From the NCBI RefSeq assembly GCF_018524365.1, contig NZ_JAEKFT010000011.1:62001-126000 (forward strand): DNA of 64,000 nucleotides, in the 5' to 3' direction. The translations under genes and the position numbers were made by a program. Source of the DNA: Denitromonas iodatirespirans (GTDB lineage: Bacteria; Pseudomonadota; Gammaproteobacteria; Burkholderiales; Rhodocyclaceae). Shown piece after piece: positions 1-64,000 of this stretch. The stretch's first letter is position 1. Each line of letters begins with the position of its first letter. The notes beneath the pieces were generated by a model that ran no database searches, was not told where the DNA came from, and worked only from the letters and a program-made list of their open reading frames with translations.

Positions 1-2
1 GC

Positions 3-296
3 TCCAAGGCGACGCTGGAAGACGTGCTGGGCGAAGCGGTCGATCACTTCTGCTACCCCTTCGGCAGCCATGACCGCCGCGCCGTGGATGCCGTCGCCGA
101 TGCCGGTTTCCGCAGCGCGACCACCTGCGTGCGCGCCCCGGCCACGATGGCCGACGACCCGCTGACCCTGCCGCGCAAGGCCATCTCCTATGGCGACAAC
201 CTGCTCGGCTACTTCTGGCGCCTGCACATGAAGAACACGCCCAAGCACGCCTTCATCCGGCGCCCCGGCGAGACCTTCGACACCTCTCCTGCCTGA
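3..296 (+). CDS. polysaccharide deacetylase family protein, C-terminal part
   Basis: The reading frame enters from outside the window and ends at TGA 294-296, so only about 97 C-terminal residues are visible. They contain HFCYPFGSHD followed by AVADAGFRSATTC, which is typical of the last strands of NodB-type deacetylases (CE4 family), where the enzyme removes acyl groups from a polysaccharide such as an exopolysaccharide. The metal-binding Asp-His-His residues would lie upstream and cannot be checked. Exopolysaccharide modification would fit the PEP-CTERM protein 3 kb downstream, but this link is only inferred. Confidence 0.75.
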   Translation, partial: SKATLEDVLGEAVDHFCYPFGSHDRRAVDAVADAGFRSATTCVRAPATMADDPLTLPRKAISYGDNLLGYFWRLHMKNTPKHAFIRRPGETFDTSPA

Positions 297-298
297 TC

Positions 299-496
299 TC
301 AGCGGTCCTCGCGGTCAGGGCGCTCGCCACGCCCAAAGCGCGACATGGCGCCATGCATGAACTGCAGTTGCGCGTCGAAGCGGCGGCAGGCTGCGCACAT
401 CATCAGGTGCAGACGAAACGACAGGCGCTCACGCAGCGTCAGCCGGCGGTCCAGCCGCGCCGACGCCAGCCGCGTCACCTGTTTGCAATTGAGCAT
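299..496 (-). CDS. small zinc-finger anti-sigma-like protein
   Basis: This 65-residue protein carries an H-x3-C-x2-C pattern (HLMMCAAC) after a basic helix, with an earlier Cys (MLNCKQ) that may be the fourth zinc ligand. This is the layout of the zf-HC2 / ZAS zinc-binding domain that binds ECF sigma factors. A GGGAGG ribosome binding site precedes the ATG at 496. No sigma-factor gene lies within 10 kb, so its partner is not visible. It has no membrane segment and would be cytosolic. The 128 bases up to the transglycosylase gene contain no other gene. The function is inferred from the motif alone. Confidence 0.6.
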   Translation of the reverse strand: MLNCKQVTRLASARLDRRLTLRERLSFRLHLMMCAACRRFDAQLQFMHGAMSRFGRGERPDREDR

Positions 497-624
497 CACG
501 CCACCTCCCTCGCCCACCGCCGCCACTCGCGCGGTGCGGCTCGCGTATTGAACGGACCGAGCGCCATGCGACGCCCATCCGGTCAATAGACGCCGCGCGA
601 GCGCCGTTCTTACAGTCGGAGGCG

Positions 625-1809
625 TCAGTGCCCGGCACGCAGGGCGTCGAGGATCTTGCGCCCGGCCCGGCCGTTGGCGTCGAAACCCAGGCGGGTCTGC
701 TCGGCGGCAATCGCCTGGCGGGTGCGGCTGCCGATCATGCCGTCCACCTCGCCGATGTCGTGGCCGCGGGCCAACAGCAAGGTCTGCAGCTCGCGCCGCT
801 CGTTGCGGCCGATGCCCGGGTCGTCGGTCGGCCAGGCGGTGACGAATGGCTGGCCGCCACGCAGGCGGTCCGACAGGTGCGCAATCGCCAGCGCATAGCT
901 CTCGGCCGCGTTGTAGCTGTAGATGGCGTGGAAGTTGCGAAACACCATGAAGGCCGGGCCGTCGACGCCGGCCGGCAGCAGCAGCGCAGCCGAGGTGTCG
1001 TCGGGGGCGATCGCCGTGCCATCGACACGTCGCACGCCCAGGCGCACCCACTCGGCCAGCGGTCGGCGTGCCTTGCGCCCGGTCACGCTGGCGTCGAAGC
1101 CGGCCGGCAGACGCACCTCGTAGCCCCAGGGCTCGCCCGTGCGCCAGCCGGCACGCTTGAGGTAGTTGGCGGTCGAGGCCAAGGCGTCGGGCACGCTGTC
1201 GATCAGATCGCGCCGGCCGTCGCCGTCGAAATCCACCGCCACGCGCATGAAGGTCGAGGGCATGAACTGGGTGTGACCGAAGGCACCGGCCCAGGAGCCG
1301 GTCAGCCGCTCGGGCGCGATATGCCCGGCCTGCACGATCTGCAAGGTGGTGAAAAACTCGCCGCGGAAGTAGCTCTGCCGCCGCCCCTCGCAGGACAACG
1401 TGGCCAGCGAGGTGATCAGCGAGCGGCTGCCGAAGTTGCGCCCGAAATTGCTCTCCACGCCCCATACTGCCACCACCGTGGCCGGATCGACGCCGTACTC
1501 GGCCTCGACCTTGTCCAGCACCTCGCGCCATTGCCCGAGCATGGCCTTGCCGTCCGCGATGCGCTCGTCGTCGACCAGCGCGGCGAGGTAGTCCCAGATG
1601 GGGGTGACGAACTCGGGCTGGCGGTCGAGCGCTTCGAGCACCGTCGGGTCGGGCGCGAGGCCAGCGGTCAGGCGGTCGAAGGTGTCGGTGCTCACCTGGT
1701 GCGAGGCCGCCTCGCCACGCAGGCGCGCCAGGCAGGCGTCGAAGTCGGTGTCGGCATGCGCGGCGGGCAGCGCGGCCAGCAGCAGGGCGAAGGTCAGGGC
1801 ATTTTTCAT
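625..1809 (-). CDS. lytic murein transglycosylase, MltB type
   Basis: This 394-residue enzyme cleaves the MurNAc-GlcNAc bond of peptidoglycan in the periplasm, leaving 1,6-anhydro ends. Residues 1-19 form a cleavable signal peptide ending AHA, without a lipobox. Residues about 25-320 are the SLT_2 domain, with the likely catalytic Glu119 in WGVESNFGR and the family signature GAFGHTQFMP. Residues about 335-390 form a peptidoglycan-binding domain (DGMIGSRTRQAI). That C-terminal domain is usual in this MltB subfamily but absent from E. coli MltB. The start codon sits in the 3' arm of a 9-bp hairpin (1807-1830). Confidence 0.93.
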   Translation of the reverse strand: MKNALTFALLLAALPAAHADTDFDACLARLRGEAASHQVSTDTFDRLTAGLAPDPTVLEALDRQPEFVTPIWDYLAALVDDERIADGKAMLGQWREVLDKVEAEYGVDPATVVAVWGVESNFGRNFGSRSLITSLATLSCEGRRQSYFRGEFFTTLQIVQAGHIAPERLTGSWAGAFGHTQFMPSTFMRVAVDFDGDGRRDLIDSVPDALASTANYLKRAGWRTGEPWGYEVRLPAGFDASVTGRKARRPLAEWVRLGVRRVDGTAIAPDDTSAALLLPAGVDGPAFMVFRNFHAIYSYNAAESYALAIAHLSDRLRGGQPFVTAWPTDDPGIGRNERRELQTLLLARGHDIGEVDGMIGSRTRQAIAAEQTRLGFDANGRAGRKILDALRAGH

Positions 1810-1830
1810 CGCGCCATTTTAGGCGCGATG
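1807..1830 (-). promoter_or_regulatory. hairpin enclosing the start codon of the transglycosylase gene
   Basis: On the minus strand CATCGCGCC and GGCGCGATG form a perfect 9-bp stem around a 6-base loop. The last three bases of the stem are the ATG of the transglycosylase gene. No separate Shine-Dalgarno sequence is visible, so the initiation region would be largely base-paired in the mRNA. It may restrain translation, or it may be a by-product of a terminator for the ligase gene ending at 1852; there is no U-run directly after it on the minus strand. Confidence 0.45.
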
Positions 1831-1851
1831 CACCGGCTTTCGCAGCCCGCG

Positions 1852-2691
1852 TTACAAAGGCTCACGCACCCGCCAGAAGCTGGCGAAGCGCGGCAGGCCG
1901 GTGCGGGTCAGGCCGCGGTAGCGAAAGCTGACGCGGCTGCCGATCGGTGGCGGGTGGCGGCGCTCCGCGTCGCTGAAGCCGCTGCCCAGGCGCAGGCGGC
2001 GCCCGTCGTCGAGCACCACCTCCAGCGCGCCGAGCAGGCCGGCGAAACGCCCCTGCCCCGGCCGGTGCGCCACCACGGTCGCCTCGGCGTCCTGCCAGGG
2101 CTTCAGCTTGAGCAGCGCGTCGCTGCGACCGGTGAGATACGGCGCGTCGGCCCGGTGCAGCATCAGGCCCTCGCCGCCGCCGGCCAGCACCTCGGCCAGG
2201 CGTTCGCTCAGCGTGTCGCGCTGCACCAGGCGAAACTGCGCCACCGCGCCCAGCCAGGGCACGCCGGCGGTGTCGACGAGTGTGCGCATCGCCATCACAC
2301 GCGCGGAGAAATCGCCCGGCGCATCGGGCAGCTCGAAAATCAGGTAGCGCACCGCCCGCCAGTCGGCATCGACCGGCACCTCGGTACGCACAATGCCCGA
2401 CAGCTCGCCGAAGCGCCCGCGCCCCAGCCACAGCTCGCCATCCATCGCCTGCGCCGGCAGGGCGCGCACGAACCACGCCGGGGCCGGCACCGGCCGGCCG
2501 CTGCGAAAGCGCAAGCGCTGCCCGTCCCACAGCGCGCGCACGCCGTCGAGCTTTTCGCTGATCCAGTAGGGCGCGGGGTCGATGCCCTCGGTCGCCTCGC
2601 GGGCCAGCAGCAGCGGCGGGGGCGGCTCGGCGCTCGCCGGGGCTGGCGCCGACAGGCCGCAGAGCAGGATCAGAAGACATGTCATTCGCAT
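1852..2691 (-). CDS. secreted ATP-dependent DNA ligase (Lig E type)
   Basis: This 279-residue minimal ligase seals DNA nicks using ATP. The nucleotidyl-accepting lysine is Lys47 in SEKLDGVRA (motif I, KxDG), followed by the adenylation domain with MDGELWLG and GEGLMLH, and a C-terminal OB fold (about 200-279). It lacks BRCT and zinc-finger domains, as usual for Lig E. The start at 2691 begins a signal peptide (MTCLLILLCGLSAPAPASA), which points to a periplasmic enzyme; in related bacteria Lig E has been linked to extracellular DNA and competence. A longer ORF to 2769 has no better start. Confidence 0.88.
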   Translation of the reverse strand: MRMTCLLILLCGLSAPAPASAEPPPPLLLAREATEGIDPAPYWISEKLDGVRALWDGQRLRFRSGRPVPAPAWFVRALPAQAMDGELWLGRGRFGELSGIVRTEVPVDADWRAVRYLIFELPDAPGDFSARVMAMRTLVDTAGVPWLGAVAQFRLVQRDTLSERLAEVLAGGGEGLMLHRADAPYLTGRSDALLKLKPWQDAEATVVAHRPGQGRFAGLLGALEVVLDDGRRLRLGSGFSDAERRHPPPIGSRVSFRYRGLTRTGLPRFASFWRVREPL

Positions 2692-2771
2692 GACGCGCAA
2701 GCCTACCCGCTCGCGGCGCACGACGCCACTGCCGCGGTATGCTATCGACCTTCGTCTTTTCAAGCGCAACC

Positions 2772-3209
2772 ATGCCCGAGCACCTCACCGACCTGTCCCA
2801 CGCCATTCAGCTCGCCGTCGCCCCGGTGTTCCTGCTCACGGCGCTGGCCACGCTGATCAACGCCCTGAACGGCCGACTGGCGCGGGTGGTGGATCGGCGC
2901 CGGGTCGTCCGGCGCCGTCTGCAGGAGCTGACGGCACCGGAGCAGCGCGACTCGCTGGAGCGGGAACTGATGCTGCTGGCGCGCCGCGGCACGCAGATCT
3001 ACCAGGCGATTTTCTGCCAGGTGCTGAGCGCGTTGCTGGTCTGCCTGGTGGTGGCCGGCGCCTTTGTCGGCACGTTGGTGCGGGTCGATCTCACCCATGC
3101 CATCGCCACCCTGTTCATCCTCGCCATGCTGTCGATGATCTGCGGCCTGGGCCTGTTCCTGCGCGAGGTGTATATCGCGGTGCGCCGGCCGACGCACTGG
3201 GAGCCTTGA
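2772..3209 (+). CDS. DUF2721 family membrane protein
   Basis: This 145-residue protein has an N-terminal hydrophobic helix (about 11-35), a basic cytosolic segment rich in Arg, and two further hydrophobic helices (about 80-105 and 112-132). The pattern LTALATLINALNGRL near the N terminus with a following Arg-rich stretch is characteristic of DUF2721. The function is unknown. The start at 2772 is chosen over 2739 because the first 11 codons of the longer ORF overlap the likely promoter region shared with the divergent ligase gene. Confidence 0.8.
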   Translation: MPEHLTDLSHAIQLAVAPVFLLTALATLINALNGRLARVVDRRRVVRRRLQELTAPEQRDSLERELMLLARRGTQIYQAIFCQVLSALLVCLVVAGAFVGTLVRVDLTHAIATLFILAMLSMICGLGLFLREVYIAVRRPTHWEP

Positions 3210-3242
3210 CGATCTCGCAGACGCCGGCCGGTCTCCGGCGAC

Positions 3243-4202
3243 TCAGGTGAGGGGCGCGCGGCCCGCCTTCGCGCCGCGACTTGCCCACCCGGCCAGCAGC
3301 GCCGCGCCCAGCAGGGCCAATGAGCCCGGCTCGGGAATCCATACTCGAACCGCTTCGGTAGATTCCAGGAACAGGATCACTTCCTGCCCCTCGATACCGC
3401 CCAAGCCACGCACGGAGATTTCGAATCGACTGGGCGCCACGCCCTCGCCGGGCGCGCGTCTGTCGCAGTGGCCGACACACTCGATGAACTGGTGCAGGTC
3501 GAACGGATCGGTAATGCCGAAGACGCTCACCGACGCATCCCGTTCCCGGCAGTCGCTATCGTCCGCATCGCCGCAGGGCGACCAGGAAAACAGCGTTTTG
3601 TCGAAATTGCCCAGAGGCGAGATCGACAAGAAGACGTCATACAGCGCCGCGGCGTGCTCCCTGTCGCCACTGGTCTTGACATGCATGTCCGGCCAGGCCC
3701 AGAAGGAGATGCGCACGTCGTCGCCGGCGTTGAGCTTGAGGTCCCAGCGCATTTCCACCTCGGCGCTGGCCCGGTCCTCGCCGGCCGACGGCCGGAAAAC
3801 CTCGGCCACATTCGACGCCGTGTCTTGGCACTTGTCGCTGAACACGCAGGTGTCGGCCCGTGCATAGGCACCCCGCTCACCCGAGGGGTCGAAGTCGTTT
3901 TCGCCGGGGAACGGCCCCGGTCCCGATTTGGCCTGTTGCGGATCGGCGCTGACCCCCTGGCTGTCGAGACCGTCGCCGCCGTGCACCGCTTGTTGAAAGC
4001 CCGTCCCGAGGAAGGGCGCAATGCTGATGAAGCCCCCCGCCTCGGTCCCGGTCTGGACGATCACGTCGGAAATTTCGTTCTTGGAATAGGCATACATCGG
4101 CAGCGCCGAGGCCGCGGCCGGGGCGCCCAGTCCGATGCAGGCCAGCAGCACGCGCGCAAGCAGGCGCTGCGCCAAATGCGCATTGTCTGAGATGAGAGTC
4201 AT
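3243..4202 (-). CDS. PEP-CTERM sorting-domain exported protein
   Basis: This 319-residue protein has a signal peptide (to about residue 35, ending AAASA) and a C-terminal IPEPGSLALLGAALLAGW motif, a hydrophobic helix and a basic tail (SRGAKAGR). That is the PEP-CTERM signal recognised by exosortase, so the protein is probably exported and anchored or released together with exopolysaccharide. The middle region contains several Cys residues and beta-rich Asp/Gly sequence with no recognised enzyme domain. The start at 4202 has an AAGGAG ribosome binding site. A sigma-54-type promoter sequence lies at 4424-4439. No exosortase gene is in the window. Confidence 0.88.
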   Translation of the reverse strand: MTLISDNAHLAQRLLARVLLACIGLGAPAAASALPMYAYSKNEISDVIVQTGTEAGGFISIAPFLGTGFQQAVHGGDGLDSQGVSADPQQAKSGPGPFPGENDFDPSGERGAYARADTCVFSDKCQDTASNVAEVFRPSAGEDRASAEVEMRWDLKLNAGDDVRISFWAWPDMHVKTSGDREHAAALYDVFLSISPLGNFDKTLFSWSPCGDADDSDCRERDASVSVFGITDPFDLHQFIECVGHCDRRAPGEGVAPSRFEISVRGLGGIEGQEVILFLESTEAVRVWIPEPGSLALLGAALLAGWASRGAKAGRAPLT

Positions 4203-4423
4203 GATCTTGCTCCTTCGGATCCGCCCGCAGGGCATCGTCTCGAAGGTCTGCGGCGCGGAATGTGAGCCCGGCTGCCGGACACGGCAACCCCATCGACACG
4301 CAGCGAAGGTTGCGCATCGGAAAGCGGTGGCAGCGCGAACGGACTGACCACCTACCGCATGGCGCCCCGCATGGGGAAGTTGCTCGGGGTTCTTGCGGTC
4401 AAGGCGAAGGACGTCAACCGCGA

Positions 4424-4439
4424 AGCATCGGCCGTGCCA
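4424..4439 (-). promoter_or_regulatory. sigma-54-type promoter for the PEP-CTERM gene
   Basis: The minus strand reads TGGCACGGCCGATGCT, which differs from the sigma-54 consensus TGGCACGNNNNTTGCW at one position and keeps the invariant GG and GC exactly 10 bases apart. It points toward the PEP-CTERM gene, giving a leader of roughly 210 bases. Just upstream, at 4451-4473, two TTGCAA hexamers could be activator sites. PEP-CTERM genes are known to be controlled by the PrsK/PrsR system with RpoN. The remainder of 4203-4649 contains no gene that I can support. Confidence 0.55.
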
Positions 4440-4649
4440 CGATTAAAACTGTTGCAATATCAGTCACTTGCAAAGTCAGGCCAGCCGGACCATGGGGCTG
4501 GTGTAAGACGCGCCGACACCCTTCCCGGCAGCCGCCGGGCGGAGGCACGCGCACCAGGCGAACGTTGCGCCCGACGCACGCAAGGCCGCTGCCGGCCTGC
4601 CTGCCACGGTATCCGGGAACGCGGCGCGACCGAAGGCGCGCCGCGACGG

Positions 4650-5591
4650 TCAGAGCGCGCTGACGATGCAGTTGCGGCCGCGCTGCTTGGCCTGGTAGAG
4701 CCGCCGGTCGACCGCTTCGACGAAGTCGATGGCCGTCTCCTGGTGGGTGGGCACGATGGTGCCGACGCCGAGGCTGATCGTCAGCAACTGGCCGACGGGC
4801 GAACTGTCGTGCGGGATCTGTTCCTTGAAGATCAGGCGGCGGCAGCGCTCGGCGATCTTGCTCGCCGCGGCCTCGTCGGTGGCCGGCAGGATCAGCACGA
4901 ACTCCTCGCCGCCGAAGCGGGCGAACGCGTCGCGCGCGCGCGTGGCTGCGCCGGCGAGGGCCCGCGCCACTTGCTTGAGGCAGGCATCGCCCTGGATGTG
5001 ACCGTAGCTGTCGTTGTACTGCTTGAAGTAGTCGATATCGATGAGGATCAGCGACAGCGGCTGGCCGGTGCGGCGGGCGGCCACCCACTCGGCTTCGAGG
5101 ATGGCATCGAACATGCGCCGGTTGGAGACGCCGGTGAGGCCGTCCTTGAACGACAACGACTCGAGTTCCTTTTGCAAATCGAGCAGTTGCTGCTCGGTCT
5201 TCTTGCGCTCGCTGATGTCGAACATGAAGCCGACCAGCGACTCTACCTCGCCGGCCTCGTTGCGCATCACGTGCACCACGTCGCGGATCCACACATGTTC
5301 GCCGTCCTTGGTCAGCGCACGGTAGTCGGCCTCGTGATCGGTGCCGGCCTGGGACTGTGCCACACAGAAATTGACCACCGTCTCGCGGTCTTCCGGGTGC
5401 ATGCGCTCGGCCCAGTCCTGCACCGTCACCCAGCTCGACGGCGACCAGCCGAGCAGCTGCTCGATCTGCGGGCCGATGTAGGTGAATGTCAGCGTCTTCC
5501 AGTCGATCTGCCAGGGGATGGCCTTGGTCGATTCGAGCAGGGTCTTATAGACCGCGGCATCGGCAGGCGTGTGGTCGGCGGGTCGGGTCAT
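4650..5591 (-). CDS. PAS domain-containing diguanylate cyclase
   Basis: This 313-residue cytosolic protein makes cyclic di-GMP from two GTP. Residues about 15-135 are a PAS fold with PAC segment (WIRDVVHVM...GFMFDISERK), then a short coiled coil (about 135-150) leads to the GGDEF domain (about 150-313). The active-site motif is intact (FGGEEF) and an RxxD inhibitory site lies five residues before it (RARDAFARFGGEEF), so product inhibition is expected. Its ATG overlaps the stop codon of the preceding lyase-like gene (ATGA at 5588-5591), so the two are translated together. The PAS ligand is not evident. Confidence 0.93.
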   Translation of the reverse strand: MTRPADHTPADAAVYKTLLESTKAIPWQIDWKTLTFTYIGPQIEQLLGWSPSSWVTVQDWAERMHPEDRETVVNFCVAQSQAGTDHEADYRALTKDGEHVWIRDVVHVMRNEAGEVESLVGFMFDISERKKTEQQLLDLQKELESLSFKDGLTGVSNRRMFDAILEAEWVAARRTGQPLSLILIDIDYFKQYNDSYGHIQGDACLKQVARALAGAATRARDAFARFGGEEFVLILPATDEAAASKIAERCRRLIFKEQIPHDSSPVGQLLTISLGVGTIVPTHQETAIDFVEAVDRRLYQAKQRGRNCIVSAL

Positions 5592-6928
5592 GGCGCAGCA
5601 TCCTCGGCAGCAGAAGACGGCGGAGCGGCCTCGCGCAGCGACGCGATCGCGCGCGCATGCAAGGCCAGCAGCGCATCGGGCTCATCGTAGGCAATGCGCA
5701 GCCCCTGGCGCAACTCGCGGCGCATCAGGCGGATCATCTGCGTCAGGACGGCCTCGGGAAAGCCCTCGGCGGGCCGGCCGGTGACCTCGGCCAGCCGACC
5801 GGCGATCACCGCGGCATCGCTGACCACCGGGCAGACACGGTAGCGGTAGGTGCCGCCGATGGCCTCGGGCACCAGATCCATGAAGCGCTCCGCCGTCTGG
5901 CGGAAGAAACTCAGCGGCAGGCGGTAGGCGTTGCGGCCGAGAATCGGCAGGTCGTCGGGCACCGCCTCGTTCTCGTCGAGCACCTGCAGGCCGGTGGCCA
6001 GCGGCAACAGCTGGTCAAGCCGGTAGCCTTGCATGTGCGGATTGCCGACCCGCACCAGGTTGGCGATCAGCTCGCCCAGCGAGGCATGGCCGATGATCGC
6101 CGCCCGCTTGGGCAGGCCACCCCAGGCGCCGTCGGCGCCATTGAGCAGCGCCTCGATCACCGAGGCGTTTTCGAAACCGCCGCCGGCATGCAGATGCACC
6201 AGCAGCTTGAGCGGCGGCGGCAACAGGCTGCGTGCCACCGCCACGTAAGCGCCCACCTGGAAAGGCAGGTAAGTGCCGCGGTCGTCTTCCATGCTGACGC
6301 CCTCGATCGGCAACTCGGCCAGCAGCGCCAGCATGGCGCAGGTGGTGTCCGGGTCTTCGGCGAAGGCATCGCAGCCATCGACGATGTTGATCAGGATGCG
6401 GGGTGGTGCGCCGTCGTCGCCCCGGATGTTGGCGTTGAGCCAGGCCACGCTGGCCGTCACGCTGCGGCGCAGGGTATCCAGGTCGTACAGCCCCTCTCGC
6501 CCAGCCTGGCTCAGATAGATCTCGTGCAGCGTGTTGGGCACGCCGTAGTCGCGCAGCTTCAACTGCGAGGGCGACGGGGTGAAGCTGCCGTCGGGCGCGG
6601 CGATGCCGATGTCGGTAAACGCGAAGCAGCCGCGCAGATCGGCACCGGTGTCGCGCAGATGGATCATGAAATCGTCGTCGACCTCCAGCTCGTCGGGCAT
6701 CGAATAGTCGAGCGTGCCGAGCAGGATGTTGCGAAAGCCGAATTCACGCAGCCGCGGCAGGATCGCCAGCTTGTCGGCCAGCGTCTGGCCGATGCGGGCG
6801 CCGACCGGGTTCTCGCGCAGCGACAGGTCGATGAGATAGGGCTCGATGCGGCGCAGCCGGTCGAGCTTGCCATGCGCCTCGTCCAGGATCTGGCGGGCGC
6901 GTTGCAAAGTGCTGGGACTGGGGGACAT
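5588..6928 (-). CDS. DRE-TIM metallolyase-like protein of unknown substrate
   Basis: This 446-residue protein resembles HMG-CoA lyase / isopropylmalate synthase-type TIM barrels. The opening strand has D-x2-LRE (DLSLRENP), and HLHAGGGFENASV supplies the HxH pair that binds the divalent metal in this superfamily, followed by GADGAWGG. The sequence is divergent from named members: the usual D-x-G-A-x-AN segment after HxH is altered, so the substrate is unclear. The start at 6928 has a GGAG site; an extended start at 7045 adds a Cys-rich, unlikely leader. It is the first gene of a two-gene unit with a diguanylate cyclase. Confidence 0.65.
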   Translation of the reverse strand: MSPSPSTLQRARQILDEAHGKLDRLRRIEPYLIDLSLRENPVGARIGQTLADKLAILPRLREFGFRNILLGTLDYSMPDELEVDDDFMIHLRDTGADLRGCFAFTDIGIAAPDGSFTPSPSQLKLRDYGVPNTLHEIYLSQAGREGLYDLDTLRRSVTASVAWLNANIRGDDGAPPRILINIVDGCDAFAEDPDTTCAMLALLAELPIEGVSMEDDRGTYLPFQVGAYVAVARSLLPPPLKLLVHLHAGGGFENASVIEALLNGADGAWGGLPKRAAIIGHASLGELIANLVRVGNPHMQGYRLDQLLPLATGLQVLDENEAVPDDLPILGRNAYRLPLSFFRQTAERFMDLVPEAIGGTYRYRVCPVVSDAAVIAGRLAEVTGRPAEGFPEAVLTQMIRLMRRELRQGLRIAYDEPDALLALHARAIASLREAAPPSSAAEDAAP

Positions 6929-7135
6929 GTCGGGCTCCGATGACGCGTGTTCGAGAACTTGCATTCGGGCATCCGGCCGTCGGCGGCCGGCTGTGCACTG
7001 GCACAGAGCGGACAATACCGCAAAGGCTTGACACTTTTTTGCCATTCTTCGGGCATGCGCCCGCTACCCCCTCAGCGCCTGAGCGTTTTTCGGGTGTGGC
7101 CAAGCGGCGCACCAAAGACGGCCTGATCCAGGCGC

Positions 7136-9034
7136 TCAGCCGGCGCAGCGAAGGGCCGACGCGCCGTGTGGCGTCAGGCAGCGTTCCGCGAACTGCTCGC
7201 CGGTCACCGGCGGGCTGAACAGATAGCCCTGGCACACATCGCAGGACAGCGCCTGCAAGGCCGCCAGTTGCGAGGGGCGTTCGACCCCTTCGGCCACCAC
7301 CTGCATGGCGAAGGCGCGCGACATGGCGATCGTCGCCTTCAGGATCGCGTCGCCGCGCGCATCGTCCGGCGCATCGACGGTGGCCACGAAACTGCGGTCG
7401 ATCTTCAGCGTGTCGAAGGGCAGCACGCCCAGGTAGGACAACGAGGAGTAGCCGGTGCCGAAATCGTCCAGCGCCAGCCGGATGCCGGCCCGGCGCAACT
7501 GGCGCAGCTCGCCCAGCGCCGCGCTGTCCGGATACAGGAAGACCGACTCGGTCACCTCCACCTCCAGCACCTCGGGCGACAGCGCGCGGGCCGCCAACGC
7601 CGCCAGCACCACGGCGGCAAAACCGGGCTGGGCCAGCTGCCGCGCCGATACGTTGATCGCCACCCGCGGCGGCACGAAACCGTCTCCCCGCCATGCCAGG
7701 ATCTGGTCGAGCGCGGCGCCCACCACCCACTCGCCGATCGCGATGATCTGGCCCGACGCCTCCGCCACCGGAATGAAGCGATCCGGCGGCACGCTATGCC
7801 CCTCGGCATCGCGCCAACGCAGCAAGGCCTCGCAGCCGACCAGCGCGCCGGTGGCGATGCTCAGCTGCGGCTGGAAATGCAGCGACAGCTCCTTGCGCGC
7901 GATCGCCTGGCGCAAGCCGCTCTCGATCTCTACCCGCGCCCGCACCGCGTCGTTCATCGCCCGGGTGTAGAAGCGCACCAGATTGCCGCCCGAGCGCTTG
8001 GCCTCGTACATCGCCGTATCGGCATTGCGCAGCAGGGTCTGCGCGTCGGCCGCGTCGTCCGGCAACAGGCTCACGCCGATACTCGCGCTCACGCACAGCT
8101 CGACCTCCCCCGCATGCAACGGCTGGCGCACCGCCTCGAGTAGCTTGGTCGCCACCGGCACCACGCTGGCCGGCGAATCGACCGCCGACATCACCATGAT
8201 GAATTCGTCCCCGCCCTGGCGCACCAGCGTGTCGGACTCGCGCACGCAGTCATGCAGACGCCGGCCCAGCTCGACCAGCAGCACGTCGCCGACCGCATGG
8301 CCATGCACGTCATTCACATCCTTGAAGCGGTCGATATCGATGAACAGCACCGCCACCCCGCTCGGAGCGCCGCGCTGCCGCTGGGCGATGGCCTGGTCGA
8401 GACGGTCGGCCAGCAGCGCCCGATTGGCCAGGCCGGTGAGTTGGTCGTGATAGGCCAGGTACTGGATGCGCGCCTCGGTCTGCTTGCGCTCGGTGATGTC
8501 CGACACCGAGCCGGCCATCAGCACCGCCCGGCCGCGCCGGTTGCGCACCGCCTCGCCGCGTGACGCGATCCAGCGATAACTGCCGTCGCGGGCACATACC
8601 CGGTATTCAAAGTAGAAAAACGGTGTCTCGCCCTTGAGGTGCCGGGCCACCGCCCGGTTGTAGTTGGCCCGGTCGTCCGGATGCACCAGCGCCAGCCAGC
8701 CGTGCGTATCGAGCAGGAAATTGCTCGAATAACCGAGGATCGCCAGCAGCCGGTCGCCCACCCACAGCCGCTTGGTCTCCGGGTTCCACGACCACAGCCC
8801 GTCATGCGCCCCGCGCATCGCCAGCCCGTGCGCACGGAAGGTCTCATGCAGATGGCGCAGCTCCTGCCAGCCGAGCAGCACCGCCACCGCCAGCAGCCCG
8901 ATCCCGGCCGCCAGCGCGCCCTCCGACGCCCGCCACGCCCCCGCCACCAGGCACAGCACCGCCGCCGGCGCAGCCACCAACAACCCCGCCCGCCGCATAC
9001 GGATATCCCGCAGGACCTTGCTCACCGACACCAC
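7136..9034 (-). CDS. membrane PAS-GGDEF-EAL cyclic di-GMP protein
   Basis: This 632-residue protein has two N-terminal membrane helices (about 14-32 and 36-56), a PAS/PAC domain (about 75-190), a GGDEF domain (about 195-350) and an EAL domain (about 365-620). The cyclase motif is intact (RQGGDEF). The phosphodiesterase residues are also present: CEALLRW, EVTES, DDFGTGYSSL and KIDRSF. Either or both activities are therefore possible. It starts with GTG at 9034 behind GAGGAGAGG; a later ATG at 8998 would cut only 12 residues. It is a separate transcription unit from the cyclase at 4650-5591. Confidence 0.93.
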   Translation of the reverse strand: MVSVSKVLRDIRMRRAGLLVAAPAAVLCLVAGAWRASEGALAAGIGLLAVAVLLGWQELRHLHETFRAHGLAMRGAHDGLWSWNPETKRLWVGDRLLAILGYSSNFLLDTHGWLALVHPDDRANYNRAVARHLKGETPFFYFEYRVCARDGSYRWIASRGEAVRNRRGRAVLMAGSVSDITERKQTEARIQYLAYHDQLTGLANRALLADRLDQAIAQRQRGAPSGVAVLFIDIDRFKDVNDVHGHAVGDVLLVELGRRLHDCVRESDTLVRQGGDEFIMVMSAVDSPASVVPVATKLLEAVRQPLHAGEVELCVSASIGVSLLPDDAADAQTLLRNADTAMYEAKRSGGNLVRFYTRAMNDAVRARVEIESGLRQAIARKELSLHFQPQLSIATGALVGCEALLRWRDAEGHSVPPDRFIPVAEASGQIIAIGEWVVGAALDQILAWRGDGFVPPRVAINVSARQLAQPGFAAVVLAALAARALSPEVLEVEVTESVFLYPDSAALGELRQLRRAGIRLALDDFGTGYSSLSYLGVLPFDTLKIDRSFVATVDAPDDARGDAILKATIAMSRAFAMQVVAEGVERPSQLAALQALSCDVCQGYLFSPPVTGEQFAERCLTPHGASALRCAG

Positions 9035-9191
9035 CCGCTCGCCTCTCCTCGTCCGGCACCCCTCGCCGGGGATCTTCGCCTATCACAAACGATCTACGGC
9101 GGCATCGCGGCGGACTTGAAGACTGGCGCATGCAATCGACGGGGTCGGCAAACGGCGGACGGCAACGGGGCACCGCAAGCCACCGCCACCC

Positions 9192-9283
9192 GTAGCCCGG
9201 CTGAGCGCAGCGACGCCGGGGTCCGCCTTGCCGGCCGAGCACGTTGTCCCCGGCGTCGGGCCTGCGGCCCTCGGCCGGGCTAC
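9192..9283. repeat. GTAGCCCGG palindromic intergenic repeat, copy 1
   Basis: A 92-bp imperfect palindrome running from GTAGCCCGG to CCGGGCTAC. It is nearly identical to 10020-10111 at both arms (GAGCGCAGCGACGCCGG and CGGCGTCGGGCCTGCGGCC) and differs in the loop. It lies directly upstream of the point where the tae4 remnant loses similarity to its family. The 9035-9191 stretch before it holds nothing I can identify. Confidence 0.85.
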
Positions 9284-9322
9284 GCGCGATGGCCGCCGAC
9301 GGAGGCTCGATGCCCCGTCGCT

Positions 9323-9532
9323 TTTTCGGACAAGGACACCGCCACTCCAACGCCGGACGACTTCAGCCAGATGCAAGGCATCGTCGTCATCAAAGGCCAT
9401 GGCTGGGGCAACGCAAGCGGGCATGTGACCCTGTGGAATGGCACACTGTGCGCCGACAGCTGCCACCTGCTCGGCGACCCCGACAACGGCAGCTTCGTGC
9501 CCGAATCGGGCGCCCTCTGGGTACTTCCATGA
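9323..9532 (+). pseudogene. 3' fragment of a type VI secretion amidase effector (Tae4)
   Basis: About 70 codons remain of a Tae4-type DL-endopeptidase, which cuts the gamma-D-Glu to mDAP bond in the peptidoglycan of rival cells. The retained part contains QGIVVIKGHGW, the catalytic-His strand SGHVTLWNG with an Asp 11 residues after the His, and the family ending DPDNGSFVPESGALWVLP. The N-terminal half with the catalytic Cys is absent. The 5' limit is uncertain and is set where similarity fades, just after a palindromic repeat. Its TGA overlaps the ATG of the immunity gene (ATGA at 9529-9532), which is the normal effector-immunity junction. Confidence 0.75.
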
Positions 9533-9909
9533 AACACGCCGCCATCCTGCTCGCCGCCCTCGCCCTCCCCGCCTGCGCCACCGACACCTCGTCGATGGCC
9601 ATGCCTCAAACGGCCAACTACTCGCAACGGGAACTGCTCAAGAACTGGGCTCTGAGCGCCTGCCTGGCGACGATCGCCAAGAGCCCGGCGGACCGCGACG
9701 ACGCCAACGCCACCGCCAGCGCCTACCTCGAATTCGGCAACCAGCCCATCGAGGCATACGAAGCGCTCGGCAAGCTTGCAAAGCGCTATGCGGAACGCAC
9801 GTACTCGGGGTCAATTGCGTCGGAATTCAACACGATGAAATGCATCGACCTCTACCACAGCGACGCGCTTGAGCGCTTGGTCGACACATGGGTGAAACAG
9901 GCGCCGTAG
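9529..9909 (+). CDS. tai4: Tai4-family type VI amidase immunity protein
   Basis: This 126-residue periplasmic protein neutralises Tae4 amidases. It has a signal peptide (MKHAAILLAALALPACA, with a Cys that could be a lipid site), then NWALSACLATI, ASAYLEFGNQPIEAYEAL and NTMKCIDLYHS, all typical of the Tai4 family, whose members bind the effector as dimers. Length and frame are complete although the effector upstream is truncated, so it is an orphan immunity gene. Its stop codon TAG is the first part of a palindromic repeat beginning at 9906. No type VI apparatus genes are in the window. Confidence 0.85.
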   Translation: MKHAAILLAALALPACATDTSSMAMPQTANYSQRELLKNWALSACLATIAKSPADRDDANATASAYLEFGNQPIEAYEALGKLAKRYAERTYSGSIASEFNTMKCIDLYHSDALERLVDTWVKQAP

Positions 9910-9996
9910 CCCGAATGCGGGCCAAAGGCCGGAATCCGGGGTTTGCGGTTGATCCACCAACCAATCCCGGATTCCGCTTCGCTGCATCCGGGCTAC
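9906..9996. repeat. GTAGCCCG...CGGGCTAC palindromic repeat at the tai4 stop
   Basis: A 91-bp imperfect palindrome with the same outer GTAGCCCG/CGGGCTAC ends as the copies at 9192 and 10020 but with a different interior (GGAATCCGGGGTTTGCGG against CAATCCCGGATTCC). Its first bases GTAG provide the TAG stop codon of tai4. Confidence 0.75.
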
Positions 9997-10019
9997 GCGC
10001 GACGCAAGCCGCCACCCCC

Positions 10020-10111
10020 GTAGCCCGGCCGAGCGCAGCGACGCCGGGATCAGCGTCGCCAGCTGGGCACGATGCCCCCGGCGTCGGGCCTGCGGCCCTC
10101 GGCCGGGCTAC
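10020..10111. repeat. GTAGCCCGG palindromic intergenic repeat, copy 2
   Basis: A 92-bp copy of the 9192-9283 palindrome with matching arms and a diverged loop. With the neighbouring repeats at 9906 and 10171 it forms a cluster of three structured elements within 360 bases. The region 9910-10298 contains no gene I can support. Confidence 0.85.
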
Positions 10112-10170
10112 GCTTGCTGCGGACGACTCGTCGGCACGAGGCCGCGTCGTATCTGCGGGCGGCAAGCCAT

Positions 10171-10259
10171 GTAGGGCGGATAAGCCGAAGGCGCCATCCG
10201 CCATATCGGCTTACCGAACGAGCACATACGGCGGATGGCGCTTCGCTTATCCGCCCTAC
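10171..10259. repeat. GTAGGGCGGATAAG palindromic intergenic repeat
   Basis: An 89-bp palindrome from GTAGGGCGGATAAGCCG to CGCTTATCCGCCCTAC with inner arms GCCATCCGCC and GGCGGATGGC. The two halves of a related element appear separately at 50626 and 53804, on either side of an orphan gene. Confidence 0.85.
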
Positions 10260-10298
10260 GAGCTCTGCTGCCCCCGGCCGGACTACGCGATCTGCGCC

Positions 10299-10877
10299 TC
10301 AGGGAAAGCCGATTCGTATCAACGCAACCTTGATCGGAATACTCGCCAATCGATGAGTTCCAACCGGAAGGCGCACTTCAATCCAATCTCGATGAACAAC
10401 GGATATCGCGCCAGATACACTACAAAGAGCCATGAAATCATCAGGAAAATCTAGAGATTCATCAAAATTGACCAAAAAATGATCCCCGCCACAATCCGTC
10501 ACTGACGCTACACGATGGCCGGCCCTCAGGGTAACCGCCCCTCCTCCGTCGAAGACAACACTCGCCCGCGGCATCAGCATTGCTATCAGATGCCTCAATT
10601 CGGCGAGCTCCCCAGAATGGCGCTCAAGGACCTGATGAACAATGGTATTCACGTCCTGCTGATCGGCTCCTTTGACACTGTTCAAGACATCGTCCAAAAC
10701 TGTGGTAAGCAGTTGCATTCCTGTACCAACCGCGCCAGTAAGCGGATCGATCAGCATCCAAGCCTCGACTGCGTACTTCACGAATGTGTTGAGGCGACCA
10801 ATGTTTCGTTGAGAGTCGTCGCCGCGAATCAAGGAAGAAACTTTTTCGAGCTTTCCTTTTACTTCATCAAAGTTCAT
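10299..10877 (-). CDS. hypothetical accessory protein
   Basis: I do not recognise this 192-residue protein. The N-terminal 100 residues look helical, with a hydrophobic segment (PLTGAVGTGMQLLTTVLDD) that is too polar to be a sure membrane helix. The C-terminal half is predicted beta-rich (SVVFDGGGAVTLRAGHRVASV, then HRDWIEVRLPVG). It has no Cys cluster or catalytic motif. Base composition is clearly lower in GC than in the flanking genes, and it sits beside the repeat cluster and type VI remnants, which suggests acquired DNA. A GGAG site precedes the ATG at 10877. Confidence 0.55.
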   Translation of the reverse strand: MNFDEVKGKLEKVSSLIRGDDSQRNIGRLNTFVKYAVEAWMLIDPLTGAVGTGMQLLTTVLDDVLNSVKGADQQDVNTIVHQVLERHSGELAELRHLIAMLMPRASVVFDGGGAVTLRAGHRVASVTDCGGDHFLVNFDESLDFPDDFMALCSVSGAISVVHRDWIEVRLPVGTHRLASIPIKVALIRIGFP

Positions 10878-10903
10878 GGTTCTCGCTCCGCGCAGCATGG
10901 ACG

Positions 10904-13663
<2,760 letters not shown>

Positions 13664-13729
13664 GGGAGATGTCACCGGCAGAGGTTGTCGGAAGGCGGAT
13701 CCGCCGCCACGCACCGCGCACGAGGCCAC

Positions 13730-14455
13730 ATGAACGCCAAGGACAAACTCCCCGCCGACCTGCCCAATGCCGCCGTGCCGCAGTACAACGCGCGCGAATC
13801 CTGGCGAATCTTCGGAATTATGTCAGAGTTCGTGGAGGGCACCGAACGGCTCAACGCGATCCGTCCGGCGGTCTCCATCTTCGGCAGCGCCCGCACACCG
13901 GCCGACCACCCCTATTACGTGCTCACCGAGCAGATCGCCCGGAAGCTGTCCGATGCCGGTTTTTCGGTCATCTCGGGCGGCGGCCCGGGCATCATGGAGG
14001 CGGCCAACAAGGGCGCCTTCTTCGGCAAAAGCCCCTCGGTCGGGCTGAACATCCAGTTGCCCCACGAGCAACAGGCGAACCCCTACCAGGACATCTCGCA
14101 GACCTTCCAGCACTTTTTCGCGCGCAAGTTCATGTTCGTGAAGTTCGCCTCCGCCTATGTGGTGATGCCCGGCGGATTCGGCACGCTCGACGAGTTGCTC
14201 GAAGCGATGACGCTGATGCAGACCAAGAAGACCCGCAACATCCCGATCATCATGGTGCACCGGCCGTTCTGGGCCGGGCTGCTCGAGTGGTTCAAGGACC
14301 GGCTGGTGAGCGAGCGCATGATCAACCCCGAAGATCTGGATCTGATCCAGATCATCGACGAGCCGGACCAGGTGGTCGAGGCGATCTTCAAGCATTACGA
14401 ATCGCGCGGCTTCCTGCCGCTACCCGACGAACACGAACTGATGCTCAATCTATGA
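13730..14455 (+). CDS. LOG family nucleotide 5'-monophosphate phosphoribohydrolase
   Basis: This 241-residue protein belongs to the LOG / TIGR00730 family, which hydrolyses the N-glycosidic bond of nucleoside 5'-monophosphates, including cytokinin precursors. The fold signature is present: IFGSARTP, SGGGPGIMEAANKGA and the PGGxGTxxE motif in MPGGFGTLDELLEAMTLMQ. It diverges from polA across 66 bases. GAGG precedes the ATG at 13730. Its TGA (14453-14455) lies inside ATGAA, the left target duplication of a family A element. Before that insertion the FAH gene would have started on the same ATGA. Confidence 0.9.
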   Translation: MNAKDKLPADLPNAAVPQYNARESWRIFGIMSEFVEGTERLNAIRPAVSIFGSARTPADHPYYVLTEQIARKLSDAGFSVISGGGPGIMEAANKGAFFGKSPSVGLNIQLPHEQQANPYQDISQTFQHFFARKFMFVKFASAYVVMPGGFGTLDELLEAMTLMQTKKTRNIPIIMVHRPFWAGLLEWFKDRLVSERMINPEDLDLIQIIDEPDQVVEAIFKHYESRGFLPLPDEHELMLNL

Positions 14456-14502
14456 ACCTAGAAACCGCAGTTGACCGCTTGAGCTTTTTAACAAGAGGCT
14501 GA
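14452..14502 (+). CDS. ORF1 of family A element, copy 1 (16 aa)
   Basis: The ATG of the left 5-bp target duplication opens a 16-codon frame reading M-N-LETAVDRLS-F-L-T-RG and ending at TGA 14500-14502. The second copy (36859-36909) encodes M-I-LETAVDRLS-M-L-P-RG in the same frame, and some codon differences are synonymous (TTA/TTG, AGA/AGG). The start would use the ribosome binding site that originally served the downstream FAH gene, or ribosomes terminating on the LOG gene, whose stop overlaps it. Translation is not proven. Confidence 0.4.
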   Translation: MNLETAVDRLSFLTRG

Positions 14503-14689
14503 ATATGCAAGATATCCCGGCTCCGGGCCCGATCACCCATCGGGGGAGAGCGCTACGCGCCCGATTGCACGCCTGGCGAGCCGCCTGGCTGCGTTGCTCC
14601 TCCTTACAGCGTGCAGGCTGTGCGTCGTCGCGCCTTGCCAGACATCTCGCCAGACGCACACTCGGCCACGTCCAACTACGGATTCCAGG
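14457..14689 (+). mobile_element. family A MITE-like element, copy 1
   Basis: A 233-bp element with terminal inverted repeats (CCTAGAAACCGCAGTTGA at the left, and the complement of CCTGGAATCCGTAGTTGG at the right). It is flanked by ATGAA (14452-14456) and TTGAA (14690-14694), read here as a 5-bp target duplication with one later A-to-T change. It lies between the LOG and FAH genes in the coding direction and encodes two small ORFs that chain from the LOG stop to the FAH start. There is no transposase. Copy 2 is at 36593-36904. Confidence 0.85.
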
Positions 14690-14693
14690 TTGA
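14505..14693 (+). CDS. ORF2 of family A element, copy 1 (62 aa)
   Basis: This frame begins three bases after the stop of ORF1 behind AAGAGG (spacing 7) and encodes MQDIPAPGPI, then RAWRAAW-like, CSSLQRAGC and RRTLGHVQLRIPG. The last codons are the right inverted repeat, and the TGA (14691-14693) overlaps the TTG start of the FAH gene. The copy 2 product has the same beginning and end with a 26-residue in-frame insertion. The peptide is Arg-rich with two Cys residues. I know no family for it; it may matter only as a carrier for ribosomes. Confidence 0.45.
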   Translation: MQDIPAPGPITHRGRALRARLHAWRAAWLRCSSLQRAGCASSRLARHLARRTLGHVQLRIPG

Positions 14694-15541
14694 AACTGCT
14701 GCGCTACGGCCCGGCGGGCGAAGAGCGTCCCGGCCTGCTCGATGCCCACGGGGTGGTGCGCGACCTGTCCGATGTGGTCGGCGACATCACGCCGGCCACG
14801 CTCGCGCCCGACGCCCTGGCCGCGCTGCGCAGCCTCGACCCCGCCAGCCTGCCCGCGGTGCCGGGCGCCCAGCGCCTCGGCGTGCCGTGGAGCGGCTGCG
14901 GCAAGTTCGTCGCCATCGGTCTCAACTACTCCGACCATGCCGCCGAGGCCGGCCTGCCCACACCGACCGAGCCGGTGATGTTCCCCAAGTGGACCAGCTG
15001 CCTGTGCGGCGCCAACGACGACATCGTGCCGCCGCCCGATTTTTCGCGGCTCGACTGGGAAGTCGAGCTGGGCATGGTCATCGGCCGCCGCGCGCGCTCG
15101 GTGAGCGAGGCCGAGGCGCTCGACTACGTGGCCGGCTACTGCGTGGCCAACGACATCTCGGAGCGCACCTACCAGTTCGACCGCTCGGGCGGGCAGTGGG
15201 GCAAGGGCAAGGGCTTCGACACCTTCGGGCCGGTCGGCCCGTGGCTGGTCACCGCCGACGAGATCCCCGACCCGCAGGCGCTCGGCCTGTGGCTGAGCGT
15301 CAATGGCGAACGCATGCAGACCGGCAACAGCGCCAAGATGATCTTCTCCTGCGCGCGCCTCGTCGCCGAATGCAGCCGGGTGATGACGCTCGAGCCGGGC
15401 GACCTGATCATCACCGGCACGCCGCCCGGCGTCGGCATGGGCCACCAGCCGCCGCGCTATCTGCAGCCGGGCGACGTGGTCGAGGCCGGCATCGACGGGC
15501 TCGGCGTGCAGGTGCAACGGGTCCGCGCACCGGCCGCCTGA
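14690..15541 (+). CDS. fumarylacetoacetate hydrolase family protein
   Basis: This 283-residue protein belongs to the FAH / ureidoglycolate lyase-like family that hydrolyses or decarboxylates small oxo acids with a Mg2+ ion. The core motifs are present: FVAIGLNYSDHAAE, DWEVELGMVIGR (metal-binding Glu residues), YCVANDISER and the ending LIITGTPPGVGMG. The family normally starts M-KLLRYGP; here the first codon is TTG at 14690, in the right target duplication of a family A element, and no Shine-Dalgarno sequence precedes it. Expression may depend on coupling with the element ORF2, whose stop overlaps it. Substrate is not known. Confidence 0.88.
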   Translation: MKLLRYGPAGEERPGLLDAHGVVRDLSDVVGDITPATLAPDALAALRSLDPASLPAVPGAQRLGVPWSGCGKFVAIGLNYSDHAAEAGLPTPTEPVMFPKWTSCLCGANDDIVPPPDFSRLDWEVELGMVIGRRARSVSEAEALDYVAGYCVANDISERTYQFDRSGGQWGKGKGFDTFGPVGPWLVTADEIPDPQALGLWLSVNGERMQTGNSAKMIFSCARLVAECSRVMTLEPGDLIITGTPPGVGMGHQPPRYLQPGDVVEAGIDGLGVQVQRVRAPAA

Positions 15542-15616
15542 ACCCACCGCGCCACACGCCGGCTCGCCTGCCGATCGGCGCCAACTGCTAGAATGGCGAC
15601 ATCCAAGGAGAATCCC

Positions 15617-15961
15617 ATGCGCAAGCCGATTTTCACCCTGATCATCGCCACCGCCCTGCTCGCTGCCACGCAGATGGCATCGGCTCAAGACAGCCAGCCC
15701 AAGCTTGAAGACGTGCCCGCCCCGCCGCCGATTCCGGCCGGCGTGACCGAGGAGGACTTCGAACCGCAAGTGACCATCGTCAAGCGTGGCGACGACGTGG
15801 TCGAGGAATACCGCGCGCACGGCAAGCTCTACATGGTCAAGGTGACCCCTCCGCACGGCACCCCCTACTACCTGATCGACCGCCGCGGCGATGGCACTTT
15901 CGAGCACATCGCCGGCGAAAAGCCCTTGTCCGTCCCGATGTGGGTCATCAAATCCTGGTAA
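15617..15961 (+). CDS. DUF2782 family exported protein
   Basis: This 114-residue protein has a signal peptide (MRKPIFTLIIATALLAATQMASA) and a short beta-rich body with the family segments VTIVKRGDDVVEEYRAHGKLYMVKV and PPHGTPYYLID. AAGGAG precedes the ATG at 15617. DUF2782 genes usually stand immediately before thrB in Betaproteobacteria, as here. The role is unknown; location is probably periplasmic. Confidence 0.85.
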   Translation: MRKPIFTLIIATALLAATQMASAQDSQPKLEDVPAPPPIPAGVTEEDFEPQVTIVKRGDDVVEEYRAHGKLYMVKVTPPHGTPYYLIDRRGDGTFEHIAGEKPLSVPMWVIKSW

Positions 15962-16009
15962 CGCCAACACTCGCACCGGCCGCGCACACTCGCGGCCGGT
16001 GACTTCATC

Positions 16010-16957
16010 ATGTCCGTCTTCACACCCGTCACCCCCGACGCCCTCGACGAGTGGCTGTCCAACTACGCCATCGGCCACCTGGTCGAGCTGCGCGGCATCT
16101 CCGAAGGGGTGCAGAACAGCAACTTTTTCGTCACCACCAGCCTCGGCCGCTACGTGCTGACGCTGTTCGAGACCCTGCCGCGCGCCGAGCTGCCCTTCTA
16201 CCTGCACCTGATGGCCCACCTGGCGCGCCACGGCCTGCCGGTGCCGGCCCCCATCGCCGACCTCGACAACGAATACCTCGGCACCCTCTCCGGCAAGCCC
16301 TCGGCCCTGGTGCGCCGGCTCTCCGGCGGCGCCGACATGGCCCCCGATGCCGCGCGCTGCACCAAGGTCGGCACCATGATGGCCGGCCTGCACCTGGCCG
16401 GGCAGCGCTTCGGCCGTCGCCAGATCAACCCGCGCGGCCCCGAATGGCGCGCCATCACGGCACAGGCGGTGCGCCCCTACCTGCCGGCCGACGAGCAAAC
16501 CCTGCTCGACACCGAGCTGGCCTTCCAGGCCGGCATCGACACCGCGGCCCTGCCCGAAGGCGTGATCCACGCCGACCTGTTCCGCGACAACCTGCTGTGG
16601 GACGGCGACGAGGTCGGTGGCGTGATCGACTTCTACTTCGCCGGCAACGACGCGCTGCTGTTCGATCTGGCCGTCACCGCCAACGACTGGTGCACCGACG
16701 CCGACGGCCATCTCGACACCACGCGCACCCGCGCCCTGCTCGCCGGCTACCATGCCGAGCGCCCGCTCACCGAGGCCGAGCACGCCGCCTGGCCGGCCAT
16801 GCTGCGCGCCGCGGCGCTGCGCTTCTGGCTGTCGCGCGCCGAGGACTTCCACCTGCCGCGCGACGGCGAAATGGTGCTGGTGAAAGACCCCAACGAATAC
16901 CGCGACATCCTGCGCCAGCGCATCGCGGCCGGCGACGCCCTGCCCTGGCTCGACTGA
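16010..16957 (+). CDS. thrB: homoserine kinase, APH-fold type
   Basis: This 315-residue enzyme phosphorylates L-homoserine with ATP in threonine synthesis. It belongs to the aminoglycoside-phosphotransferase-like ThrB class rather than the GHMP class of E. coli. The N-terminal segment SEGVQNSNFFVTT forms the nucleotide loop, VIHADLFRDNLLWDGD is the catalytic loop (HxDxxxxN), and GVIDFYFAGND carries the metal-binding Asp. The neighbourhood DUF2782-thrB-polA is common in Betaproteobacteria. Confidence 0.95.
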   Translation: MSVFTPVTPDALDEWLSNYAIGHLVELRGISEGVQNSNFFVTTSLGRYVLTLFETLPRAELPFYLHLMAHLARHGLPVPAPIADLDNEYLGTLSGKPSALVRRLSGGADMAPDAARCTKVGTMMAGLHLAGQRFGRRQINPRGPEWRAITAQAVRPYLPADEQTLLDTELAFQAGIDTAALPEGVIHADLFRDNLLWDGDEVGGVIDFYFAGNDALLFDLAVTANDWCTDADGHLDTTRTRALLAGYHAERPLTEAEHAAWPAMLRAAALRFWLSRAEDFHLPRDGEMVLVKDPNEYRDILRQRIAAGDALPWLD

Positions 16958-17006
16958 TGGCCGGTCACACGCGACAATACCGCCTCACGCCCAACCGCCA
17001 ACGCGC

Positions 17007-17765
17007 ATGACCGACCCCGTCTCCCCGCCCGCCCTGCCCCCGGCCCGCCAGCTCCCGGCCGGCGCCTGCCTGGCCTGGCTGGCACACGGCTGGCAGCTGT
17101 TCCTGCGCGACCCGGCACGCTGGGCCATCATCGCCCTGCTGTTCGTGCTGATCCTCGCCGCGCTCGGCCTGGTGCCGCTGGTCGGCTGGGCGATCAGCCT
17201 GGTCGGCCTGCCGGTGCTCTCCGCCGGCCTGCTGACGGTGGCCGACGACACCGCCGCCGGGCGGCCGGTCCGCATCGACGGCCTGTTCGACGGCCTGCGC
17301 CGCAATGCCGGCCAGCATGTGATGCTCGGCATCTGCTACCTGGTCGGCGGCCTGCTCACCGCCTTCGTCGCGGCCGCCATCGGCAGCAGCGCCGCGCTCA
17401 CCGGCGCACTGATCGGCCCGCTGGCCGCCGCCGGCCTGACCGTCGGTGGCGTGATGCTCGCCAGCATCGTCTTCATGGCCTTGTGGCTCGGGCTGATGAT
17501 GGCGCTGTGGTACGCCCCGGCGCTGATCGTCTTCCACCAGGCCGAGCCGCTGGCTGCCTTGCGCCACTCGGCCATGGCCTGCCTGCGCAACCTGCCCGCC
17601 TTCTTCGTGCTGGCGCTGTGCCTCTACGTACTCGCCTGGCTCGCCCTGCTGCCGGCCGGCCTCGGCATGCTGGTGCTGGTGCCGGTGGTGGCCGGCGCCC
17701 AACACGCCGCCTGGCGCGACACCTTCGGCGAGCGGCCCGAACTGCCGCCCGCAGGATCTCTCTGA
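17007..17765 (+). CDS. BPSS1780 family membrane protein 1
   Basis: This 252-residue integral membrane protein has about six hydrophobic helices. The soluble N-terminal stretch ends in GWQLFLRDPARWAII, a feature shared with the next gene (GFRLWKRSPALVTYL) and with the BPSS1780 family named after a Burkholderia gene. The function is unknown. Two bases separate it from the following paralogue, so the two are translated as a pair. Confidence 0.8.
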   Translation: MTDPVSPPALPPARQLPAGACLAWLAHGWQLFLRDPARWAIIALLFVLILAALGLVPLVGWAISLVGLPVLSAGLLTVADDTAAGRPVRIDGLFDGLRRNAGQHVMLGICYLVGGLLTAFVAAAIGSSAALTGALIGPLAAAGLTVGGVMLASIVFMALWLGLMMALWYAPALIVFHQAEPLAALRHSAMACLRNLPAFFVLALCLYVLAWLALLPAGLGMLVLVPVVAGAQHAAWRDTFGERPELPPAGSL

Positions 17766-17766
17766 C

Positions 17767-18540
17767 ATGCAAGCGTACAAACGCAACCCCACCCGCGGCT
17801 TCGCCTGGCTGGTCGACGGCTTCCGCCTGTGGAAGCGCAGCCCGGCGCTGGTCACCTACCTGACCTTCGGCTATCTGCTGATCCTGGTGCTGCTCAGCGT
17901 CATTCCCCTGATCGGCCAGGCCGTCGCCTCGCTGATCCTGCCGATCATCTCGCTCGGCGTGCTCAACGGCATGCTGGCGATTCACGAAGGGCGCAAGGCC
18001 GGCCCCGAAGTGCTGCTGTCGGGCTTCAAGAGCAATGTCGGCGGCCTGGTGACGGTCGGCGGGCTCTACCTCACCGGCACCCTGCTGGCGCTGGCCGCCA
18101 CCGCGTTGATCGACGGCGGCGCCCTGCTGCGCATCATGGTCGGCAACCAAGCCCTCGACGAAGCCACCATGGCCACGCCGGGGCTGATGGGCGCCTCGCT
18201 CTTCGGCACCTTGCTGACCACCCCGCTGATGATGGCCTACTGGTTCGCCGCCATGCTGGTGGGCTGGTGCGGCCTGTCGGCGCCCAAGGCCATGTTCTTC
18301 AGCCTGATCGCCTGCTGGCGCAGCTTCGGCGCCTTCAGCCTGTATGTGCTGGGGATCTTCTTCCTGGTGCTGGGCGGGCCGGCGCTCTTGATCTCGGTGA
18401 TCGCACAGGGCTCGCCGGCGCTGGCCAGCCTGCTCACCGTGCCGCTGCCGCTGATCACCATTCCCATCGTCTTCGCCTCCTTCCTGCCCAACGCGCTCGA
18501 CATCTTCGGCCAGGACGTGCCGCACACCGCCCATGCCTGA
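17767..18540 (+). CDS. BPSS1780 family membrane protein 2
   Basis: This 257-residue paralogue of the preceding gene starts one base after its stop. It has about six membrane helices and the same pattern of a short cytosolic N terminus with Trp-Lys/Leu-Arg before the first helix. Tandem duplication followed by divergence is likely, and the proteins may form a hetero-oligomer, although nothing in the sequence proves this. Its 3' end overlaps the nadD start by 8 bases. Confidence 0.8.
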   Translation: MQAYKRNPTRGFAWLVDGFRLWKRSPALVTYLTFGYLLILVLLSVIPLIGQAVASLILPIISLGVLNGMLAIHEGRKAGPEVLLSGFKSNVGGLVTVGGLYLTGTLLALAATALIDGGALLRIMVGNQALDEATMATPGLMGASLFGTLLTTPLMMAYWFAAMLVGWCGLSAPKAMFFSLIACWRSFGAFSLYVLGIFFLVLGGPALLISVIAQGSPALASLLTVPLPLITIPIVFASFLPNALDIFGQDVPHTAHA

Positions 18541-19195
18541 CGGCCCGATCGGACTGCTCGGCGGCACCTTCGACCCGATCCACATCGGCCATCTGCGCCT
18601 GGCCGAAGAAGCGCGCGAAACCCTCGGCCTGGCCGAGCTGCGCCTGATCCCGGCCGGCGAACCGCCGCACCGCGACACCCCGCGCTGCCCCGGCGAACAC
18701 CGCCTGGCCATGGCCCGGCTGGCGGTAGCCGACAACCCGCTGCTGACAGTCGACGACAGCGAAGTCCGCAGCGAAGGCCCGAGCTACACCGTGCTCACCC
18801 TCGAACGCCTGCGGGCGCAGGTCGGCCCCGAGCGGCCGCTGGTATTGATCCTCGGCGCCGACGCCTTCGAAGGCCTGCCCGGCTGGCACCGCTGGGAGAA
18901 GCTCTTCGCCCTGGCCCATATCGCCGTCGCCAACCGGCCCGGCTACGCGCCGCACGGCCGGCGCTGGCCGGCGGTGCTGTCGGCCGAGCTCGATGCCGCC
19001 TGCCGGGGGCGCCGGCTGAAGCACCCCGATCAGCTGCGCGCCGCGCCAGCCGGTGGTCTGCTGTCTTTCGACATGACCCCGCTGGCCATTTCGGCCACCC
19101 ACATCCGCGAACTGCTGGCCCAGGGGCACAGCGTCCGTTATTTGCTCCCCGCTCCGGTTCTCGACTATATTGCGGCGCACTCCCTCTATAGCTGA
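18533..19195 (+). CDS. nadD: nicotinate-nucleotide adenylyltransferase
   Basis: This 220-residue enzyme makes nicotinate adenine dinucleotide from NaMN and ATP in NAD synthesis. The nucleotidyltransferase signature GGTFDPIHIGHLRLAEE is at residues 10-26, with SATHIRELL (ISxTxxR motif) near the C terminus. It overlaps the preceding membrane gene and leads the conserved nadD-rsfS-rlmH-maf-rng group. Confidence 0.97.
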   Translation: MPDGPIGLLGGTFDPIHIGHLRLAEEARETLGLAELRLIPAGEPPHRDTPRCPGEHRLAMARLAVADNPLLTVDDSEVRSEGPSYTVLTLERLRAQVGPERPLVLILGADAFEGLPGWHRWEKLFALAHIAVANRPGYAPHGRRWPAVLSAELDAACRGRRLKHPDQLRAAPAGGLLSFDMTPLAISATHIRELLAQGHSVRYLLPAPVLDYIAAHSLYS

Positions 19196-19199
19196 CCCC

Positions 19200-19550
19200 A
19201 TGGAACTCGACCAACTCCAACAAACCGTCGTGAACGCGCTCGAAGACGTCAAGGCGACGAACATCGAAGTCATCGACACCACCAAGCTGACTGCGCTGTT
19301 CGACCGCATGATCATCGCCAGCGGCAACTCCGGCCGGCAGACCCGCGCCCTCGCGCGCAATGTGCAGGACGAGGTGAAGAAAGCCGGCGGCGCCGTCAAC
19401 AGTGTCGAAGGCGAAGACGGGGGCGACTGGGTGCTGGTCGACCTGGGCACCATCATCGTGCACATCATGCAACCGGCCGTGCGCGCCTATTACAACCTCG
19501 AAGAACTCTGGAAGGCCACGCCGAGCCACCCCAAACCCAGCAAGCCGTGA
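19200..19550 (+). CDS. rsfS: ribosomal silencing factor RsfS
   Basis: This 116-residue protein (Iojap family) binds ribosomal protein L14 and prevents subunit joining when nutrients are short. The family core is present: [27 protein letters not shown] and [18 protein letters not shown], followed by YYNLEELW. The ATG at 19200 is used because an upstream in-frame start lies inside nadD. Its TGA overlaps the GTG of rlmH. Confidence 0.96.
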
Positions 19551-20017
19551 AACTGCTGATCGTCGCCGTCGGCACGCGCATGCCCGAGTGGGTCAGCGCG
19601 GGCTACGACGACTACGCCAAGCGCATGCCGCGCGAGGCATCGATCGAACTCCTCGAAGTCAAGGCCGAGCCGCGCACCACCGGCAAGACGGTGCCGGCCA
19701 TGATGGCCGCCGAAGCCGCCCGCATCGAAGCCGCGCTGCCCGAGCGCTGCCACCGCGTGATCCTCGACGAGCGCGGCCTTGAGCTGACCACCCGCAAGCT
19801 GGCCGAGCGCTTCGAGCGCTGGCTCGCCGACGGCCAGGACGTGGCCTTCATCATCGGCGGCCCGGACGGCCTCGACCCCGCCCTCAAGGCCACCGCCCAC
19901 GACACCGTGCGCCTCTCCGGCCTGACCCTGCCCCACGCCCTGGTGCGCCCGCTGCTGGCCGAGGCGCTGTATCGCGCCTGGAGCCTGACCCGCAATCACC
20001 CCTACCATCGGGAATAG
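19547..20017 (+). CDS. rlmH: 23S rRNA pseudouridine-1915 N3-methyltransferase
   Basis: This 156-residue SPOUT methyltransferase modifies pseudouridine 1915 in helix 69 of 23S rRNA using SAM. It has the knotted-fold motifs [15 protein letters not shown] and [23 protein letters not shown], and the C-terminal HPYHRE. It starts with GTG, which overlaps the rsfS stop. Its TAG stop codon belongs to a palindromic repeat (20014-20075), one of four genes in the window ending this way. Confidence 0.97.
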
Positions 20018-20075
20018 GGCGGGTTCAAGCCGCCGACACCGCCGTGGTATCCCGGCCGGTTGAAACCGGCCCTAG
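20014..20075. repeat. TAGGGCGGGTTCAAGCC palindromic repeat at the rlmH stop
   Basis: A 62-bp element beginning ATAGGGCGGGTTCAAGCCGCC and ending GGTTGAAACCGGCCCTAG. It resembles the copy at 56591-56656 in both arms. The TAG near its start is the stop codon of rlmH. Confidence 0.65.
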
Positions 20076-20154
20076 GCTGCCCGGTCAAGGTCCATCATCG
20101 GCCGGGCGGGGCCCGAATCCCGTAAAATGGCGCAGATCGTCATCGACCGCCGCC

Positions 20155-20763
20155 ATGCACACATCCATCTACCTCGCCTCCAACAGCCCGCGCCGTCGCG
20201 AATTGCTCCGCCAGATCGGCGTGCGCTTCGATGTGCTGGTGTTCCGCGGTGATACCCGGTTCGACCAGGATGTGGACGAAACGCCGCATCCGAACGAAGC
20301 GCCGGACGACTACGTCCAGCGCGTCGCCCTGGCCAAGGCCGAAGGCGGTTTGCAGCGTGTGAACTGGCGCCACCTGCCCGCCCGGCCGGTGCTCGCCGCC
20401 GACACCACGCTCGCGCTCGAGGGCCGGATCATCGGCAAACCGGAAGACGCCGCGCATGCCCGCGAGATCCTGCGCGCCCTGTCCGGCACCACGCATACCG
20501 TGCTCACCGCCGTCGCCCTGGGCGACGATCAGCGCATCGAGCATCGGCTCAACACCAACCGCGTGCGCTTCCGCACGCTGGGCGAGGACGACATCCGCCG
20601 CTACATCGCCACCGGCGAACCCATGGACAAAGCCGGCGCCTACGGCATCCAGGGGCGCGCGGCGATGTTCGTCGAGCATATCGAGGGCAGCTACACCGGC
20701 ATCATGGGCCTGCCCCTGTTCGAGACCGCCGAGCTGCTCGGCCGCTTCGGCCTCGCTCCCTGA
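20155..20763 (+). CDS. Maf family nucleoside triphosphate pyrophosphatase
   Basis: This 202-residue protein hydrolyses non-canonical or specific NTPs to NMP and PPi (Maf/YhdE/YceF family). The N-terminal SNSPRRRELLRQIG loop and LAADTTLALEGRIIGKPED, which carries the catalytic Asp, are intact, as are the AYGIQGRA and GSYTGIMGLPLFE segments. Nucleotide preference (YhdE-type dTTP/UTP versus YceF-type m7GTP) cannot be fixed by eye. The start at 20155 follows the rlmH repeat by 79 bases. Confidence 0.93.
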   Translation: MHTSIYLASNSPRRRELLRQIGVRFDVLVFRGDTRFDQDVDETPHPNEAPDDYVQRVALAKAEGGLQRVNWRHLPARPVLAADTTLALEGRIIGKPEDAAHAREILRALSGTTHTVLTAVALGDDQRIEHRLNTNRVRFRTLGEDDIRRYIATGEPMDKAGAYGIQGRAAMFVEHIEGSYTGIMGLPLFETAELLGRFGLAP

Positions 20764-20788
20764 ATTCATCTGCTTGGCCGACCTCTCA

Positions 20789-22243
20789 ATGACCGAAGAC
20801 TTTCTGATCAATTTCACCCCGCAGGAAACCCGCGCCGCCCTCATGCAGCAAGGCGTGGTGCAGGAGCTGCATGTCGAGCGCACCGCCAGCCGGGGCATCG
20901 TCGGCAATGTCTACCAGGGCAAGGTGGTGCGGGTGCTGCCGGGCATGCAGTCGGCCTTCATCGACATCGGCCTGGAGCGCACGGCCTTCCTGCATGTGGC
21001 CGACATCTGGAGCGACCGCCATAACGGCGAACATGCCCGCCCGATCGAAAAGATCCTGACCGAAGGCCAGAGCCTGATGGTGCAGGTGCTCAAGGACCCG
21101 ATCGGCACCAAGGGCGCGCGCCTGTCGACCCAGATCAGCATCGCCGGCCGGCTGCTGGTGTATCTGCCGCAGGAAAAGCACATCGGTATCTCCCAGCGCA
21201 TCGAGGACGAAGCCGGCCGCGAGGCCTTGCGCGAGCGCCTCACCCGGCTGATGGGAGAATCCGAAGCCGGCGGCTTCATCGTGCGCACCATGGCCGAGCA
21301 AGCCAGCGACGCGGAGCTGGCCACCGACATCGCCTACCTGCGCAAGCTGTGGCAGGAGATCATGAGCCGCGCCGCCGGCGCCAAACCGCCGCTGGTGCTG
21401 TACCAGGACCTGACCCTCGGCCAGCGGGTACTGCGCGACCTGGTCACCGACTCGACCTCGCGCATCATCGTCGACTCGCGCGAGAACTATCTCAAGCTCA
21501 CCGCCTTCGCCAAGGAATACATGCCGCGGGTGCTGCCGCTGATCACCCACTACACCGGCGAGCGCCCGCTGTTCGACCTGCACAATGTCGAGGACGAGAT
21601 CCAGAAGGCGCTGGCGCGCCGGGTCGAGCTCAAGAGCGGCGGCTACCTGATCATCGACCAGACCGAGGCGATGACCACCATCGATGTGAACACCGGCGGC
21701 TTCGTCGGTGCGCGCAGCTTCGACGACACCATTTTCAAGACCAACCTCGAAGCGGCGCAGACCATCGCCCGCCAGCTGCGCCTGCGCAACCTCGGCGGCA
21801 TCATCATCATCGACTTCATCGACATGGAAACGCCCGAGCACCGCGAGGCGGTGCTCGCCGAGTTCCGCCGCTCGCTCGAACGCGACCACACCAAGATGAC
21901 GGTCAACGGCTTCACCGCGCTGGGGCTGGTGGAGATGACCCGCAAGCGCACCCGCGAGTCGCTGGCCCACACCCTGTGCGAACCCTGCCCGACCTGCGAA
22001 GGCCGCGGCGAGGTACGCACGGCGCGCACCGTGTGCTACGAGATCCTGCGCGAACTGCTGCGCGAGGCACGCCAATACAACGCGCGCGAATTCCGCGTGC
22101 TGGCCGCGCCGAACGTCATCGATCTGTTCCTCGACGAAGAGTCGCAATCGCTGGCCATGCTGTCGGACTTCATCGACAAGACCATCTCGCTGCACCCCGA
22201 GGCCAGCTACACTCAAGAGCAGTACGACATCGTGCTGCTCTAG
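20789..22243 (+). CDS. rng: ribonuclease G
   Basis: This 484-residue endoribonuclease processes 16S rRNA 5' ends and some mRNAs. It has an S1-like RNA-binding domain (about 37-130, GNVYQGKVVRVLPGMQSAFIDIG), an RNase H-like region, and a DNase I-like catalytic region with the Mg2+-binding Asp residues in TTIDVNTGG and IDFIDME. The Zn-link CEPCPTCEGRG for dimerisation follows. It lacks the long C-terminal scaffold of RNase E, which separates RNase G from RNase E. The ATG at 20789 lies 25 bases after maf. Confidence 0.96.
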   Translation: MTEDFLINFTPQETRAALMQQGVVQELHVERTASRGIVGNVYQGKVVRVLPGMQSAFIDIGLERTAFLHVADIWSDRHNGEHARPIEKILTEGQSLMVQVLKDPIGTKGARLSTQISIAGRLLVYLPQEKHIGISQRIEDEAGREALRERLTRLMGESEAGGFIVRTMAEQASDAELATDIAYLRKLWQEIMSRAAGAKPPLVLYQDLTLGQRVLRDLVTDSTSRIIVDSRENYLKLTAFAKEYMPRVLPLITHYTGERPLFDLHNVEDEIQKALARRVELKSGGYLIIDQTEAMTTIDVNTGGFVGARSFDDTIFKTNLEAAQTIARQLRLRNLGGIIIIDFIDMETPEHREAVLAEFRRSLERDHTKMTVNGFTALGLVEMTRKRTRESLAHTLCEPCPTCEGRGEVRTARTVCYEILRELLREARQYNAREFRVLAAPNVIDLFLDEESQSLAMLSDFIDKTISLHPEASYTQEQYDIVLL

Positions 22244-22289
22244 GGTCGCGCCGCAGGCGGCGGCGTCCTGAACCCCGCGCGGAGGCACC

Positions 22290-22991
22290 ATGGCCCGCAG
22301 ACGCTACCACCCCGAAACCCACCACAGCCATCGCACCGGCTGGCTGCGCGCCGCAGTGCTCGGCGCCAACGACGGCATCGTGTCGACCGCCAGCCTGCTG
22401 CTCGGCGTGGCCGCTGCCGACGCCGGCCGCGACGCCCTGATGATCGCCGGCGTAGCCGCGCTGGTGGCCGGCGCCATGTCGATGGCCGCCGGCGAGTATG
22501 TGTCGGTCAGCTCCCAGGCCGACACCGAAGCGGCCGATCTGCGCCGCGAGCGCGCCGAGCTGGACGCCCACCCGATCCACGAACACCAGGAGCTGGCCGC
22601 CATCTACATCCAGCGCGGCCTCAGTCCCACGCTGGCCAACCAGGTGGCCCGCCAGCTGATGGCGCATGACGCGCTCGGCGCCCATGCCCGCGACGAGCTG
22701 GGCATCACCCAGACCCTGAGCGCCCGGCCGGTGCAGGCCGCGCTGACCTCGGCCGCCGCCTTCGCCGTCGGCGCCGCCCTGCCGCTGACCGCCGCCGCTC
22801 TCGCACCGGCACCGCTGCTGTTGCCGATGGTGTCCGTCACCTCGCTGGTGGTGCTCACCGCACTGGGGGCGCTGGGCGCACGCGCCGGCGGCGCCCCGAT
22901 GGCCCATGCCGCCCTGCGCGTCGCCTTCTGGGGGGCGCTGGCGATGGCGCTGACCGCCGGCATCGGCCGCCTGTTCGGTGCGGCGCTATGA
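22290..22991 (+). CDS. VIT1/CCC1 family iron/manganese transporter
   Basis: This 233-residue membrane protein belongs to the vacuolar iron transporter family. The N-terminal GANDGIVSTASLLLGVAAA, then AGAMSMAAGEYVSVSSQADTE, are the conserved pore-forming segments with metal-binding Asp, Met and Glu residues. A cytosolic helical region (about 85-135) connects to three C-terminal membrane helices. Bacterial members likely export Fe2+ or Mn2+. A strong GGAGG precedes the ATG. Confidence 0.92.
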   Translation: MARRRYHPETHHSHRTGWLRAAVLGANDGIVSTASLLLGVAAADAGRDALMIAGVAALVAGAMSMAAGEYVSVSSQADTEAADLRRERAELDAHPIHEHQELAAIYIQRGLSPTLANQVARQLMAHDALGAHARDELGITQTLSARPVQAALTSAAAFAVGAALPLTAAALAPAPLLLPMVSVTSLVVLTALGALGARAGGAPMAHAALRVAFWGALAMALTAGIGRLFGAAL

Positions 22992-23094
22992 GCGGGCAGC
23001 GGCCACCACCGTCCGCATCCGATACACTGGCCCCCCTGCAACACAGCGCTCGCCCACCTCAAACCATGCCGACCGACACCTCCGCCACCCCACG

Positions 23095-23766
23095 ATGAAC
23101 GACATTTCCACCGACGGCCTGCGCGCCGTGGTCTTCGACATGGATGGCCTGCTGCTCGACAGCGAGCGCATCGCCTATGCCATCGGCCGTCAGGTCAGCC
23201 TCGACCTGGGCATTCCGTGGACCCACGAAGTGGCGATGCAGATGATTGGCCTCAACTCGCGCGAGCACGAAACCCTGCTCAAGGGCGCCTTCGGCGAGGA
23301 CTACCCGCTCGAGGCCCACCGCGCCGAGTTCGGGAAGCGCTACGAGGCGGTGATCGCCGCCGGAACGATCCCGCTCAAGCCCGGCGTCACCGAGCTGTTC
23401 GACGCGCTCGATGCCGCCGGCCTGCCGCGCGCCGTGGCCACGTCGACCCGGCGCAGCCGCGCCCTGCCCAAGCTCGACGCGGTCGGCCTGCTGGCGCGGG
23501 TGCAGGTGGTGGTGGCCGGCGACGAGGTGGCGCGCGGCAAGCCGGCGCCGGATATCTTCCTGGCCGCCGCCGAGCGGCTCGGCCAGGCGCCGGCGCACTG
23601 CCTGGCGCTGGAAGACTCCAACGCCGGCGTGCGCGCCGCCCGCGATGCCGGCATGCACGTGGTGATGGTGCCCGACCTGCTGGCGCCGGCCGAGGACATC
23701 CGCGACGGCGGCATCCTGGTGGTCGACAGCCTGCTTGACATCGCCACCCGGTTCACGCGCCAATAA
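23095..23766 (+). CDS. HAD superfamily hydrolase
   Basis: This 223-residue cytosolic phosphatase carries HAD motif I FDMDGLLLDSE (nucleophile Asp and general acid Asp), motif II with Ser/Thr in AVATSTRRSRA, motif III Lys in RGKPAPDIF and motif IV LEDSNAGVRAA. The cap is an alpha-helical C1 type, as in beta-phosphoglucomutase-like enzymes. The substrate is not determined. The start at 23095 has no strong ribosome binding site, but the longer ORF adds an unlikely leader. Confidence 0.92.
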   Translation: MNDISTDGLRAVVFDMDGLLLDSERIAYAIGRQVSLDLGIPWTHEVAMQMIGLNSREHETLLKGAFGEDYPLEAHRAEFGKRYEAVIAAGTIPLKPGVTELFDALDAAGLPRAVATSTRRSRALPKLDAVGLLARVQVVVAGDEVARGKPAPDIFLAAAERLGQAPAHCLALEDSNAGVRAARDAGMHVVMVPDLLAPAEDIRDGGILVVDSLLDIATRFTRQ

Positions 23767-23796
23767 ACGCCCGTTTGATTTGCCTCATTGCTCGCC

Positions 23797-24405
23797 ATGA
23801 AACTGATCGGCATGCTCGACTCCCCTTTTGTGCGCCGCACCGTGGTGTCCGCGCACCTGATGCATCTGGCGCTGGATCACGAGCAGATCTCCGTCTTCCG
23901 CCAGTTCGACCAGTTCCGCGCGCTCAACCCCTTGGTCAAGGCGCCGACCCTGGTCTTCGACGACGGCACCGTGATGGTCGAAAGTCAGATCATCCTGCAG
24001 TACCTGGAAACCCTCGCCGCCCCCAAAGACCGGCTGACGCCGGCCGACCCCGCCGCGCGCCAACGCTGCCTGCGCCTGACCAGTGTGGCCCTGGCCGCCT
24101 GTGACCGCTCGGTGCAGCGCTACTACGAAACCAGCGTGCGCCCCGAGGTCCACCGCTGGCTCGACTGGACCGGTCGCGTCACCGAGCAACTGCTCGCCAG
24201 CTACGACATGCTCGAAGCGGAACTTGGCGCAAGCCCCTGGCTGTGCGGCAACGAGATCACCCAGGCCGACGTCACCACGGCGGTGGCCTGGCGCTTTACC
24301 CAGACCAAGCTGCCCGGCATCGTCGATCCGGCCCACTATCCTCGACTGGCCGCCCTTTCGGCCAAGGCCGAGGCCCTGCCGGCCTTCCAGGCCGCCGACT
24401 ACTGA
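23797..24405 (+). CDS. glutathione S-transferase family protein
   Basis: This 202-residue protein has an N-terminal thioredoxin-like domain ([22 protein letters not shown], with Ser in the usual catalytic position before Pro) and a helical C-terminal domain (about 80-202, [14 protein letters not shown]...[13 protein letters not shown]). The [11 protein letters not shown] segment corresponds to the glutathione gamma-Glu site. It stands directly before ruvA but has no known link to recombination. The substrate is unknown. Confidence 0.88.
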
Positions 24406-24415
24406 GCGCGACTTC

Positions 24416-25015
24416 ATGATCGGACGCCTGCGTGGCACCCTGCTGGAAAAGAATCCGCCGCAAATCCTCGTCGATGTGAGCGGCGTCGGCTACGAAGTCG
24501 ATGTGCCGATGAGCACCTTCTACCACCTGCCCGCCACCGGCCAGGCGGTGAGCCTGCATACCCACCTCGCAGTGCGCGAAGACGGCCATTTCCTCTACGG
24601 CTTCGGCAGCGAGGAAGAACGCGCCGTTTTCCGCCAGCTGATCAAGGTCTCCGGCATCGGCGCGCGCACTGCGCTGGCGGTGCTCTCCGGCCTGTCGGTC
24701 GGCGATCTGGCCCAGGCCATCGCCCTGCAGGAAGCCGGCCGGCTGGTGAAGATCCCCGGCATCGGCAAGAAAACCGCCGAGCGCCTGCTGCTCGAACTCA
24801 AGGACAAGCTCGGCAAGGCCCTGCCCACCGTCGCCGCCGGCCTCGCGCCGAGCGACACGGCCGCCGCCCCCGATGCGCGCAGCGACATCCTCAACGCGCT
24901 GATGGCCCTCGGCTACAACGAGAAGGAAGCGCTCGGCGCCATGAAAGGCCTAGCCGACGACGCCGGCGTGTCCGACGGCATCCGCCAGGCGCTCAAGCTG
25001 CTCGCCAAGCCCTGA
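24416..25015 (+). CDS. ruvA: Holliday junction helicase subunit RuvA
   Basis: This 199-residue protein binds four-way DNA junctions as a tetramer and recruits RuvB. Domain I is an OB fold ([20 protein letters not shown] start), domain II has two helix-hairpin-helix motifs ([14 protein letters not shown] and [18 protein letters not shown]), and domain III (about 150-199, [15 protein letters not shown]) contacts RuvB. Its stop overlaps the start of the DUF4442 gene, which separates it from ruvB. ruvC is 22 kb away. Confidence 0.97.
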
Positions 25016-25530
25016 TGCGCACCACCGCATCGTCGCCACCGCGACAGGGCTTCCTGCGCAACATCCGGGTCGGCCCGCGCCTGTTCAAGTGGGGCATCAA
25101 CTTGTGGCCGCCATTCCTCGGCGCCGGCATCCGCGTGCAGCACATCGCGCCCGATTTCAGCGAGATCGTGGTCGCCCTGAAGATGGGCCTGTTCAACCGC
25201 AATTACGTCGGCACCCACTTCGGCGGCTCGCTGTTCTCGATGACCGATCCGTTCTACATGCTGATGCTGATGCACCGCCTGGGCAGAGGCTACGTGGTGT
25301 GGGATCGCGCGGCGAAGATCGACTTCCTGCACCCGGCCAAGGGCACGGTGACGGTCCGCTTCGTGCTCGACGACGCCAGGCTCGCCGCCGTGCGCGAGGC
25401 CACCGCCGACGGCGAGAAGCATCTGCCGGTGTTCACCGTCGAGGTCGTCGATGCCGACGGCGAGGTGTGCGCGCGGGTGGAGAAGACGGTCTATGTCCGC
25501 AAGGCGGCGCCGCGACCGGAAGTCGCCTAG
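25015..25530 (+). CDS. DUF4442 hotdog-fold thioesterase-like protein
   Basis: This 171-residue protein has the hotdog fold of DUF4442, related to PaaI-type acyl-CoA thioesterases. The segment NRNYVGTHFGGSLFSMTDPFYMLML corresponds to the central helix and active-site region, followed by a beta-sheet (VWDRAAKIDFLHPAKGTVTV). No activity can be assigned from sequence. It is coupled to ruvA by a TGATG overlap, an unusual partner for a recombination gene. Confidence 0.82.
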   Translation: MRTTASSPPRQGFLRNIRVGPRLFKWGINLWPPFLGAGIRVQHIAPDFSEIVVALKMGLFNRNYVGTHFGGSLFSMTDPFYMLMLMHRLGRGYVVWDRAAKIDFLHPAKGTVTVRFVLDDARLAAVREATADGEKHLPVFTVEVVDADGEVCARVEKTVYVRKAAPRPEVA

Positions 25531-25584
25531 CATCGCGCCGGCGCTGACGACACCCTCCCCGCCAACGCCCCCCCTGGATACCCC

Positions 25585-26082
25585 ATGAAGATCAGAGATG
25601 CCACCCATGACGACCTGGCCACGCTGGCCATGTTGGTCAGCGAATCCAATAAGGATGTCGCGGCCAGATTCGGGCTGCATGCGGGCAACTGCCCGAAGCA
25701 CCCCTCGTTTTGCACCGACGCATGGATCGCGGCCGATCTCGCACGCGGCGAGCGGTATTACATTCTCGAAGCGGATGGGCGGCCGCTCGGATGCGTCGCC
25801 TTTGAACGCCCGCGCCCCGACCTGGCCTACCTCAACCGGCTGTCGGTCCTGCCGGCGTATCGCCGCGCCGGCGCCGGCGCACGCCTGGTCGATCACATCA
25901 TCCGCCTGGCGCGCGACGCCGGTATCCGCACCATCAGCATCGGCGTCATCGGCGAACACCTCGAACTCCAAGCCTGGTATGCCCGGCTCGGCTTCCAGCC
26001 CGGCGACATCCAGCACTTCCCGCACCTGCCATTTTCGGTGCGCTACATGTCCTACACCGTAACGACCAGCTCGACGCTTTGA
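25585..26082 (+). CDS. GNAT family N-acetyltransferase
   Basis: This 165-residue enzyme likely transfers an acetyl group from acetyl-CoA to an amine. The acetyl-CoA loop is LSVLPAYRRAGAGARLVDHI (R/Q-x-x-G-x-G/A), followed by YARLGFQPGD at the C-terminal strand. The N terminus has MKIRDATHDDLATLA, typical of the fold. A Cys-Pro-Lys-His segment (HAGNCPKHPSFCTDAW) is unusual and reminiscent of a metal site. The substrate is unknown. It lies between the DUF4442 gene and ruvB. Confidence 0.88.
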   Translation: MKIRDATHDDLATLAMLVSESNKDVAARFGLHAGNCPKHPSFCTDAWIAADLARGERYYILEADGRPLGCVAFERPRPDLAYLNRLSVLPAYRRAGAGARLVDHIIRLARDAGIRTISIGVIGEHLELQAWYARLGFQPGDIQHFPHLPFSVRYMSYTVTTSSTL

Positions 26083-26168
26083 CGCCAGGCCCGCGGACGG
26101 CACGAATCGTGCCCCCGCGTCCGACGCCAACGGGATGCAGCGGCACACCGATCAGTTAAACTTCCGCC

Positions 26169-27221
<1,053 letters not shown>

Positions 27222-27224
27222 GCG

Positions 27225-27875
27225 ATGCCCGACGTCACCGTCCCCCTGCTCTTCGGCAGCGCCGTGGCCGCCCTGCTCGGCGTGATCGTCTGGCGCAAGA
27301 GCGTGGCCCAGGGGCGCGACCAGTTCATCGCCGACTACGACTTCCAGCGCCTGCTCGACAAGCGCCTCGCCGCCCGGCGCCCCGAGCTCGATGCCGCGCA
27401 GCGGAGCGACGTTTTCGCCGGCCTGCGCGACTGGTTCCAGATCAACCGCAAAGCCGGCCGACGCAAGCTGTCGATGCCGTCGCAAGCGGTGGACGACGCC
27501 TGGCACGAGTTCATCCTGTTCACCCGCAATTACCAGGCCTTCTGCCGCCAGGGCCTGGGCCGCTTCCTGCACCATGTGCCGGCCGAAGCCATGGATTCGC
27601 CAACCCAGGCACAACGCGGCCTGCGGCGCGTCTGGCGGCTGGCCTGCGGCCACGAGGGCATCGACCCGAAGTTGCCCACCCGCCTGCCGCGCCTGTTTGC
27701 CATCGACGCGGCGCTAGGCTTGAGCGACGGCTTCCGCTACCAGCTCGACTGCATGAAGGCCGGCGCGGCCGGGAGCGGCGCATATTGTGCCGGACACATC
27801 GGTTGCGGCGGCGGGTGCAGCGGCTGTGGCGGCGATTCGGACGGCGGATGCGGCAGCGGCTGCGGCGGCGATTGA
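27225..27875 (+). CDS. glycine-rich-domain protein with Cys/Gly tail
   Basis: This 216-residue protein has one N-terminal membrane helix (about 7-22), then a helical domain with QAVDDAWHEFILFTRNYQAFC, a signature I recall from GRDP-like (glycine-rich domain-containing) proteins. The last 35 residues consist almost wholly of Gly, Cys, Ser and Asp (CGGGCSGCGGDSDGG...) and could bind a metal. Three bases separate it from ruvB. The function is unknown. Another protein nearby (31475-31804) ends in a similar tail. Confidence 0.7.
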   Translation: MPDVTVPLLFGSAVAALLGVIVWRKSVAQGRDQFIADYDFQRLLDKRLAARRPELDAAQRSDVFAGLRDWFQINRKAGRRKLSMPSQAVDDAWHEFILFTRNYQAFCRQGLGRFLHHVPAEAMDSPTQAQRGLRRVWRLACGHEGIDPKLPTRLPRLFAIDAALGLSDGFRYQLDCMKAGAAGSGAYCAGHIGCGGGCSGCGGDSDGGCGSGCGGD

Positions 27876-27897
27876 CACTCACAACGAGGACACACAC

Positions 27898-28557
27898 ATG
27901 CAGCAGATCCTGGTTTACGGCGATTCCTTGTCCTGGGGCATCATCCCCGGCACCCGGCAGCGGCACCCATTTCCGGTGCGCTGGCCGGGCCGGTTGGAGA
28001 TCGCGCTGCGCGAGGCCGGCCATGACGTGCGCCTCATCGAGGACTGCCTCAACGGCCGGCGCACGGTGTGGGACGACCCCTTCAAGGCCGGCCGCAAGGG
28101 TATTGATGGGCTGGCCCAGCGCATCGAGGTGAACAGCCCGCTCGACCTCGTCATCCTGATGCTCGGCAACAACGACTTCCAGTCGATGCATCCGCTCAAG
28201 GCCTGGCATTCGGCCCAGGGCGTCGCCGCGATTGTCGACACCATCCGCAAGGCGCCGATCGAACCGGAGATGCCGGTACCGCCGATCCTCATCGTCGCGC
28301 CGCCGCCGATCGGTATCCCGGCCGGCACCATGGCCGAAAAATTCCGCGACGGCGACGTCAAGTGCACCGGGCTCTCCCAGGCGCTGGCACAGGTCGCCCA
28401 CGACACCGGCTGCGCCTTTTTCGACGCCGCCCGCGTCATCCACAGCAGCGCGACCGACGGCGTGCATCTGGACGCCCATGCGCATGAGCAGCTCGGCGAT
28501 GCGCTGGTCGAGCCGGTGCTCGCCGCCCTCGCCGCAGGAGACCGCGCCGCGTCATGA
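27898..28557 (+). CDS. SGNH/GDSL hydrolase
   Basis: This 219-residue esterase/lipase-type enzyme has block I YGDSLSWG (nucleophile Ser), block III LMLGNNDF (oxyanion Asn) and block V DGVHLD (catalytic Asp and His). It has no signal peptide, unlike the related enzyme at 54823. Members acting on aryl or acyl esters are close in layout, but the substrate is unknown. Its TGA overlaps the ATG of the next small membrane gene. Confidence 0.9.
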   Translation: MQQILVYGDSLSWGIIPGTRQRHPFPVRWPGRLEIALREAGHDVRLIEDCLNGRRTVWDDPFKAGRKGIDGLAQRIEVNSPLDLVILMLGNNDFQSMHPLKAWHSAQGVAAIVDTIRKAPIEPEMPVPPILIVAPPPIGIPAGTMAEKFRDGDVKCTGLSQALAQVAHDTGCAFFDAARVIHSSATDGVHLDAHAHEQLGDALVEPVLAALAAGDRAAS

Positions 28558-28913
28558 TGCGCACGCTGTCGCTGTTTGCGGTCATGCTCTGCGGCATGGC
28601 CGGCCTCTGGCTGCTGATGCGCGGCGAGTTCTATCTGCCCAACCGCTTCAACCTGGCCCTGGCCACGCACTTCAGCGGGCTCTCCGCCCGCCTGCTGGCC
28701 GGCGCGCTGCTGTGCCTGTGCGCGGCCGGCATCAGTTTCATGCAACGCATGGCCCGGGGGATGCCGGCCGGCGCAGACCGCGCCTGGCACATCCGGCACT
28801 TCGTGCTCATTGCCTTGAGCATCGCCCTGTTCACTGCGGCCTTCATCAACGCCGAGGTCGGGCTGAATCCCGACTACCGCGCCCCCGCGCGCAGCGCCGC
28901 GCAAACCCATTGA
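28554..28913 (+). CDS. small membrane protein of unknown function
   Basis: This 119-residue protein has three hydrophobic helices (about 4-22, 42-62, 82-100). It starts on an ATGATG that overlaps the SGNH hydrolase stop, so the two are translationally coupled. I recognise no family. Its TGA stop (28911-28913) is directly followed by the family B element. Confidence 0.7.
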   Translation: MMRTLSLFAVMLCGMAGLWLLMRGEFYLPNRFNLALATHFSGLSARLLAGALLCLCAAGISFMQRMARGMPAGADRAWHIRHFVLIALSIALFTAAFINAEVGLNPDYRAPARSAAQTH

Positions 28914-29067
28914 GAACGTGTGAAGGAATCGTCGCGAGCAGTGCCGAGTGCAAGGCCGCACTTGGCAATTACGCGAGCGAACGACGAGACATATCAATGA
29001 GATCGGCGAGGCGTGAGCGAGTGAACAACGTGGCAATCGGGGCGCGCAGTCGATTGATTCACACGTT
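28914..29067. mobile_element. family B MITE-like element
   Basis: A 154-bp element bounded by GAACGTGTGAA and TTCACACGTTC, inverted ends of 11 bases with partial similarity further inward (AATCG). TGA lies on both sides, as the stop codon of the preceding gene on the left and TGAG on the right, consistent with a 3-bp duplication. It has no significant ORF. It separates the SGNH hydrolase unit from the promoter region of the diiron operon. Confidence 0.65.
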
Positions 29068-29119
29068 CTGAGTCGGCGGCTCGGCCGGCCACACAGCGCC
29101 GTTCGTCATTTCTTGAAAT

Positions 29120-29153
29120 TTAAACATTGACCGACCGGTCGGTTAATGTTTAA
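29120..29153. promoter_or_regulatory. 34-bp dyad operator, TetR-type
   Basis: A near-perfect dyad: TTAAACATTG, then the palindrome ACCGACCGGTCGGT, then TAATGTTTAA, with one mismatch between the outer arms. This is larger than a single TetR-family site and could hold two dimers. It lies about 110 bases upstream of the diiron oxygenase gene, probably over or beside its promoter (TTGACC at 29127 with TTTAAC at 29149). No TetR-family gene is in the window. Confidence 0.7.
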
Positions 29154-29157
29154 CCTC

Positions 29158-29171
29158 TTGACCTGCATCAA
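29158..29171. promoter_or_regulatory. FNR/ANR-type box upstream of the diiron operon
   Basis: TTGACCTGCATCAA matches the FNR consensus TTGAT-N4-ATCAA at nine of ten positions. It stands four bases after the large dyad and about 93 bases before the start codon. It would link transcription of an oxygen-using enzyme to oxygen supply. Confidence 0.5.
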
Positions 29172-29263
29172 GAAGCCGATTCCGCCGCCGCGCGCATGAC
29201 GCTGGCTGGCAGCTACTGGACGCCGTCTGCGACGACGCCCGCATCGTCAGGAGGAGACAGTCA

Positions 29264-30286
29264 ATGCACAAGGAAAAAATCGCCCACACCATGGCGCTGC
29301 CGCCGGTCACCGAGCAGCCCAATGTGTTCCCGCTGTCATGGAACGCGCACACCGCCAAGATGGAAGAAGTCTGGGACGCCGCCCAGCGCGAGAACTGGGA
29401 TCCCAAGCAGCTGGCCTGGGACACTTTCGATGTCGAGAGCTACAGCTGGGAGGAGCGCGAAGCCATCGCCTACTGGTGGACCCTGCTGTCCTGTTTCGAC
29501 GCATCGGCGCCCCCGGTCTTTGCCGAGGCGCTGATCAAGTGCTACGAAGACCATGAAGAAGACCCGGTGCGCCGCTGCTTCTTCTCGGTGACGCGCGACG
29601 AGCAGAACCACGAGCAGATGTGCGGCCTGGCCATCACCCGTCTGCTGGAGCATCCGGATCCGCTCACCTACACGCCGAAAACCGCGCTGGGCAAGAAGCT
29701 GCAGAGAAACGCCCACTGGCTGTACTTCAACGGCGGGCGCTACTGGACGGGCTACAAGAAGGCGGTGCCCAAGTACAGCCTGGCCGTGCTGTTCAGCTCC
29801 TTCCTGATGGGCGAGATCGCCGCCGCCACCATCTTCAAGCAGATGCATGACAACACCCGCGAACTGGTGTTCAAGGAAGCCTTCCGCAACATCGGCCGCG
29901 ACGAGGGCCGCCACATGGCCATCTGCATGGCGCTGATGGAGCGCGACTATCCGAAGCTGCCGGCGGAGGATCGCGCCATCGTCACCAAGCAGATCCGCGC
30001 CGGCTACCTCTTCCTCTCGGCCGTGCTGTTCGAGCCGCCGATGGAATTCTGGGATCTGCCCGCCGATTTCATCGAGGTGCAGCGCGAGGCCGAGGAAGTC
30101 GCCCGCGGCGCGGGCTTCGGCATTCCCACCTACGAGGCCAAGAAAGAGAACTGGAAGAACGCCATGCTCAACCTGAAGGGCGTGCTCGACCGCTACGACA
30201 TCCCCTTCCCGGCGATTCCGGAAGTGGGCATTTCGGGCCAGGAGATCTCCCAGGTCGACATGGACGACATCATCCCGGTGTTCTGA
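29264..30286 (+). CDS. ferritin-like diiron oxygenase
   Basis: This 340-residue protein has the four-helix diiron carboxylate pattern. A Glu lies in the first metal helix (CYEDHEEDP), followed by ExxH in DEQNHEQM, another Glu in LMGEIAAATIF, and a second ExxH in DEGRHMAI. No signal or membrane helix is visible, so it is cytosolic. Such proteins hydroxylate, desaturate or N-oxidise a substrate using O2 and electrons from a reductase, and a matching 2Fe-2S reductase is the next gene. I cannot assign it to a named family such as AurF, BoxB or the acyl desaturases. The AGGAGGAG ribosome binding site is strong. Confidence 0.8.
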   Translation: MHKEKIAHTMALPPVTEQPNVFPLSWNAHTAKMEEVWDAAQRENWDPKQLAWDTFDVESYSWEEREAIAYWWTLLSCFDASAPPVFAEALIKCYEDHEEDPVRRCFFSVTRDEQNHEQMCGLAITRLLEHPDPLTYTPKTALGKKLQRNAHWLYFNGGRYWTGYKKAVPKYSLAVLFSSFLMGEIAAATIFKQMHDNTRELVFKEAFRNIGRDEGRHMAICMALMERDYPKLPAEDRAIVTKQIRAGYLFLSAVLFEPPMEFWDLPADFIEVQREAEEVARGAGFGIPTYEAKKENWKNAMLNLKGVLDRYDIPFPAIPEVGISGQEISQVDMDDIIPVF

Positions 30287-30356
30287 GCGCCGTCTGGCCA
30301 CCGACGGGTCGTCGCGCAGGCGGCGACCCGCTCACGCTTCAACAGGAGACCCCACC

Positions 30357-31406
30357 ATGAGTCGAATCCGCCTGCATCCCTCCGGCCGGGAAGTGGCGTG
30401 TGCCGCCGGCGACACCGTGCTCGGCGCCCTCGAAAAGGCCGGCTACGCGTTGCCCAACAACTGCCGCGCCGGCGCCTGCGGCGAATGCAAGGTCAAGGTC
30501 GTGTCGGGCAACTTCGACCAAGGCATGGTGCTCGACATGGCACTGTCGCAGGACGAACGCAAACAGGGCTTCGGCCTGATGTGCATGGCCAAGCCGCTGT
30601 CCGAGGAACTGGTCATCGAGTGGGGCACCGAAGACGCGAAGCCCAAGCTGTTTCCGCCGCGCGAGAACCAACGCTTCGTCGTCACCGACCGCATTCCGCG
30701 CACGCCGCGCATCGTCGAGTTGCGCCTGCGCCCGGTCGGCCCGCCGATGCGCTTCTGGCCCGGTCAGTATGTGACCCTCGGCAGCGAACGCGACGGCGCG
30801 CCGCCGCGCTGCTACTCGATCGCCAACGCCCCGCGCCCCGACGGCGAGATCGTGCTGCAGGTGAGCCGCGTGGACGACGGCCAGACCAGCCTGTGGGTGC
30901 ATGACAAACTCGCCATCGGCGACGTGGTCAAGGTCTCGGGCGCCTACGGCACCTTCATCGGCGACCCGGCCGTGGAATCGCCGGTGCTGTGCCTGGCCGC
31001 CGGCTCGGGCCTGGCGCCGATCCTGTCGCTGACCGAGGCGGCGCTGCGTCGCGGCTACCGCAAGCCGGTGGACCTCGTGTTCTCCGCCCGCGAGCGCGCC
31101 GACCTCTACGACGGCGGCCTGATGACGTACTGGGAAACCAAGCACCGCAACTTCACCTACCGCCCGACGCTGACCCGCGAGACCTGCGAGGGCATGCTGC
31201 ATGGGCGGATCCCGCAGATACTCGCCAAGCAGTTCCCGGATCTGTCCAAACACAGCGTCTTCATCGCCGGCAGCCCCGATTTCGTCGCCGACTGCGTGGC
31301 CGCCGCGCGGGCGCTCGGCGCCACCGACGACATGATCCACACCGAAGGCTACTTCGGTCAGGCCCAGCCGCAGACGGCGCCGCAAAGCCATCTGACGCCC
31401 TACTGA
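30357..31406 (+). CDS. 2Fe-2S ferredoxin-FAD-NAD(P) reductase
   Basis: This 349-residue protein is an oxygenase reductase of the BenC/MmoC layout. Residues 1-95 are a plant-type ferredoxin (CRAGACGECKVKV with a fourth Cys in LMCMAKP). Residues 100-200 are the FAD domain (RCYSIANAP, RxYS motif) and 205-330 the NAD domain (LCLAAGSGLAPILS). It would pass electrons from NAD(P)H to the diiron protein encoded 70 bases upstream. Its GACAGGAGACCC-like leader contains AGGAG. A strong terminator follows at 31426, so the pair forms a two-gene operon. Confidence 0.93.
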   Translation: MSRIRLHPSGREVACAAGDTVLGALEKAGYALPNNCRAGACGECKVKVVSGNFDQGMVLDMALSQDERKQGFGLMCMAKPLSEELVIEWGTEDAKPKLFPPRENQRFVVTDRIPRTPRIVELRLRPVGPPMRFWPGQYVTLGSERDGAPPRCYSIANAPRPDGEIVLQVSRVDDGQTSLWVHDKLAIGDVVKVSGAYGTFIGDPAVESPVLCLAAGSGLAPILSLTEAALRRGYRKPVDLVFSARERADLYDGGLMTYWETKHRNFTYRPTLTRETCEGMLHGRIPQILAKQFPDLSKHSVFIAGSPDFVADCVAAARALGATDDMIHTEGYFGQAQPQTAPQSHLTPY

Positions 31407-31425
31407 GCCGACCCGGCGGTCAACG

Positions 31426-31457
31426 AAAAAGCGCGCCTCGAAGGGCGCGCTTTTTTT
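31426..31457. terminator. bidirectional Rho-independent terminator
   Basis: AAAAAGCGCGCC and GGGCGCGCTTTTTTT form a long G+C-rich stem with A/T runs on both sides. It lies between the reductase gene (+) and the convergent DUF2249 gene (-) and can stop transcription from both. Confidence 0.92.
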
Positions 31458-31474
31458 GACACGGCAGCTCGGAA

Positions 31475-31804
31475 TCAGCCGCCCGAGCAACCGCAGCCAC
31501 CCCCGCCGCCGCCGCAACCGCCGCCCTGGCCGGGCGCCGATTCGGCCGGCGCATCGTTCTGCGCGCCGAGCTGGATGGTGAAGTCGATGACGATCTCGCC
31601 GGCCTCACGGGTCACATAGTTGATGCCGACCTGGTTGCCGTAGCGCTGCTGGATCTGGCCCAGCAGGGGCAGCGGGTCGTGGTCGTTCACAAAGCGCATG
31701 GTCTCGCCATCGGCGAGGGACTCGAGCGCACCGAAGATCGACGCATGGCGGAAGCGCTTGGCCACGCCGCGGGCGTCGAACGGATAGACGTTGCTTGGGT
31801 TCAT
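31475..31804 (-). CDS. DUF2249 domain protein with Gly/Cys tail
   Basis: This 109-residue protein contains the DUF2249 core (GETMRFVNDHDPLPLLGQIQQRYG and EIVIDFTIQLG), a small sulfur-carrier-like fold found in proteins linked to denitrification and iron-sulfur metabolism. The C-terminal 20 residues are Gly and Cys only apart from Ser (GGGCGGGGGGCGCSGG). The start at 31804 is preferred over 31843. Function is not known. Confidence 0.8.
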   Translation of the reverse strand: MNPSNVYPFDARGVAKRFRHASIFGALESLADGETMRFVNDHDPLPLLGQIQQRYGNQVGINYVTREAGEIVIDFTIQLGAQNDAPAESAPGQGGGCGGGGGGCGCSGG

Positions 31805-31933
31805 GTCCGATTCTCTCTCAGGGGTTTGCCGGACGGCCGGCACCTATCGCCGACCGCGTCCGCCGATCATCCGCACTTGCGGTGCCCAACACCTTGAGAT
31901 AACGCAAATTTCCGTCGCACCGGCGCCGTGGTT

Positions 31934-32659
31934 TCAGCCGGCCGGCGTGCGCGCCACATACACCGTGCACGATGATTCACCGCCGGTATAGGGGTTCGGG
32001 AAGGGCACGACATGGGTCTGGGGATCGACGAAGACGCTGCCGAGCAGACGCGTGAAATCGGCATCCGGCGGGTCGTTCGACCACACCGCGAACACCCCGC
32101 CCGGGTGGATCTTGGCCGCCAGATGGCGAAAACCCGTCTCGCCATAGAAGGCCTGGTTGCCGGGGTTGAGCCAGTGCCGCGGCGAGTGGTCGATGTCCAG
32201 CAGCACCGCATGCACCTTGGCCTCGGGCGCGGCCGGATCGAAGCTGCCGTCGGGCGACGCCGCCACGGCGAAGAAATCGGCCTGCATCAAGGTGGTGCGG
32301 GGGTCGGCCACCAGCGCCTCGCCCAGCGGCACCCGCCCCTGGCGATGCCAGTCGATCACCGGCTGCATCACGTCGATCACACGCAGCGAGCGCACGGCCG
32401 GATTTTCCAGCGCGGTGATCGCCGTGTAGCCCAGACCCAGACCGCCGACCACCACATCCAACGCGCCCGACAGCGGCGCCAGGCCGAGCCGGGCCAGCTG
32501 GATTTCGGACTCGGTGAACAGGCTGGACATCAGGAAATCGTCGTTGAGCTTGACCTCGTACACGATGCGCCCCGCCAGCCGCGGCTCGGCCCGCCGGCGC
32601 AGGCTGATGTCGCCCAGCGGCGTGTGCTGGAAATCCAGCTCTTCGAACACGAAGGCCAT
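31934..32659 (-). CDS. spermidine synthase-like class I methyltransferase fold protein
   Basis: This 241-residue protein has the Rossmann core of the polyamine synthase family: VVVGGLGLGYTAITAL as the nucleotide loop, RVIDVMQPVIDWH, and HAVLLDIDHSPRHWL in place of the usual catalytic DxxD region. The aminopropyltransferase residues are not all present, so it may be a methyltransferase or another nucleophile-transfer enzyme instead. It lies 130 bases upstream of the DUF2249 gene in the same direction. Confidence 0.75.
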   Translation of the reverse strand: MAFVFEELDFQHTPLGDISLRRRAEPRLAGRIVYEVKLNDDFLMSSLFTESEIQLARLGLAPLSGALDVVVGGLGLGYTAITALENPAVRSLRVIDVMQPVIDWHRQGRVPLGEALVADPRTTLMQADFFAVAASPDGSFDPAAPEAKVHAVLLDIDHSPRHWLNPGNQAFYGETGFRHLAAKIHPGGVFAVWSNDPPDADFTRLLGSVFVDPQTHVVPFPNPYTGGESSCTVYVARTPAG

Positions 32660-32707
32660 GTCTTGCTCCCCTGCGGGCGCGGCCGGGATGGCCGCCGCCC
32701 CGGCCCT

Positions 32708-33367
32708 TCAATCGGCCTTGTGCTTGGTCGCGTCCGGCGCCGGGGCGTCTTCGCCGTCGGCCGCGCGCTCGGCCGCGGTAGTGTCGTCGCCAGCGGGCGC
32801 CTCAGCGGCGCCCGCCTCTTCGCGGCGGTCCGCCGGGTCATCCTCGGTGTCTGCGGCGTCACGACCGCGCGGCTCGCCGGCCGGCGCCGAGGGCGGTATC
32901 GCATCGGCCTCGGGCCCCCAGGTCACCTCGCCGACCCCCGGGCTTGCGTCATCGGAGTCGTCGGCATCGTCGGAGGCATCCGCCTGCGCCGAGGCTGCGG
33001 CCGCGGCACCCGCCGCCGCGGCCGACAGCTTCGGACGGCCGTCGTCATCACCCAGCAGCAAGGCATCGACCCGCTCGCGGAAGCGCTTGCGTGCGGGGCC
33101 TGCGGAAATCCGCTCGGAGCCCGACGACAGGTGGTCGAACAAATCCTTGTACGAGCCGGCCATCGACACGAACAGCGAGGCGGTCTTGTCGAAATGGGCT
33201 TCGACCTCCTGCTTGTAGTCCGACAGCTCGGTCTTCTGGCGATCCAGCTCCAGCTGCAGATCCACCACGCGCTGCCGGGCACTGCCCATCATGCGCCCAA
33301 TCAGGAAACCCACGGCCAACGCCACCAGCGCTACAACAACAACCACACTCCAGCCGGTCTGATCCAT
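32708..33367 (-). CDS. zapG: YhcB/ZapG family (DUF1043) envelope protein
   Basis: This 219-residue protein has one N-terminal membrane helix (about 5-25, VVVVALVALAVGFLIGRMM), a coiled coil (about 28-60, VDLQLELDRQKTELSDYKQEV) and the conserved HFDKTASLFVSMAGSYKDLFDHLS. In E. coli, YhcB (ZapG) links cell elongation, division and envelope synthesis. The last 110 residues are an acidic, Ala/Asp/Pro-rich low-complexity tail longer than in the enterobacterial protein. The second of two adjacent ATGs is used because of its spacing from AGGGAG. Confidence 0.85.
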   Translation of the reverse strand: MDQTGWSVVVVVALVALAVGFLIGRMMGSARQRVVDLQLELDRQKTELSDYKQEVEAHFDKTASLFVSMAGSYKDLFDHLSSGSERISAGPARKRFRERVDALLLGDDDGRPKLSAAAAGAAAAASAQADASDDADDSDDASPGVGEVTWGPEADAIPPSAPAGEPRGRDAADTEDDPADRREEAGAAEAPAGDDTTAAERAADGEDAPAPDATKHKAD

Positions 33368-33503
33368 CATGCATCTCCCTGTCACGTCTTTCGGCACACC
33401 GGGCTGCGCCCATCACGGTGTCAATCGAGCATTTCACGGCCAGTATAGCGGCGTGGGCCCGGCGGCAAACAACCGGTCCGGGCCGACGGCGACGACGCGC
33501 GCG

Positions 33504-34691
33504 CTATCCGACCTGGCAGGTCAGCCCTTTGAGGTACTCGCCTTCCGGCACCGACAGGCCGACCGGGTGATCCGGCGCCGCCGAGAGGCGGTGCAGGATG
33601 CGTCCGTCCACCCCGGCATCGGCCGCCGCACCGGCGATGATCTTGTGGAACAGCTCGATACCGATGCCGCCCGAGCACGAGTAGGTCATCAGCAGCCCGC
33701 CCGGGTTCAGCAGGCGGAAACCGAGCATGTTGATGTCCTTGTAGGCGCGCGCGGCGCGGTCGGCATGCGCCGCCGAGGGGGCGAACTTGGGCGGGTCGAG
33801 AATGATCATGTCGAAGCGCTCGCCGGCATCGCGCAATTCACGCAGCGCGGCGAACACATCGGCCTCGCGCCATTCGGCCCGGCTGGCGTCGAGTTGCGGG
33901 TTCAGCGCCAGGTTGGCCGCGGCGGTGGCCAGCGCCGGGCCGGAGGAGTCGATCGACAGCGCCGATGTCGCGCCGCCGGCCAGCGCCTGCAGCGAGAAGC
34001 CGCCGGTGTAGCAGAAGCAGTTGAGCACCCGTCGCCCGGCCGCCAGCTCACCGGTCAGGCGGCGGTTGTCGCGCTGGTCGAGGTAGAAGCCGGTCTTGTG
34101 CCCGCCGACCACATCCACCGCCATGCGCACGCCGTTTTCGACGATCGACAGATCGGCCGGCAATTCGCCATACACGCAGCCGGTCACGGCTGCCAGGCCC
34201 TCGCGAGCGCGTACATCGGAGTCGGAGCGCTCGTACACCGCCACGCAGCCGGTGGCCTGCACCAGCGCGGCGACGATGGCGTCGCGCCACTTGTCGGCAC
34301 CGGCGCTGGTCAGCTGCATCACCACCACCGGCCCGTAGCGATCGACCACCACGCCGGGCAGGCCGTCGGATTCGCCGTGGATCAGGCGCAGGCCGTCCTG
34401 CCGCGCCAGCGCCGGATGCGTCTGGCGCCGTGCCACCGAGGCGGCCACCGCGCGCTTGAAGAAGGCATGGTCGACCGTCGTGTCGGGGTCGAAGGTCCAC
34501 ATCCGTGCGCGGATCTTCGACTCCGGCGACCAGGCCGCCTTGCCCAGCACCTTGCCGCTGTCGGCCAGCACCGTCACCGTGTCGCCGGGACGCGCCCGGC
34601 CGTCCAGCTGCGCCACGGCGGAGTCGTAGATCCAGGGATGACGGCGCAGCAGGGCGCGATCCTTGCCGGCTTTGAGAATGAGCTGAGCCAT
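33504..34691 (-). CDS. rlmI: 23S rRNA (cytosine-1962) methyltransferase RlmI-like
   Basis: This 395-residue enzyme methylates rRNA with SAM. It has an N-terminal PUA domain (LKAGKDRALLRRHPWIYDSAV), an EEHEE-like middle domain (GLRLIHGESDGLPGVVVDRYG), and a Rossmann methyltransferase domain with VLNCFCYTGGFSLQAL as the SAM loop and IILDPPKFA as the catalytic motif. The start at 34691 gives the family N terminus; the longer ORF runs into the promoter region. It diverges from the broken DUF2242 gene. Confidence 0.92.
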   Translation of the reverse strand: MAQLILKAGKDRALLRRHPWIYDSAVAQLDGRARPGDTVTVLADSGKVLGKAAWSPESKIRARMWTFDPDTTVDHAFFKRAVAASVARRQTHPALARQDGLRLIHGESDGLPGVVVDRYGPVVVMQLTSAGADKWRDAIVAALVQATGCVAVYERSDSDVRAREGLAAVTGCVYGELPADLSIVENGVRMAVDVVGGHKTGFYLDQRDNRRLTGELAAGRRVLNCFCYTGGFSLQALAGGATSALSIDSSGPALATAAANLALNPQLDASRAEWREADVFAALRELRDAGERFDMIILDPPKFAPSAAHADRAARAYKDINMLGFRLLNPGGLLMTYSCSGGIGIELFHKIIAGAAADAGVDGRILHRLSAAPDHPVGLSVPEGEYLKGLTCQVG

Positions 34692-34874
34692 GGGTCGGTT
34701 GAGGGCAGCAAAAGCCTGCGAGTGTACGCGGCGAGACCGATTGTGGCCAGTTGGCCGTTCGGCCACGGCGCAGCGCCCGGGCCGGTGGGCTGGCCAGTGC
34801 GCATTCCTTGGCGGCGCGCCCCGGCATGGCGACATAAAATGAAACCACTAGCCGCTCGCTTGCGAGGAGGGCAC

Positions 34875-35668
34875 ATGAGCACATCACGCACCTGCCTGCT
34901 GGCAGTATCGCTGGCAGGGCTCACGGCCAGCGGCGGGCCGAGCGTTTATGGCGACGAGCGTTTTTCGTCGGACTCGCCGTATGTGGCGCACTTCGATACC
35001 ACGGTCGAGGCGACCTGCGAGGCGGCACGGCTGGCGCTGCTCAGCCAGGGGTATGCCGTCCACTCGGCCAAGCGCGACGTCATCGACGCCATGAAGACCT
35101 TTCAGCCCGATGACGACGAGCACCTGGAGCTGAGCTTCGTGGTGGTCTGCACCGGCACTGGCCGGGGGACCAGCACGGCCTACGCCAATGCCGTCGAGAC
35201 CTACTACGAGCTGAAGGAAAATGCGTCGAGCGCGGGCCTCAGCGTGTCGCGTCTGGGCTCGATTTCACGGCCCTTGGGCGTGTTCACAGTAGATCCATCA
35301 GTCCCGTTGGGCCCGAATGCGTCCGATACAAGGCGTGCGACGCCGCTCAGGGTGGCCCCCTGAGCAAGGAGCGCAACGCGGTAGCGGGCGCATTCGGGCC
35401 CAACCCGAAGGGCTCGCCTGCCTTGGCGCCCATTGCAGCGTTGCGCCTCCTCGCCTGGGGGCCACCCAGGCCACGTCGGCACGCCTTGCACTGGGTACCA
35501 AGGCAGGCGAGCGGGACTGATGGATCTACTGTGAACACGCCCTAGAGTTCGAGCACCGACTCGCTGATCAAGGTCGGCGCCCAGACGATCAGCGATCCGG
35601 AATTCTATGCACGCTTTTTCGCGCTGATGGCACGCCACGCGCCGCGCGCAAAACCGCCGAAGCGCTGA
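34875..35668 (+). pseudogene. DUF2242 family gene interrupted by a family C element
   Basis: The first 134 codons encode a DUF2242-like protein (YVAHFDTTVEATCEAARLAL, FVVVCTGTGRG, AYANAVETYYELKENASS). The family C element at 35277-35541 follows, and translation into it stops after 28 foreign codons. After the element the frame resumes as SSSTDSLIKVGAQTISDPEF to the stop at 35666. Removing the element plus one 4-bp duplication (CTTG/CTAG) restores an open frame of 174 codons. The lipobox position reads LTASG, with Ser where a lipoprotein would have Cys, possibly a second lesion. Confidence 0.85.
35277..35541. mobile_element. family C MITE-like element
   Basis: A 265-bp element with 30-bp perfect terminal inverted repeats beginning GGCGTGTTCACAGTAG. 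The interior holds further inverted pairs (GGGCCCGAATGCG with CGCATTCGGGCCC, and TCGCCTGCCTTGG with CCAAGGCAGGCGA), so it can form nested cruciforms. The flanks CTTG (35273-35276) and CTAG (35542-35545) look like a 4-bp target duplication with one change. No transposase is encoded. It interrupts a DUF2242 gene. Confidence 0.9.
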
Positions 35669-35671
35669 GCC

Positions 35672-36592
35672 TCAGTCGTCCTGGCCGCGCTTTTTGGCAC
35701 GCGGGTGGGCCGCGTCGTACACCTTGGCCAGGTGCTGGAAATCGAGATGGGTGTACACCTGCGTGCTGCGGATGCTGGCATGGCCGAGCATCTCCTGCAC
35801 GGCGCGCAAATCGCCGCTCGATTGCAACACATGGCTGGCGAAGCTGTGGCGCAGCATATGCGGATGGACATGGCTACCCTCGCCATGGCGGCGCACCCAG
35901 CGGTCGAGCCGGCTGCGCACTGCAGCCTGCGACAGGCGCGTGCCCTGGCGCGTGACGAACAAGGCCGTCTCCTGCGCCGGCGCGATGCCGGCTCGCACGG
36001 CCCGCCAGGCCTCGAGGGCGTCCAGCGCGGCGCGGCCGACGGGCACGATGCGCGTCTTGCCGCGCTTGCCGGTGACGGTCACCTCGCCCAAGGCCCGATC
36101 CACGCCGCGATCCACGTCCAGCGCCAACAGCTCGGCCAGGCGCAGGCCGGCGCTGTAGAGCAGCTCGAACATGGCGTGGTCGCGCACGTCGAGCGGGTCG
36201 TCGGGCGACACATCGAGCAGGCCGACCATGGCGTCGGGCGACAGGTTCTTGGGCAGGGTGCGCGGCGCGCGCGGCGGGCGAATGCCGTCGGCCGGGTTGT
36301 CGGTCGCGCCCTGGTGACGCACCCGCCAGCGGAAGAAGCCGCGCCAGGCGGACAAGGCGCGCGCCACCGAGCGCGGCGACAGGCCGGCACCATGCAGGCG
36401 GGCGGCGAAACGGCGGATCTGGGCAGTGGTGAGGCTGGCCGGATCGACCGGCCCGGCCAGGTCGGCCAGCTTGCGCAGTTCGCGCCGGTAGCTGGTCAGG
36501 GTGTGTGCGCTGGCACGCCGCTGGCTGGCGAGGTAGTCGAGATAGGCCTCGACCGGCCGGTCGAAGGGCGACGGGGCGCCGCCGTCGATCAT
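35672..36592 (-). CDS. xerC: tyrosine recombinase XerC
   Basis: This 306-residue recombinase acts with XerD at dif to resolve chromosome dimers. The N-terminal SAM-like core-binding domain (about 10-95) is followed by the catalytic domain. The C-terminal motifs HMLRHSFASHVLQ (H-x-x-R), LGHASIRSTQVYTH (His and the nucleophile Tyr) are intact. The ATG at 36592 belongs to the ATGAT duplication of a family A element, which separates xerC from its usual partners DUF484 and dapF. No Shine-Dalgarno sequence precedes this ATG; the overlapping stop of the element ORF2 may bring ribosomes. Confidence 0.95.
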   Translation of the reverse strand: MIDGGAPSPFDRPVEAYLDYLASQRRASAHTLTSYRRELRKLADLAGPVDPASLTTAQIRRFAARLHGAGLSPRSVARALSAWRGFFRWRVRHQGATDNPADGIRPPRAPRTLPKNLSPDAMVGLLDVSPDDPLDVRDHAMFELLYSAGLRLAELLALDVDRGVDRALGEVTVTGKRGKTRIVPVGRAALDALEAWRAVRAGIAPAQETALFVTRQGTRLSQAAVRSRLDRWVRRHGEGSHVHPHMLRHSFASHVLQSSGDLRAVQEMLGHASIRSTQVYTHLDFQHLAKVYDAAHPRAKKRGQDD

Positions 36593-36855
36593 CCTAGAAA
36601 CCGTAGTTGGACGCGGCCGAGTGTGCGTCTGGCGGGATGAGGGCAGGCCCCCACGCTCACTTCGTTCGCTGCCCCCCGAGGGGGCTGCACCCGCTCTTGG
36701 GGCGGCCCGGCGAGCGGGTGGACAAGGCGGGACGACGTACAGCCTGCACGCTGTAAGGAGGAGCAACGCGGCCAGGCGGCCCGCCAGACGTGCAATCGGG
36801 TGCGTAGCGCTCTCACCGGACGGGCGATCGGCCTCGGAGCCGGGATTTCTCGCAT
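36589..36855 (-). CDS. ORF2 of family A element, copy 2 (88 aa)
   Basis: This frame begins three bases after ORF1 behind AAGGGG (spacing 7). It encodes MREIPAPRPI, RAWPRC-like residues, CSSLQRAGC and ends RRTLGRVQLRFLG, matching copy 1 except for 26 extra residues in the middle from a 78-bp in-frame insertion (about 36634-36722, containing a C5-G6 hairpin). The TGA overlaps the xerC ATG (ATGA at 36589-36592). That the insertion is a multiple of three supports selection on the frame. No homology known to me. Confidence 0.45.
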   Translation of the reverse strand: MREIPAPRPIARPVRALRTRLHVWRAAWPRCSSLQRAGCTSSRLVHPLAGPPQERVQPPRGAANEVSVGACPHPARRTLGRVQLRFLG

Positions 36856-36904
36856 ATGTCAGCCCCTTGGCAACATGCTCAAGCGGTCAACTGCGGTTTC
36901 TAGG
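36593..36904 (-). mobile_element. family A MITE-like element, copy 2
   Basis: A 312-bp element with 10 outermost bases identical at both ends (CCTAGAAACC/GGTTTCTAGG) and similarity over about 21. It is flanked by perfect ATCAT duplications (36588-36592 and 36905-36909; ATGAT on the coding strand). It lies inside the conserved dapF-DUF484-xerC operon in the same orientation relative to the downstream gene as copy 1. It differs from copy 1 by a 78-bp internal insertion, one base before ORF2 and scattered substitutions. Confidence 0.92.
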
Positions 36905-36909
36905 ATCAT
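36859..36909 (-). CDS. ORF1 of family A element, copy 2 (16 aa)
   Basis: The ATG of the left ATGAT duplication, originally the xerC start codon one base after the DUF484 stop, opens a 16-codon frame M-I-LETAVDRLS-M-L-P-RG ending at TGA 36859-36861. It matches the 16-codon frame of copy 1 and ends three bases before ORF2. It would use the ribosome binding site that once served xerC. Confidence 0.4.
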   Translation of the reverse strand: MILETAVDRLSMLPRG

Positions 36910-36910
36910 G

Positions 36911-37561
36911 TCAGCCGAGCCGGCGCTGCACCGCGGCGCTGACCATCTCGCCGATGCGGCTCACATACAGCGTGCCCATCTCGGCGTAGAAGCGCTCGGC
37001 GTCTTCGCTGCCCATGGCCAGCAGGCCGAACACCCGCCGGTCGCGCTGGAGCGGCACCAGGGCCACCGAGCGCACATGCGGCGCGGCTTCGCCGAACCAG
37101 TCGGTGATCTCGACTTGGGCCGGGCTGCCGCAATAGGGGCGGCGCATGTCGCCGGCGAAGAAGCGCACGTCTTCGGACACCGGGGCGAACTCGACGGTCT
37201 CGCGGGTGAGGACGCTGTTCCAGATGCGGATCGCCACATGCGGCACGGAGAAGTCTTCGCGCAAGTGGCTGAACACCGCGTCGCGCACCGCCTCGAAGCT
37301 GTCGGCATCGAGCAGGGCGAGCACCAGGCGGTGCACCTTTTCGCTGATCTCGTCGTTCTCTTCGCCGAAGCGGATCAGCTCGGTGAGTTTGACTTCGAGC
37401 TGGCGGATCTTCTCGCGCAGGGCATGCAGCTGCCGCTCGGCCAGGGAAATGGCCTGGCCGTTGTGCGGATGGGCTACGGAGAGGGAGCCGAGCAGCTCGC
37501 CGTTGCGTTCGAAAAAGTCCGGGTTGTCCTGCAGAAAACGGACGATGTCATCGGTGTTCAT
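36911..37561 (-). CDS. DUF484 family protein
   Basis: This 216-residue protein has a short N-terminal helix region (VRFLQDNPDFFERNGELL), a coiled coil (about 40-75, QLHALREKIRQLEVKLTEL) and a GAF-like domain (about 85-216, ALVPLQRDRRVFGLLAMGS). The ligand and role are unknown. DUF484 lies between dapF and xerC in many Proteobacteria, as here, although a family A element now separates it from xerC. Confidence 0.9.
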   Translation of the reverse strand: MNTDDIVRFLQDNPDFFERNGELLGSLSVAHPHNGQAISLAERQLHALREKIRQLEVKLTELIRFGEENDEISEKVHRLVLALLDADSFEAVRDAVFSHLREDFSVPHVAIRIWNSVLTRETVEFAPVSEDVRFFAGDMRRPYCGSPAQVEITDWFGEAAPHVRSVALVPLQRDRRVFGLLAMGSEDAERFYAEMGTLYVSRIGEMVSAAVQRRLG

Positions 37562-37595
37562 CTCGGGTGTGCTCCTCGCGCCGCTTGCGGCGCCT

Positions 37596-38429
37596 TCAGT
37601 CCAGTTCGATCTCGGCGTCGAACACCGTCACGGCCGGGCCGGTCATGTAGACCGGCGACCCCGGCCCGGCCCAGGCGATGCTCAGCGATCCGCCGCGGGT
37701 GTCGACCCGTACCGGGCTGACCAGCAGTTCGCGCAGGATGCCGGCCACCACCGCCGCGCAGGCGCCGGTGCCGCAGGCCAGGGTTTCGCCGGCGCCGCGT
37801 TCCCACACGCGCAGGCGGATGTGATGGGCATCGACCACCTGCATGAAGCCGGCGTTGACCCTCGCGGGGAAACGCACATGGTTTTCGATGGCTGGCCCCT
37901 GCACCGTCACCGGCGCGCTGTCCACATCGGCCACCACCTGCACGGCATGGGGGTTGCCCATGCTCACGGCGGTGATCAGCACCCGTACATCGCCCAGCGA
38001 CAGGGGCTGGACGACGGCATCGCTGTCGGCGTCGAACGGGATGTCGTCCGGTGCCAGGTGCGGCGCGCCCATATTGACGGTGACTTGGCCGTCGGCTTCG
38101 AGCTTCGGCTCGATCAGACCGGCCTGGGTTTCGACCCGGATATGCGTCTTGTCGGTGAGTTTGCGGTCGTGCACGAAGCGCACGAAGCAGCGCGCGCCGT
38201 TGCCGCATTGCTCAACTTCGCCGCCATCGGCATTGAAGATACGGTAGCGGAAGTCGACGCCGGGCTGGGTCGGCGCCTCGACCACCAGCAGCTGGTCGCA
38301 GCCGACGCCGAAATGGCGGTCCGCCAGGAAGCGGATCCGCTCGGGCGTCAGTTCGAAGGGCGCGCGGGTGGCATCGACCACGATGAAGTCGTTGCCCAGC
38401 CCGTGCATCTTGGTAAAGCGCAATCGCAT
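37596..38429 (-). CDS. dapF: diaminopimelate epimerase
   Basis: This 277-residue enzyme interconverts LL- and meso-diaminopimelate for lysine and peptidoglycan synthesis, without a cofactor. The two catalytic Cys residues are Cys75 (EQCGNGARC) and Cys219 (LACGTGACA), in the two pseudo-symmetric halves. The N terminus [16 protein letters not shown] is typical. It is the first gene of the dapF-DUF484-xerC group. Confidence 0.97.
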
Positions 38430-38512
38430 GACAGCATCCCGCCGGGGTTCACTGGGGTGGCATTGTCCCGCAGCGACGAGGGCGCGTCCACTTCGTGCGC
38501 CGGGGGGAAGCC

Positions 38513-38971
38513 TCAGATCGGCAAGGCGGTGTCGTGCTTGACCTCGCGCAGCGCCACCACGGAACGCACGGTGGCCACTTCCGGCAGCTTGAGCAGGAAG
38601 TTGTGCATGAACATGGCGTAGCTCTCCACGTCGGGCAGGAAGAGCTTCAGCTGATAGTCGCTATCGCCGGACAGGGCATAGCATTCGACGATTTCGCGGC
38701 GCGAGTGGATATGCCGCTCGACCTGCTCGGTCACCCGCGCATCATGGGTCTTGAGCTGCAGATTCACCAGCACGCAGGTGCCCAGGCCGAGCTTGCGCCT
38801 ATCCAGCACTGCCACGTAGCGCTTGATCAGGCCGGAGGTCTCCAGATCGCGCACCCGCCGCCAACAGGGCGACACCGACAGGCCGACCCGGTCGGCCAGC
38901 TCCTGGTTGCTCACACGGGCGTTGAGCTGAAGTTCGCTCAGCAACTGACGCTGTACGCGATCGATTTTCAT
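38513..38971 (-). CDS. Lrp/AsnC family transcriptional regulator
   Basis: This 152-residue regulator has an N-terminal winged helix (about 1-60: [23 protein letters not shown], then [17 protein letters not shown]) and a C-terminal RAM ligand domain ([15 protein letters not shown]). It probably responds to an amino acid. It diverges from the TyrR-type activator gene with 266 bases between, so it may share or control that region. The start at 38971 removes an implausible leader of 48 codons. Confidence 0.92.
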
Positions 38972-39106
38972 GGCGGGCGCTCTCCCTGCGTGCCGGAGGG
39001 TTCCGGCGCGACTGGGCAACAACCAATGCAATCGCCGTGCCAAACGCAAAATCCTTTGTATTACCGGGCCTTTGGCGACATCAACTGCCTCCACGCCGCA
39101 GGGCGA

Positions 39107-39124
39107 TGTAAACAAACATTTACA
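39107..39124. promoter_or_regulatory. strong TyrR box
   Basis: TGTAAACAAACATTTACA fits the TyrR box TGTAAA-N6-TTTACA exactly. It lies 114 bases upstream of the TyrR-type activator gene and 136 bases from the divergent Lrp/AsnC gene, so autoregulation and control of the neighbour are both possible. Confidence 0.8.
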
Positions 39125-39188
39125 ACAAGTCGGCAGAATCCATCGTGTCGCACAAGAACTACTTAAAAAATCAACTGCTTGCAGCGCC

Positions 39189-39206
39189 CGTACACAAACA
39201 GTTACA
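39189..39206. promoter_or_regulatory. weak TyrR box
   Basis: CGTACACAAACAGTTACA keeps the N6 spacing and the same CAAACA core as the strong box at 39107, with weaker arms. The box centres are 82 bases apart, close to eight helical turns, which would suit cooperative binding. Confidence 0.5.
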
Positions 39207-39237
39207 CTGTTGCCTTTCGTTTACACCCAGGTTCCCC

Positions 39238-40791
<1,554 letters not shown>

Positions 40792-40792
40792 G

Positions 40793-41023
40793 ATGCCGCG
40801 CACCCTGCCCCGCCTGCCCGTGTGGCTGATCGGACTCGGCGCGCTGTGCGTGCTCTTCGGCCTGGCGCTGACGGCCGGCATCGGCACCGGCTGGCATCCG
40901 CTGCTGGCCAGCGACGGCGCCGGCATCGTGTTCATCGTCTCGGGGATCGCGCTGGCCGGCAGCGCCGCCTTTCCGCTGGTGTTCGCCCGCCTGTCGGCCG
41001 ACGACCGCGAACCGCGTCAGTAG
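40793..41023 (+). CDS. small membrane protein
   Basis: This 76-residue protein has two hydrophobic helices (about 10-28 and 41-63). It starts one base after the TyrR-type gene and so is probably in its transcript. Its 3' end overlaps the convergent acyltransferase gene by 7 bases. I recognise no family. Confidence 0.6.
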   Translation: MPRTLPRLPVWLIGLGALCVLFGLALTAGIGTGWHPLLASDGAGIVFIVSGIALAGSAAFPLVFARLSADDREPRQ

Positions 41024-41889
41024 AAGCGCCGCTCGCCCTCGGGCCGGGTCTTGAAGCGCCGGTGCACCCAGTAGTACTGCTCGGGCTCGGCACGCACCAT
41101 GCGCTCGATCTCGGCATTCATCCGCGCCACGTCGGCGGTCACGTCGCCGGACGGATAATCGGCCCACGGCTCGCCCAGCGTCACCTCGTAACCCGCCCCA
41201 CCGCGCAGCATGCGCGTCTGGCACGGCACCACGGCCGCGCCGGCCATGCGGGCAAAGCGCGGCAGGCCGGTGATGGTCGCCGTGGAAATACCGAAGAAGG
41301 GCACGAAGATCGACTCTTTGCGCCCGTGGTCCATGTCCGGCAGGTAGTAGAACGGCCGCCCCGCCTTCATCGCCTTGACCGTGCTGCGGATGCTCTCGTC
41401 GCGCGGCAACAGGCGCTGATCGCCGAAGCGGCTGCGCCCGTGATGGAGCCAGCGATCGATCACCGCGTCATGCTGACGCGCGTAGATGCTGACGATGTCG
41501 AAGGCCATGGTGACGCGCGTGCCGCCCATATCGAGGCCGACGAAATGCGGCGCCATGAGGATCACCGGCGTGCCGGCATCGAGCAAGGCCTGCACCCGCT
41601 CGATGCCGCGGATGCGGATCAGCCGTTCGAGCCGCTCGCGCGGCGCCCACCACAGCAGGCCGCGCTCGAGCAGGCTGCGCCCCAGCAAACGGAAGTGGCG
41701 CTCGGCCATCAGGCGGCACTCACCCTCCGTCCATTCGGGAAAGCAGTGGCGCAGGTTGGTCAGCACCACCTTGCGCCGCGTGCGCGCCGCCCGGTACAGG
41801 ATCAGCCCCAGCGCTTCGCCGATCGGCGCCAGCACCGCCAAGGGCAGCCAGTGCAGCAGCCACAGCAGACCCACCAGCACACGGCTCAT
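41017..41889 (-). CDS. LpxL/HtrB-type lipid A acyltransferase 1
   Basis: This 290-residue inner-membrane enzyme transfers a secondary acyl chain to lipid A or a related lipid. It has an N-terminal membrane helix (about 5-30) and the acyltransferase motif H-x4-D in APHFVGLDMGG, with FYYLPDMDHGRKESIFVPFFG further on. It follows its paralogue (41930-42790) on the same strand with 40 bases between. Paired genes of this type are usual beside metK in Betaproteobacteria. Confidence 0.9.
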   Translation of the reverse strand: MSRVLVGLLWLLHWLPLAVLAPIGEALGLILYRAARTRRKVVLTNLRHCFPEWTEGECRLMAERHFRLLGRSLLERGLLWWAPRERLERLIRIRGIERVQALLDAGTPVILMAPHFVGLDMGGTRVTMAFDIVSIYARQHDAVIDRWLHHGRSRFGDQRLLPRDESIRSTVKAMKAGRPFYYLPDMDHGRKESIFVPFFGISTATITGLPRFARMAGAAVVPCQTRMLRGGAGYEVTLGEPWADYPSGDVTADVARMNAEIERMVRAEPEQYYWVHRRFKTRPEGERRFY

Positions 41890-41929
41890 CGGCCGACCCT
41901 CCTGTCGCGGATGCGCCCGTCGGATGCAC

Positions 41930-42790
41930 TCATGCCTCGCCCTCCGGCAGCGGCACCCGGGACGGGCGCTTGTAGCGGTGGTAGCCCCACAGATACTGGG
42001 TCGGGCAGGCGCGGATCATCGCTTCCATTTCGCGATTGATGGCCGCCACCCGAGCGGCGGTGTCGCCCTCGATGGGCGCGGTCGGCGCCTGGAAGCGCAC
42101 ATGGTAGCCACGCCCGCCGGGAAGGCGCTCGGCCCAGCAGCAGATCACCCGCACGCCCTTGACCTCGCTCAGCCGCGCCGCCAGCGTCATGGTCCACGCC
42201 GGGCGATCGAAAAAGGGCGCCCACATGCCTTCGCCCACGTCCGGTGTCTGATCCGGCAGCATGCCGATCGCCTCGCCGCTGCGCAGCGCCTTGACCAGCT
42301 TGCGCACCCCGCTCATTGCCGCCGGCGCGATGCTCATGCCGCCGCGCTGACGGCCGGCGGCAATCAACGGCATCAAGGCGGAAAAATTGGGCGGACGGTA
42401 CAGCACCGTGATCCGGTCGCGCGAGGCGTAGTACTGGGCGGTGATCTCGAAGCAGCCCAGATGCGGCACCAGAAACAGGATGCCGGCGCCTTCGGCATGC
42501 GCGGCGTCGACCAGCTCCCAGCCGCTCACCTTCACCACCTTGGCCACCACCTCGGCATGCGGGCGCAGCAGGACCCACGGCAGCTCCAGCGCCTGCTTGC
42601 CCGATTCGCGCATCACGGCGCCGCGCAGCCGGGTGGCCGGCGGCCCCATCGCCTGGGTCAGGTTGCCGCACAGCCGCGCGCGGTATTTCGGCGACAGCGC
42701 ATAAGCCATCACCCCGATCAGCGCACCGAGACGGTGGACGACCGAGAGCGGCAGGGCGGCAAGGATGCGGAACAGAAACTGGGCGAACAC
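41930..42790 (-). CDS. LpxL/HtrB-type lipid A acyltransferase 2
   Basis: This 286-residue paralogue of the next gene has H-x4-E in VPHLGCFEIT, the catalytic pair of the family, plus GMLPDQTPDVGEGMWAPFF. It probably acylates lipid A at a different position or with a different chain length from its neighbour. It diverges from metK across 229 bases, where the metK promoter lies. Confidence 0.9.
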   Translation of the reverse strand: MFAQFLFRILAALPLSVVHRLGALIGVMAYALSPKYRARLCGNLTQAMGPPATRLRGAVMRESGKQALELPWVLLRPHAEVVAKVVKVSGWELVDAAHAEGAGILFLVPHLGCFEITAQYYASRDRITVLYRPPNFSALMPLIAAGRQRGGMSIAPAAMSGVRKLVKALRSGEAIGMLPDQTPDVGEGMWAPFFDRPAWTMTLAARLSEVKGVRVICCWAERLPGGRGYHVRFQAPTAPIEGDTAARVAAINREMEAMIRACPTQYLWGYHRYKRPSRVPLPEGEA

Positions 42791-42842
42791 GAGCGCGTTT
42801 ATAACCGATTCCGCCGCTCAGCGGGCGGGCGGTCCGGCGATT

Positions 42843-42870
42843 TTGCATGCACGATGAGTTGACTTATAAT
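42843..42870 (+). promoter_or_regulatory. sigma-70 promoter of metK
   Basis: TTGCAT (42843-42848) and a perfect TATAAT (42865-42870) are separated by 16 bases and point toward metK. Transcription from about 42877 would give a leader of roughly 143 bases. Confidence 0.75.
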
Positions 42871-42957
42871 CCGCGCCTACCGCCGAGTTAAAGACAACTT
42901 GCAGGGCGGCAGGCTGCGAACGCGGCCAAATACTGCTAAAGCGTCGCCGCTCGACCG

Positions 42958-42999
42958 AAATCCCCGGAGCTGGCTTCGCCAGCGATTGACGGGGATTTT
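42958..42999 (+). promoter_or_regulatory. terminator-like hairpin in the metK leader
   Basis: AAATCCCCG pairs with CGGGGATTT, enclosing a second stem (GCTGGC-TTC-GCCAGC), and is followed by a short T-run. It lies between the metK promoter and the start codon, so it would act as an attenuator rather than a gene-end terminator. The 80 bases before it contain further pairing segments (GGGCGGC, CGCGGCC, GTCGCCGC). SAM-binding control would be natural for metK, but I cannot match the leader to a known SAM or SAH riboswitch class by eye. Confidence 0.6.
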
Positions 43000-43019
43000 G
43001 TTTCTGGAGCACCCGATTC

Positions 43020-44186
43020 ATGGCCAATGCCTTCCTGTTTACTTCGGAGTCCGTCTCCGAAGGCCATCCCGACAAAGTCGCCGACCAGGTGTCGGACGCG
43101 ATTCTCGACGCCATCCTGGCCGACGACCCGCACGGCCGCGTCGCCTGCGAAACCCTGGTGTCGACCGGTCTGGTCGTCATCTCGGGCGAGATCACCACCA
43201 GCACGCACATCAACTACCGCGAAGTCGCCCAGGACACCATCCGCCGCATCGGCTACGACGACTCGTCCTCCGGCTTCGACTACAAGTCCTGCGCCATCCT
43301 CACCGCCATCAACCGCCAGTCGGCCGACATCGCGCAAGGCGTGAATGAAGGCGAAGGCCTGGACCTCGACCAGGGCGCCGGCGACCAGGGCCTGATGTTC
43401 GGCTACGCCTGCAACGAAACCCCGGCACTGATGCCGCTGCCGATCTACTACGCGCACCGCGTCATGCAGCGCCAGGCAGAGCTGCGCAAGGACGGCCGCC
43501 TCACTTGGCTGCGCCCGGACGCCAAGTGCCAGCTGACCGTCAAGTATGTGGATGGCAAGCCGGTCGCGATCGACACCGTGGTGGTGTCGACCCAGCACCA
43601 TCCGGACATCTCCCATGCCCAGCTGTCCGAGGCGGTGATCGAGGAGATCATCAAGCCGGTGCTGCCCAGCGAGATGCTCGGCGAGAAGGTGCGCTACCTG
43701 ATCAACCCCACCGGCCGCTTCGTGGTCGGCGGCCCGCACGGCGACTGCGGCCTGACCGGCCGCAAGATCATCGTCGACACCTACGGCGGCGCGGCCCACC
43801 ACGGCGGAGGCGCCTTCTCGGGCAAGGATCCGTCCAAGGTCGACCGCTCGGCCGCCTACGCCGGGCGCTACGTGGCCAAGAACATCGTCGCCGCCGGCCT
43901 GGCCGACAAGTGCGAGGTGCAGATCGCCTACGCCATCGGCGTGGCCCAGCCGGTGTCGCTGATGGTCAACACCTTCGGCACCGGCAAGATCGAGGAAGAC
44001 CACATCGAAGCGCTGGTGCGCCGCCACTTCGACCTGCGTCCGAAAGGCATCATCCAGACCCTCGACCTGCTGCGCCCGATCTACGGCAAGACCGCCGCCT
44101 ACGGCCACTTCGGCCGCGACGAGCCGGAGTTCACCTGGGAGGCCACCGACAAGGCCGCCCAGCTGCGCGCCGACGCCGGCCTGTAA
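43020..44186 (+). CDS. metK: S-adenosylmethionine synthetase
   Basis: This 388-residue enzyme makes SAM from methionine and ATP. The methionine-binding [17 protein letters not shown], the ATP-binding [12 protein letters not shown] and the P-loop-like [19 protein letters not shown] are all intact. Length is usual for the family. A promoter and structured leader precede it, and a Rho-independent terminator follows at 44211. Confidence 0.98.
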
Positions 44187-44210
44187 GCAGCGCTGCATCC
44201 GGCATGACGA

Positions 44211-44235
44211 ACCCCGCCCGCGTGGCGGGGTTTTT
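44211..44235 (+). terminator. Rho-independent terminator of metK
   Basis: ACCCCGCC-CGCGT-GGCGGGGT followed by TTTT forms an 8-bp G+C-rich stem 25 bases after the metK stop codon. Confidence 0.93.
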
Positions 44236-44306
44236 CGTTGACTGGCCCGGTCGCCCCGAGCCGATGCGTTCCGGGTCAAACCCCGGCGCTTGCGCAACAA
44301 TGCCGC

Positions 44307-45188
44307 ATGAACCCTCGCGCCCAAGCCTTCCTTCCCCTGCTCTTCGTCCTGCTGTGGAGCACCGGCTTCATCGGCGCCAAGCTCGGGCTGCCCTACGCCG
44401 AACCGCTGACCTTCCTCAGCACCCGCTATGTGCTGGTGATCGCGGTGATGCTGGCGGTCGTCATCGTCAGCCGCGCTCCGTGGCCGCGCAGCTGGGGCGC
44501 GACGGCCCACATCGCCGCCACCGGCCTGATGGTGCACGGCCTCTACCTGGGCGGCGTGTTCATGTCGATCAAGCATGGCCTGCCCGCCGGCGTGACGGCC
44601 CTGGTCGTGGGCATGCAGCCGCTGCTCACCGCGGTCGGCGCCGGTGCGCTGCTGGGCGAGCGCGTCAGCCCGCGCCAGTGGCTGGGCCTGGTGCTCGGCT
44701 TCGTCGGGGTGGCGCTGGTGGTCGGCGGCCGCGCCCAACTGGGCCTGCCGGCCGGCGACCTATGGCACATGATCTGGCCGGCGCTGGTGGCGCTGCTCGG
44801 CATCACCGCCGGCACGCTATACCAGAAGCGCCACTGCCCGAGCTTCGACCTGCGCACCGGCAGCGTCATCCAGTTCGTGCCGGCGCTGCTGCTCACCGCA
44901 TTGGTCGCCGCGCAGACCGAAACCCTGCATATCGAGTGGCACGGCCGCTTCATCTTCGCCCTGCTGTGGCTGGTGCTGGTGCTGTCGGTCGGCGCCATCA
45001 GCCTGCTCAACCTGCTGATCCGCCAGGGCAGCGCCACCCATGTGGCCAGCCTGTTCTACCTCACCCCGCCGGTGACCGCCATCATCGCCTGGGCGCTGTT
45101 CGACGAGACCCTCTCGCCGATGGCGATCGTCGGCATGGCCGTGGCCGTCAGCGGTGTGTGGCTGGCGCGCCAGCGCAGCGCACGCTGA
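44307..45188 (+). CDS. EamA/DMT family transporter
   Basis: This 293-residue membrane protein has ten predicted helices in two EamA repeats (first about 1-135, second about 145-285). LWSTGFIGAKLGLP opens the first repeat and LGERVSPRQWLGLVLGFVGVALVV closes it; DETLSPMAIVGMAVAVSGVW closes the second. The family exports amino acids or metabolites; the substrate is unknown. The start at 44307 follows the metK terminator by 71 bases. Confidence 0.9.
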   Translation: MNPRAQAFLPLLFVLLWSTGFIGAKLGLPYAEPLTFLSTRYVLVIAVMLAVVIVSRAPWPRSWGATAHIAATGLMVHGLYLGGVFMSIKHGLPAGVTALVVGMQPLLTAVGAGALLGERVSPRQWLGLVLGFVGVALVVGGRAQLGLPAGDLWHMIWPALVALLGITAGTLYQKRHCPSFDLRTGSVIQFVPALLLTALVAAQTETLHIEWHGRFIFALLWLVLVLSVGAISLLNLLIRQGSATHVASLFYLTPPVTAIIAWALFDETLSPMAIVGMAVAVSGVWLARQRSAR

Positions 45189-45254
45189 ACCTTCCGTCCG
45201 CGGTCGCGCTCATAGAGGTTCGAGACCGCGCGACCCAGGACGGAGGAAACACCG

Positions 45255-45863
45255 ATGATCCACCGCTGCCGGAACCGGCTGCGCCGCGCACTGATGCAGG
45301 TCGCCGCCCTTTGCATGCTGCTCGGCCTGACGCCGGCCGCCTTGGCCGACGACGCCCTCGTCGACGCACTGCGCCGGGGCGGCTTGGTAGTGCTGGTGCG
45401 GCACGCTGTCACGGTGCCGGGCCTCGGCGACCCGCCGCAGTTCCGGCTCGGCGACTGCGCGACCCAGCGCAACCTCTCCGAGGCCGGCCGGGAGCAGGCG
45501 CGCGCCCTGGGCCGCTGGTTTCGCGATCAGGGCATCTCGGTGGGCGAGGTGCGCAGCAGCCGCTGGTGCCGCTGCCTGGACACGGCCACCCTGGCCTTCG
45601 GCGATACGCATCCGGTCTCGCCCTGGCCGCCGCTCGACTCGTTCTTCGAGGCGCGAGAGCGCGAGCCCGCTGCCACCGCGGCCGCGCTGGCCGGCCTCGC
45701 CGAGCCGGTGGCCGGCAACCGCATCTGGGTGACGCACCAGGTCAACATCACCGCCCTCAGCGGGGTGTTTCCGGCCAGCGGCGAGATGGTGGTGATGCGC
45801 CCGGCGCGCACCGCGGACGGCGGCTGGCGCCTCGAACTGCTCGGCCGGCTGCACCCCGCCTGA
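45255..45863 (+). CDS. exported histidine phosphatase family protein
   Basis: This 202-residue protein has a signal peptide (to about residue 31, ALA) and a histidine phosphatase fold. The phosphoacceptor His is in LVRHAVT (RHG variant RHA) and the second catalytic His in WVTHQVN. SSRWCRCLDTATLAF corresponds to the substrate-binding segment. Periplasmic location is expected. GGAGGAAA precedes the ATG. The substrate is unknown. Confidence 0.88.
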   Translation: MIHRCRNRLRRALMQVAALCMLLGLTPAALADDALVDALRRGGLVVLVRHAVTVPGLGDPPQFRLGDCATQRNLSEAGREQARALGRWFRDQGISVGEVRSSRWCRCLDTATLAFGDTHPVSPWPPLDSFFEAREREPAATAAALAGLAEPVAGNRIWVTHQVNITALSGVFPASGEMVVMRPARTADGGWRLELLGRLHPA

Positions 45864-45920
45864 CCGGCAACGGCGCACGGCGGTAGAATCCTGTCATCGC
45901 GCCCCTCGGAGACCTCGATC

Positions 45921-46241
45921 ATGCTGATGAGCACCACCCCCACCCTCGAAGGCCAGACCATCACCCGCTACCTGGGCGTCGTCAATGGCGAAGCCATCAT
46001 TGGCGCCAACATCTTCAAGGACATGTTCGCCGCCGTGCGCAACGTGGTCGGTGGTCGCGCCGGGGCCTACGAGCGCACCCTCGCCGATGCCCGCCAGATC
46101 GCCTTCGACGAAGCCGCCGAGGCCGCGGCCAGGCTCGGCGCCAACGCCATCGTCGGCATCGATGTGGACTACGAAGTGCTCGGTGCCGACAACGGCATGC
46201 TGATGGTGTGTGTCAGCGGCACCGCCGTGGTCGTCGGCTGA
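45921..46241 (+). CDS. YbjQ / UPF0145 family protein
   Basis: This 106-residue protein has the YbjQ core: [21 protein letters not shown] near the N terminus, [32 protein letters not shown] in the middle. The family is widespread, forms a pentameric beta-fold, and has no proven function. The start at 45921 is used; a second ATG two codons on is equally possible. Confidence 0.92.
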
Positions 46242-46251
46242 GCGCAGGGCC

Positions 46252-46809
46252 ATGGACCGCATCGCCCATGTGCGCAGCATGGCGCACTACAACCGCTGGA
46301 TGAACGAGCGCCTCTACGCGGCCGCCGCCACGCTTGACCACAAGGCCCTCTACGACGACCGCGGCGCCTTCTTCGGCTCGCTGTTCGGCACGCTCAACCA
46401 CATCGTGATCGCCGACACGATCTGGCTCAAGCGCTTCGCCACCCACCCGGCCTGCCTCACGGCACTGGCCCCGCTGCGCGACGAGCCGATGCCCGCCGGG
46501 CTCGACGCACCGCGCTGCCCCGACCTGCCAACGCTGACCGAGCACCGCACCAAGCTCGACGCCCTCATCCACGACTGGGCCGGCACACTGACCGAGGCCG
46601 ACCTCGATGTCGCGCTGCCGTACAAGAACATGCGCGGCGTACCGGCCACGCGCAACTTCTTCGCCCTGCTGATGCACTTTTTCAACCACCAGACCCATCA
46701 CCGCGGCCAGGCCACTACCCTGCTCTCGCAGTCCGGCGTCGACATGGGCGCGACCGACCTGCTACTGCTGATCCCCGACCTGACCGACCCGCCGGTCGCC
46801 ACCCCGTGA
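46252..46809 (+). CDS. DinB family metal-dependent protein
   Basis: This 185-residue four-helix protein belongs to the DinB/YfiT group. The first His of the metal site is in [10 protein letters not shown] and the other two in [12 protein letters not shown]; the N terminus [13 protein letters not shown] is typical. Members can be thiol-dependent S-transferases, but no activity is assignable. The GTG start of ruvC overlaps its stop. Confidence 0.9.
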
Positions 46810-47360
46810 ACGGCACCGCCTCGGCCATCACCGCCACCCGCATCCTCGGGCTCGACCCGGGCCTGCGGGTGACCGGCTTCGGCGTCATCGACACCCTCGG
46901 CCAGCAGCTGCGCTATGTGGCCAGCGGCTGCATCAAGACCCAGGATGGCGAGTTGCCCGGCCGGCTCAAGACGCTGCTCGACGGCGTGCGCGAAGTCATC
47001 ACCACCTACCAGCCCGACCAAGTGGCGGTCGAGAAAGTGTTCGTGAACGTCAACCCGCAATCCACCCTGCTGCTCGGTCAGGCCCGCGGCGCGGTGATCT
47101 GCGGCGCGGTGTCCTGCGATCTGCCGGTGCTCGAATACACCGCGCTGCAGGTCAAGCAGGCCGTGGTCGGCCATGGCAAGGCGCACAAGGACCAGGTGCA
47201 GCACATGGTCCAGCGCCTGCTCGAGCTGTCCGCCGCGCCGCAGGCCGACGCCGCCGACGCGCTGGCCTGCGCCATCTGCCATGCGCATGGCGGGCTGGGG
47301 CTGGGGGCGCTGGCCACGGCGGGCATGCGCCGACGCGGTGGGCGCATCAGCGCGCGATAG
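46806..47360 (+). CDS. ruvC: Holliday junction resolvase RuvC
   Basis: This 184-residue endonuclease cuts Holliday junctions symmetrically. The first catalytic Asp is in [15 protein letters not shown], Glu in [13 protein letters not shown], and the C-terminal pair in [10 protein letters not shown] and [15 protein letters not shown]. It starts with GTG overlapping the DinB stop. It is 20 kb from ruvB, and ruvA and ruvB are themselves separated, so the ruvCAB cluster is dispersed. Confidence 0.97.
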
Positions 47361-47362
47361 CC

Positions 47363-47638
47363 GTGTTCAAGCGACTGCTTTATTCCGTCCTCAGCTGCGC
47401 CCTCAGCGCCTTTGTACTGTGGTGGCTGTTCGTTGAAATTGCCATTCACCATGAAATGGTCAGTACCAATACGCCGACACGTGAAGCGCTCGGGGACGAC
47501 TTCGGTTTCGGCATATTGATTGGACTGGTGGTTTTTCCGCTCACTTTGCTCGGCAGCGTGCTCATCGGCATCGTCACTTGGCTCCTCCTGCGAAAGCGCG
47601 CCATCCGCCTGCATGAATCTGCCTCACCCCCGCCCTGA
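47363..47638 (+). CDS. small membrane protein of unknown function
   Basis: This 91-residue protein has two hydrophobic helices (about 4-24 and 50-74) and starts with GTG two bases after the ruvC stop. The region between the helices is polar (HHEMVSTNTPTREALG). It is somewhat lower in GC than ruvC. I recognise no family. Confidence 0.6.
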   Translation: MFKRLLYSVLSCALSAFVLWWLFVEIAIHHEMVSTNTPTREALGDDFGFGILIGLVVFPLTLLGSVLIGIVTWLLLRKRAIRLHESASPPP

Positions 47639-47731
47639 AAAGCTTTCGCTTGTGGCGGGCCGGATGCACTGACTACTATCCATGCACGATGCGACCGCCC
47701 CGCGCGCCGTCGCGCACTCTGGAGGTTCCCG

Positions 47732-48520
47732 ATGTCCGACACCCCCGTCACGCCGCGCCCCCGCGTCGGCCTGTTCGCCACCTGCCTGATGAACGCCATG
47801 CGCCCGAGCATCGGTTTTGCCAGCGCCAAGCTGCTCGAAGATGCCGGCTGCCATGTGAGCGTGCCCGCCGCACAAACCTGCTGTGGCCAACCCGGTCTCA
47901 ACAGCGGCGACGAAGACGGCGCCCGCGCGCTGGCCAAGCAGGTCATCGAAGCCTTCGAAGATTTCGACTACGTGGTCGGCCCCTCCGGCTCATGCATGGC
48001 CACCATCCGCCACGACTACCCCGGCCTGTTCGCCGACATGGCCGACTGGCGCAACCGCGCCGAGGCGCTCGCCGCCAAGAGCCACGAGCTGCTGTCCTTC
48101 CTCACCGATGTGATGGGCGTGACCGAGGTCGACGCCGAGTATCAGGGCACCATCACCTATCACGACTCCTGTAGCGGGCTGCGCAGCATGGGCGTCAAGG
48201 GCCAGCCGCGCCAACTGCTCGGCAGCGTGAAAGGGCTGACCATCAAGGAGATGGAAGACACCGAGGTGTGCTGCGGCTTTGGCGGCACCTTCTGCGTCAA
48301 GTACCCCGAGATCTCCGAGAAGATGGCCGACGACAAGCTGGCCAATGCCGCCGCCACCGGCGCCGACACGCTGCTCGGCGGCGACCTCGGCTGCCTGCTG
48401 CACCTGGCCGGACGCCTGCGCCGCAAGGGTTCGCCGGTGCGCGTCTATCACACCGCCGAAGTGCTGGCCGGCCTGGCCGACGGCCCGAGCCTGGGCGAAG
48501 CACCGAAAGAGGGCCGCTGA
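47732..48520 (+). CDS. lutA: lactate utilization protein A (cysteine-rich subunit)
   Basis: This 262-residue protein is the LutA/YkgE/LldE subunit of the iron-sulfur L-lactate dehydrogenase complex LutABC, which oxidises L-lactate to pyruvate. It has two CCG domains: QTCCGQPGLNSGD in the first half, with GPSGSC, and EVCCGFGGTFCVKYPE in the second half, with YHDSCSGLR. Together they coordinate a cluster. GGAGG precedes the ATG. lutB follows after one base. Confidence 0.93.
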   Translation: MSDTPVTPRPRVGLFATCLMNAMRPSIGFASAKLLEDAGCHVSVPAAQTCCGQPGLNSGDEDGARALAKQVIEAFEDFDYVVGPSGSCMATIRHDYPGLFADMADWRNRAEALAAKSHELLSFLTDVMGVTEVDAEYQGTITYHDSCSGLRSMGVKGQPRQLLGSVKGLTIKEMEDTEVCCGFGGTFCVKYPEISEKMADDKLANAAATGADTLLGGDLGCLLHLAGRLRRKGSPVRVYHTAEVLAGLADGPSLGEAPKEGR

Positions 48521-48521
48521 C

Positions 48522-49931
48522 ATGGAATTCCGCTCCCCCGAGTTCAAAACCCGCGCGGTACATGCCCTGCATGACGTCAACCTGCAAAAGGCGCTGAGCA
48601 ACACCAAGGCCGGTTTCGTGGTCAAGCGCGCCCAGGCCGCCGAGGAAATGCCCGAGTTCGAGGCGCTGCGCGACACCGCCCGCGACATCAAGGACCATGT
48701 CCTCAACAACCTCGATCACTATCTCGAGAAGTACGAAGCCGCGGTGACCGCCGCCGGCGGCCATGTGCACTACGCCGCCGACGCCGAAGACGCACGCCGC
48801 ATCATCCTCGGCATCTGCAAGAAGGCCAACGCCAAGCGGATCACCAAGGGCAAGTCGATGGTGTCCGAGGAGATGGGCCTCAACGAAGCGCTGATCGCCG
48901 ACGGCTACGAGGTGGTCGAGACCGATCTGGGCGAGTACATCATCCAGCTCGCCGACGAGCCGCCCTCGCACATCATCGCCCCGGCCATCCACAAGACCAA
49001 GGACCAGGTCGCCGACCTCTTCGCCGCCGCCCACAACAAGCCGCGCAAGACCGACCGCGCCGCGCTGGTGGCCGAAGCGCGCGAAGTGCTGCGCGAGAAA
49101 TACTTCAGCGCCGAAGTCGGCATCACCGGCGGCAACTTCCTGGTGGCCGAAACCGGCTCCTCGGTGATCGTCACCAACGAAGGCAACGGCGACCTGACCC
49201 AGACGCTGGCCAAGGTGCACATCGTCACCAGCGGCATCGAGCGCGTGATCCCCACGCTCGACGACCTCTCCGTCTTCCTGCGCATCCTGGCGCGCAGCGC
49301 CACCGGCCAGGAGACCGAGAGCTACACCACCTTCTCCACCGGCCCGCGCCGCGAAGGCGATGTCGACGGCCCCGAGGAATACCACGTGGTGCTGCTCGAC
49401 AATGGCCGCTCCAAGATGCTCGGCAGCCGCTTCCAGGACATGCTGCGCTGCATCCGCTGCGGCGCCTGCATGAACCACTGCCCGGTGTACGGCTCGATCG
49501 GCGGCCATGCCTATGGCTGGGTCTACCCCGGCCCGATGGGCTCGGTGCTCACCCCGCTGATCAAGGGCATGGACGGCACCTACGACCTGCCCAACGCCTG
49601 CACCCTCAACGGCCGCTGCAAATCGGTGTGCCCGGTGCGTATCCCGCTGCCCGACCTGCTGCGCGAAGTGCGGCACCAGCAATACCGCAAGAACATGACG
49701 CCCAAGCGCCAGAAGCAGGCGCTCAAGCTGTGGCGCTACGTGGCCGAGCGGCCCAAGCTCTACCACTTCGCCGAGCGCATCGGCGTGCGCATCCTGGCCA
49801 GCATGGCCAACGGCAAGGGCAAGCTGCGCTCGCTGCCCTTCGACCCCGGCTGGACCGGCGCGCGCGACCTGCCCGCCCCCACCGGCCGCACCTTCCTCGA
49901 ACTGTGGCAAGCCAAGCGAGGCGACCAATGA
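48522..49931 (+). CDS. lutB: lactate utilization iron-sulfur protein B
   Basis: This 469-residue protein has an N-terminal LUD domain (about 60-300, GNFLVAETGSSVIVTNEGNG) and a C-terminal region with two 4Fe-4S motifs: CIRCGACMNHCPVYG and CTLNGRCKSVCPVRIP. The C-terminal extension (about 400-469) fits the DUF3390 tail of LutB. It would carry electrons from lactate oxidation to the quinone pool with LutA and LutC. Its TGA overlaps the lutC ATG (ATGA). Confidence 0.95.
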   Translation: MEFRSPEFKTRAVHALHDVNLQKALSNTKAGFVVKRAQAAEEMPEFEALRDTARDIKDHVLNNLDHYLEKYEAAVTAAGGHVHYAADAEDARRIILGICKKANAKRITKGKSMVSEEMGLNEALIADGYEVVETDLGEYIIQLADEPPSHIIAPAIHKTKDQVADLFAAAHNKPRKTDRAALVAEAREVLREKYFSAEVGITGGNFLVAETGSSVIVTNEGNGDLTQTLAKVHIVTSGIERVIPTLDDLSVFLRILARSATGQETESYTTFSTGPRREGDVDGPEEYHVVLLDNGRSKMLGSRFQDMLRCIRCGACMNHCPVYGSIGGHAYGWVYPGPMGSVLTPLIKGMDGTYDLPNACTLNGRCKSVCPVRIPLPDLLREVRHQQYRKNMTPKRQKQALKLWRYVAERPKLYHFAERIGVRILASMANGKGKLRSLPFDPGWTGARDLPAPTGRTFLELWQAKRGDQ

Positions 49932-50572
49932 GCAGCCGCGACACCGTTTTCAACGCCATCCGCCAATCCCTCGGCCGCGGCCCACTCGACGAAGCGGCGC
50001 GCCGCAAGCTCGACGCGCGCATCGCCGAACCGCCGCAGCATGTCCGCGCCACGGTGGACGATGCCGACCTGATCGCCCGCTTCGCCCAGCGTTTCGAGTC
50101 GCGCGCCGGCACCACCGAGCGCATCAATAGCCTGGCCGACGTGCCCACTGCGGTGGCCGCGCTGGCCGAGCGCTACGGCATCGCCCCATCCGCGGTGGTC
50201 GGTACCGCCCTGGGCGAGCTGACCTGGCCCGAGGGCTGGCAGATCGACCACGGCGCCGCCGGCATCGAGGTCATGCTCGGCGTCTCGCTCGCCTGGCGCG
50301 GCATCGCCGAGACCGGCAGCATCCTCATGCTCTCCGGCCCCGAGCGCCCGATCACCCACAACTTCGTGCCCGAAACCCATGTCGTCGTGCTGCCGGTCGA
50401 GCACATCGTGCGTCACTACGAAGACTGCTGGGTGGCGCTGCGCGAACGCGACCAGGGCACCCCGCGCGCCATGAACTTCATCTCCGGCCCCTCGCGCACC
50501 GGCGACGTCGAACAGACCATCGAACTCGGCGCCCACGGCCCGCGGCGGATGCATGTGTTGATTCTGGGGTAA
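49928..50572 (+). CDS. lutC: lactate utilization protein C
   Basis: This 214-residue LUD-domain protein completes LutABC. It has VGTALGELTWPEGW and GIAETGSILMLSGPERPITHNFVPETHVVVLPVE, with the ending FISGPSRTGDVEQTIELGAHGPRRMHVLILG; both are characteristic. No FCD-type or LutR regulator or lactate permease is adjacent. About 54 bases after it a half-palindrome repeat (50626) begins the accessory segment. Confidence 0.95.
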   Translation: MSSRDTVFNAIRQSLGRGPLDEAARRKLDARIAEPPQHVRATVDDADLIARFAQRFESRAGTTERINSLADVPTAVAALAERYGIAPSAVVGTALGELTWPEGWQIDHGAAGIEVMLGVSLAWRGIAETGSILMLSGPERPITHNFVPETHVVVLPVEHIVRHYEDCWVALRERDQGTPRAMNFISGPSRTGDVEQTIELGAHGPRRMHVLILG

Positions 50573-50625
50573 CACCAGCGCGCGTCGGTCGGGCGCATCG
50601 CCGCCCATCCGACGCTGCGCACATC

Positions 50626-50657
50626 GCAGGGCGGATAAGCCGCAAGCGCATCCGCCG
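50626..50657. repeat. left half-palindrome GCAGGGCGGATAAGCCG
   Basis: A 32-bp sequence GCAGGGCGGATAAGCCGCAAG... matching the left arm of the complete palindrome at 10171-10259. The matching right arm is not here but at 53804-53833, beyond the orphan gene. The rest of 50573-50799 contains nothing I can identify except a short GTCGG/CCGAC palindrome near 50588. Confidence 0.75.
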
Positions 50658-50799
50658 CTCCAACGGAGCTTGCTGGCAGAATTCGTCGACTTCCGAATGT
50701 GACGGAATCCGAAGCAATGTCGCGGCGCCATGACGCACGGAATATCCATGGCATATCATCGCGTCACTCCAACGACACGAGCGCCGCGCGAGGTCTGCG

Positions 50800-53733
50800 A
50801 TGCCCATTACTGCAGCAGTTCATCGAACACTCGACGGTTTTCATCGAGGTATCCATCCGCCCTGCGGCCTTGCATACCAAACCGCGCTCAACCAGGTTGG
50901 CCTCGATTACACCATCGGCAGCCTGAGGCGTATTGACCGGCTGCTGGCTCAGCTCCGCGAGCGCACCCAGGCCGACGATTCATCGTTCATTGCCCATCCG
51001 GCAAAGCGCGAGTTCCTGCTGGTTCTTGCCTCCTATCTTGGAGAGACTTTTGCGCGCTATCTGAATACGCAGTGCACCTGGCTCTCCCAAGACGAATTCG
51101 CAGCCCATTTGCCGGCGGAGTTCGTTTCGCGCCTGGACAATTCCTTTGTGTCGTCCCGTGGATGCGTCATCGACGCCCACGGCGTCCTCTTGCCCCTCCA
51201 GGTCTTGACGCATGTGCTCTTCCGCCAGGGCCCCCAACAAACACTGACCGGCTTTTTTGATGAGTTCATTGGCGGGCTCTCAACGCTGCCGCGCCTTGTC
51301 CGCGAAGACACAGCACCTGGTCGAAACGATGACGGCGCAACGGCCCAAGCCGCCCGCCGCCTCGGCCATCTGATGGGCGCCCATGCAGGAATGATCTGCA
51401 GAAGAGTCCTGGAGTTCGGAGAGCGCGCAGCCCCCCAACTCATGGCCGAATTCGAATCGGGTCATCGGCAAACGGTGGAGCGTCCCGACACATCACCGCA
51501 AGACGCAATTGCGGCTTTTCGAAACCGTCTAGCGACGCCGGACAGCGGCCAGATCGCCGCGTCGGTGGCGTTTGATGCATGCATCAACCTTCCCAAGTTC
51601 AGAACAGACTGCCTGGCCGTTGAAGCGTCCGGGTTTCTTCCCACGGTTCGTTGCACGCTTGCTCTACCGTATCGGCACGGGGACAACCACGCGGGATTCG
51701 CGCTGTACTCGCCTCTGGTCAAGGAGACCGACCTCAGTGATGCGCATTTACGTCATCTGGCGGCAGGCTTCTTTGATGGTCTGGCATCGATTCGCGCAGA
51801 AGGTCGCACAGCGTTGCGCTTTGCCGACGAAGACTCGGCGGCTAGCCTGGAAGCACAGTACGCCCAGGGACTAACGCGCCGCCCCGGCGCCGACCCGGAT
51901 CCGTTCTTGGACCTCAACAACGGAGATCGTGAGAGACGGATACGCCAACTCAATCCGGCAGAACAGGCCTGCCTCAGCATCCAGCGCCCCGACTGGATGA
52001 ACCGACATCCGCTTCGCGAGTTGCTTGATCTGGCACCTGCCTTGTATGCGGAGGGCCGCGTTGTCTGGGCCTCCGTTGTACAAGCCAACAAGCTCCTCTA
52101 TGCGCCCGGCCATGAGGGACACCCGGCCGTACTCGTCTATGACCCCGATGGGCTGACCCCTTCCTACAAGCTGGGGGACGCGGCTTCGACGCTGTTTTCC
52201 GCCCGTCGCGAACTGCAGACCCTGCGCCAGCAGGAATCCGCTGATCCCGCGTTGCTAGCCATCGCCGAATGGCTCGAGGACGAGGCAGCGCCCGGAAGCG
52301 GCATTCTCGTCCCAGACACTGGCGACTACGCGGGCCTGCTGGTGTCGTGGACGTTCTTCGATCGAAATCAGCTGCCGACAGAATGTCTGATCGATCGCCA
52401 TGTCCCCTGCATTGTCAGCCGAACAGATCCGGGCAAAATCCTACCGCTGCCCTGGCCCCTATGGCCCGATTCAAGCCTCGCCTTGTGGCGACGAGCAGAT
52501 GAAGAAAAACGGCTGCGAGAATGGGCGGAGGCCAGAAACACGTTTCTTCAACAGCTACCGCCTCATGACGACGCGCTTGAGGCGGAGCTGATCCGCTACG
52601 CCCAAGAAGGAATGCCGCCGGAGGAGATGTCGGCGGTACTACAGTGGTCGGGAACGGGATTGCGTATGCACATGCACCCCAACCCAGCAGAATGGGAGTG
52701 CGGCCTTGCGTTCCGGCTAGCCAGCCATGCCGAACACCTTTTGGCGCATGTCGAGCACGCATGGGCCAGCCACAATGACCTGCTCGTCCCCCAAGCCCGC
52801 GCCGGATTTGCCGCGCGCTATGTGGCCCTCACAATGGAACTGCACCGGATGTCGCTCAATGAGCGGCGCAAGGTTGTTGGCAACGCGTTTTTGCTCTCGG
52901 CTGACGAATTCATGTTTGCCGCTCTGGGGTATACCGTGGGCTGCGAAGAGCATGCCTTGCGGGCTGCACGCATGCTGCTGAGAGCAATGCAGACGTCGCC
53001 CCAGTGGTTTGAACCAGGGCTTTCGCCCACCGCGGAAGCCTGCGCGCGCGTCCTTGCCGATCAACTCGGACAGCCATTCCCTGAGCACGTGCCGACAACA
53101 CCCCGCGGGGCGCTGCTTGACTTGGCAAGCAACCGCTCTTGGCATGTACTCAACACAGACGATTTTCACAAGCAACTAGCGGCAGCCTGCGACGAATACA
53201 CGTCGATTGCCAAACAAGGACCGTTCCGCTTCTTCCCTGTCCCATTGATGCTGATGCTCAAGCTGCGCGCCGGGCAAGATACGCAAAGCCAGGCGTGGAT
53301 GACGTTCACGCATGCCGCGATTGTGCAGATTCCATCCCGATGGCCCGCCCCTGCAGCCCTTGCCGAAGCCATGTCCGAGACAGTGACGAACGTGACTCGG
53401 CGCGCCACTGCGAAAGGGTATTCGGAAGGGAGAGTCGAAGCATCCATATGTGGCGGTCCGCCAAGCGGAGAAACGCCTTCTCCCATACCCGACAACATGA
53501 AGGACATCGACATCGGCAGCTTTCTGGAAACGGGCGACCAGCCGCTGACGCAAGACTACCAATCGTTTCGCGTCATGGTGCTCTGCATTGCCACATGCCT
53601 GTTTGCACTGCTCGTTCTCCTGACGGATCGGGCGGAGTCAGCATTGGCTACAAAGGCGGCGCTGCTGATATTTGCCGTCTTTGGCGGATCGGCGATCTAC
53701 TTTGGTCGCCGCTGGACAAGCTCTCGCCAGTAG
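50800..53733 (+). CDS. large orphan protein with two C-terminal membrane helices
   Basis: I do not recognise this 977-residue protein. It is mostly soluble and helical, has no Walker motif, no nuclease or protease signature that I can see, and ends with two hydrophobic helices (about 925-943 and 950-968) and a short basic tail, so it is probably anchored by its C terminus. Codon use and GC are less biased than in the flanking genes. It stands alone between inverted half-repeats. GAGG precedes the ATG at 50800. A defence, toxin or envelope role would be a guess. Confidence 0.75.
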   Translation: MPITAAVHRTLDGFHRGIHPPCGLAYQTALNQVGLDYTIGSLRRIDRLLAQLRERTQADDSSFIAHPAKREFLLVLASYLGETFARYLNTQCTWLSQDEFAAHLPAEFVSRLDNSFVSSRGCVIDAHGVLLPLQVLTHVLFRQGPQQTLTGFFDEFIGGLSTLPRLVREDTAPGRNDDGATAQAARRLGHLMGAHAGMICRRVLEFGERAAPQLMAEFESGHRQTVERPDTSPQDAIAAFRNRLATPDSGQIAASVAFDACINLPKFRTDCLAVEASGFLPTVRCTLALPYRHGDNHAGFALYSPLVKETDLSDAHLRHLAAGFFDGLASIRAEGRTALRFADEDSAASLEAQYAQGLTRRPGADPDPFLDLNNGDRERRIRQLNPAEQACLSIQRPDWMNRHPLRELLDLAPALYAEGRVVWASVVQANKLLYAPGHEGHPAVLVYDPDGLTPSYKLGDAASTLFSARRELQTLRQQESADPALLAIAEWLEDEAAPGSGILVPDTGDYAGLLVSWTFFDRNQLPTECLIDRHVPCIVSRTDPGKILPLPWPLWPDSSLALWRRADEEKRLREWAEARNTFLQQLPPHDDALEAELIRYAQEGMPPEEMSAVLQWSGTGLRMHMHPNPAEWECGLAFRLASHAEHLLAHVEHAWASHNDLLVPQARAGFAARYVALTMELHRMSLNERRKVVGNAFLLSADEFMFAALGYTVGCEEHALRAARMLLRAMQTSPQWFEPGLSPTAEACARVLADQLGQPFPEHVPTTPRGALLDLASNRSWHVLNTDDFHKQLAAACDEYTSIAKQGPFRFFPVPLMLMLKLRAGQDTQSQAWMTFTHAAIVQIPSRWPAPAALAEAMSETVTNVTRRATAKGYSEGRVEASICGGPPSGETPSPIPDNMKDIDIGSFLETGDQPLTQDYQSFRVMVLCIATCLFALLVLLTDRAESALATKAALLIFAVFGGSAIYFGRRWTSSRQ

Positions 53734-53803
53734 CGCACGACTGCGTTACGGGCTATGGCATCGTCCGGCGGGCCTCTGAGCGGGCTGCCGGACGCGTGAA
53801 TAC

Positions 53804-53833
53804 CGGCGGATACGTTTCGCTTATCCGCCCTAC
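53804..53833. repeat. right half-palindrome CGCTTATCCGCCCTAC
   Basis: A 30-bp sequence GGCGGATACGTTTCGCTTATCC..., the right arm matching the half-repeat at 50626 in inverted orientation. Its CTAC end provides the TAG stop codon of the LysR gene on the minus strand (53830-53832). Confidence 0.75.
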
Positions 53834-54720
53834 GACATCTCGCGGGCGTAGTCGACGAAGGCCCGCAGCGGCGCCGGCATCTGGCGCCGGCCCGGGGTGT
53901 AGAGAAAAAAGCGCTCCGGCGGCGGCATCCAGTCGGCCAGCACGCGCTGCAGCCGGCCGGCCGCCAGCTGCGGTGCAATCAGCGCATCGGCCACATAGGC
54001 CAGCCCCAGCCCGGCCTCCGACGCGGCGATCACCGACGCATCCTCGTTGAACACCGGCCCGGCATCGAGCGACACCGACTGGCGCTGCCCGTCGCGCTCG
54101 AAGGCCCAGCGGAACAAGGCCCCGCCGGGGAAGCGCTGGCGCACGCAGGTGTGATCGAGCACCTCGGCCGGCACCCTCGGCAGCCGGCGACCGGCGAGAT
54201 AGACGGGCGAAGCGACCACGCTGAAGCCAGTCGCCGGCCCGATCGGCAGCGCCACCATGTCGGCCGCCAGCTGCTCGCCGAAGCGGATGCCGGCATCGAA
54301 GCCGCCGGCGACGATATCGGCCAGCGCATCGTCGGCCACCACCTCGACCTCAATCTGCGGATAGCGCGCCAGAAAGCCCGGCAGCAGCGGCATCACCACG
54401 ATCGGCATGGCGATACGCGGCACGTTCAGGCGCAGCGCGCCGCGCGGCGTGTCGCGAAAGGCGTTGAGCTCGTCGAGCGCCTGGGCGATATCGCTCAGCG
54501 CCGGGTGGAGCCGGTCGAGCAGGCGCGCACCGGCCTCGGTGGGCATCACGCTGCGGGTGCTGCGGTTGAGCAGGCGCACGCCGAGGCGCTCTTCAAGCGC
54601 GCGCACCGCATGGCTCAACGCCGAGGCCGACACCCCCATCTCGTCCGCCGCCCGGCGGAAGCTGCGCTGCCGCGCCACGCTGGCAAAGGCGGCCAGTTCG
54701 CCATAGTCGCTGCGTTTCAT
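53830..54720 (-). CDS. LysR family transcriptional regulator
   Basis: This 296-residue regulator has an N-terminal winged helix (FASVARQRSFRRAADEMGVSASALSHAVRALEERLGVRLL) and a LysR substrate-binding domain (about 90-296). It lies close to the CrgA/AaeR-type subgroup (VMPTEAGARLLDRLHPAL). It diverges from the SGNH hydrolase and aldo/keto reductase genes and probably controls them. Its stop codon TAG lies in the end of a palindromic half-repeat. Confidence 0.93.
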   Translation of the reverse strand: MKRSDYGELAAFASVARQRSFRRAADEMGVSASALSHAVRALEERLGVRLLNRSTRSVMPTEAGARLLDRLHPALSDIAQALDELNAFRDTPRGALRLNVPRIAMPIVVMPLLPGFLARYPQIEVEVVADDALADIVAGGFDAGIRFGEQLAADMVALPIGPATGFSVVASPVYLAGRRLPRVPAEVLDHTCVRQRFPGGALFRWAFERDGQRQSVSLDAGPVFNEDASVIAASEAGLGLAYVADALIAPQLAAGRLQRVLADWMPPPERFFLYTPGRRQMPAPLRAFVDYAREMS

Positions 54721-54822
54721 TGCTGAATTCTACTCAACGCTGCATCAATCAATGCATGGATTGTTTGCACAATCGATCCGCGCCATCCTGCCGGACATCC
54801 CGACATCGCCGAGAACGCCGCC

Positions 54823-55605
54823 ATGCCTGCCCTCTTCCGCCGCCTCATCCATGGATTTTTCCTGCTCGCCCTCGCCACGCTGCTGCAGACGGCCCATGCC
54901 GACCACCTGCCGCGCGTGCTGGTGTTCGGCGACTCCAACAGCTGGGGCTGGATCGCCACGCCACAGGGCTTGCCGACCCGGCGACTGGACGACGACACGC
55001 GCTGGCCCGGCGTGCTCGCTGCCGCGCTGGCCGGCCAGGCGCGGGTCGGTGTCGACGCGCTGTCCGGCCGCACCGTGGATGTCGACTACCCCGAGCCGCT
55101 GGTCGGCCTGCCCGGCTCGCTGTTCAACGGCAGCCGCAGCCTGCCCGAAGCCCTGGCGCGCGAAACGCCGCTGGATCTGCTGATCGTGATGCTCGGCACC
55201 AACGATCTGCGCAGCGACCTGGGCCGCACGCCCGAGGCCATCGCCCGCGGGCTGCACACGCTCATCGCGCAGACCCGCGACGTCGGCCACGGCGTGGCCA
55301 CGACCTATGCGCCGCCCAAGGTGCTGGTGGTGATCCCGCCGCCGCTGGGCGATGTCGCTGCCACGCCGCTGCGCGCCTTCTTCGGCGGCATGGAAGCCAA
55401 GTCCCGCGCGCTCGCACCGGCGGTGCGACGCACCCTGGCAGACACCGATGTGCGCATTTTCGACGCCGCCGAAGCCACCGGCGCCCTGGCCGGCGTCGAC
55501 GGCGTTCACCTCACCGCAGCCCAGCATGCGATGCTGGGCCAGGCCCTGGCGCCGCTGGTGCGCCGCGCGCTCGACCTCCCCGCCCCACAGGAGACCGCAC
55601 GATGA
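54823..55605 (+). CDS. exported SGNH/GDSL hydrolase
   Basis: This 260-residue enzyme has a signal peptide (to about residue 25, AHA), block I FGDSNSWGW (nucleophile Ser), LMLGTNDLRS (oxyanion Asn) and DGVHLT (catalytic Asp and His). It is a longer relative of the cytosolic enzyme at 27898. It probably acts on an ester in the periplasm. The next gene starts inside its stop codon region (ATGA at 55602-55605). Confidence 0.9.
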   Translation: MPALFRRLIHGFFLLALATLLQTAHADHLPRVLVFGDSNSWGWIATPQGLPTRRLDDDTRWPGVLAAALAGQARVGVDALSGRTVDVDYPEPLVGLPGSLFNGSRSLPEALARETPLDLLIVMLGTNDLRSDLGRTPEAIARGLHTLIAQTRDVGHGVATTYAPPKVLVVIPPPLGDVAATPLRAFFGGMEAKSRALAPAVRRTLADTDVRIFDAAEATGALAGVDGVHLTAAQHAMLGQALAPLVRRALDLPAPQETAR

Positions 55606-56594
55606 TCCCCACCCGTACCCTCGGGCCCGACGGCCCCACCCTGTCCGCGCTCGGCTTCGGCTGCATGGGCATGTCGGAGTTCTACGGCCCGAGCGACGAC
55701 GCCGAGTCGCGCCGCGTGCTCGAAGCCGCCGTCGAGGCCGGCATCCAGATGTTCGACACCGCCGACACCTACGGCCTCGGCCACAACGAGCGCCTGCTCG
55801 CGCCGCTGATCGCCGCCCATGGCGCGCGCATCTGCGTGGCCACCAAGTTCGGCATCGCCCGCGAGCCGGGCCAGTACGCACGCAGCATCAACAACCAGCC
55901 CGACTACATCCGCCGCGCCTGCGACGCCTCGCGCGCCCGGCTCGGTGTCGACACCATCGATCTCTACTACTGCCACCGCCGCGACCCGGCGGTGCCCATC
56001 GAGACCTTGATGGAGACCCTGGCCGCGCTGGTGGCCAAAGACAAGGTGCGCGCCATCGGCCTGTCGGAGGTGAGCGCCGACACCCTGCGCCGCGCCGCCG
56101 CCATCCATCCGGTGGCCGCGGTGCAGAGCGAATACTCGCTGTGGAGCCGCGAACCCGAGCGCGGCCTGCTCGACGCCTGCCGCGAACTGGGCACCACGCT
56201 GGTCGCCTACAGCCCGCTCGGCCGCGGCTTTCTCACCGGCACGCTGGCCTCGACCGACGCCCTGGCCGAGGACGACTTCCGCCGCCGCAGCCCCCGTTTT
56301 GCCGACGCGGCCATGGCGCACAACCGGCGCCTGGTGGCCGCGCTGGGCGACTTCGCCGCTGCGCGCGGCGCCACGCCGGCGCAGATCGCGCTGGCTTGGC
56401 TGGTGGGCAAGCAGCCGAACGTGATACCGATCCCCGGCACCCGCAAGATCTCGCGCCTGCAGGAGAATCTGGCCGGCGCCGCGCTGACCCTGAGCGCGAC
56501 CGAGATCGCCGAGCTCGACGCCCTGTTCGACCCGGCCGCCGTGGCCGGCGAACGCTACCCCGAGGCCGGCTGGGCCGGCATCGAGCGGACGTAG
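55602..56594 (+). CDS. aldo/keto reductase
   Basis: This 330-residue NADPH-dependent oxidoreductase of the AKR family has LGFGCMGMSEFYG near the N terminus, DTADTYGLGHNE (catalytic Tyr), VATKFGI (Lys) and LYYCHRRDP (His), with the Asp preceding the Tyr helix. IPIPGTRKISRLQENLAG at the C terminus is the cofactor 2'-phosphate loop. It is coupled to the SGNH hydrolase by an ATGA overlap. Its TAG stop is part of a palindromic repeat. Confidence 0.95.
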   Translation: MIPTRTLGPDGPTLSALGFGCMGMSEFYGPSDDAESRRVLEAAVEAGIQMFDTADTYGLGHNERLLAPLIAAHGARICVATKFGIAREPGQYARSINNQPDYIRRACDASRARLGVDTIDLYYCHRRDPAVPIETLMETLAALVAKDKVRAIGLSEVSADTLRRAAAIHPVAAVQSEYSLWSREPERGLLDACRELGTTLVAYSPLGRGFLTGTLASTDALAEDDFRRRSPRFADAAMAHNRRLVAALGDFAAARGATPAQIALAWLVGKQPNVIPIPGTRKISRLQENLAGAALTLSATEIAELDALFDPAAVAGERYPEAGWAGIERT

Positions 56595-56656
56595 GACGGG
56601 TTTCAACCCGCCAATCGCTCTGGCCGACACCGATGGCGGATTGAAACCCGCCCTAC
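56591..56656. repeat. GTAGGACGGGTTTCAACCC palindromic repeat at the reductase stop
   Basis: A 66-bp palindrome from GTAGGACGGGTTTCAACCC to GGATTGAAACCCGCCCTAC, related to 20014-20075. Its initial GTAG gives the TAG stop codon of the aldo/keto reductase. Confidence 0.8.
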
Positions 56657-56767
56657 GGCGTCAGAATCTCAACGGCCCGTTTCGCTTGAAGCCATTCGCA
56701 CTTCGGTCTAAAAGACGTATCACCTACGTTGAACAGGAGTGCCAGGCGAATCGCCTGCATCAGCCCC

Positions 56768-57220
56768 ATGGACCGGATCGATCTGAAGATACTGGATGAG
56801 TTGCAACGCGATGCCCGGCTGTCGGTCGTCGAGATCTCGCGTCGCGTCGGCCTGACCAAGACGCCGTGCGCCGAGCGCATCCGCCGGCTCGAAAAGAGCG
56901 GCGTGATCCGCGGCTATCATGCCGAGCTCGACCCCGAGGCGATGGACGTGAGCCATGTGGTGATGGTGCAGGTGCTGCTCACCTCCACCACCGCGCAGGA
57001 CCTCAAGCGCTTCAACGAGGGGGCGCGGAAGATCCCCGAGATCGAGTCCTGCCACATGATCGCGGGCGATTTCGATTACCTGCTCAAGGTGCGCACGCGC
57101 GACATCGCCGCCTACCGCCAGGTGATGGGCGACAAGATCTCCGAGTTGCCCTGCGTGCGCCAGACGCACACCTATGTGGTGATGGAAGTCGTCAAGGACG
57201 CGCACACCCTGCCGATCTGA
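56768..57220 (+). CDS. Lrp/AsnC family regulator, PutR/BkdR-like
   Basis: This 150-residue regulator has an N-terminal winged helix (ILDELQRDARLSVVEISRRVGL, KTPCAERIRRLEKSGVIRGY) and a C-terminal RAM domain (ESCHMIAGDFDYLLKVRT). It converges with putA, which lies on the opposite strand. Lrp-type regulators next to putA commonly activate it in response to proline, so that role is likely. It is distinct from the regulator at 38513. Confidence 0.92.
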   Translation: MDRIDLKILDELQRDARLSVVEISRRVGLTKTPCAERIRRLEKSGVIRGYHAELDPEAMDVSHVVMVQVLLTSTTAQDLKRFNEGARKIPEIESCHMIAGDFDYLLKVRTRDIAAYRQVMGDKISELPCVRQTHTYVVMEVVKDAHTLPI

Positions 57221-57222
57221 GC

Positions 57223-57260
57223 GGCGGCGGGCGCGCGGTCGTGCCGCGGCGCCCGCCGCC
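57223..57260. terminator. G+C-rich hairpin between convergent Lrp and putA genes
   Basis: GGCGGCGGGCGC and GCGCCCGCCGCC form a perfect 12-bp stem in the 44-base gap between two convergent stop codons. It has no T-run, so it may be a barrier to RNA polymerase or an mRNA end stabiliser rather than a classical terminator. Confidence 0.6.
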
Positions 57261-57264
57261 TGGC

Positions 57265-60200
57265 TTAGGCCCCCATCGTCATCAGACTGGCATTGCCGCC
57301 GGCGGCGGCGGTGTTGATGCTCAGGGTGCGCTCGTGCACCAGACGGGCCAGGTCGTACTCCGGCTCGGCCCGCACCAGCGGGCAGATCGGGCCGTCCCGG
57401 CCGGCCAGGCGCTGGCGCCAGCTGTCGGCGTCGGCATCCTTGCCGTCGAAGAGCACGGCATCGACGCCTTGCTCGAGCCAGTCGTCCTCGACCGACACCC
57501 ACTGGGTCATCGGCTTGGGCAGCAGGCCGACCAGCGCCCGCGTGCTGGCATTGGCCGCAAAGACGATGCGGTTGCCGCTGGCAGCGGCGGCCAGCATCTG
57601 GTGCACCCGGGCCACCTGGTTGGTGGCCACGCCGGCCAGGCGGCCGCGCGGCACGAAGCGCAGGCTGTTGTCCTCGCCGGTGGGGCCGGGCAGGTCGAGC
57701 TTGATCCCCGACAGTCGCCGCGCCCGATAGGCATCGGCACGGTCGCGCAGCACCTGCACGTCGTCTCCCTCCAGGATGGCGCGGCCGACACCGTCGATCC
57801 ACTCGAGCAGCGCCTGGAAGGGCGCCGGATCCTCGCCCGCCGTCTGCGGGCCGAGCGCGGCGCCCGGGGTGCGGCGCAGCAGGCGGTGCAGATACAGCGG
57901 CCCGCCGGCTTTCGGGCCGGTGCCCGAGCGCCCCTCGCCGCCGAAGGGCTGCACGCCGACGACGGCGCCGATCATGTTGCGATTCACATACATGTTGCCG
58001 ACATGGGCGCGCTCCGCGATGCGCTCGATGCATTCGTCGATGCGCGAATGCACGCCCAGCGTGAGGCCGTAGCCGGAGGCGTTGATCTGCTCGACCACCT
58101 TGTCGATGTCGCGCGCCTTGAAGCGCAGCACATGCAGGATCGGGCCGAACTGCTCGCGCGTGAGCTCGGCCAGCGAGCCGATCTCGATCACCGTCGGCGC
58201 CACGAAGGTGCCCTTGGCGCAGGCCTCGCCGAGCGGCATGCGGGTCACCCGCGCGCCTTTTTCCTGCATGGCGGCCACATGGCGCTCCAGGTTGGCCTGC
58301 GCCTCGGCGTCGATCACCGGGCCGATGTCCACCCGCACATCGGCGGTGTTGCCCACCGACAGCTCGCGCGTGGCGCCGGCCAGCATCTCCAGCACATGGT
58401 CGGCGATGTCCGCCTGCAGACACAGCACGCGCAGCGCCGAGCAGCGCTGGCCGGCGGAGTCGAAGCTGGAGGCCACCACGTCGGCCACCACCTGCTCGGG
58501 CAGCGCGGTGGAGTCGACGATCATCACGTTCTGCCCGCCGGTCTCGGCGATCAGCGGCACGTCACCGCCGCGCGCGGCGACCTCGCGGTTGATGATGTTG
58601 GCCACGTCGGTGGAGCCGGTGAACATCACCCCGCGCACCCGCGCGTCCTTGACCAGCGCGGCGCCCACGGTTTCGCCGCGGCCGGGCAGCAGCTGCAGCA
58701 CCGCGTCGGGCACGCCGGCCTCGCGGAACAGGCGCACCGCGGCGGCGGCGATCAGCGGGGTCTGCTCGGCCGGCTTGGCGAGCACCGGGTTGCCGGCAGC
58801 CAGTGCCGCGGCCACCTGGCCGGTGAAGATGGCGAGCGGGAAGTTCCACGGGCTGATGCACAGCACCGGCCCGACCGAGCGATGCGTGCCGTTGTCGAAG
58901 CCGGCGGCCTGGGCGGCGTAGTAGCGGCAGAAGTCGACCGCTTCGCGCACCTCGGCCACGGCGTTGGCCCACGACTTGCCGGCTTCGCGCACGGCCAGGG
59001 CGATCAGCGCCGGCCCGTCGCGCTCCATCAGGTCGGCCACCCGCGCGACGATGTCGGCCCGCTCGGCGGGAGCGCGCATGGCCCAGTCGTCGGCCGCGGC
59101 ATCGGCGGCCGTCAGCGCGGCTTCGACATCGGCCGCCTGCGCTTCGAGCACGGTGCCGACGATGTCGCCATGGTCGGCCGGGTTGCGCACCGGCTGCGCC
59201 GCGTCGGCGCCGCCGGCCGGCAAGGCATCGGCCAGCATCGGCGCGGCCTCGAAGCGCCGGCCGGCGCTCTTGGCCAGCGCCTCGGCCAGGCGCGCGCGCA
59301 CGGTTTCGTTGGACAGGTCGAAGCCGGCCGAATTGCGCCGTTCGGCGCCGTAGAGCTCGGCCGGCAGGGGAATCTTGGGATGCGGCGCACCGCCCAGGCG
59401 GGCGGCCTCTTCGACCGGGTCGGCGACCAGCTCCTCGATCGGCACGTTCTCGTCGACGATGCGATTGACGAAGCTGGTGTTGGCGCCGTTTTCCAGCAGC
59501 CGGCGCACCAGGTAGGCGAGCAGGGTCTCGTGGCTGCCCACCGGCGCGTAGATGCGCACCAGGCGGGCGATCTCCGGGTTGCCGACGACCTGGTCGTAGA
59601 GCGGCTCGCCCATGCCATGCAGGCACTGGAACTCGTAGCTGCCCTTCTGGTAGCCGTCGCCGGCCATGTGCATGATCGCCGCCAGACTCTGCGCGTTGTG
59701 GGTGGCGAACTGCGGGTAGATGTGCTCGCGCGCGTCGAGCAGCTTCTTCGCGCAGGCGAGGTAGGAGACGTCGGTAAACACCTTGCGGGTGAACACCGGG
59801 TAGCCGTCCAGCCCGTCGATCTGGGCGCGCTTGATCTCGGCATCCCAGTAGGCGCCCTTGACCAGGCGCACCATCAGCCGCTGGCCGCTGCGTTCGGCCA
59901 GATCGATGATGGTGTCGAGCACATAGGGCGCACGCTTCTGGTAGGCCTGCACCACAAAGCCCAGCCCGGCCCAACCGGCCAGGTCGTCGTCCAGGGCCAG
60001 GGCTTCGAGCAGGTCGAGCGACAGCTCCAGCCGGTCGGCCTCTTCGGCGTCGATGTTGAGGCCGATGTCGAAATCTCGGGCCAGCACGCACAGGCGCTTG
60101 ACGCGGTGGAGCAGCTCCTTCATGACGCGGTCGGGCTGCGACCACACATAGCGCGGATGCAGCGCCGAGAGCTTGATCGAGATGCCGTTGCCGTCGACCA

Positions 60201-60939
60201 CGCCGCGCCCCTTGGCATTCTGGCCGATGGCCTGGATGGCGCCGACATAGGCGTCGAAATAGCGGTTGGCGTCCTCGGCCGTCATGGCCGCCTCGCCGAG
60301 CATGTCGAAGGAGTAACGGTAGCCGCGCTTCTCGGCGGCCTTGCCGCGCTGCAGGGCTTCGTCGATATCGCGGCCGGTGACGAACTGCTCGCCGAGCATG
60401 CGCATGGCCAGATCCATGCCTTTGCGGATCAGCGGCTCGCCGCCGCGCTGCATCAGGCGGGTCAACGCGGTGCCGAGGCTCTGCTCGCTGCTGGTGGCCA
60501 CCAGCCGGCCGGTCACCAGCAGGCCCCAGGTGGCGGCATTGACGAACAACGAGGGGCTGTTGCCCAGGTGGGCGCGCCAGTCGCCGTCGGACAGCTTGTC
60601 GCGGATCAGGCGGTCGGCGGTGGCTTTGTCGGGCACGCGCAAGAGCGCCTCGGCCAGACACATCAACGCCACCCCTTCCTGGCTCGACAGCGAGAACTCC
60701 TTCATCAGCGCGTCGACACCGCTGGAGCGGCTGCGGTCGCCGCGCAGGCCGGCGACCAGCCGGGCGGCCAGCGCCTGGACCTTGTCATGCAGCGCCGGGT
60801 CGAGGCGCGCAGCCGAGACCAGCGGCGGCACGCAGTCGGGCTCGGGGCTACGGTAGTGGGCGGTGATGCGCCGGCGCAGCTCGCTGCGCTCGGCGGCGGG
60901 CAGTGCGGCGGTAGCAGGGTTGATCGCGGGGGTTTTCAT
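57265..60939 (-). CDS. putA: bifunctional proline dehydrogenase / P5C dehydrogenase
   Basis: This 1224-residue enzyme oxidises proline to glutamate. The FAD-binding proline dehydrogenase barrel spans about 75-480 (SIKLSALHPRY, LVKGAYWDAEIKRAQ, QFATHNAQS). The aldehyde dehydrogenase domain spans about 530-1010 (CISPWNFPLAIFTGQ, IAETGGQNVMIV and catalytic Cys in DSAGQRCSALRVL). A C-terminal ALDH-like domain follows. The N terminus lacks the ribbon-helix-helix DNA-binding domain of E. coli PutA, so it does not repress its own gene; the Lrp-type gene downstream is the probable regulator. Confidence 0.96.
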   Translation of the reverse strand: MKTPAINPATAALPAAERSELRRRITAHYRSPEPDCVPPLVSAARLDPALHDKVQALAARLVAGLRGDRSRSSGVDALMKEFSLSSQEGVALMCLAEALLRVPDKATADRLIRDKLSDGDWRAHLGNSPSLFVNAATWGLLVTGRLVATSSEQSLGTALTRLMQRGGEPLIRKGMDLAMRMLGEQFVTGRDIDEALQRGKAAEKRGYRYSFDMLGEAAMTAEDANRYFDAYVGAIQAIGQNAKGRGVVDGNGISIKLSALHPRYVWSQPDRVMKELLHRVKRLCVLARDFDIGLNIDAEEADRLELSLDLLEALALDDDLAGWAGLGFVVQAYQKRAPYVLDTIIDLAERSGQRLMVRLVKGAYWDAEIKRAQIDGLDGYPVFTRKVFTDVSYLACAKKLLDAREHIYPQFATHNAQSLAAIMHMAGDGYQKGSYEFQCLHGMGEPLYDQVVGNPEIARLVRIYAPVGSHETLLAYLVRRLLENGANTSFVNRIVDENVPIEELVADPVEEAARLGGAPHPKIPLPAELYGAERRNSAGFDLSNETVRARLAEALAKSAGRRFEAAPMLADALPAGGADAAQPVRNPADHGDIVGTVLEAQAADVEAALTAADAAADDWAMRAPAERADIVARVADLMERDGPALIALAVREAGKSWANAVAEVREAVDFCRYYAAQAAGFDNGTHRSVGPVLCISPWNFPLAIFTGQVAAALAAGNPVLAKPAEQTPLIAAAAVRLFREAGVPDAVLQLLPGRGETVGAALVKDARVRGVMFTGSTDVANIINREVAARGGDVPLIAETGGQNVMIVDSTALPEQVVADVVASSFDSAGQRCSALRVLCLQADIADHVLEMLAGATRELSVGNTADVRVDIGPVIDAEAQANLERHVAAMQEKGARVTRMPLGEACAKGTFVAPTVIEIGSLAELTREQFGPILHVLRFKARDIDKVVEQINASGYGLTLGVHSRIDECIERIAERAHVGNMYVNRNMIGAVVGVQPFGGEGRSGTGPKAGGPLYLHRLLRRTPGAALGPQTAGEDPAPFQALLEWIDGVGRAILEGDDVQVLRDRADAYRARRLSGIKLDLPGPTGEDNSLRFVPRGRLAGVATNQVARVHQMLAAAASGNRIVFAANASTRALVGLLPKPMTQWVSVEDDWLEQGVDAVLFDGKDADADSWRQRLAGRDGPICPLVRAEPEYDLARLVHERTLSINTAAAGGNASLMTMGA

Positions 60940-61009
60940 GAGAAGGAACTCCAGTCTTGCCCGGCCGGGCTCGGGGCGCCGGCCGGGATGCTTCGAAAGG
61001 CAAATGCGC

Positions 61010-62515
61010 TCAGCGGAACCGCTTGATCTCGCCTGACGCCAACTTGGCCTGGTATTGCGCCAGCTCGCGCCGGACCACCGGCAGCAGCATGTACAGGCCG
61101 ATCACGTTGGGAATGGCCATGGCGAAGATCATCGAGTCGGAGAAATCGATGACTGGCCCAAGGCTCATGCTGGCGCCGATGATCACGCAGATGCAGAAGA
61201 ACAGCTTGTAGATGTTCTCCACCGTCTTGTTCTCGCCGAACAGGTAGGTGGTGGCCTTCAGACCGTAGTAGGACCACGAGATCATGGTCGAGAAGGCGAA
61301 CAGCACCACCGCCAGCACCACCGGGAACCACGGGAAGGCCGTCTCGAAGGCCGCCGAGGTGAGCTCGACGCCGGTCAGGCCGGAGTCCAGCGTGCCGCTG
61401 ACGACGATCACCACCGCCGTCATGGTGCAGATCACCACGGTGTCGATGAAGGGCTCGAGCAGCGCGACATAGCCTTCGGTGACCGGCTCCTTGGTGCGCA
61501 CCGCCGAGTGGGCGATGGCTGCCGAGCCGATGCCGGCCTCGTTCGAGAACGCCGCCCGTTTGAAGCCCTGGATCAAGGCGCCGAGGATGCCGCCGGCAAC
61601 GCCCTCGCCGGTAAACGCGCCGGAGACGATCTGGCCGAAGGCCCAACCGATCTTGTCCTAGTTGGAGATCATGATGACGATGCCGGCGCCGACATAGATG
61701 GCCGCCATGAAGGGCACGATCTTCTCGGTGACATGGGCGATCGACCTGAGGCCGCCGATGATCACCATGCCGACCACCACCGCCAGCACCAGGCCGATCA
61801 ACCAGCCCTTGTCAGCGAAAAAGCTCATCTCGCCGCCGGTGACGTTGGCAATCTGCTTGGCCGCCTGGTTGGCCTGAAACATGTTGCCGCCGCCGATCGC
61901 ACCGCCGATGCAGCACACCGCGAAGATCGCCGCCAGCACGCGGCCCAGCCCGGGTTTGCCGAGGCCTTCGAAGCCGCGCGAGAGGTAGTACATCGGGCCG
62001 CCGGAGATGGTGCCGTCCGGGTTTTCGCGGCGGAACTTCACGCCCAGCGTGCATTCGGTGAACTTCGAGGCCATGCCGAGCAGGCCGGCGAGGATCATCC
62101 AGAACGTGGCGCCCGGGCCGCCGATCGACACCGCGACCGCCACGCCGGCGATGTTGCCGAGCCCGACGGTGGCCGACAGCGCGGTGGTCAGCGCCTGGAA
62201 GTGCGACACCTCGCCCGCATCATTGGGATCGGCATAGCAGCCGCGCACCAGGTCGATCGAGTGTTTGACGCCGCGCAGCTGGATGAAGCCGAAGTAGATC
62301 GTGCAGATGGCGGCGGCCGTGATCAGCCAGCCGACGATCAGCGGAAAGGACACATCGCCGATCTTGACGGAGTAGAAAATGATGCTGGTGATGAAATTGG
62401 ATACCGGCGCCACGGCGGTGTTGATGGCTTCGTCGATGCCACTGCCCTCCTGGGCATGGGCGAGCAAGGGGGTCAGCGCAGCCATGAAGGCCGCGCCCAG
62501 CTTGACGTTAGACAT
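61010..62515 (-). pseudogene. sodium:alanine/glycine symporter (AGCS) with in-frame amber codon
   Basis: The frame encodes about 500 residues of an AGCS-family sodium-coupled amino acid carrier with 11-12 helices, starting at 62515 with a signal-like helix and ATG. It has ATVGLGNIAGVAVAVSIGGPGA, GGPMYYLSRGFEGLGKP and [19 protein letters not shown] single TAG at 61658-61660 lies in I-S-N-stop-D-K-I-G, in the middle of the protein; the frame continues to the stop at 61010 without other damage. TGG or CAG would be one change away. It lies between usp and putA, fitting proline or alanine uptake. Confidence 0.85.
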
Positions 62516-62569
62516 GGTGTTGTCTCCTTGATTTTTATGCGTGAGGCACGTCGGTCCGGCGTACGCGCC

Positions 62570-63001
62570 TTACGGCACGACGGTGACCGGTACCGGCGAG
62601 GCCTGGATCAGCGAAATGCCCAGCGTGCCCATGAAGCGGGCGGCCAGATTGGACGTGCCCTTGCGGCCGACGACGATGATCGACTCGGGATGCTTGCCGG
62701 CGATCTCGCACATGATCTCGGCCGGATCGCCGTACTGGACATCGCTGCTCACGTTCAGCCCGCTGGCGCGCAGTTTCTCGCACACCGGATTCACCACCGA
62801 CTTGGCGCGCTCCACCTCCTTCTCGCGCTCCTTGTGTCGTTCGGCAATCTCTTCCATGGTCAGAAAGCTGTAGGGCGACCACTCCAGCACATGCACCAGC
62901 AGCACCGCAGCGCCCCGGCCCTTGGCGGCCCGGGCGGCGAAATCGAGCGCGCGCTTCGAGGGCTCGGTGCCGTCGTATCCGACGATGAACGTCTTGATCA
63001 T
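62570..63001 (-). CDS. universal stress protein UspA family
   Basis: This 143-residue protein has the Usp fold: MIKTFIVGYDGTEPSKRALDFAA at the N terminus and the ATP-binding G-x2-G-x9-G segment in VVGRKGTSNLAARFMGTLG. It is preceded by GAGGAG. It leads a group with the symporter gene and putA on the same strand, so it may be induced with proline metabolism. Confidence 0.93.
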   Translation of the reverse strand: MIKTFIVGYDGTEPSKRALDFAARAAKGRGAAVLLVHVLEWSPYSFLTMEEIAERHKEREKEVERAKSVVNPVCEKLRASGLNVSSDVQYGDPAEIMCEIAGKHPESIIVVGRKGTSNLAARFMGTLGISLIQASPVPVTVVP

Positions 63002-63100
63002 GATGTGACTCCTCATGTTGGGTGAGAGCCGAACCCTGCCTGCGGCGGGGCCGGAATCTGAATTATCGAACCATACAAGGAGTACATGGCTCCATAATCA

Positions 63101-63154
63101 GACTTTATTAGTCCATATGGTCTTGTAGATTGGGTATTTTTAGTCTTTTAGACT
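63101..63154. promoter_or_regulatory. AT-rich dyads upstream of the usp-symporter-putA group
   Basis: Two short dyads, GACTTTATTAGTC (63101-63113) and AGTCTTTTAGACT (63142-63154), lie 41 bases apart with CCATATGG (63113-63120) between. They fall in an AT-rich island (63060-63170) in otherwise G+C-rich DNA. Lrp-type regulators bind repeated AT-rich dyads spaced by helical turns, so this is a candidate site for the regulator at 56768. The remaining 63171-63404 contains nothing I can identify. Confidence 0.55.
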
Positions 63155-63404
63155 GGTTTAACAGACGATAAGCAGCCATCCTGGGATGGCACGCAGGCGC
63201 CCGGCGGCGCCACTCGGGGGGCGGGATCGAAGGCTCGCGCCAGACGCGGGCCGCATGGCCGGTTCAGCCAGTGCCCTCTATAAACCGTAGATGCCAGGGC
63301 CGCCCCTGTCAGCCGAAGGCGTGTCTTCGGCAGGGCGATACGCCGGCCCGGCGAGGGGAAATCCGCCCGCAGGATCGGCAGAACGATGGCACGGAGAACG
63401 CGCC

Positions 63405-63989
63405 TTACGGCGTCGAAAACGCCTCGGCGAAGGCCCGCGCATCAGCCAGAAAGTGCTGCGCATCCGCAGCAAAGCCGGCGTAGTCGGCGCGCAGCGCCGC
63501 GCCGCAACCGAGGAAAGGCTCGGGCCGCTTGAGGCGGCCGGCGATGCGGTCGAGCGCAAAGACGATGGTGTCCACCTCGCGGTAGGCGGTCAGCCAGTCA
63601 TCCTCGGCCATGCGCGCCAGCACCGGCAGCGCGCGCGCCGGCAGGCGGTGGCGGTGCGCCGCCAGCAGCGCGTACTGGCGGGCGGTGAAGGCGGCCAGCG
63701 GCTCGTGCGGATGCCAACGTGCCCACTGCACGGCCAGGAAGTGGTCGTAGAACATATCGACCATCACGCCGGCAAAGCGCCGGTGCGCCGCGCCGACCCG
63801 TGCCCGCGAGGCCTGAAAGGCCGGATGGGTGTCGGCAAAGGCGTCGATCGCCCGGTGCAGCGCCACCCCGGCGGCGATATCGGGCGGCAGATCGCCGGGC
63901 AGCGCGCCCTTGACGAAATCCCCGGCCACCGCGCCCAGCCGCGCGCCCTCGTCGGGGCCGGCCAGCCACAGGTGGGCGAGAAAGTTCAT
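63405..63989 (-). CDS. acpH: acyl carrier protein phosphodiesterase
   Basis: This 194-residue AcpH/DUF479 enzyme removes the phosphopantetheine group from acyl carrier protein. It has MNFLAHLWLAG at the N terminus, GDFVKGALPGDLP, LHRAIDAFADTHP and VDMFYDHFLAVQW, which hold the HD-like metal-binding His and Asp residues. Length fits the family. It starts at 63989, 11 bases inside the window edge. Confidence 0.93.
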   Translation of the reverse strand: MNFLAHLWLAGPDEGARLGAVAGDFVKGALPGDLPPDIAAGVALHRAIDAFADTHPAFQASRARVGAAHRRFAGVMVDMFYDHFLAVQWARWHPHEPLAAFTARQYALLAAHRHRLPARALPVLARMAEDDWLTAYREVDTIVFALDRIAGRLKRPEPFLGCGAALRADYAGFAADAQHFLADARAFAEAFSTP

Positions 63990-64000
63990 CCGGAGAAGCC

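Follow-up and report, generated by a model that had tools for sequence, protein, structure and literature searches.

How could a gene still be translated once a mobile element has landed on its start codon? The question arises at a junction within the window, a stretch of 64,000 nucleotides from the genome of Denitromonas iodatirespirans, where a 233-bp element with inverted ends is interposed between a gene that, from its Pfam match, we take to be LOG-type and a gene of the FAA_hydrolase (FAH) type (Table 1). The initial annotation had described this element between ATGAA and TTGAA, a 16-codon ORF opened by the left ATG, a second ORF with its own AAGAGG site and a TGA that overlaps the FAH-type start codon, and all of this was confirmed. 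Two details were revised. The inverted ends are present, but they are imperfect repeats of 22 bp (CCTAGAAACCGCAGTTGACCGC versus the complement of ACGTCCAACTACGGATTCCAGG) and not of 10 bp, and ORF1 ends 2 bases, not three, before the ATG of ORF2. The right end of this copy is CCAGG; hence, it has no exit through a TAG ahead of the start codon.

It had also been proposed that an insertion with target duplication interrupted an ATGA overlap of the two genes, and real empty junctions bear this out. The element-less junction could be aligned in six relatives (G001, G002, G003, G005, G006 and G009), five of which have ATGAA together with the ATGA overlap; in G002, a different spacer precedes ATGAA. 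An Rfam search over positions 14300-14850 gave a single match, which scored 26.1 bits where the gathering score is 70, and a known RNA family was rejected as the identity of the element because this sole match is below the threshold. A highly conserved stretch, GTTGCTCCTCCTTACAG (14593-14609), contains CCTCCTTA, the anti-Shine-Dalgarno sequence of 16S rRNA; the opposite strand reads TAAGGAGG, with no start codon close by. Folding of the RNA of this copy gave a z of -2.0 versus shuffles. The element RNA at another site, L047, folds far better than shuffles (z -7.6), in several branched hairpins.

Table 1. Coordinates of the junction and of the second copy of the element in the window
Feature	Position	Strand	Remarks
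Upstream gene, LOG-type (Pfam Lysine_decarbox)	13730..14455	+	start 13730 is the chosen ATG
Left target duplication ATGAA	14452..14456	+	LOG-type stop codon (TGA) and ORF1 ATG both fall here
ORF1	14452..14502	+	16 codons; opens at the ATG of the left duplication
MITE family A, copy 1	14457..14689	+	233 bp; multi-copy; no counterpart at the junction in six relatives
Left inverted end CCTAGAAACCGCAGTTGACCGC	14457..14478	+	22 bp
AAGAGG, candidate ribosome-binding site of ORF2	14493..14498	+	sequence; 6 nt ahead of the ORF2 ATG
ORF2	14505..14693	+	62 codons; no Pfam match; TGA (14691-14693) over the TTG (14690) that starts the FAH-type protein
Right inverted end ACGTCCAACTACGGATTCCAGG	14668..14689	+	exit without Shine-Dalgarno match
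Right target duplication TTGAA	14690..14694	+	TTG is the present FAH-type start; ATG in six aligned relatives
Downstream gene, FAA_hydrolase family (Pfam)	14690..15541	+	begins at TTG 14690
Family A, copy 2	36593..36904	-	312 bp including a nested insert of 78 bp; occupies the start of a XerC-like gene
Duplications ATGAT of copy 2	36905-36909 and 36588-36592		minus-strand sense

The element belongs to a dispersed family. A blastn search of its own genome (E<=0.001) returned 16 matching pieces, which represent 11 close copies and one diverged copy. Matches were present in four of nine sister genomes (one with partial matches only) and were not found in the other five; family-wide, 50/316 genomes gave a match in a survey that scored two candidates per genome and says nothing on copy number. 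Plasmids yielded one partial match only and phages none, and a single exact 22-base pattern had no match in viral contigs. The ends co-vary among lineages (CCTAGAAACC, CCTAAAAACC, CCTTGAAACC, CCTGGAAACC and CCTACATTCC), and the duplication is 5 bp long across the family and mostly reads WTNAW. The element is thus short, multi-copy, bounded by terminal inverted repeats and a target duplication and without a transposase gene, and we have filed it as a MITE.

The copies vary in length. A nested GC-rich repeat of 75-78 bp (with GGCAGCGAACG) is common to five of them (the window copy at 36593-36904, L008, L009, L011 and L085); its length is a multiple of three, and ORF2 stays open. A 134/135-bp form, which lacks ~99 bp of the palindromic core, recurs at L077, L092, L090, L166 and L155, with similar sizes at L136 (G028) and L262 (G074), and occupies two sites whose sister-species orthologue has the full 233-bp form. 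The recurrence may reflect repeated hairpin deletion or gene conversion.

Whole IS1380-superfamily elements with similar CCTA... ends were found in four relatives (G064, G027, G089 and G168). Their 5-bp duplications are ATGAA, ATGAG, ATCAA and TTGAT, they are not obviously on start codons, and their transposases (E 1e-45 to 1e-38) are below the curated NF033539 cut-off. The D. iodatirespirans genome (G000) has no transposase match to the NF033539 profile at E<=0.001. Blast matches between the whole elements and the MITEs are short (up to 33 bp among the matches listed) and mostly terminal; therefore, the link to IS1380 rests on ends and duplications. By its ends and duplication length, the MITE would best be explained as a non-autonomous type of the IS1380 superfamily. 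Two other IS1380 elements, L121 and L122, differ: their ends are CCTGAATCCGTG, and their duplications (TAACT and GGAGA) do not fit WTNAW.

Start codons as such are not the target of the element. The target is mostly WTNAW, and most copies lie away from start codons. Denitromonas has 33 unique sites, 24 of which are elsewhere; a conserved start codon is contained in the duplication at the remaining 9, namely L001 (FAH), L002 (ftsX-like), L005 (xerC-like), L009 (azlD), L011, L046 (cca), L047, L075 (crcB) and L085. For all nine of these genes, the element-less site was aligned in a relative; the pentamer of the relative is sometimes a variant (GTGAT for L009, ATGGC for L005). The cca insertion is common to three genomes, two of which hold a form shorter by 99 bp with the ORF2 frame kept. 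By coding-frame reading, the non-start sites are at stop codons or intergenic, apart from L004 (G000:C113:191785-192026). This copy lies within a coding sequence, in frame with its TTG codon, and has a decayed ORF2; from its motif, we take the host gene to be isoaspartyl-peptidase-like.

Genome G028 has start-codon sites at ftsL, ispH and a UPF0047 gene in one orientation and at folA, mreD and L138, a gene without assigned identity, in the other. Twelve further start-codon sites are found in G206, G304, G074, G174 and G167. Altogether, there are 27 unique sites at which the duplication opens with the start codon, ftsL, ispH, folA, mreD and cca among them. In the frame that begins at the right duplication, a Pfam domain starts at residue 1-8 for FtsL, LytB/IspH, DHFR, shikimate dehydrogenase, the cca-type PolyA_pol head, CrcB and AzlD; the match lies further into the frame for MreD, FtsX and a GHMP kinase, presumably IspE. 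The genes ftsL, ispH, folA, ispE and cca are essential in model bacteria. In Denitromonas, 9/18 ATGAW sites are on start codons versus 4.4 expected (p 0.016), a rough figure, given manual assignment of the sites and an expectation derived from codon-usage gene calls over 464 kb.

For a palindromic target, the Denitromonas copies strongly favor the TGA over the TCA orientation (26:2). The ratio is 10:9 in G028 and 20:5 in 45 further copies from 13 genomes. We dropped this bias as proof of selection, since it already stands at 17:2 at the non-start sites of Denitromonas; for the same reason, it is probably not an effect of translation alone. Some duplications are mismatched. At L001 and L136, a right TTGAA stands beside a left ATGAA, and at L046 and L075, the left copy is ATGAT where relatives read ATGAA. 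In these four (no relative was compared for L136), the altered base adjoins the element and renders the pentamer palindromic, as if a donor base had been carried over. The other mismatched pairs, L008, L059, L254 and L278, do not all fit a carried-over donor base.

The best reading of the start-codon insertions, and one that we hold to be probable, is that a translational relay makes them survivable. The transposase would favor WTNAW and duplicate 5 bp, and a start pentamer (ATGAT or ATGAA), often fused with the stop of the previous gene as ATGA, could serve as its target. After insertion, the left side would have the old ribosome-binding site and start codon, and the right side a naked start codon. 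Ribosomes that enter at the left start would translate a short ORF, or a few in succession, across the element. In two of three phases, a frame open at the right end would finish on the start codon, either at the duplication TGA that overlaps it or, where the end is TAGG, at a TAG one base ahead; in the third phase, the ORF would run in frame into the gene. Reinitiation on the host gene would follow; the passage of ribosomes along the chain is our inference. As summarized in PMC10666635, stop/start overlaps of 4 or 1 nt are the commonest and ~20 nt almost abolishes coupling; by that account, the TGA overlap and the TAG one base ahead would suit efficient reinitiation.

We scored a relay as a left start followed by ORFs that each begin -40 to +25 nt from the preceding stop, the last stop lying -15 to +4 nt from the right start. 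A site counted as a start-codon site if the start is the first triplet of the pentamer in the direction of the gene; sites with an overlap only (L140, which is ptsI-like, L246, L251, L252, L253 and L267) were placed among the others. Classification was by hand and unblinded, and gene starts in G028 and the other genomes were taken from coding-frame scores and some Pfam matches rather than from aligned empty sites. Of 60 further regions, 45 gave ends by the script criteria and 15 did not. All 45 copies entered the Fisher counts, in which the other G028 copies were counted once each (71 others in total), and 26 entered the permutation and shuffle tests, in which 16 other G028 copies were counted once per strand (68 others in total). 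Second orthologues, the 72-bp and 68-bp forms and the diverged L013 were excluded from the Denitromonas relay counts, and the test did not extend to the copies of G033, G014, G047, G050, G051, G052 and G001.

By this definition, a relay on the strand of the gene was present at 27/27 start-codon sites with ATG, GTG or TTG as permitted starts, at 27/27 with ATG or GTG and at 26/27 with ATG only, L276 being the sole failure. The corresponding counts for the other copies were 63/71, 59/71 and 44/71 (Fisher p 0.068, 0.016 and 0.0003). The chain of starts and stops proposed for the window copy thus holds at every start-codon site by the definition used, but at fewer of them with tighter distances: when the exit window was narrowed to -5 to +4, the counts went from 25/27 down to 18/27, the strictest comparison being 18/27 versus 22/68. 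Over 18 definitions, the stratified permutation p ranged from 0.0003 to 0.13, with 16/18 below 0.05; the most permissive one gave a weak association (Fisher p 0.07, stratified 0.09). The relay excess at start sites is sensitive to the stringency with which internal starts and distances are set. For Denitromonas alone, the ATG-only counts were 9/9 versus 11/22 (p 0.008), and the other start sets gave p 0.10-0.16.

The placement of three sites bears on these counts. L072 was moved from the start-codon sites to the others after its ORF2 had already been seen to be broken, because the start of dinB lies 27 codons downstream, by a Pfam match from residue 35 and the conservation pattern; counted as a start, it gives 28/28, 28/28 and 26/28. 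L140 and L096, whose starts are ambiguous or overlapping, stayed among the others; their inclusion as starts gives 29/29, 28/29 and 27/29. Divergence from the consensus in Denitromonas was alike for start-site copies (0.099) and others (0.111; p 0.66), and a greater age of the other copies is therefore not the cause of the excess in that genus. The initial annotation had named copies away from start codons, together with frames not conserved and an element free of ribosome density, as evidence against its proposal; most copies do lie there, and the relay is commoner at start-codon sites. Selection, through loss of chainless insertions or later upkeep of the chain, would account for this excess.

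The two-ORF form described for the window copy is one variant only. In other copies, a single frame runs across the whole element and exits at a TGA over the start or at a TAG one base before it. The impression that G028 has no relay was wrong; G028 uses another frame and both strands. There, only 2/22 copies, those on ftsL and ispH, have a sense frame that is continuous between the left start and the terminal TAG, and the three antisense start-codon copies have an end-to-end frame to TAG on the antisense strand, so that the single-ORF form is found in either orientation. The antisense frame to the terminal TAG is also present in L140, in L060 on its unused strand and in L094 and L097, which lie away from start codons; L069, likewise a non-start copy, has a sense frame that runs to TGA. 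The left pentamer of L140 has no start codon. L264 (aroE-like) passes the chain test, with a TGA frame that is open only from position 96 and has no start inside.

Could the chains be a coincidence? WTNAW includes ATGA, frames in GC-rich DNA tend to be open and the ends place stops by the start; expression downstream would then come from internal promoters or leaky initiation. Many non-start sites do fall in the target range, and shuffled interiors are expected to give relays at 20.3, 15.9 and 10.5 of the 27 sites with the three start sets, the first being the permissive one. ORF2 is open in 17-27% of shuffles, and the Denitromonas consensus is largely open in its other frames too; in DNA this rich in GC, an open frame by itself is unremarkable. 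Stop-making substitutions in the ORF2 frame numbered 6 against 10.5 expected overall (p 0.10) and 2 against 4.1 in the start-site copies (not significant). Purifying selection on ORF2, a check that had been suggested, thus finds no significant support in the stop-making substitutions. The TGA-sense bias at the non-start sites of Denitromonas, too, need not reflect selection on translation. Nevertheless, we consider coincidence unlikely. The start sites have an excess of relays not only over the other copies but also over the opposite strand (same copies with a sense-only versus an antisense-only relay, 3:0, 5:0 and 13:0 for the three start sets), usually essential genes keep intact frames behind the element and a scan around the window copy, which covered the sigma-70 type only, detected neither a sigma-70-like promoter nor a terminator.

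Less likely still is that the inverted end itself is a ribosome-binding site, with GAGGT or TAAGG 7-8 nt before the regenerated start, and that the host gene initiates alone. Such a match is present at 13/27 start-codon sites, those of L136 and L142 of G028 and sites in G206, G304, G074, G174 and G167, but is missing at 4/6 G028 sites, at L276 of G174 and at all 9 Denitromonas sites, the window copy included. At these nine sites, the ORF chain is the only route visible in the sequence. That ORF2 is a functional microprotein and the coupling incidental is very improbable: an open frame of 60-80 codons does end at the right edge in several genera, but two ORF2 forms have no Pfam match, stop-making changes show no significant depletion, the G028 counterpart of the frame is mostly short and a 1-nt insertion at L002 fuses ORF1 and ORF2 with the chain kept.

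A translational relay appears, then, to be the best-supported mechanism for this MITE. ISEcp1 has ends of the CCTAGA type, and the element resembles ISEcp1 and the IS1380-superfamily MITEs in such ends and in its 5-bp duplications; it differs from them in its start-codon insertions with relay frames and in a genome of its own without a match to NF033539. The Rickettsia palindromic elements (RPE) are likewise short palindromic mobile repeats, tolerated through a translation-compatible frame according to the review PMC10969869. RPE, however, fuse in frame within coding regions, whereas the MITE occupies the start codon, does not change the host protein and would act by termination and reinitiation; only 1/33 Denitromonas sites (L004) is in a coding region, with a frame broken by stops. 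ERIC and other ORF-bearing MITEs are also dispersed palindromic repeats reported with ORFs, so that neither ORFs nor in-frame fusions are new to bacterial MITEs (RPE, ERIC); the same review does not appear to describe coupling to a downstream start codon for them, its main text having 0 occurrences of 'start codon' (PMC10969869). Native overlapping ATGA/TGATG pairs, as described in PMC10666635 and PMC6728339, share the termination-reinitiation exit geometry; in the MITE insertions, an interposed transposable element would lend its own ORF as coupling partner in place of the upstream gene. The literature searched on start-codon and coupling MITEs, a scope that leaves out most subscription papers, appears to contain no transposable element using stop/start coupling among the papers listed, in agreement with the earlier statement that no described bacterial MITE is known to work in this way.

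More tentatively, the family as a whole, widespread and with ends (TAGG or similar, followed by the regenerated ATGA) that finish open frames on the target start, might be a self-inserting translational coupler that colonizes the start codons of essential operon genes, its relay-less copies being removed by selection. Start codons in compact operons are expectedly among the worst places for an insertion, and the relay may be why the host tolerates insertions there, some of them in normally essential genes. If this is true, selfish DNA could inhabit essential operons without silencing them, by means of a regenerated start and a coupled frame of its own. The family would offer a natural test bed for termination-reinitiation, with many genes, two orientations, several exit geometries and empty sites in sister species, and it could account for some of the small ORFs at gene junctions in these genomes.
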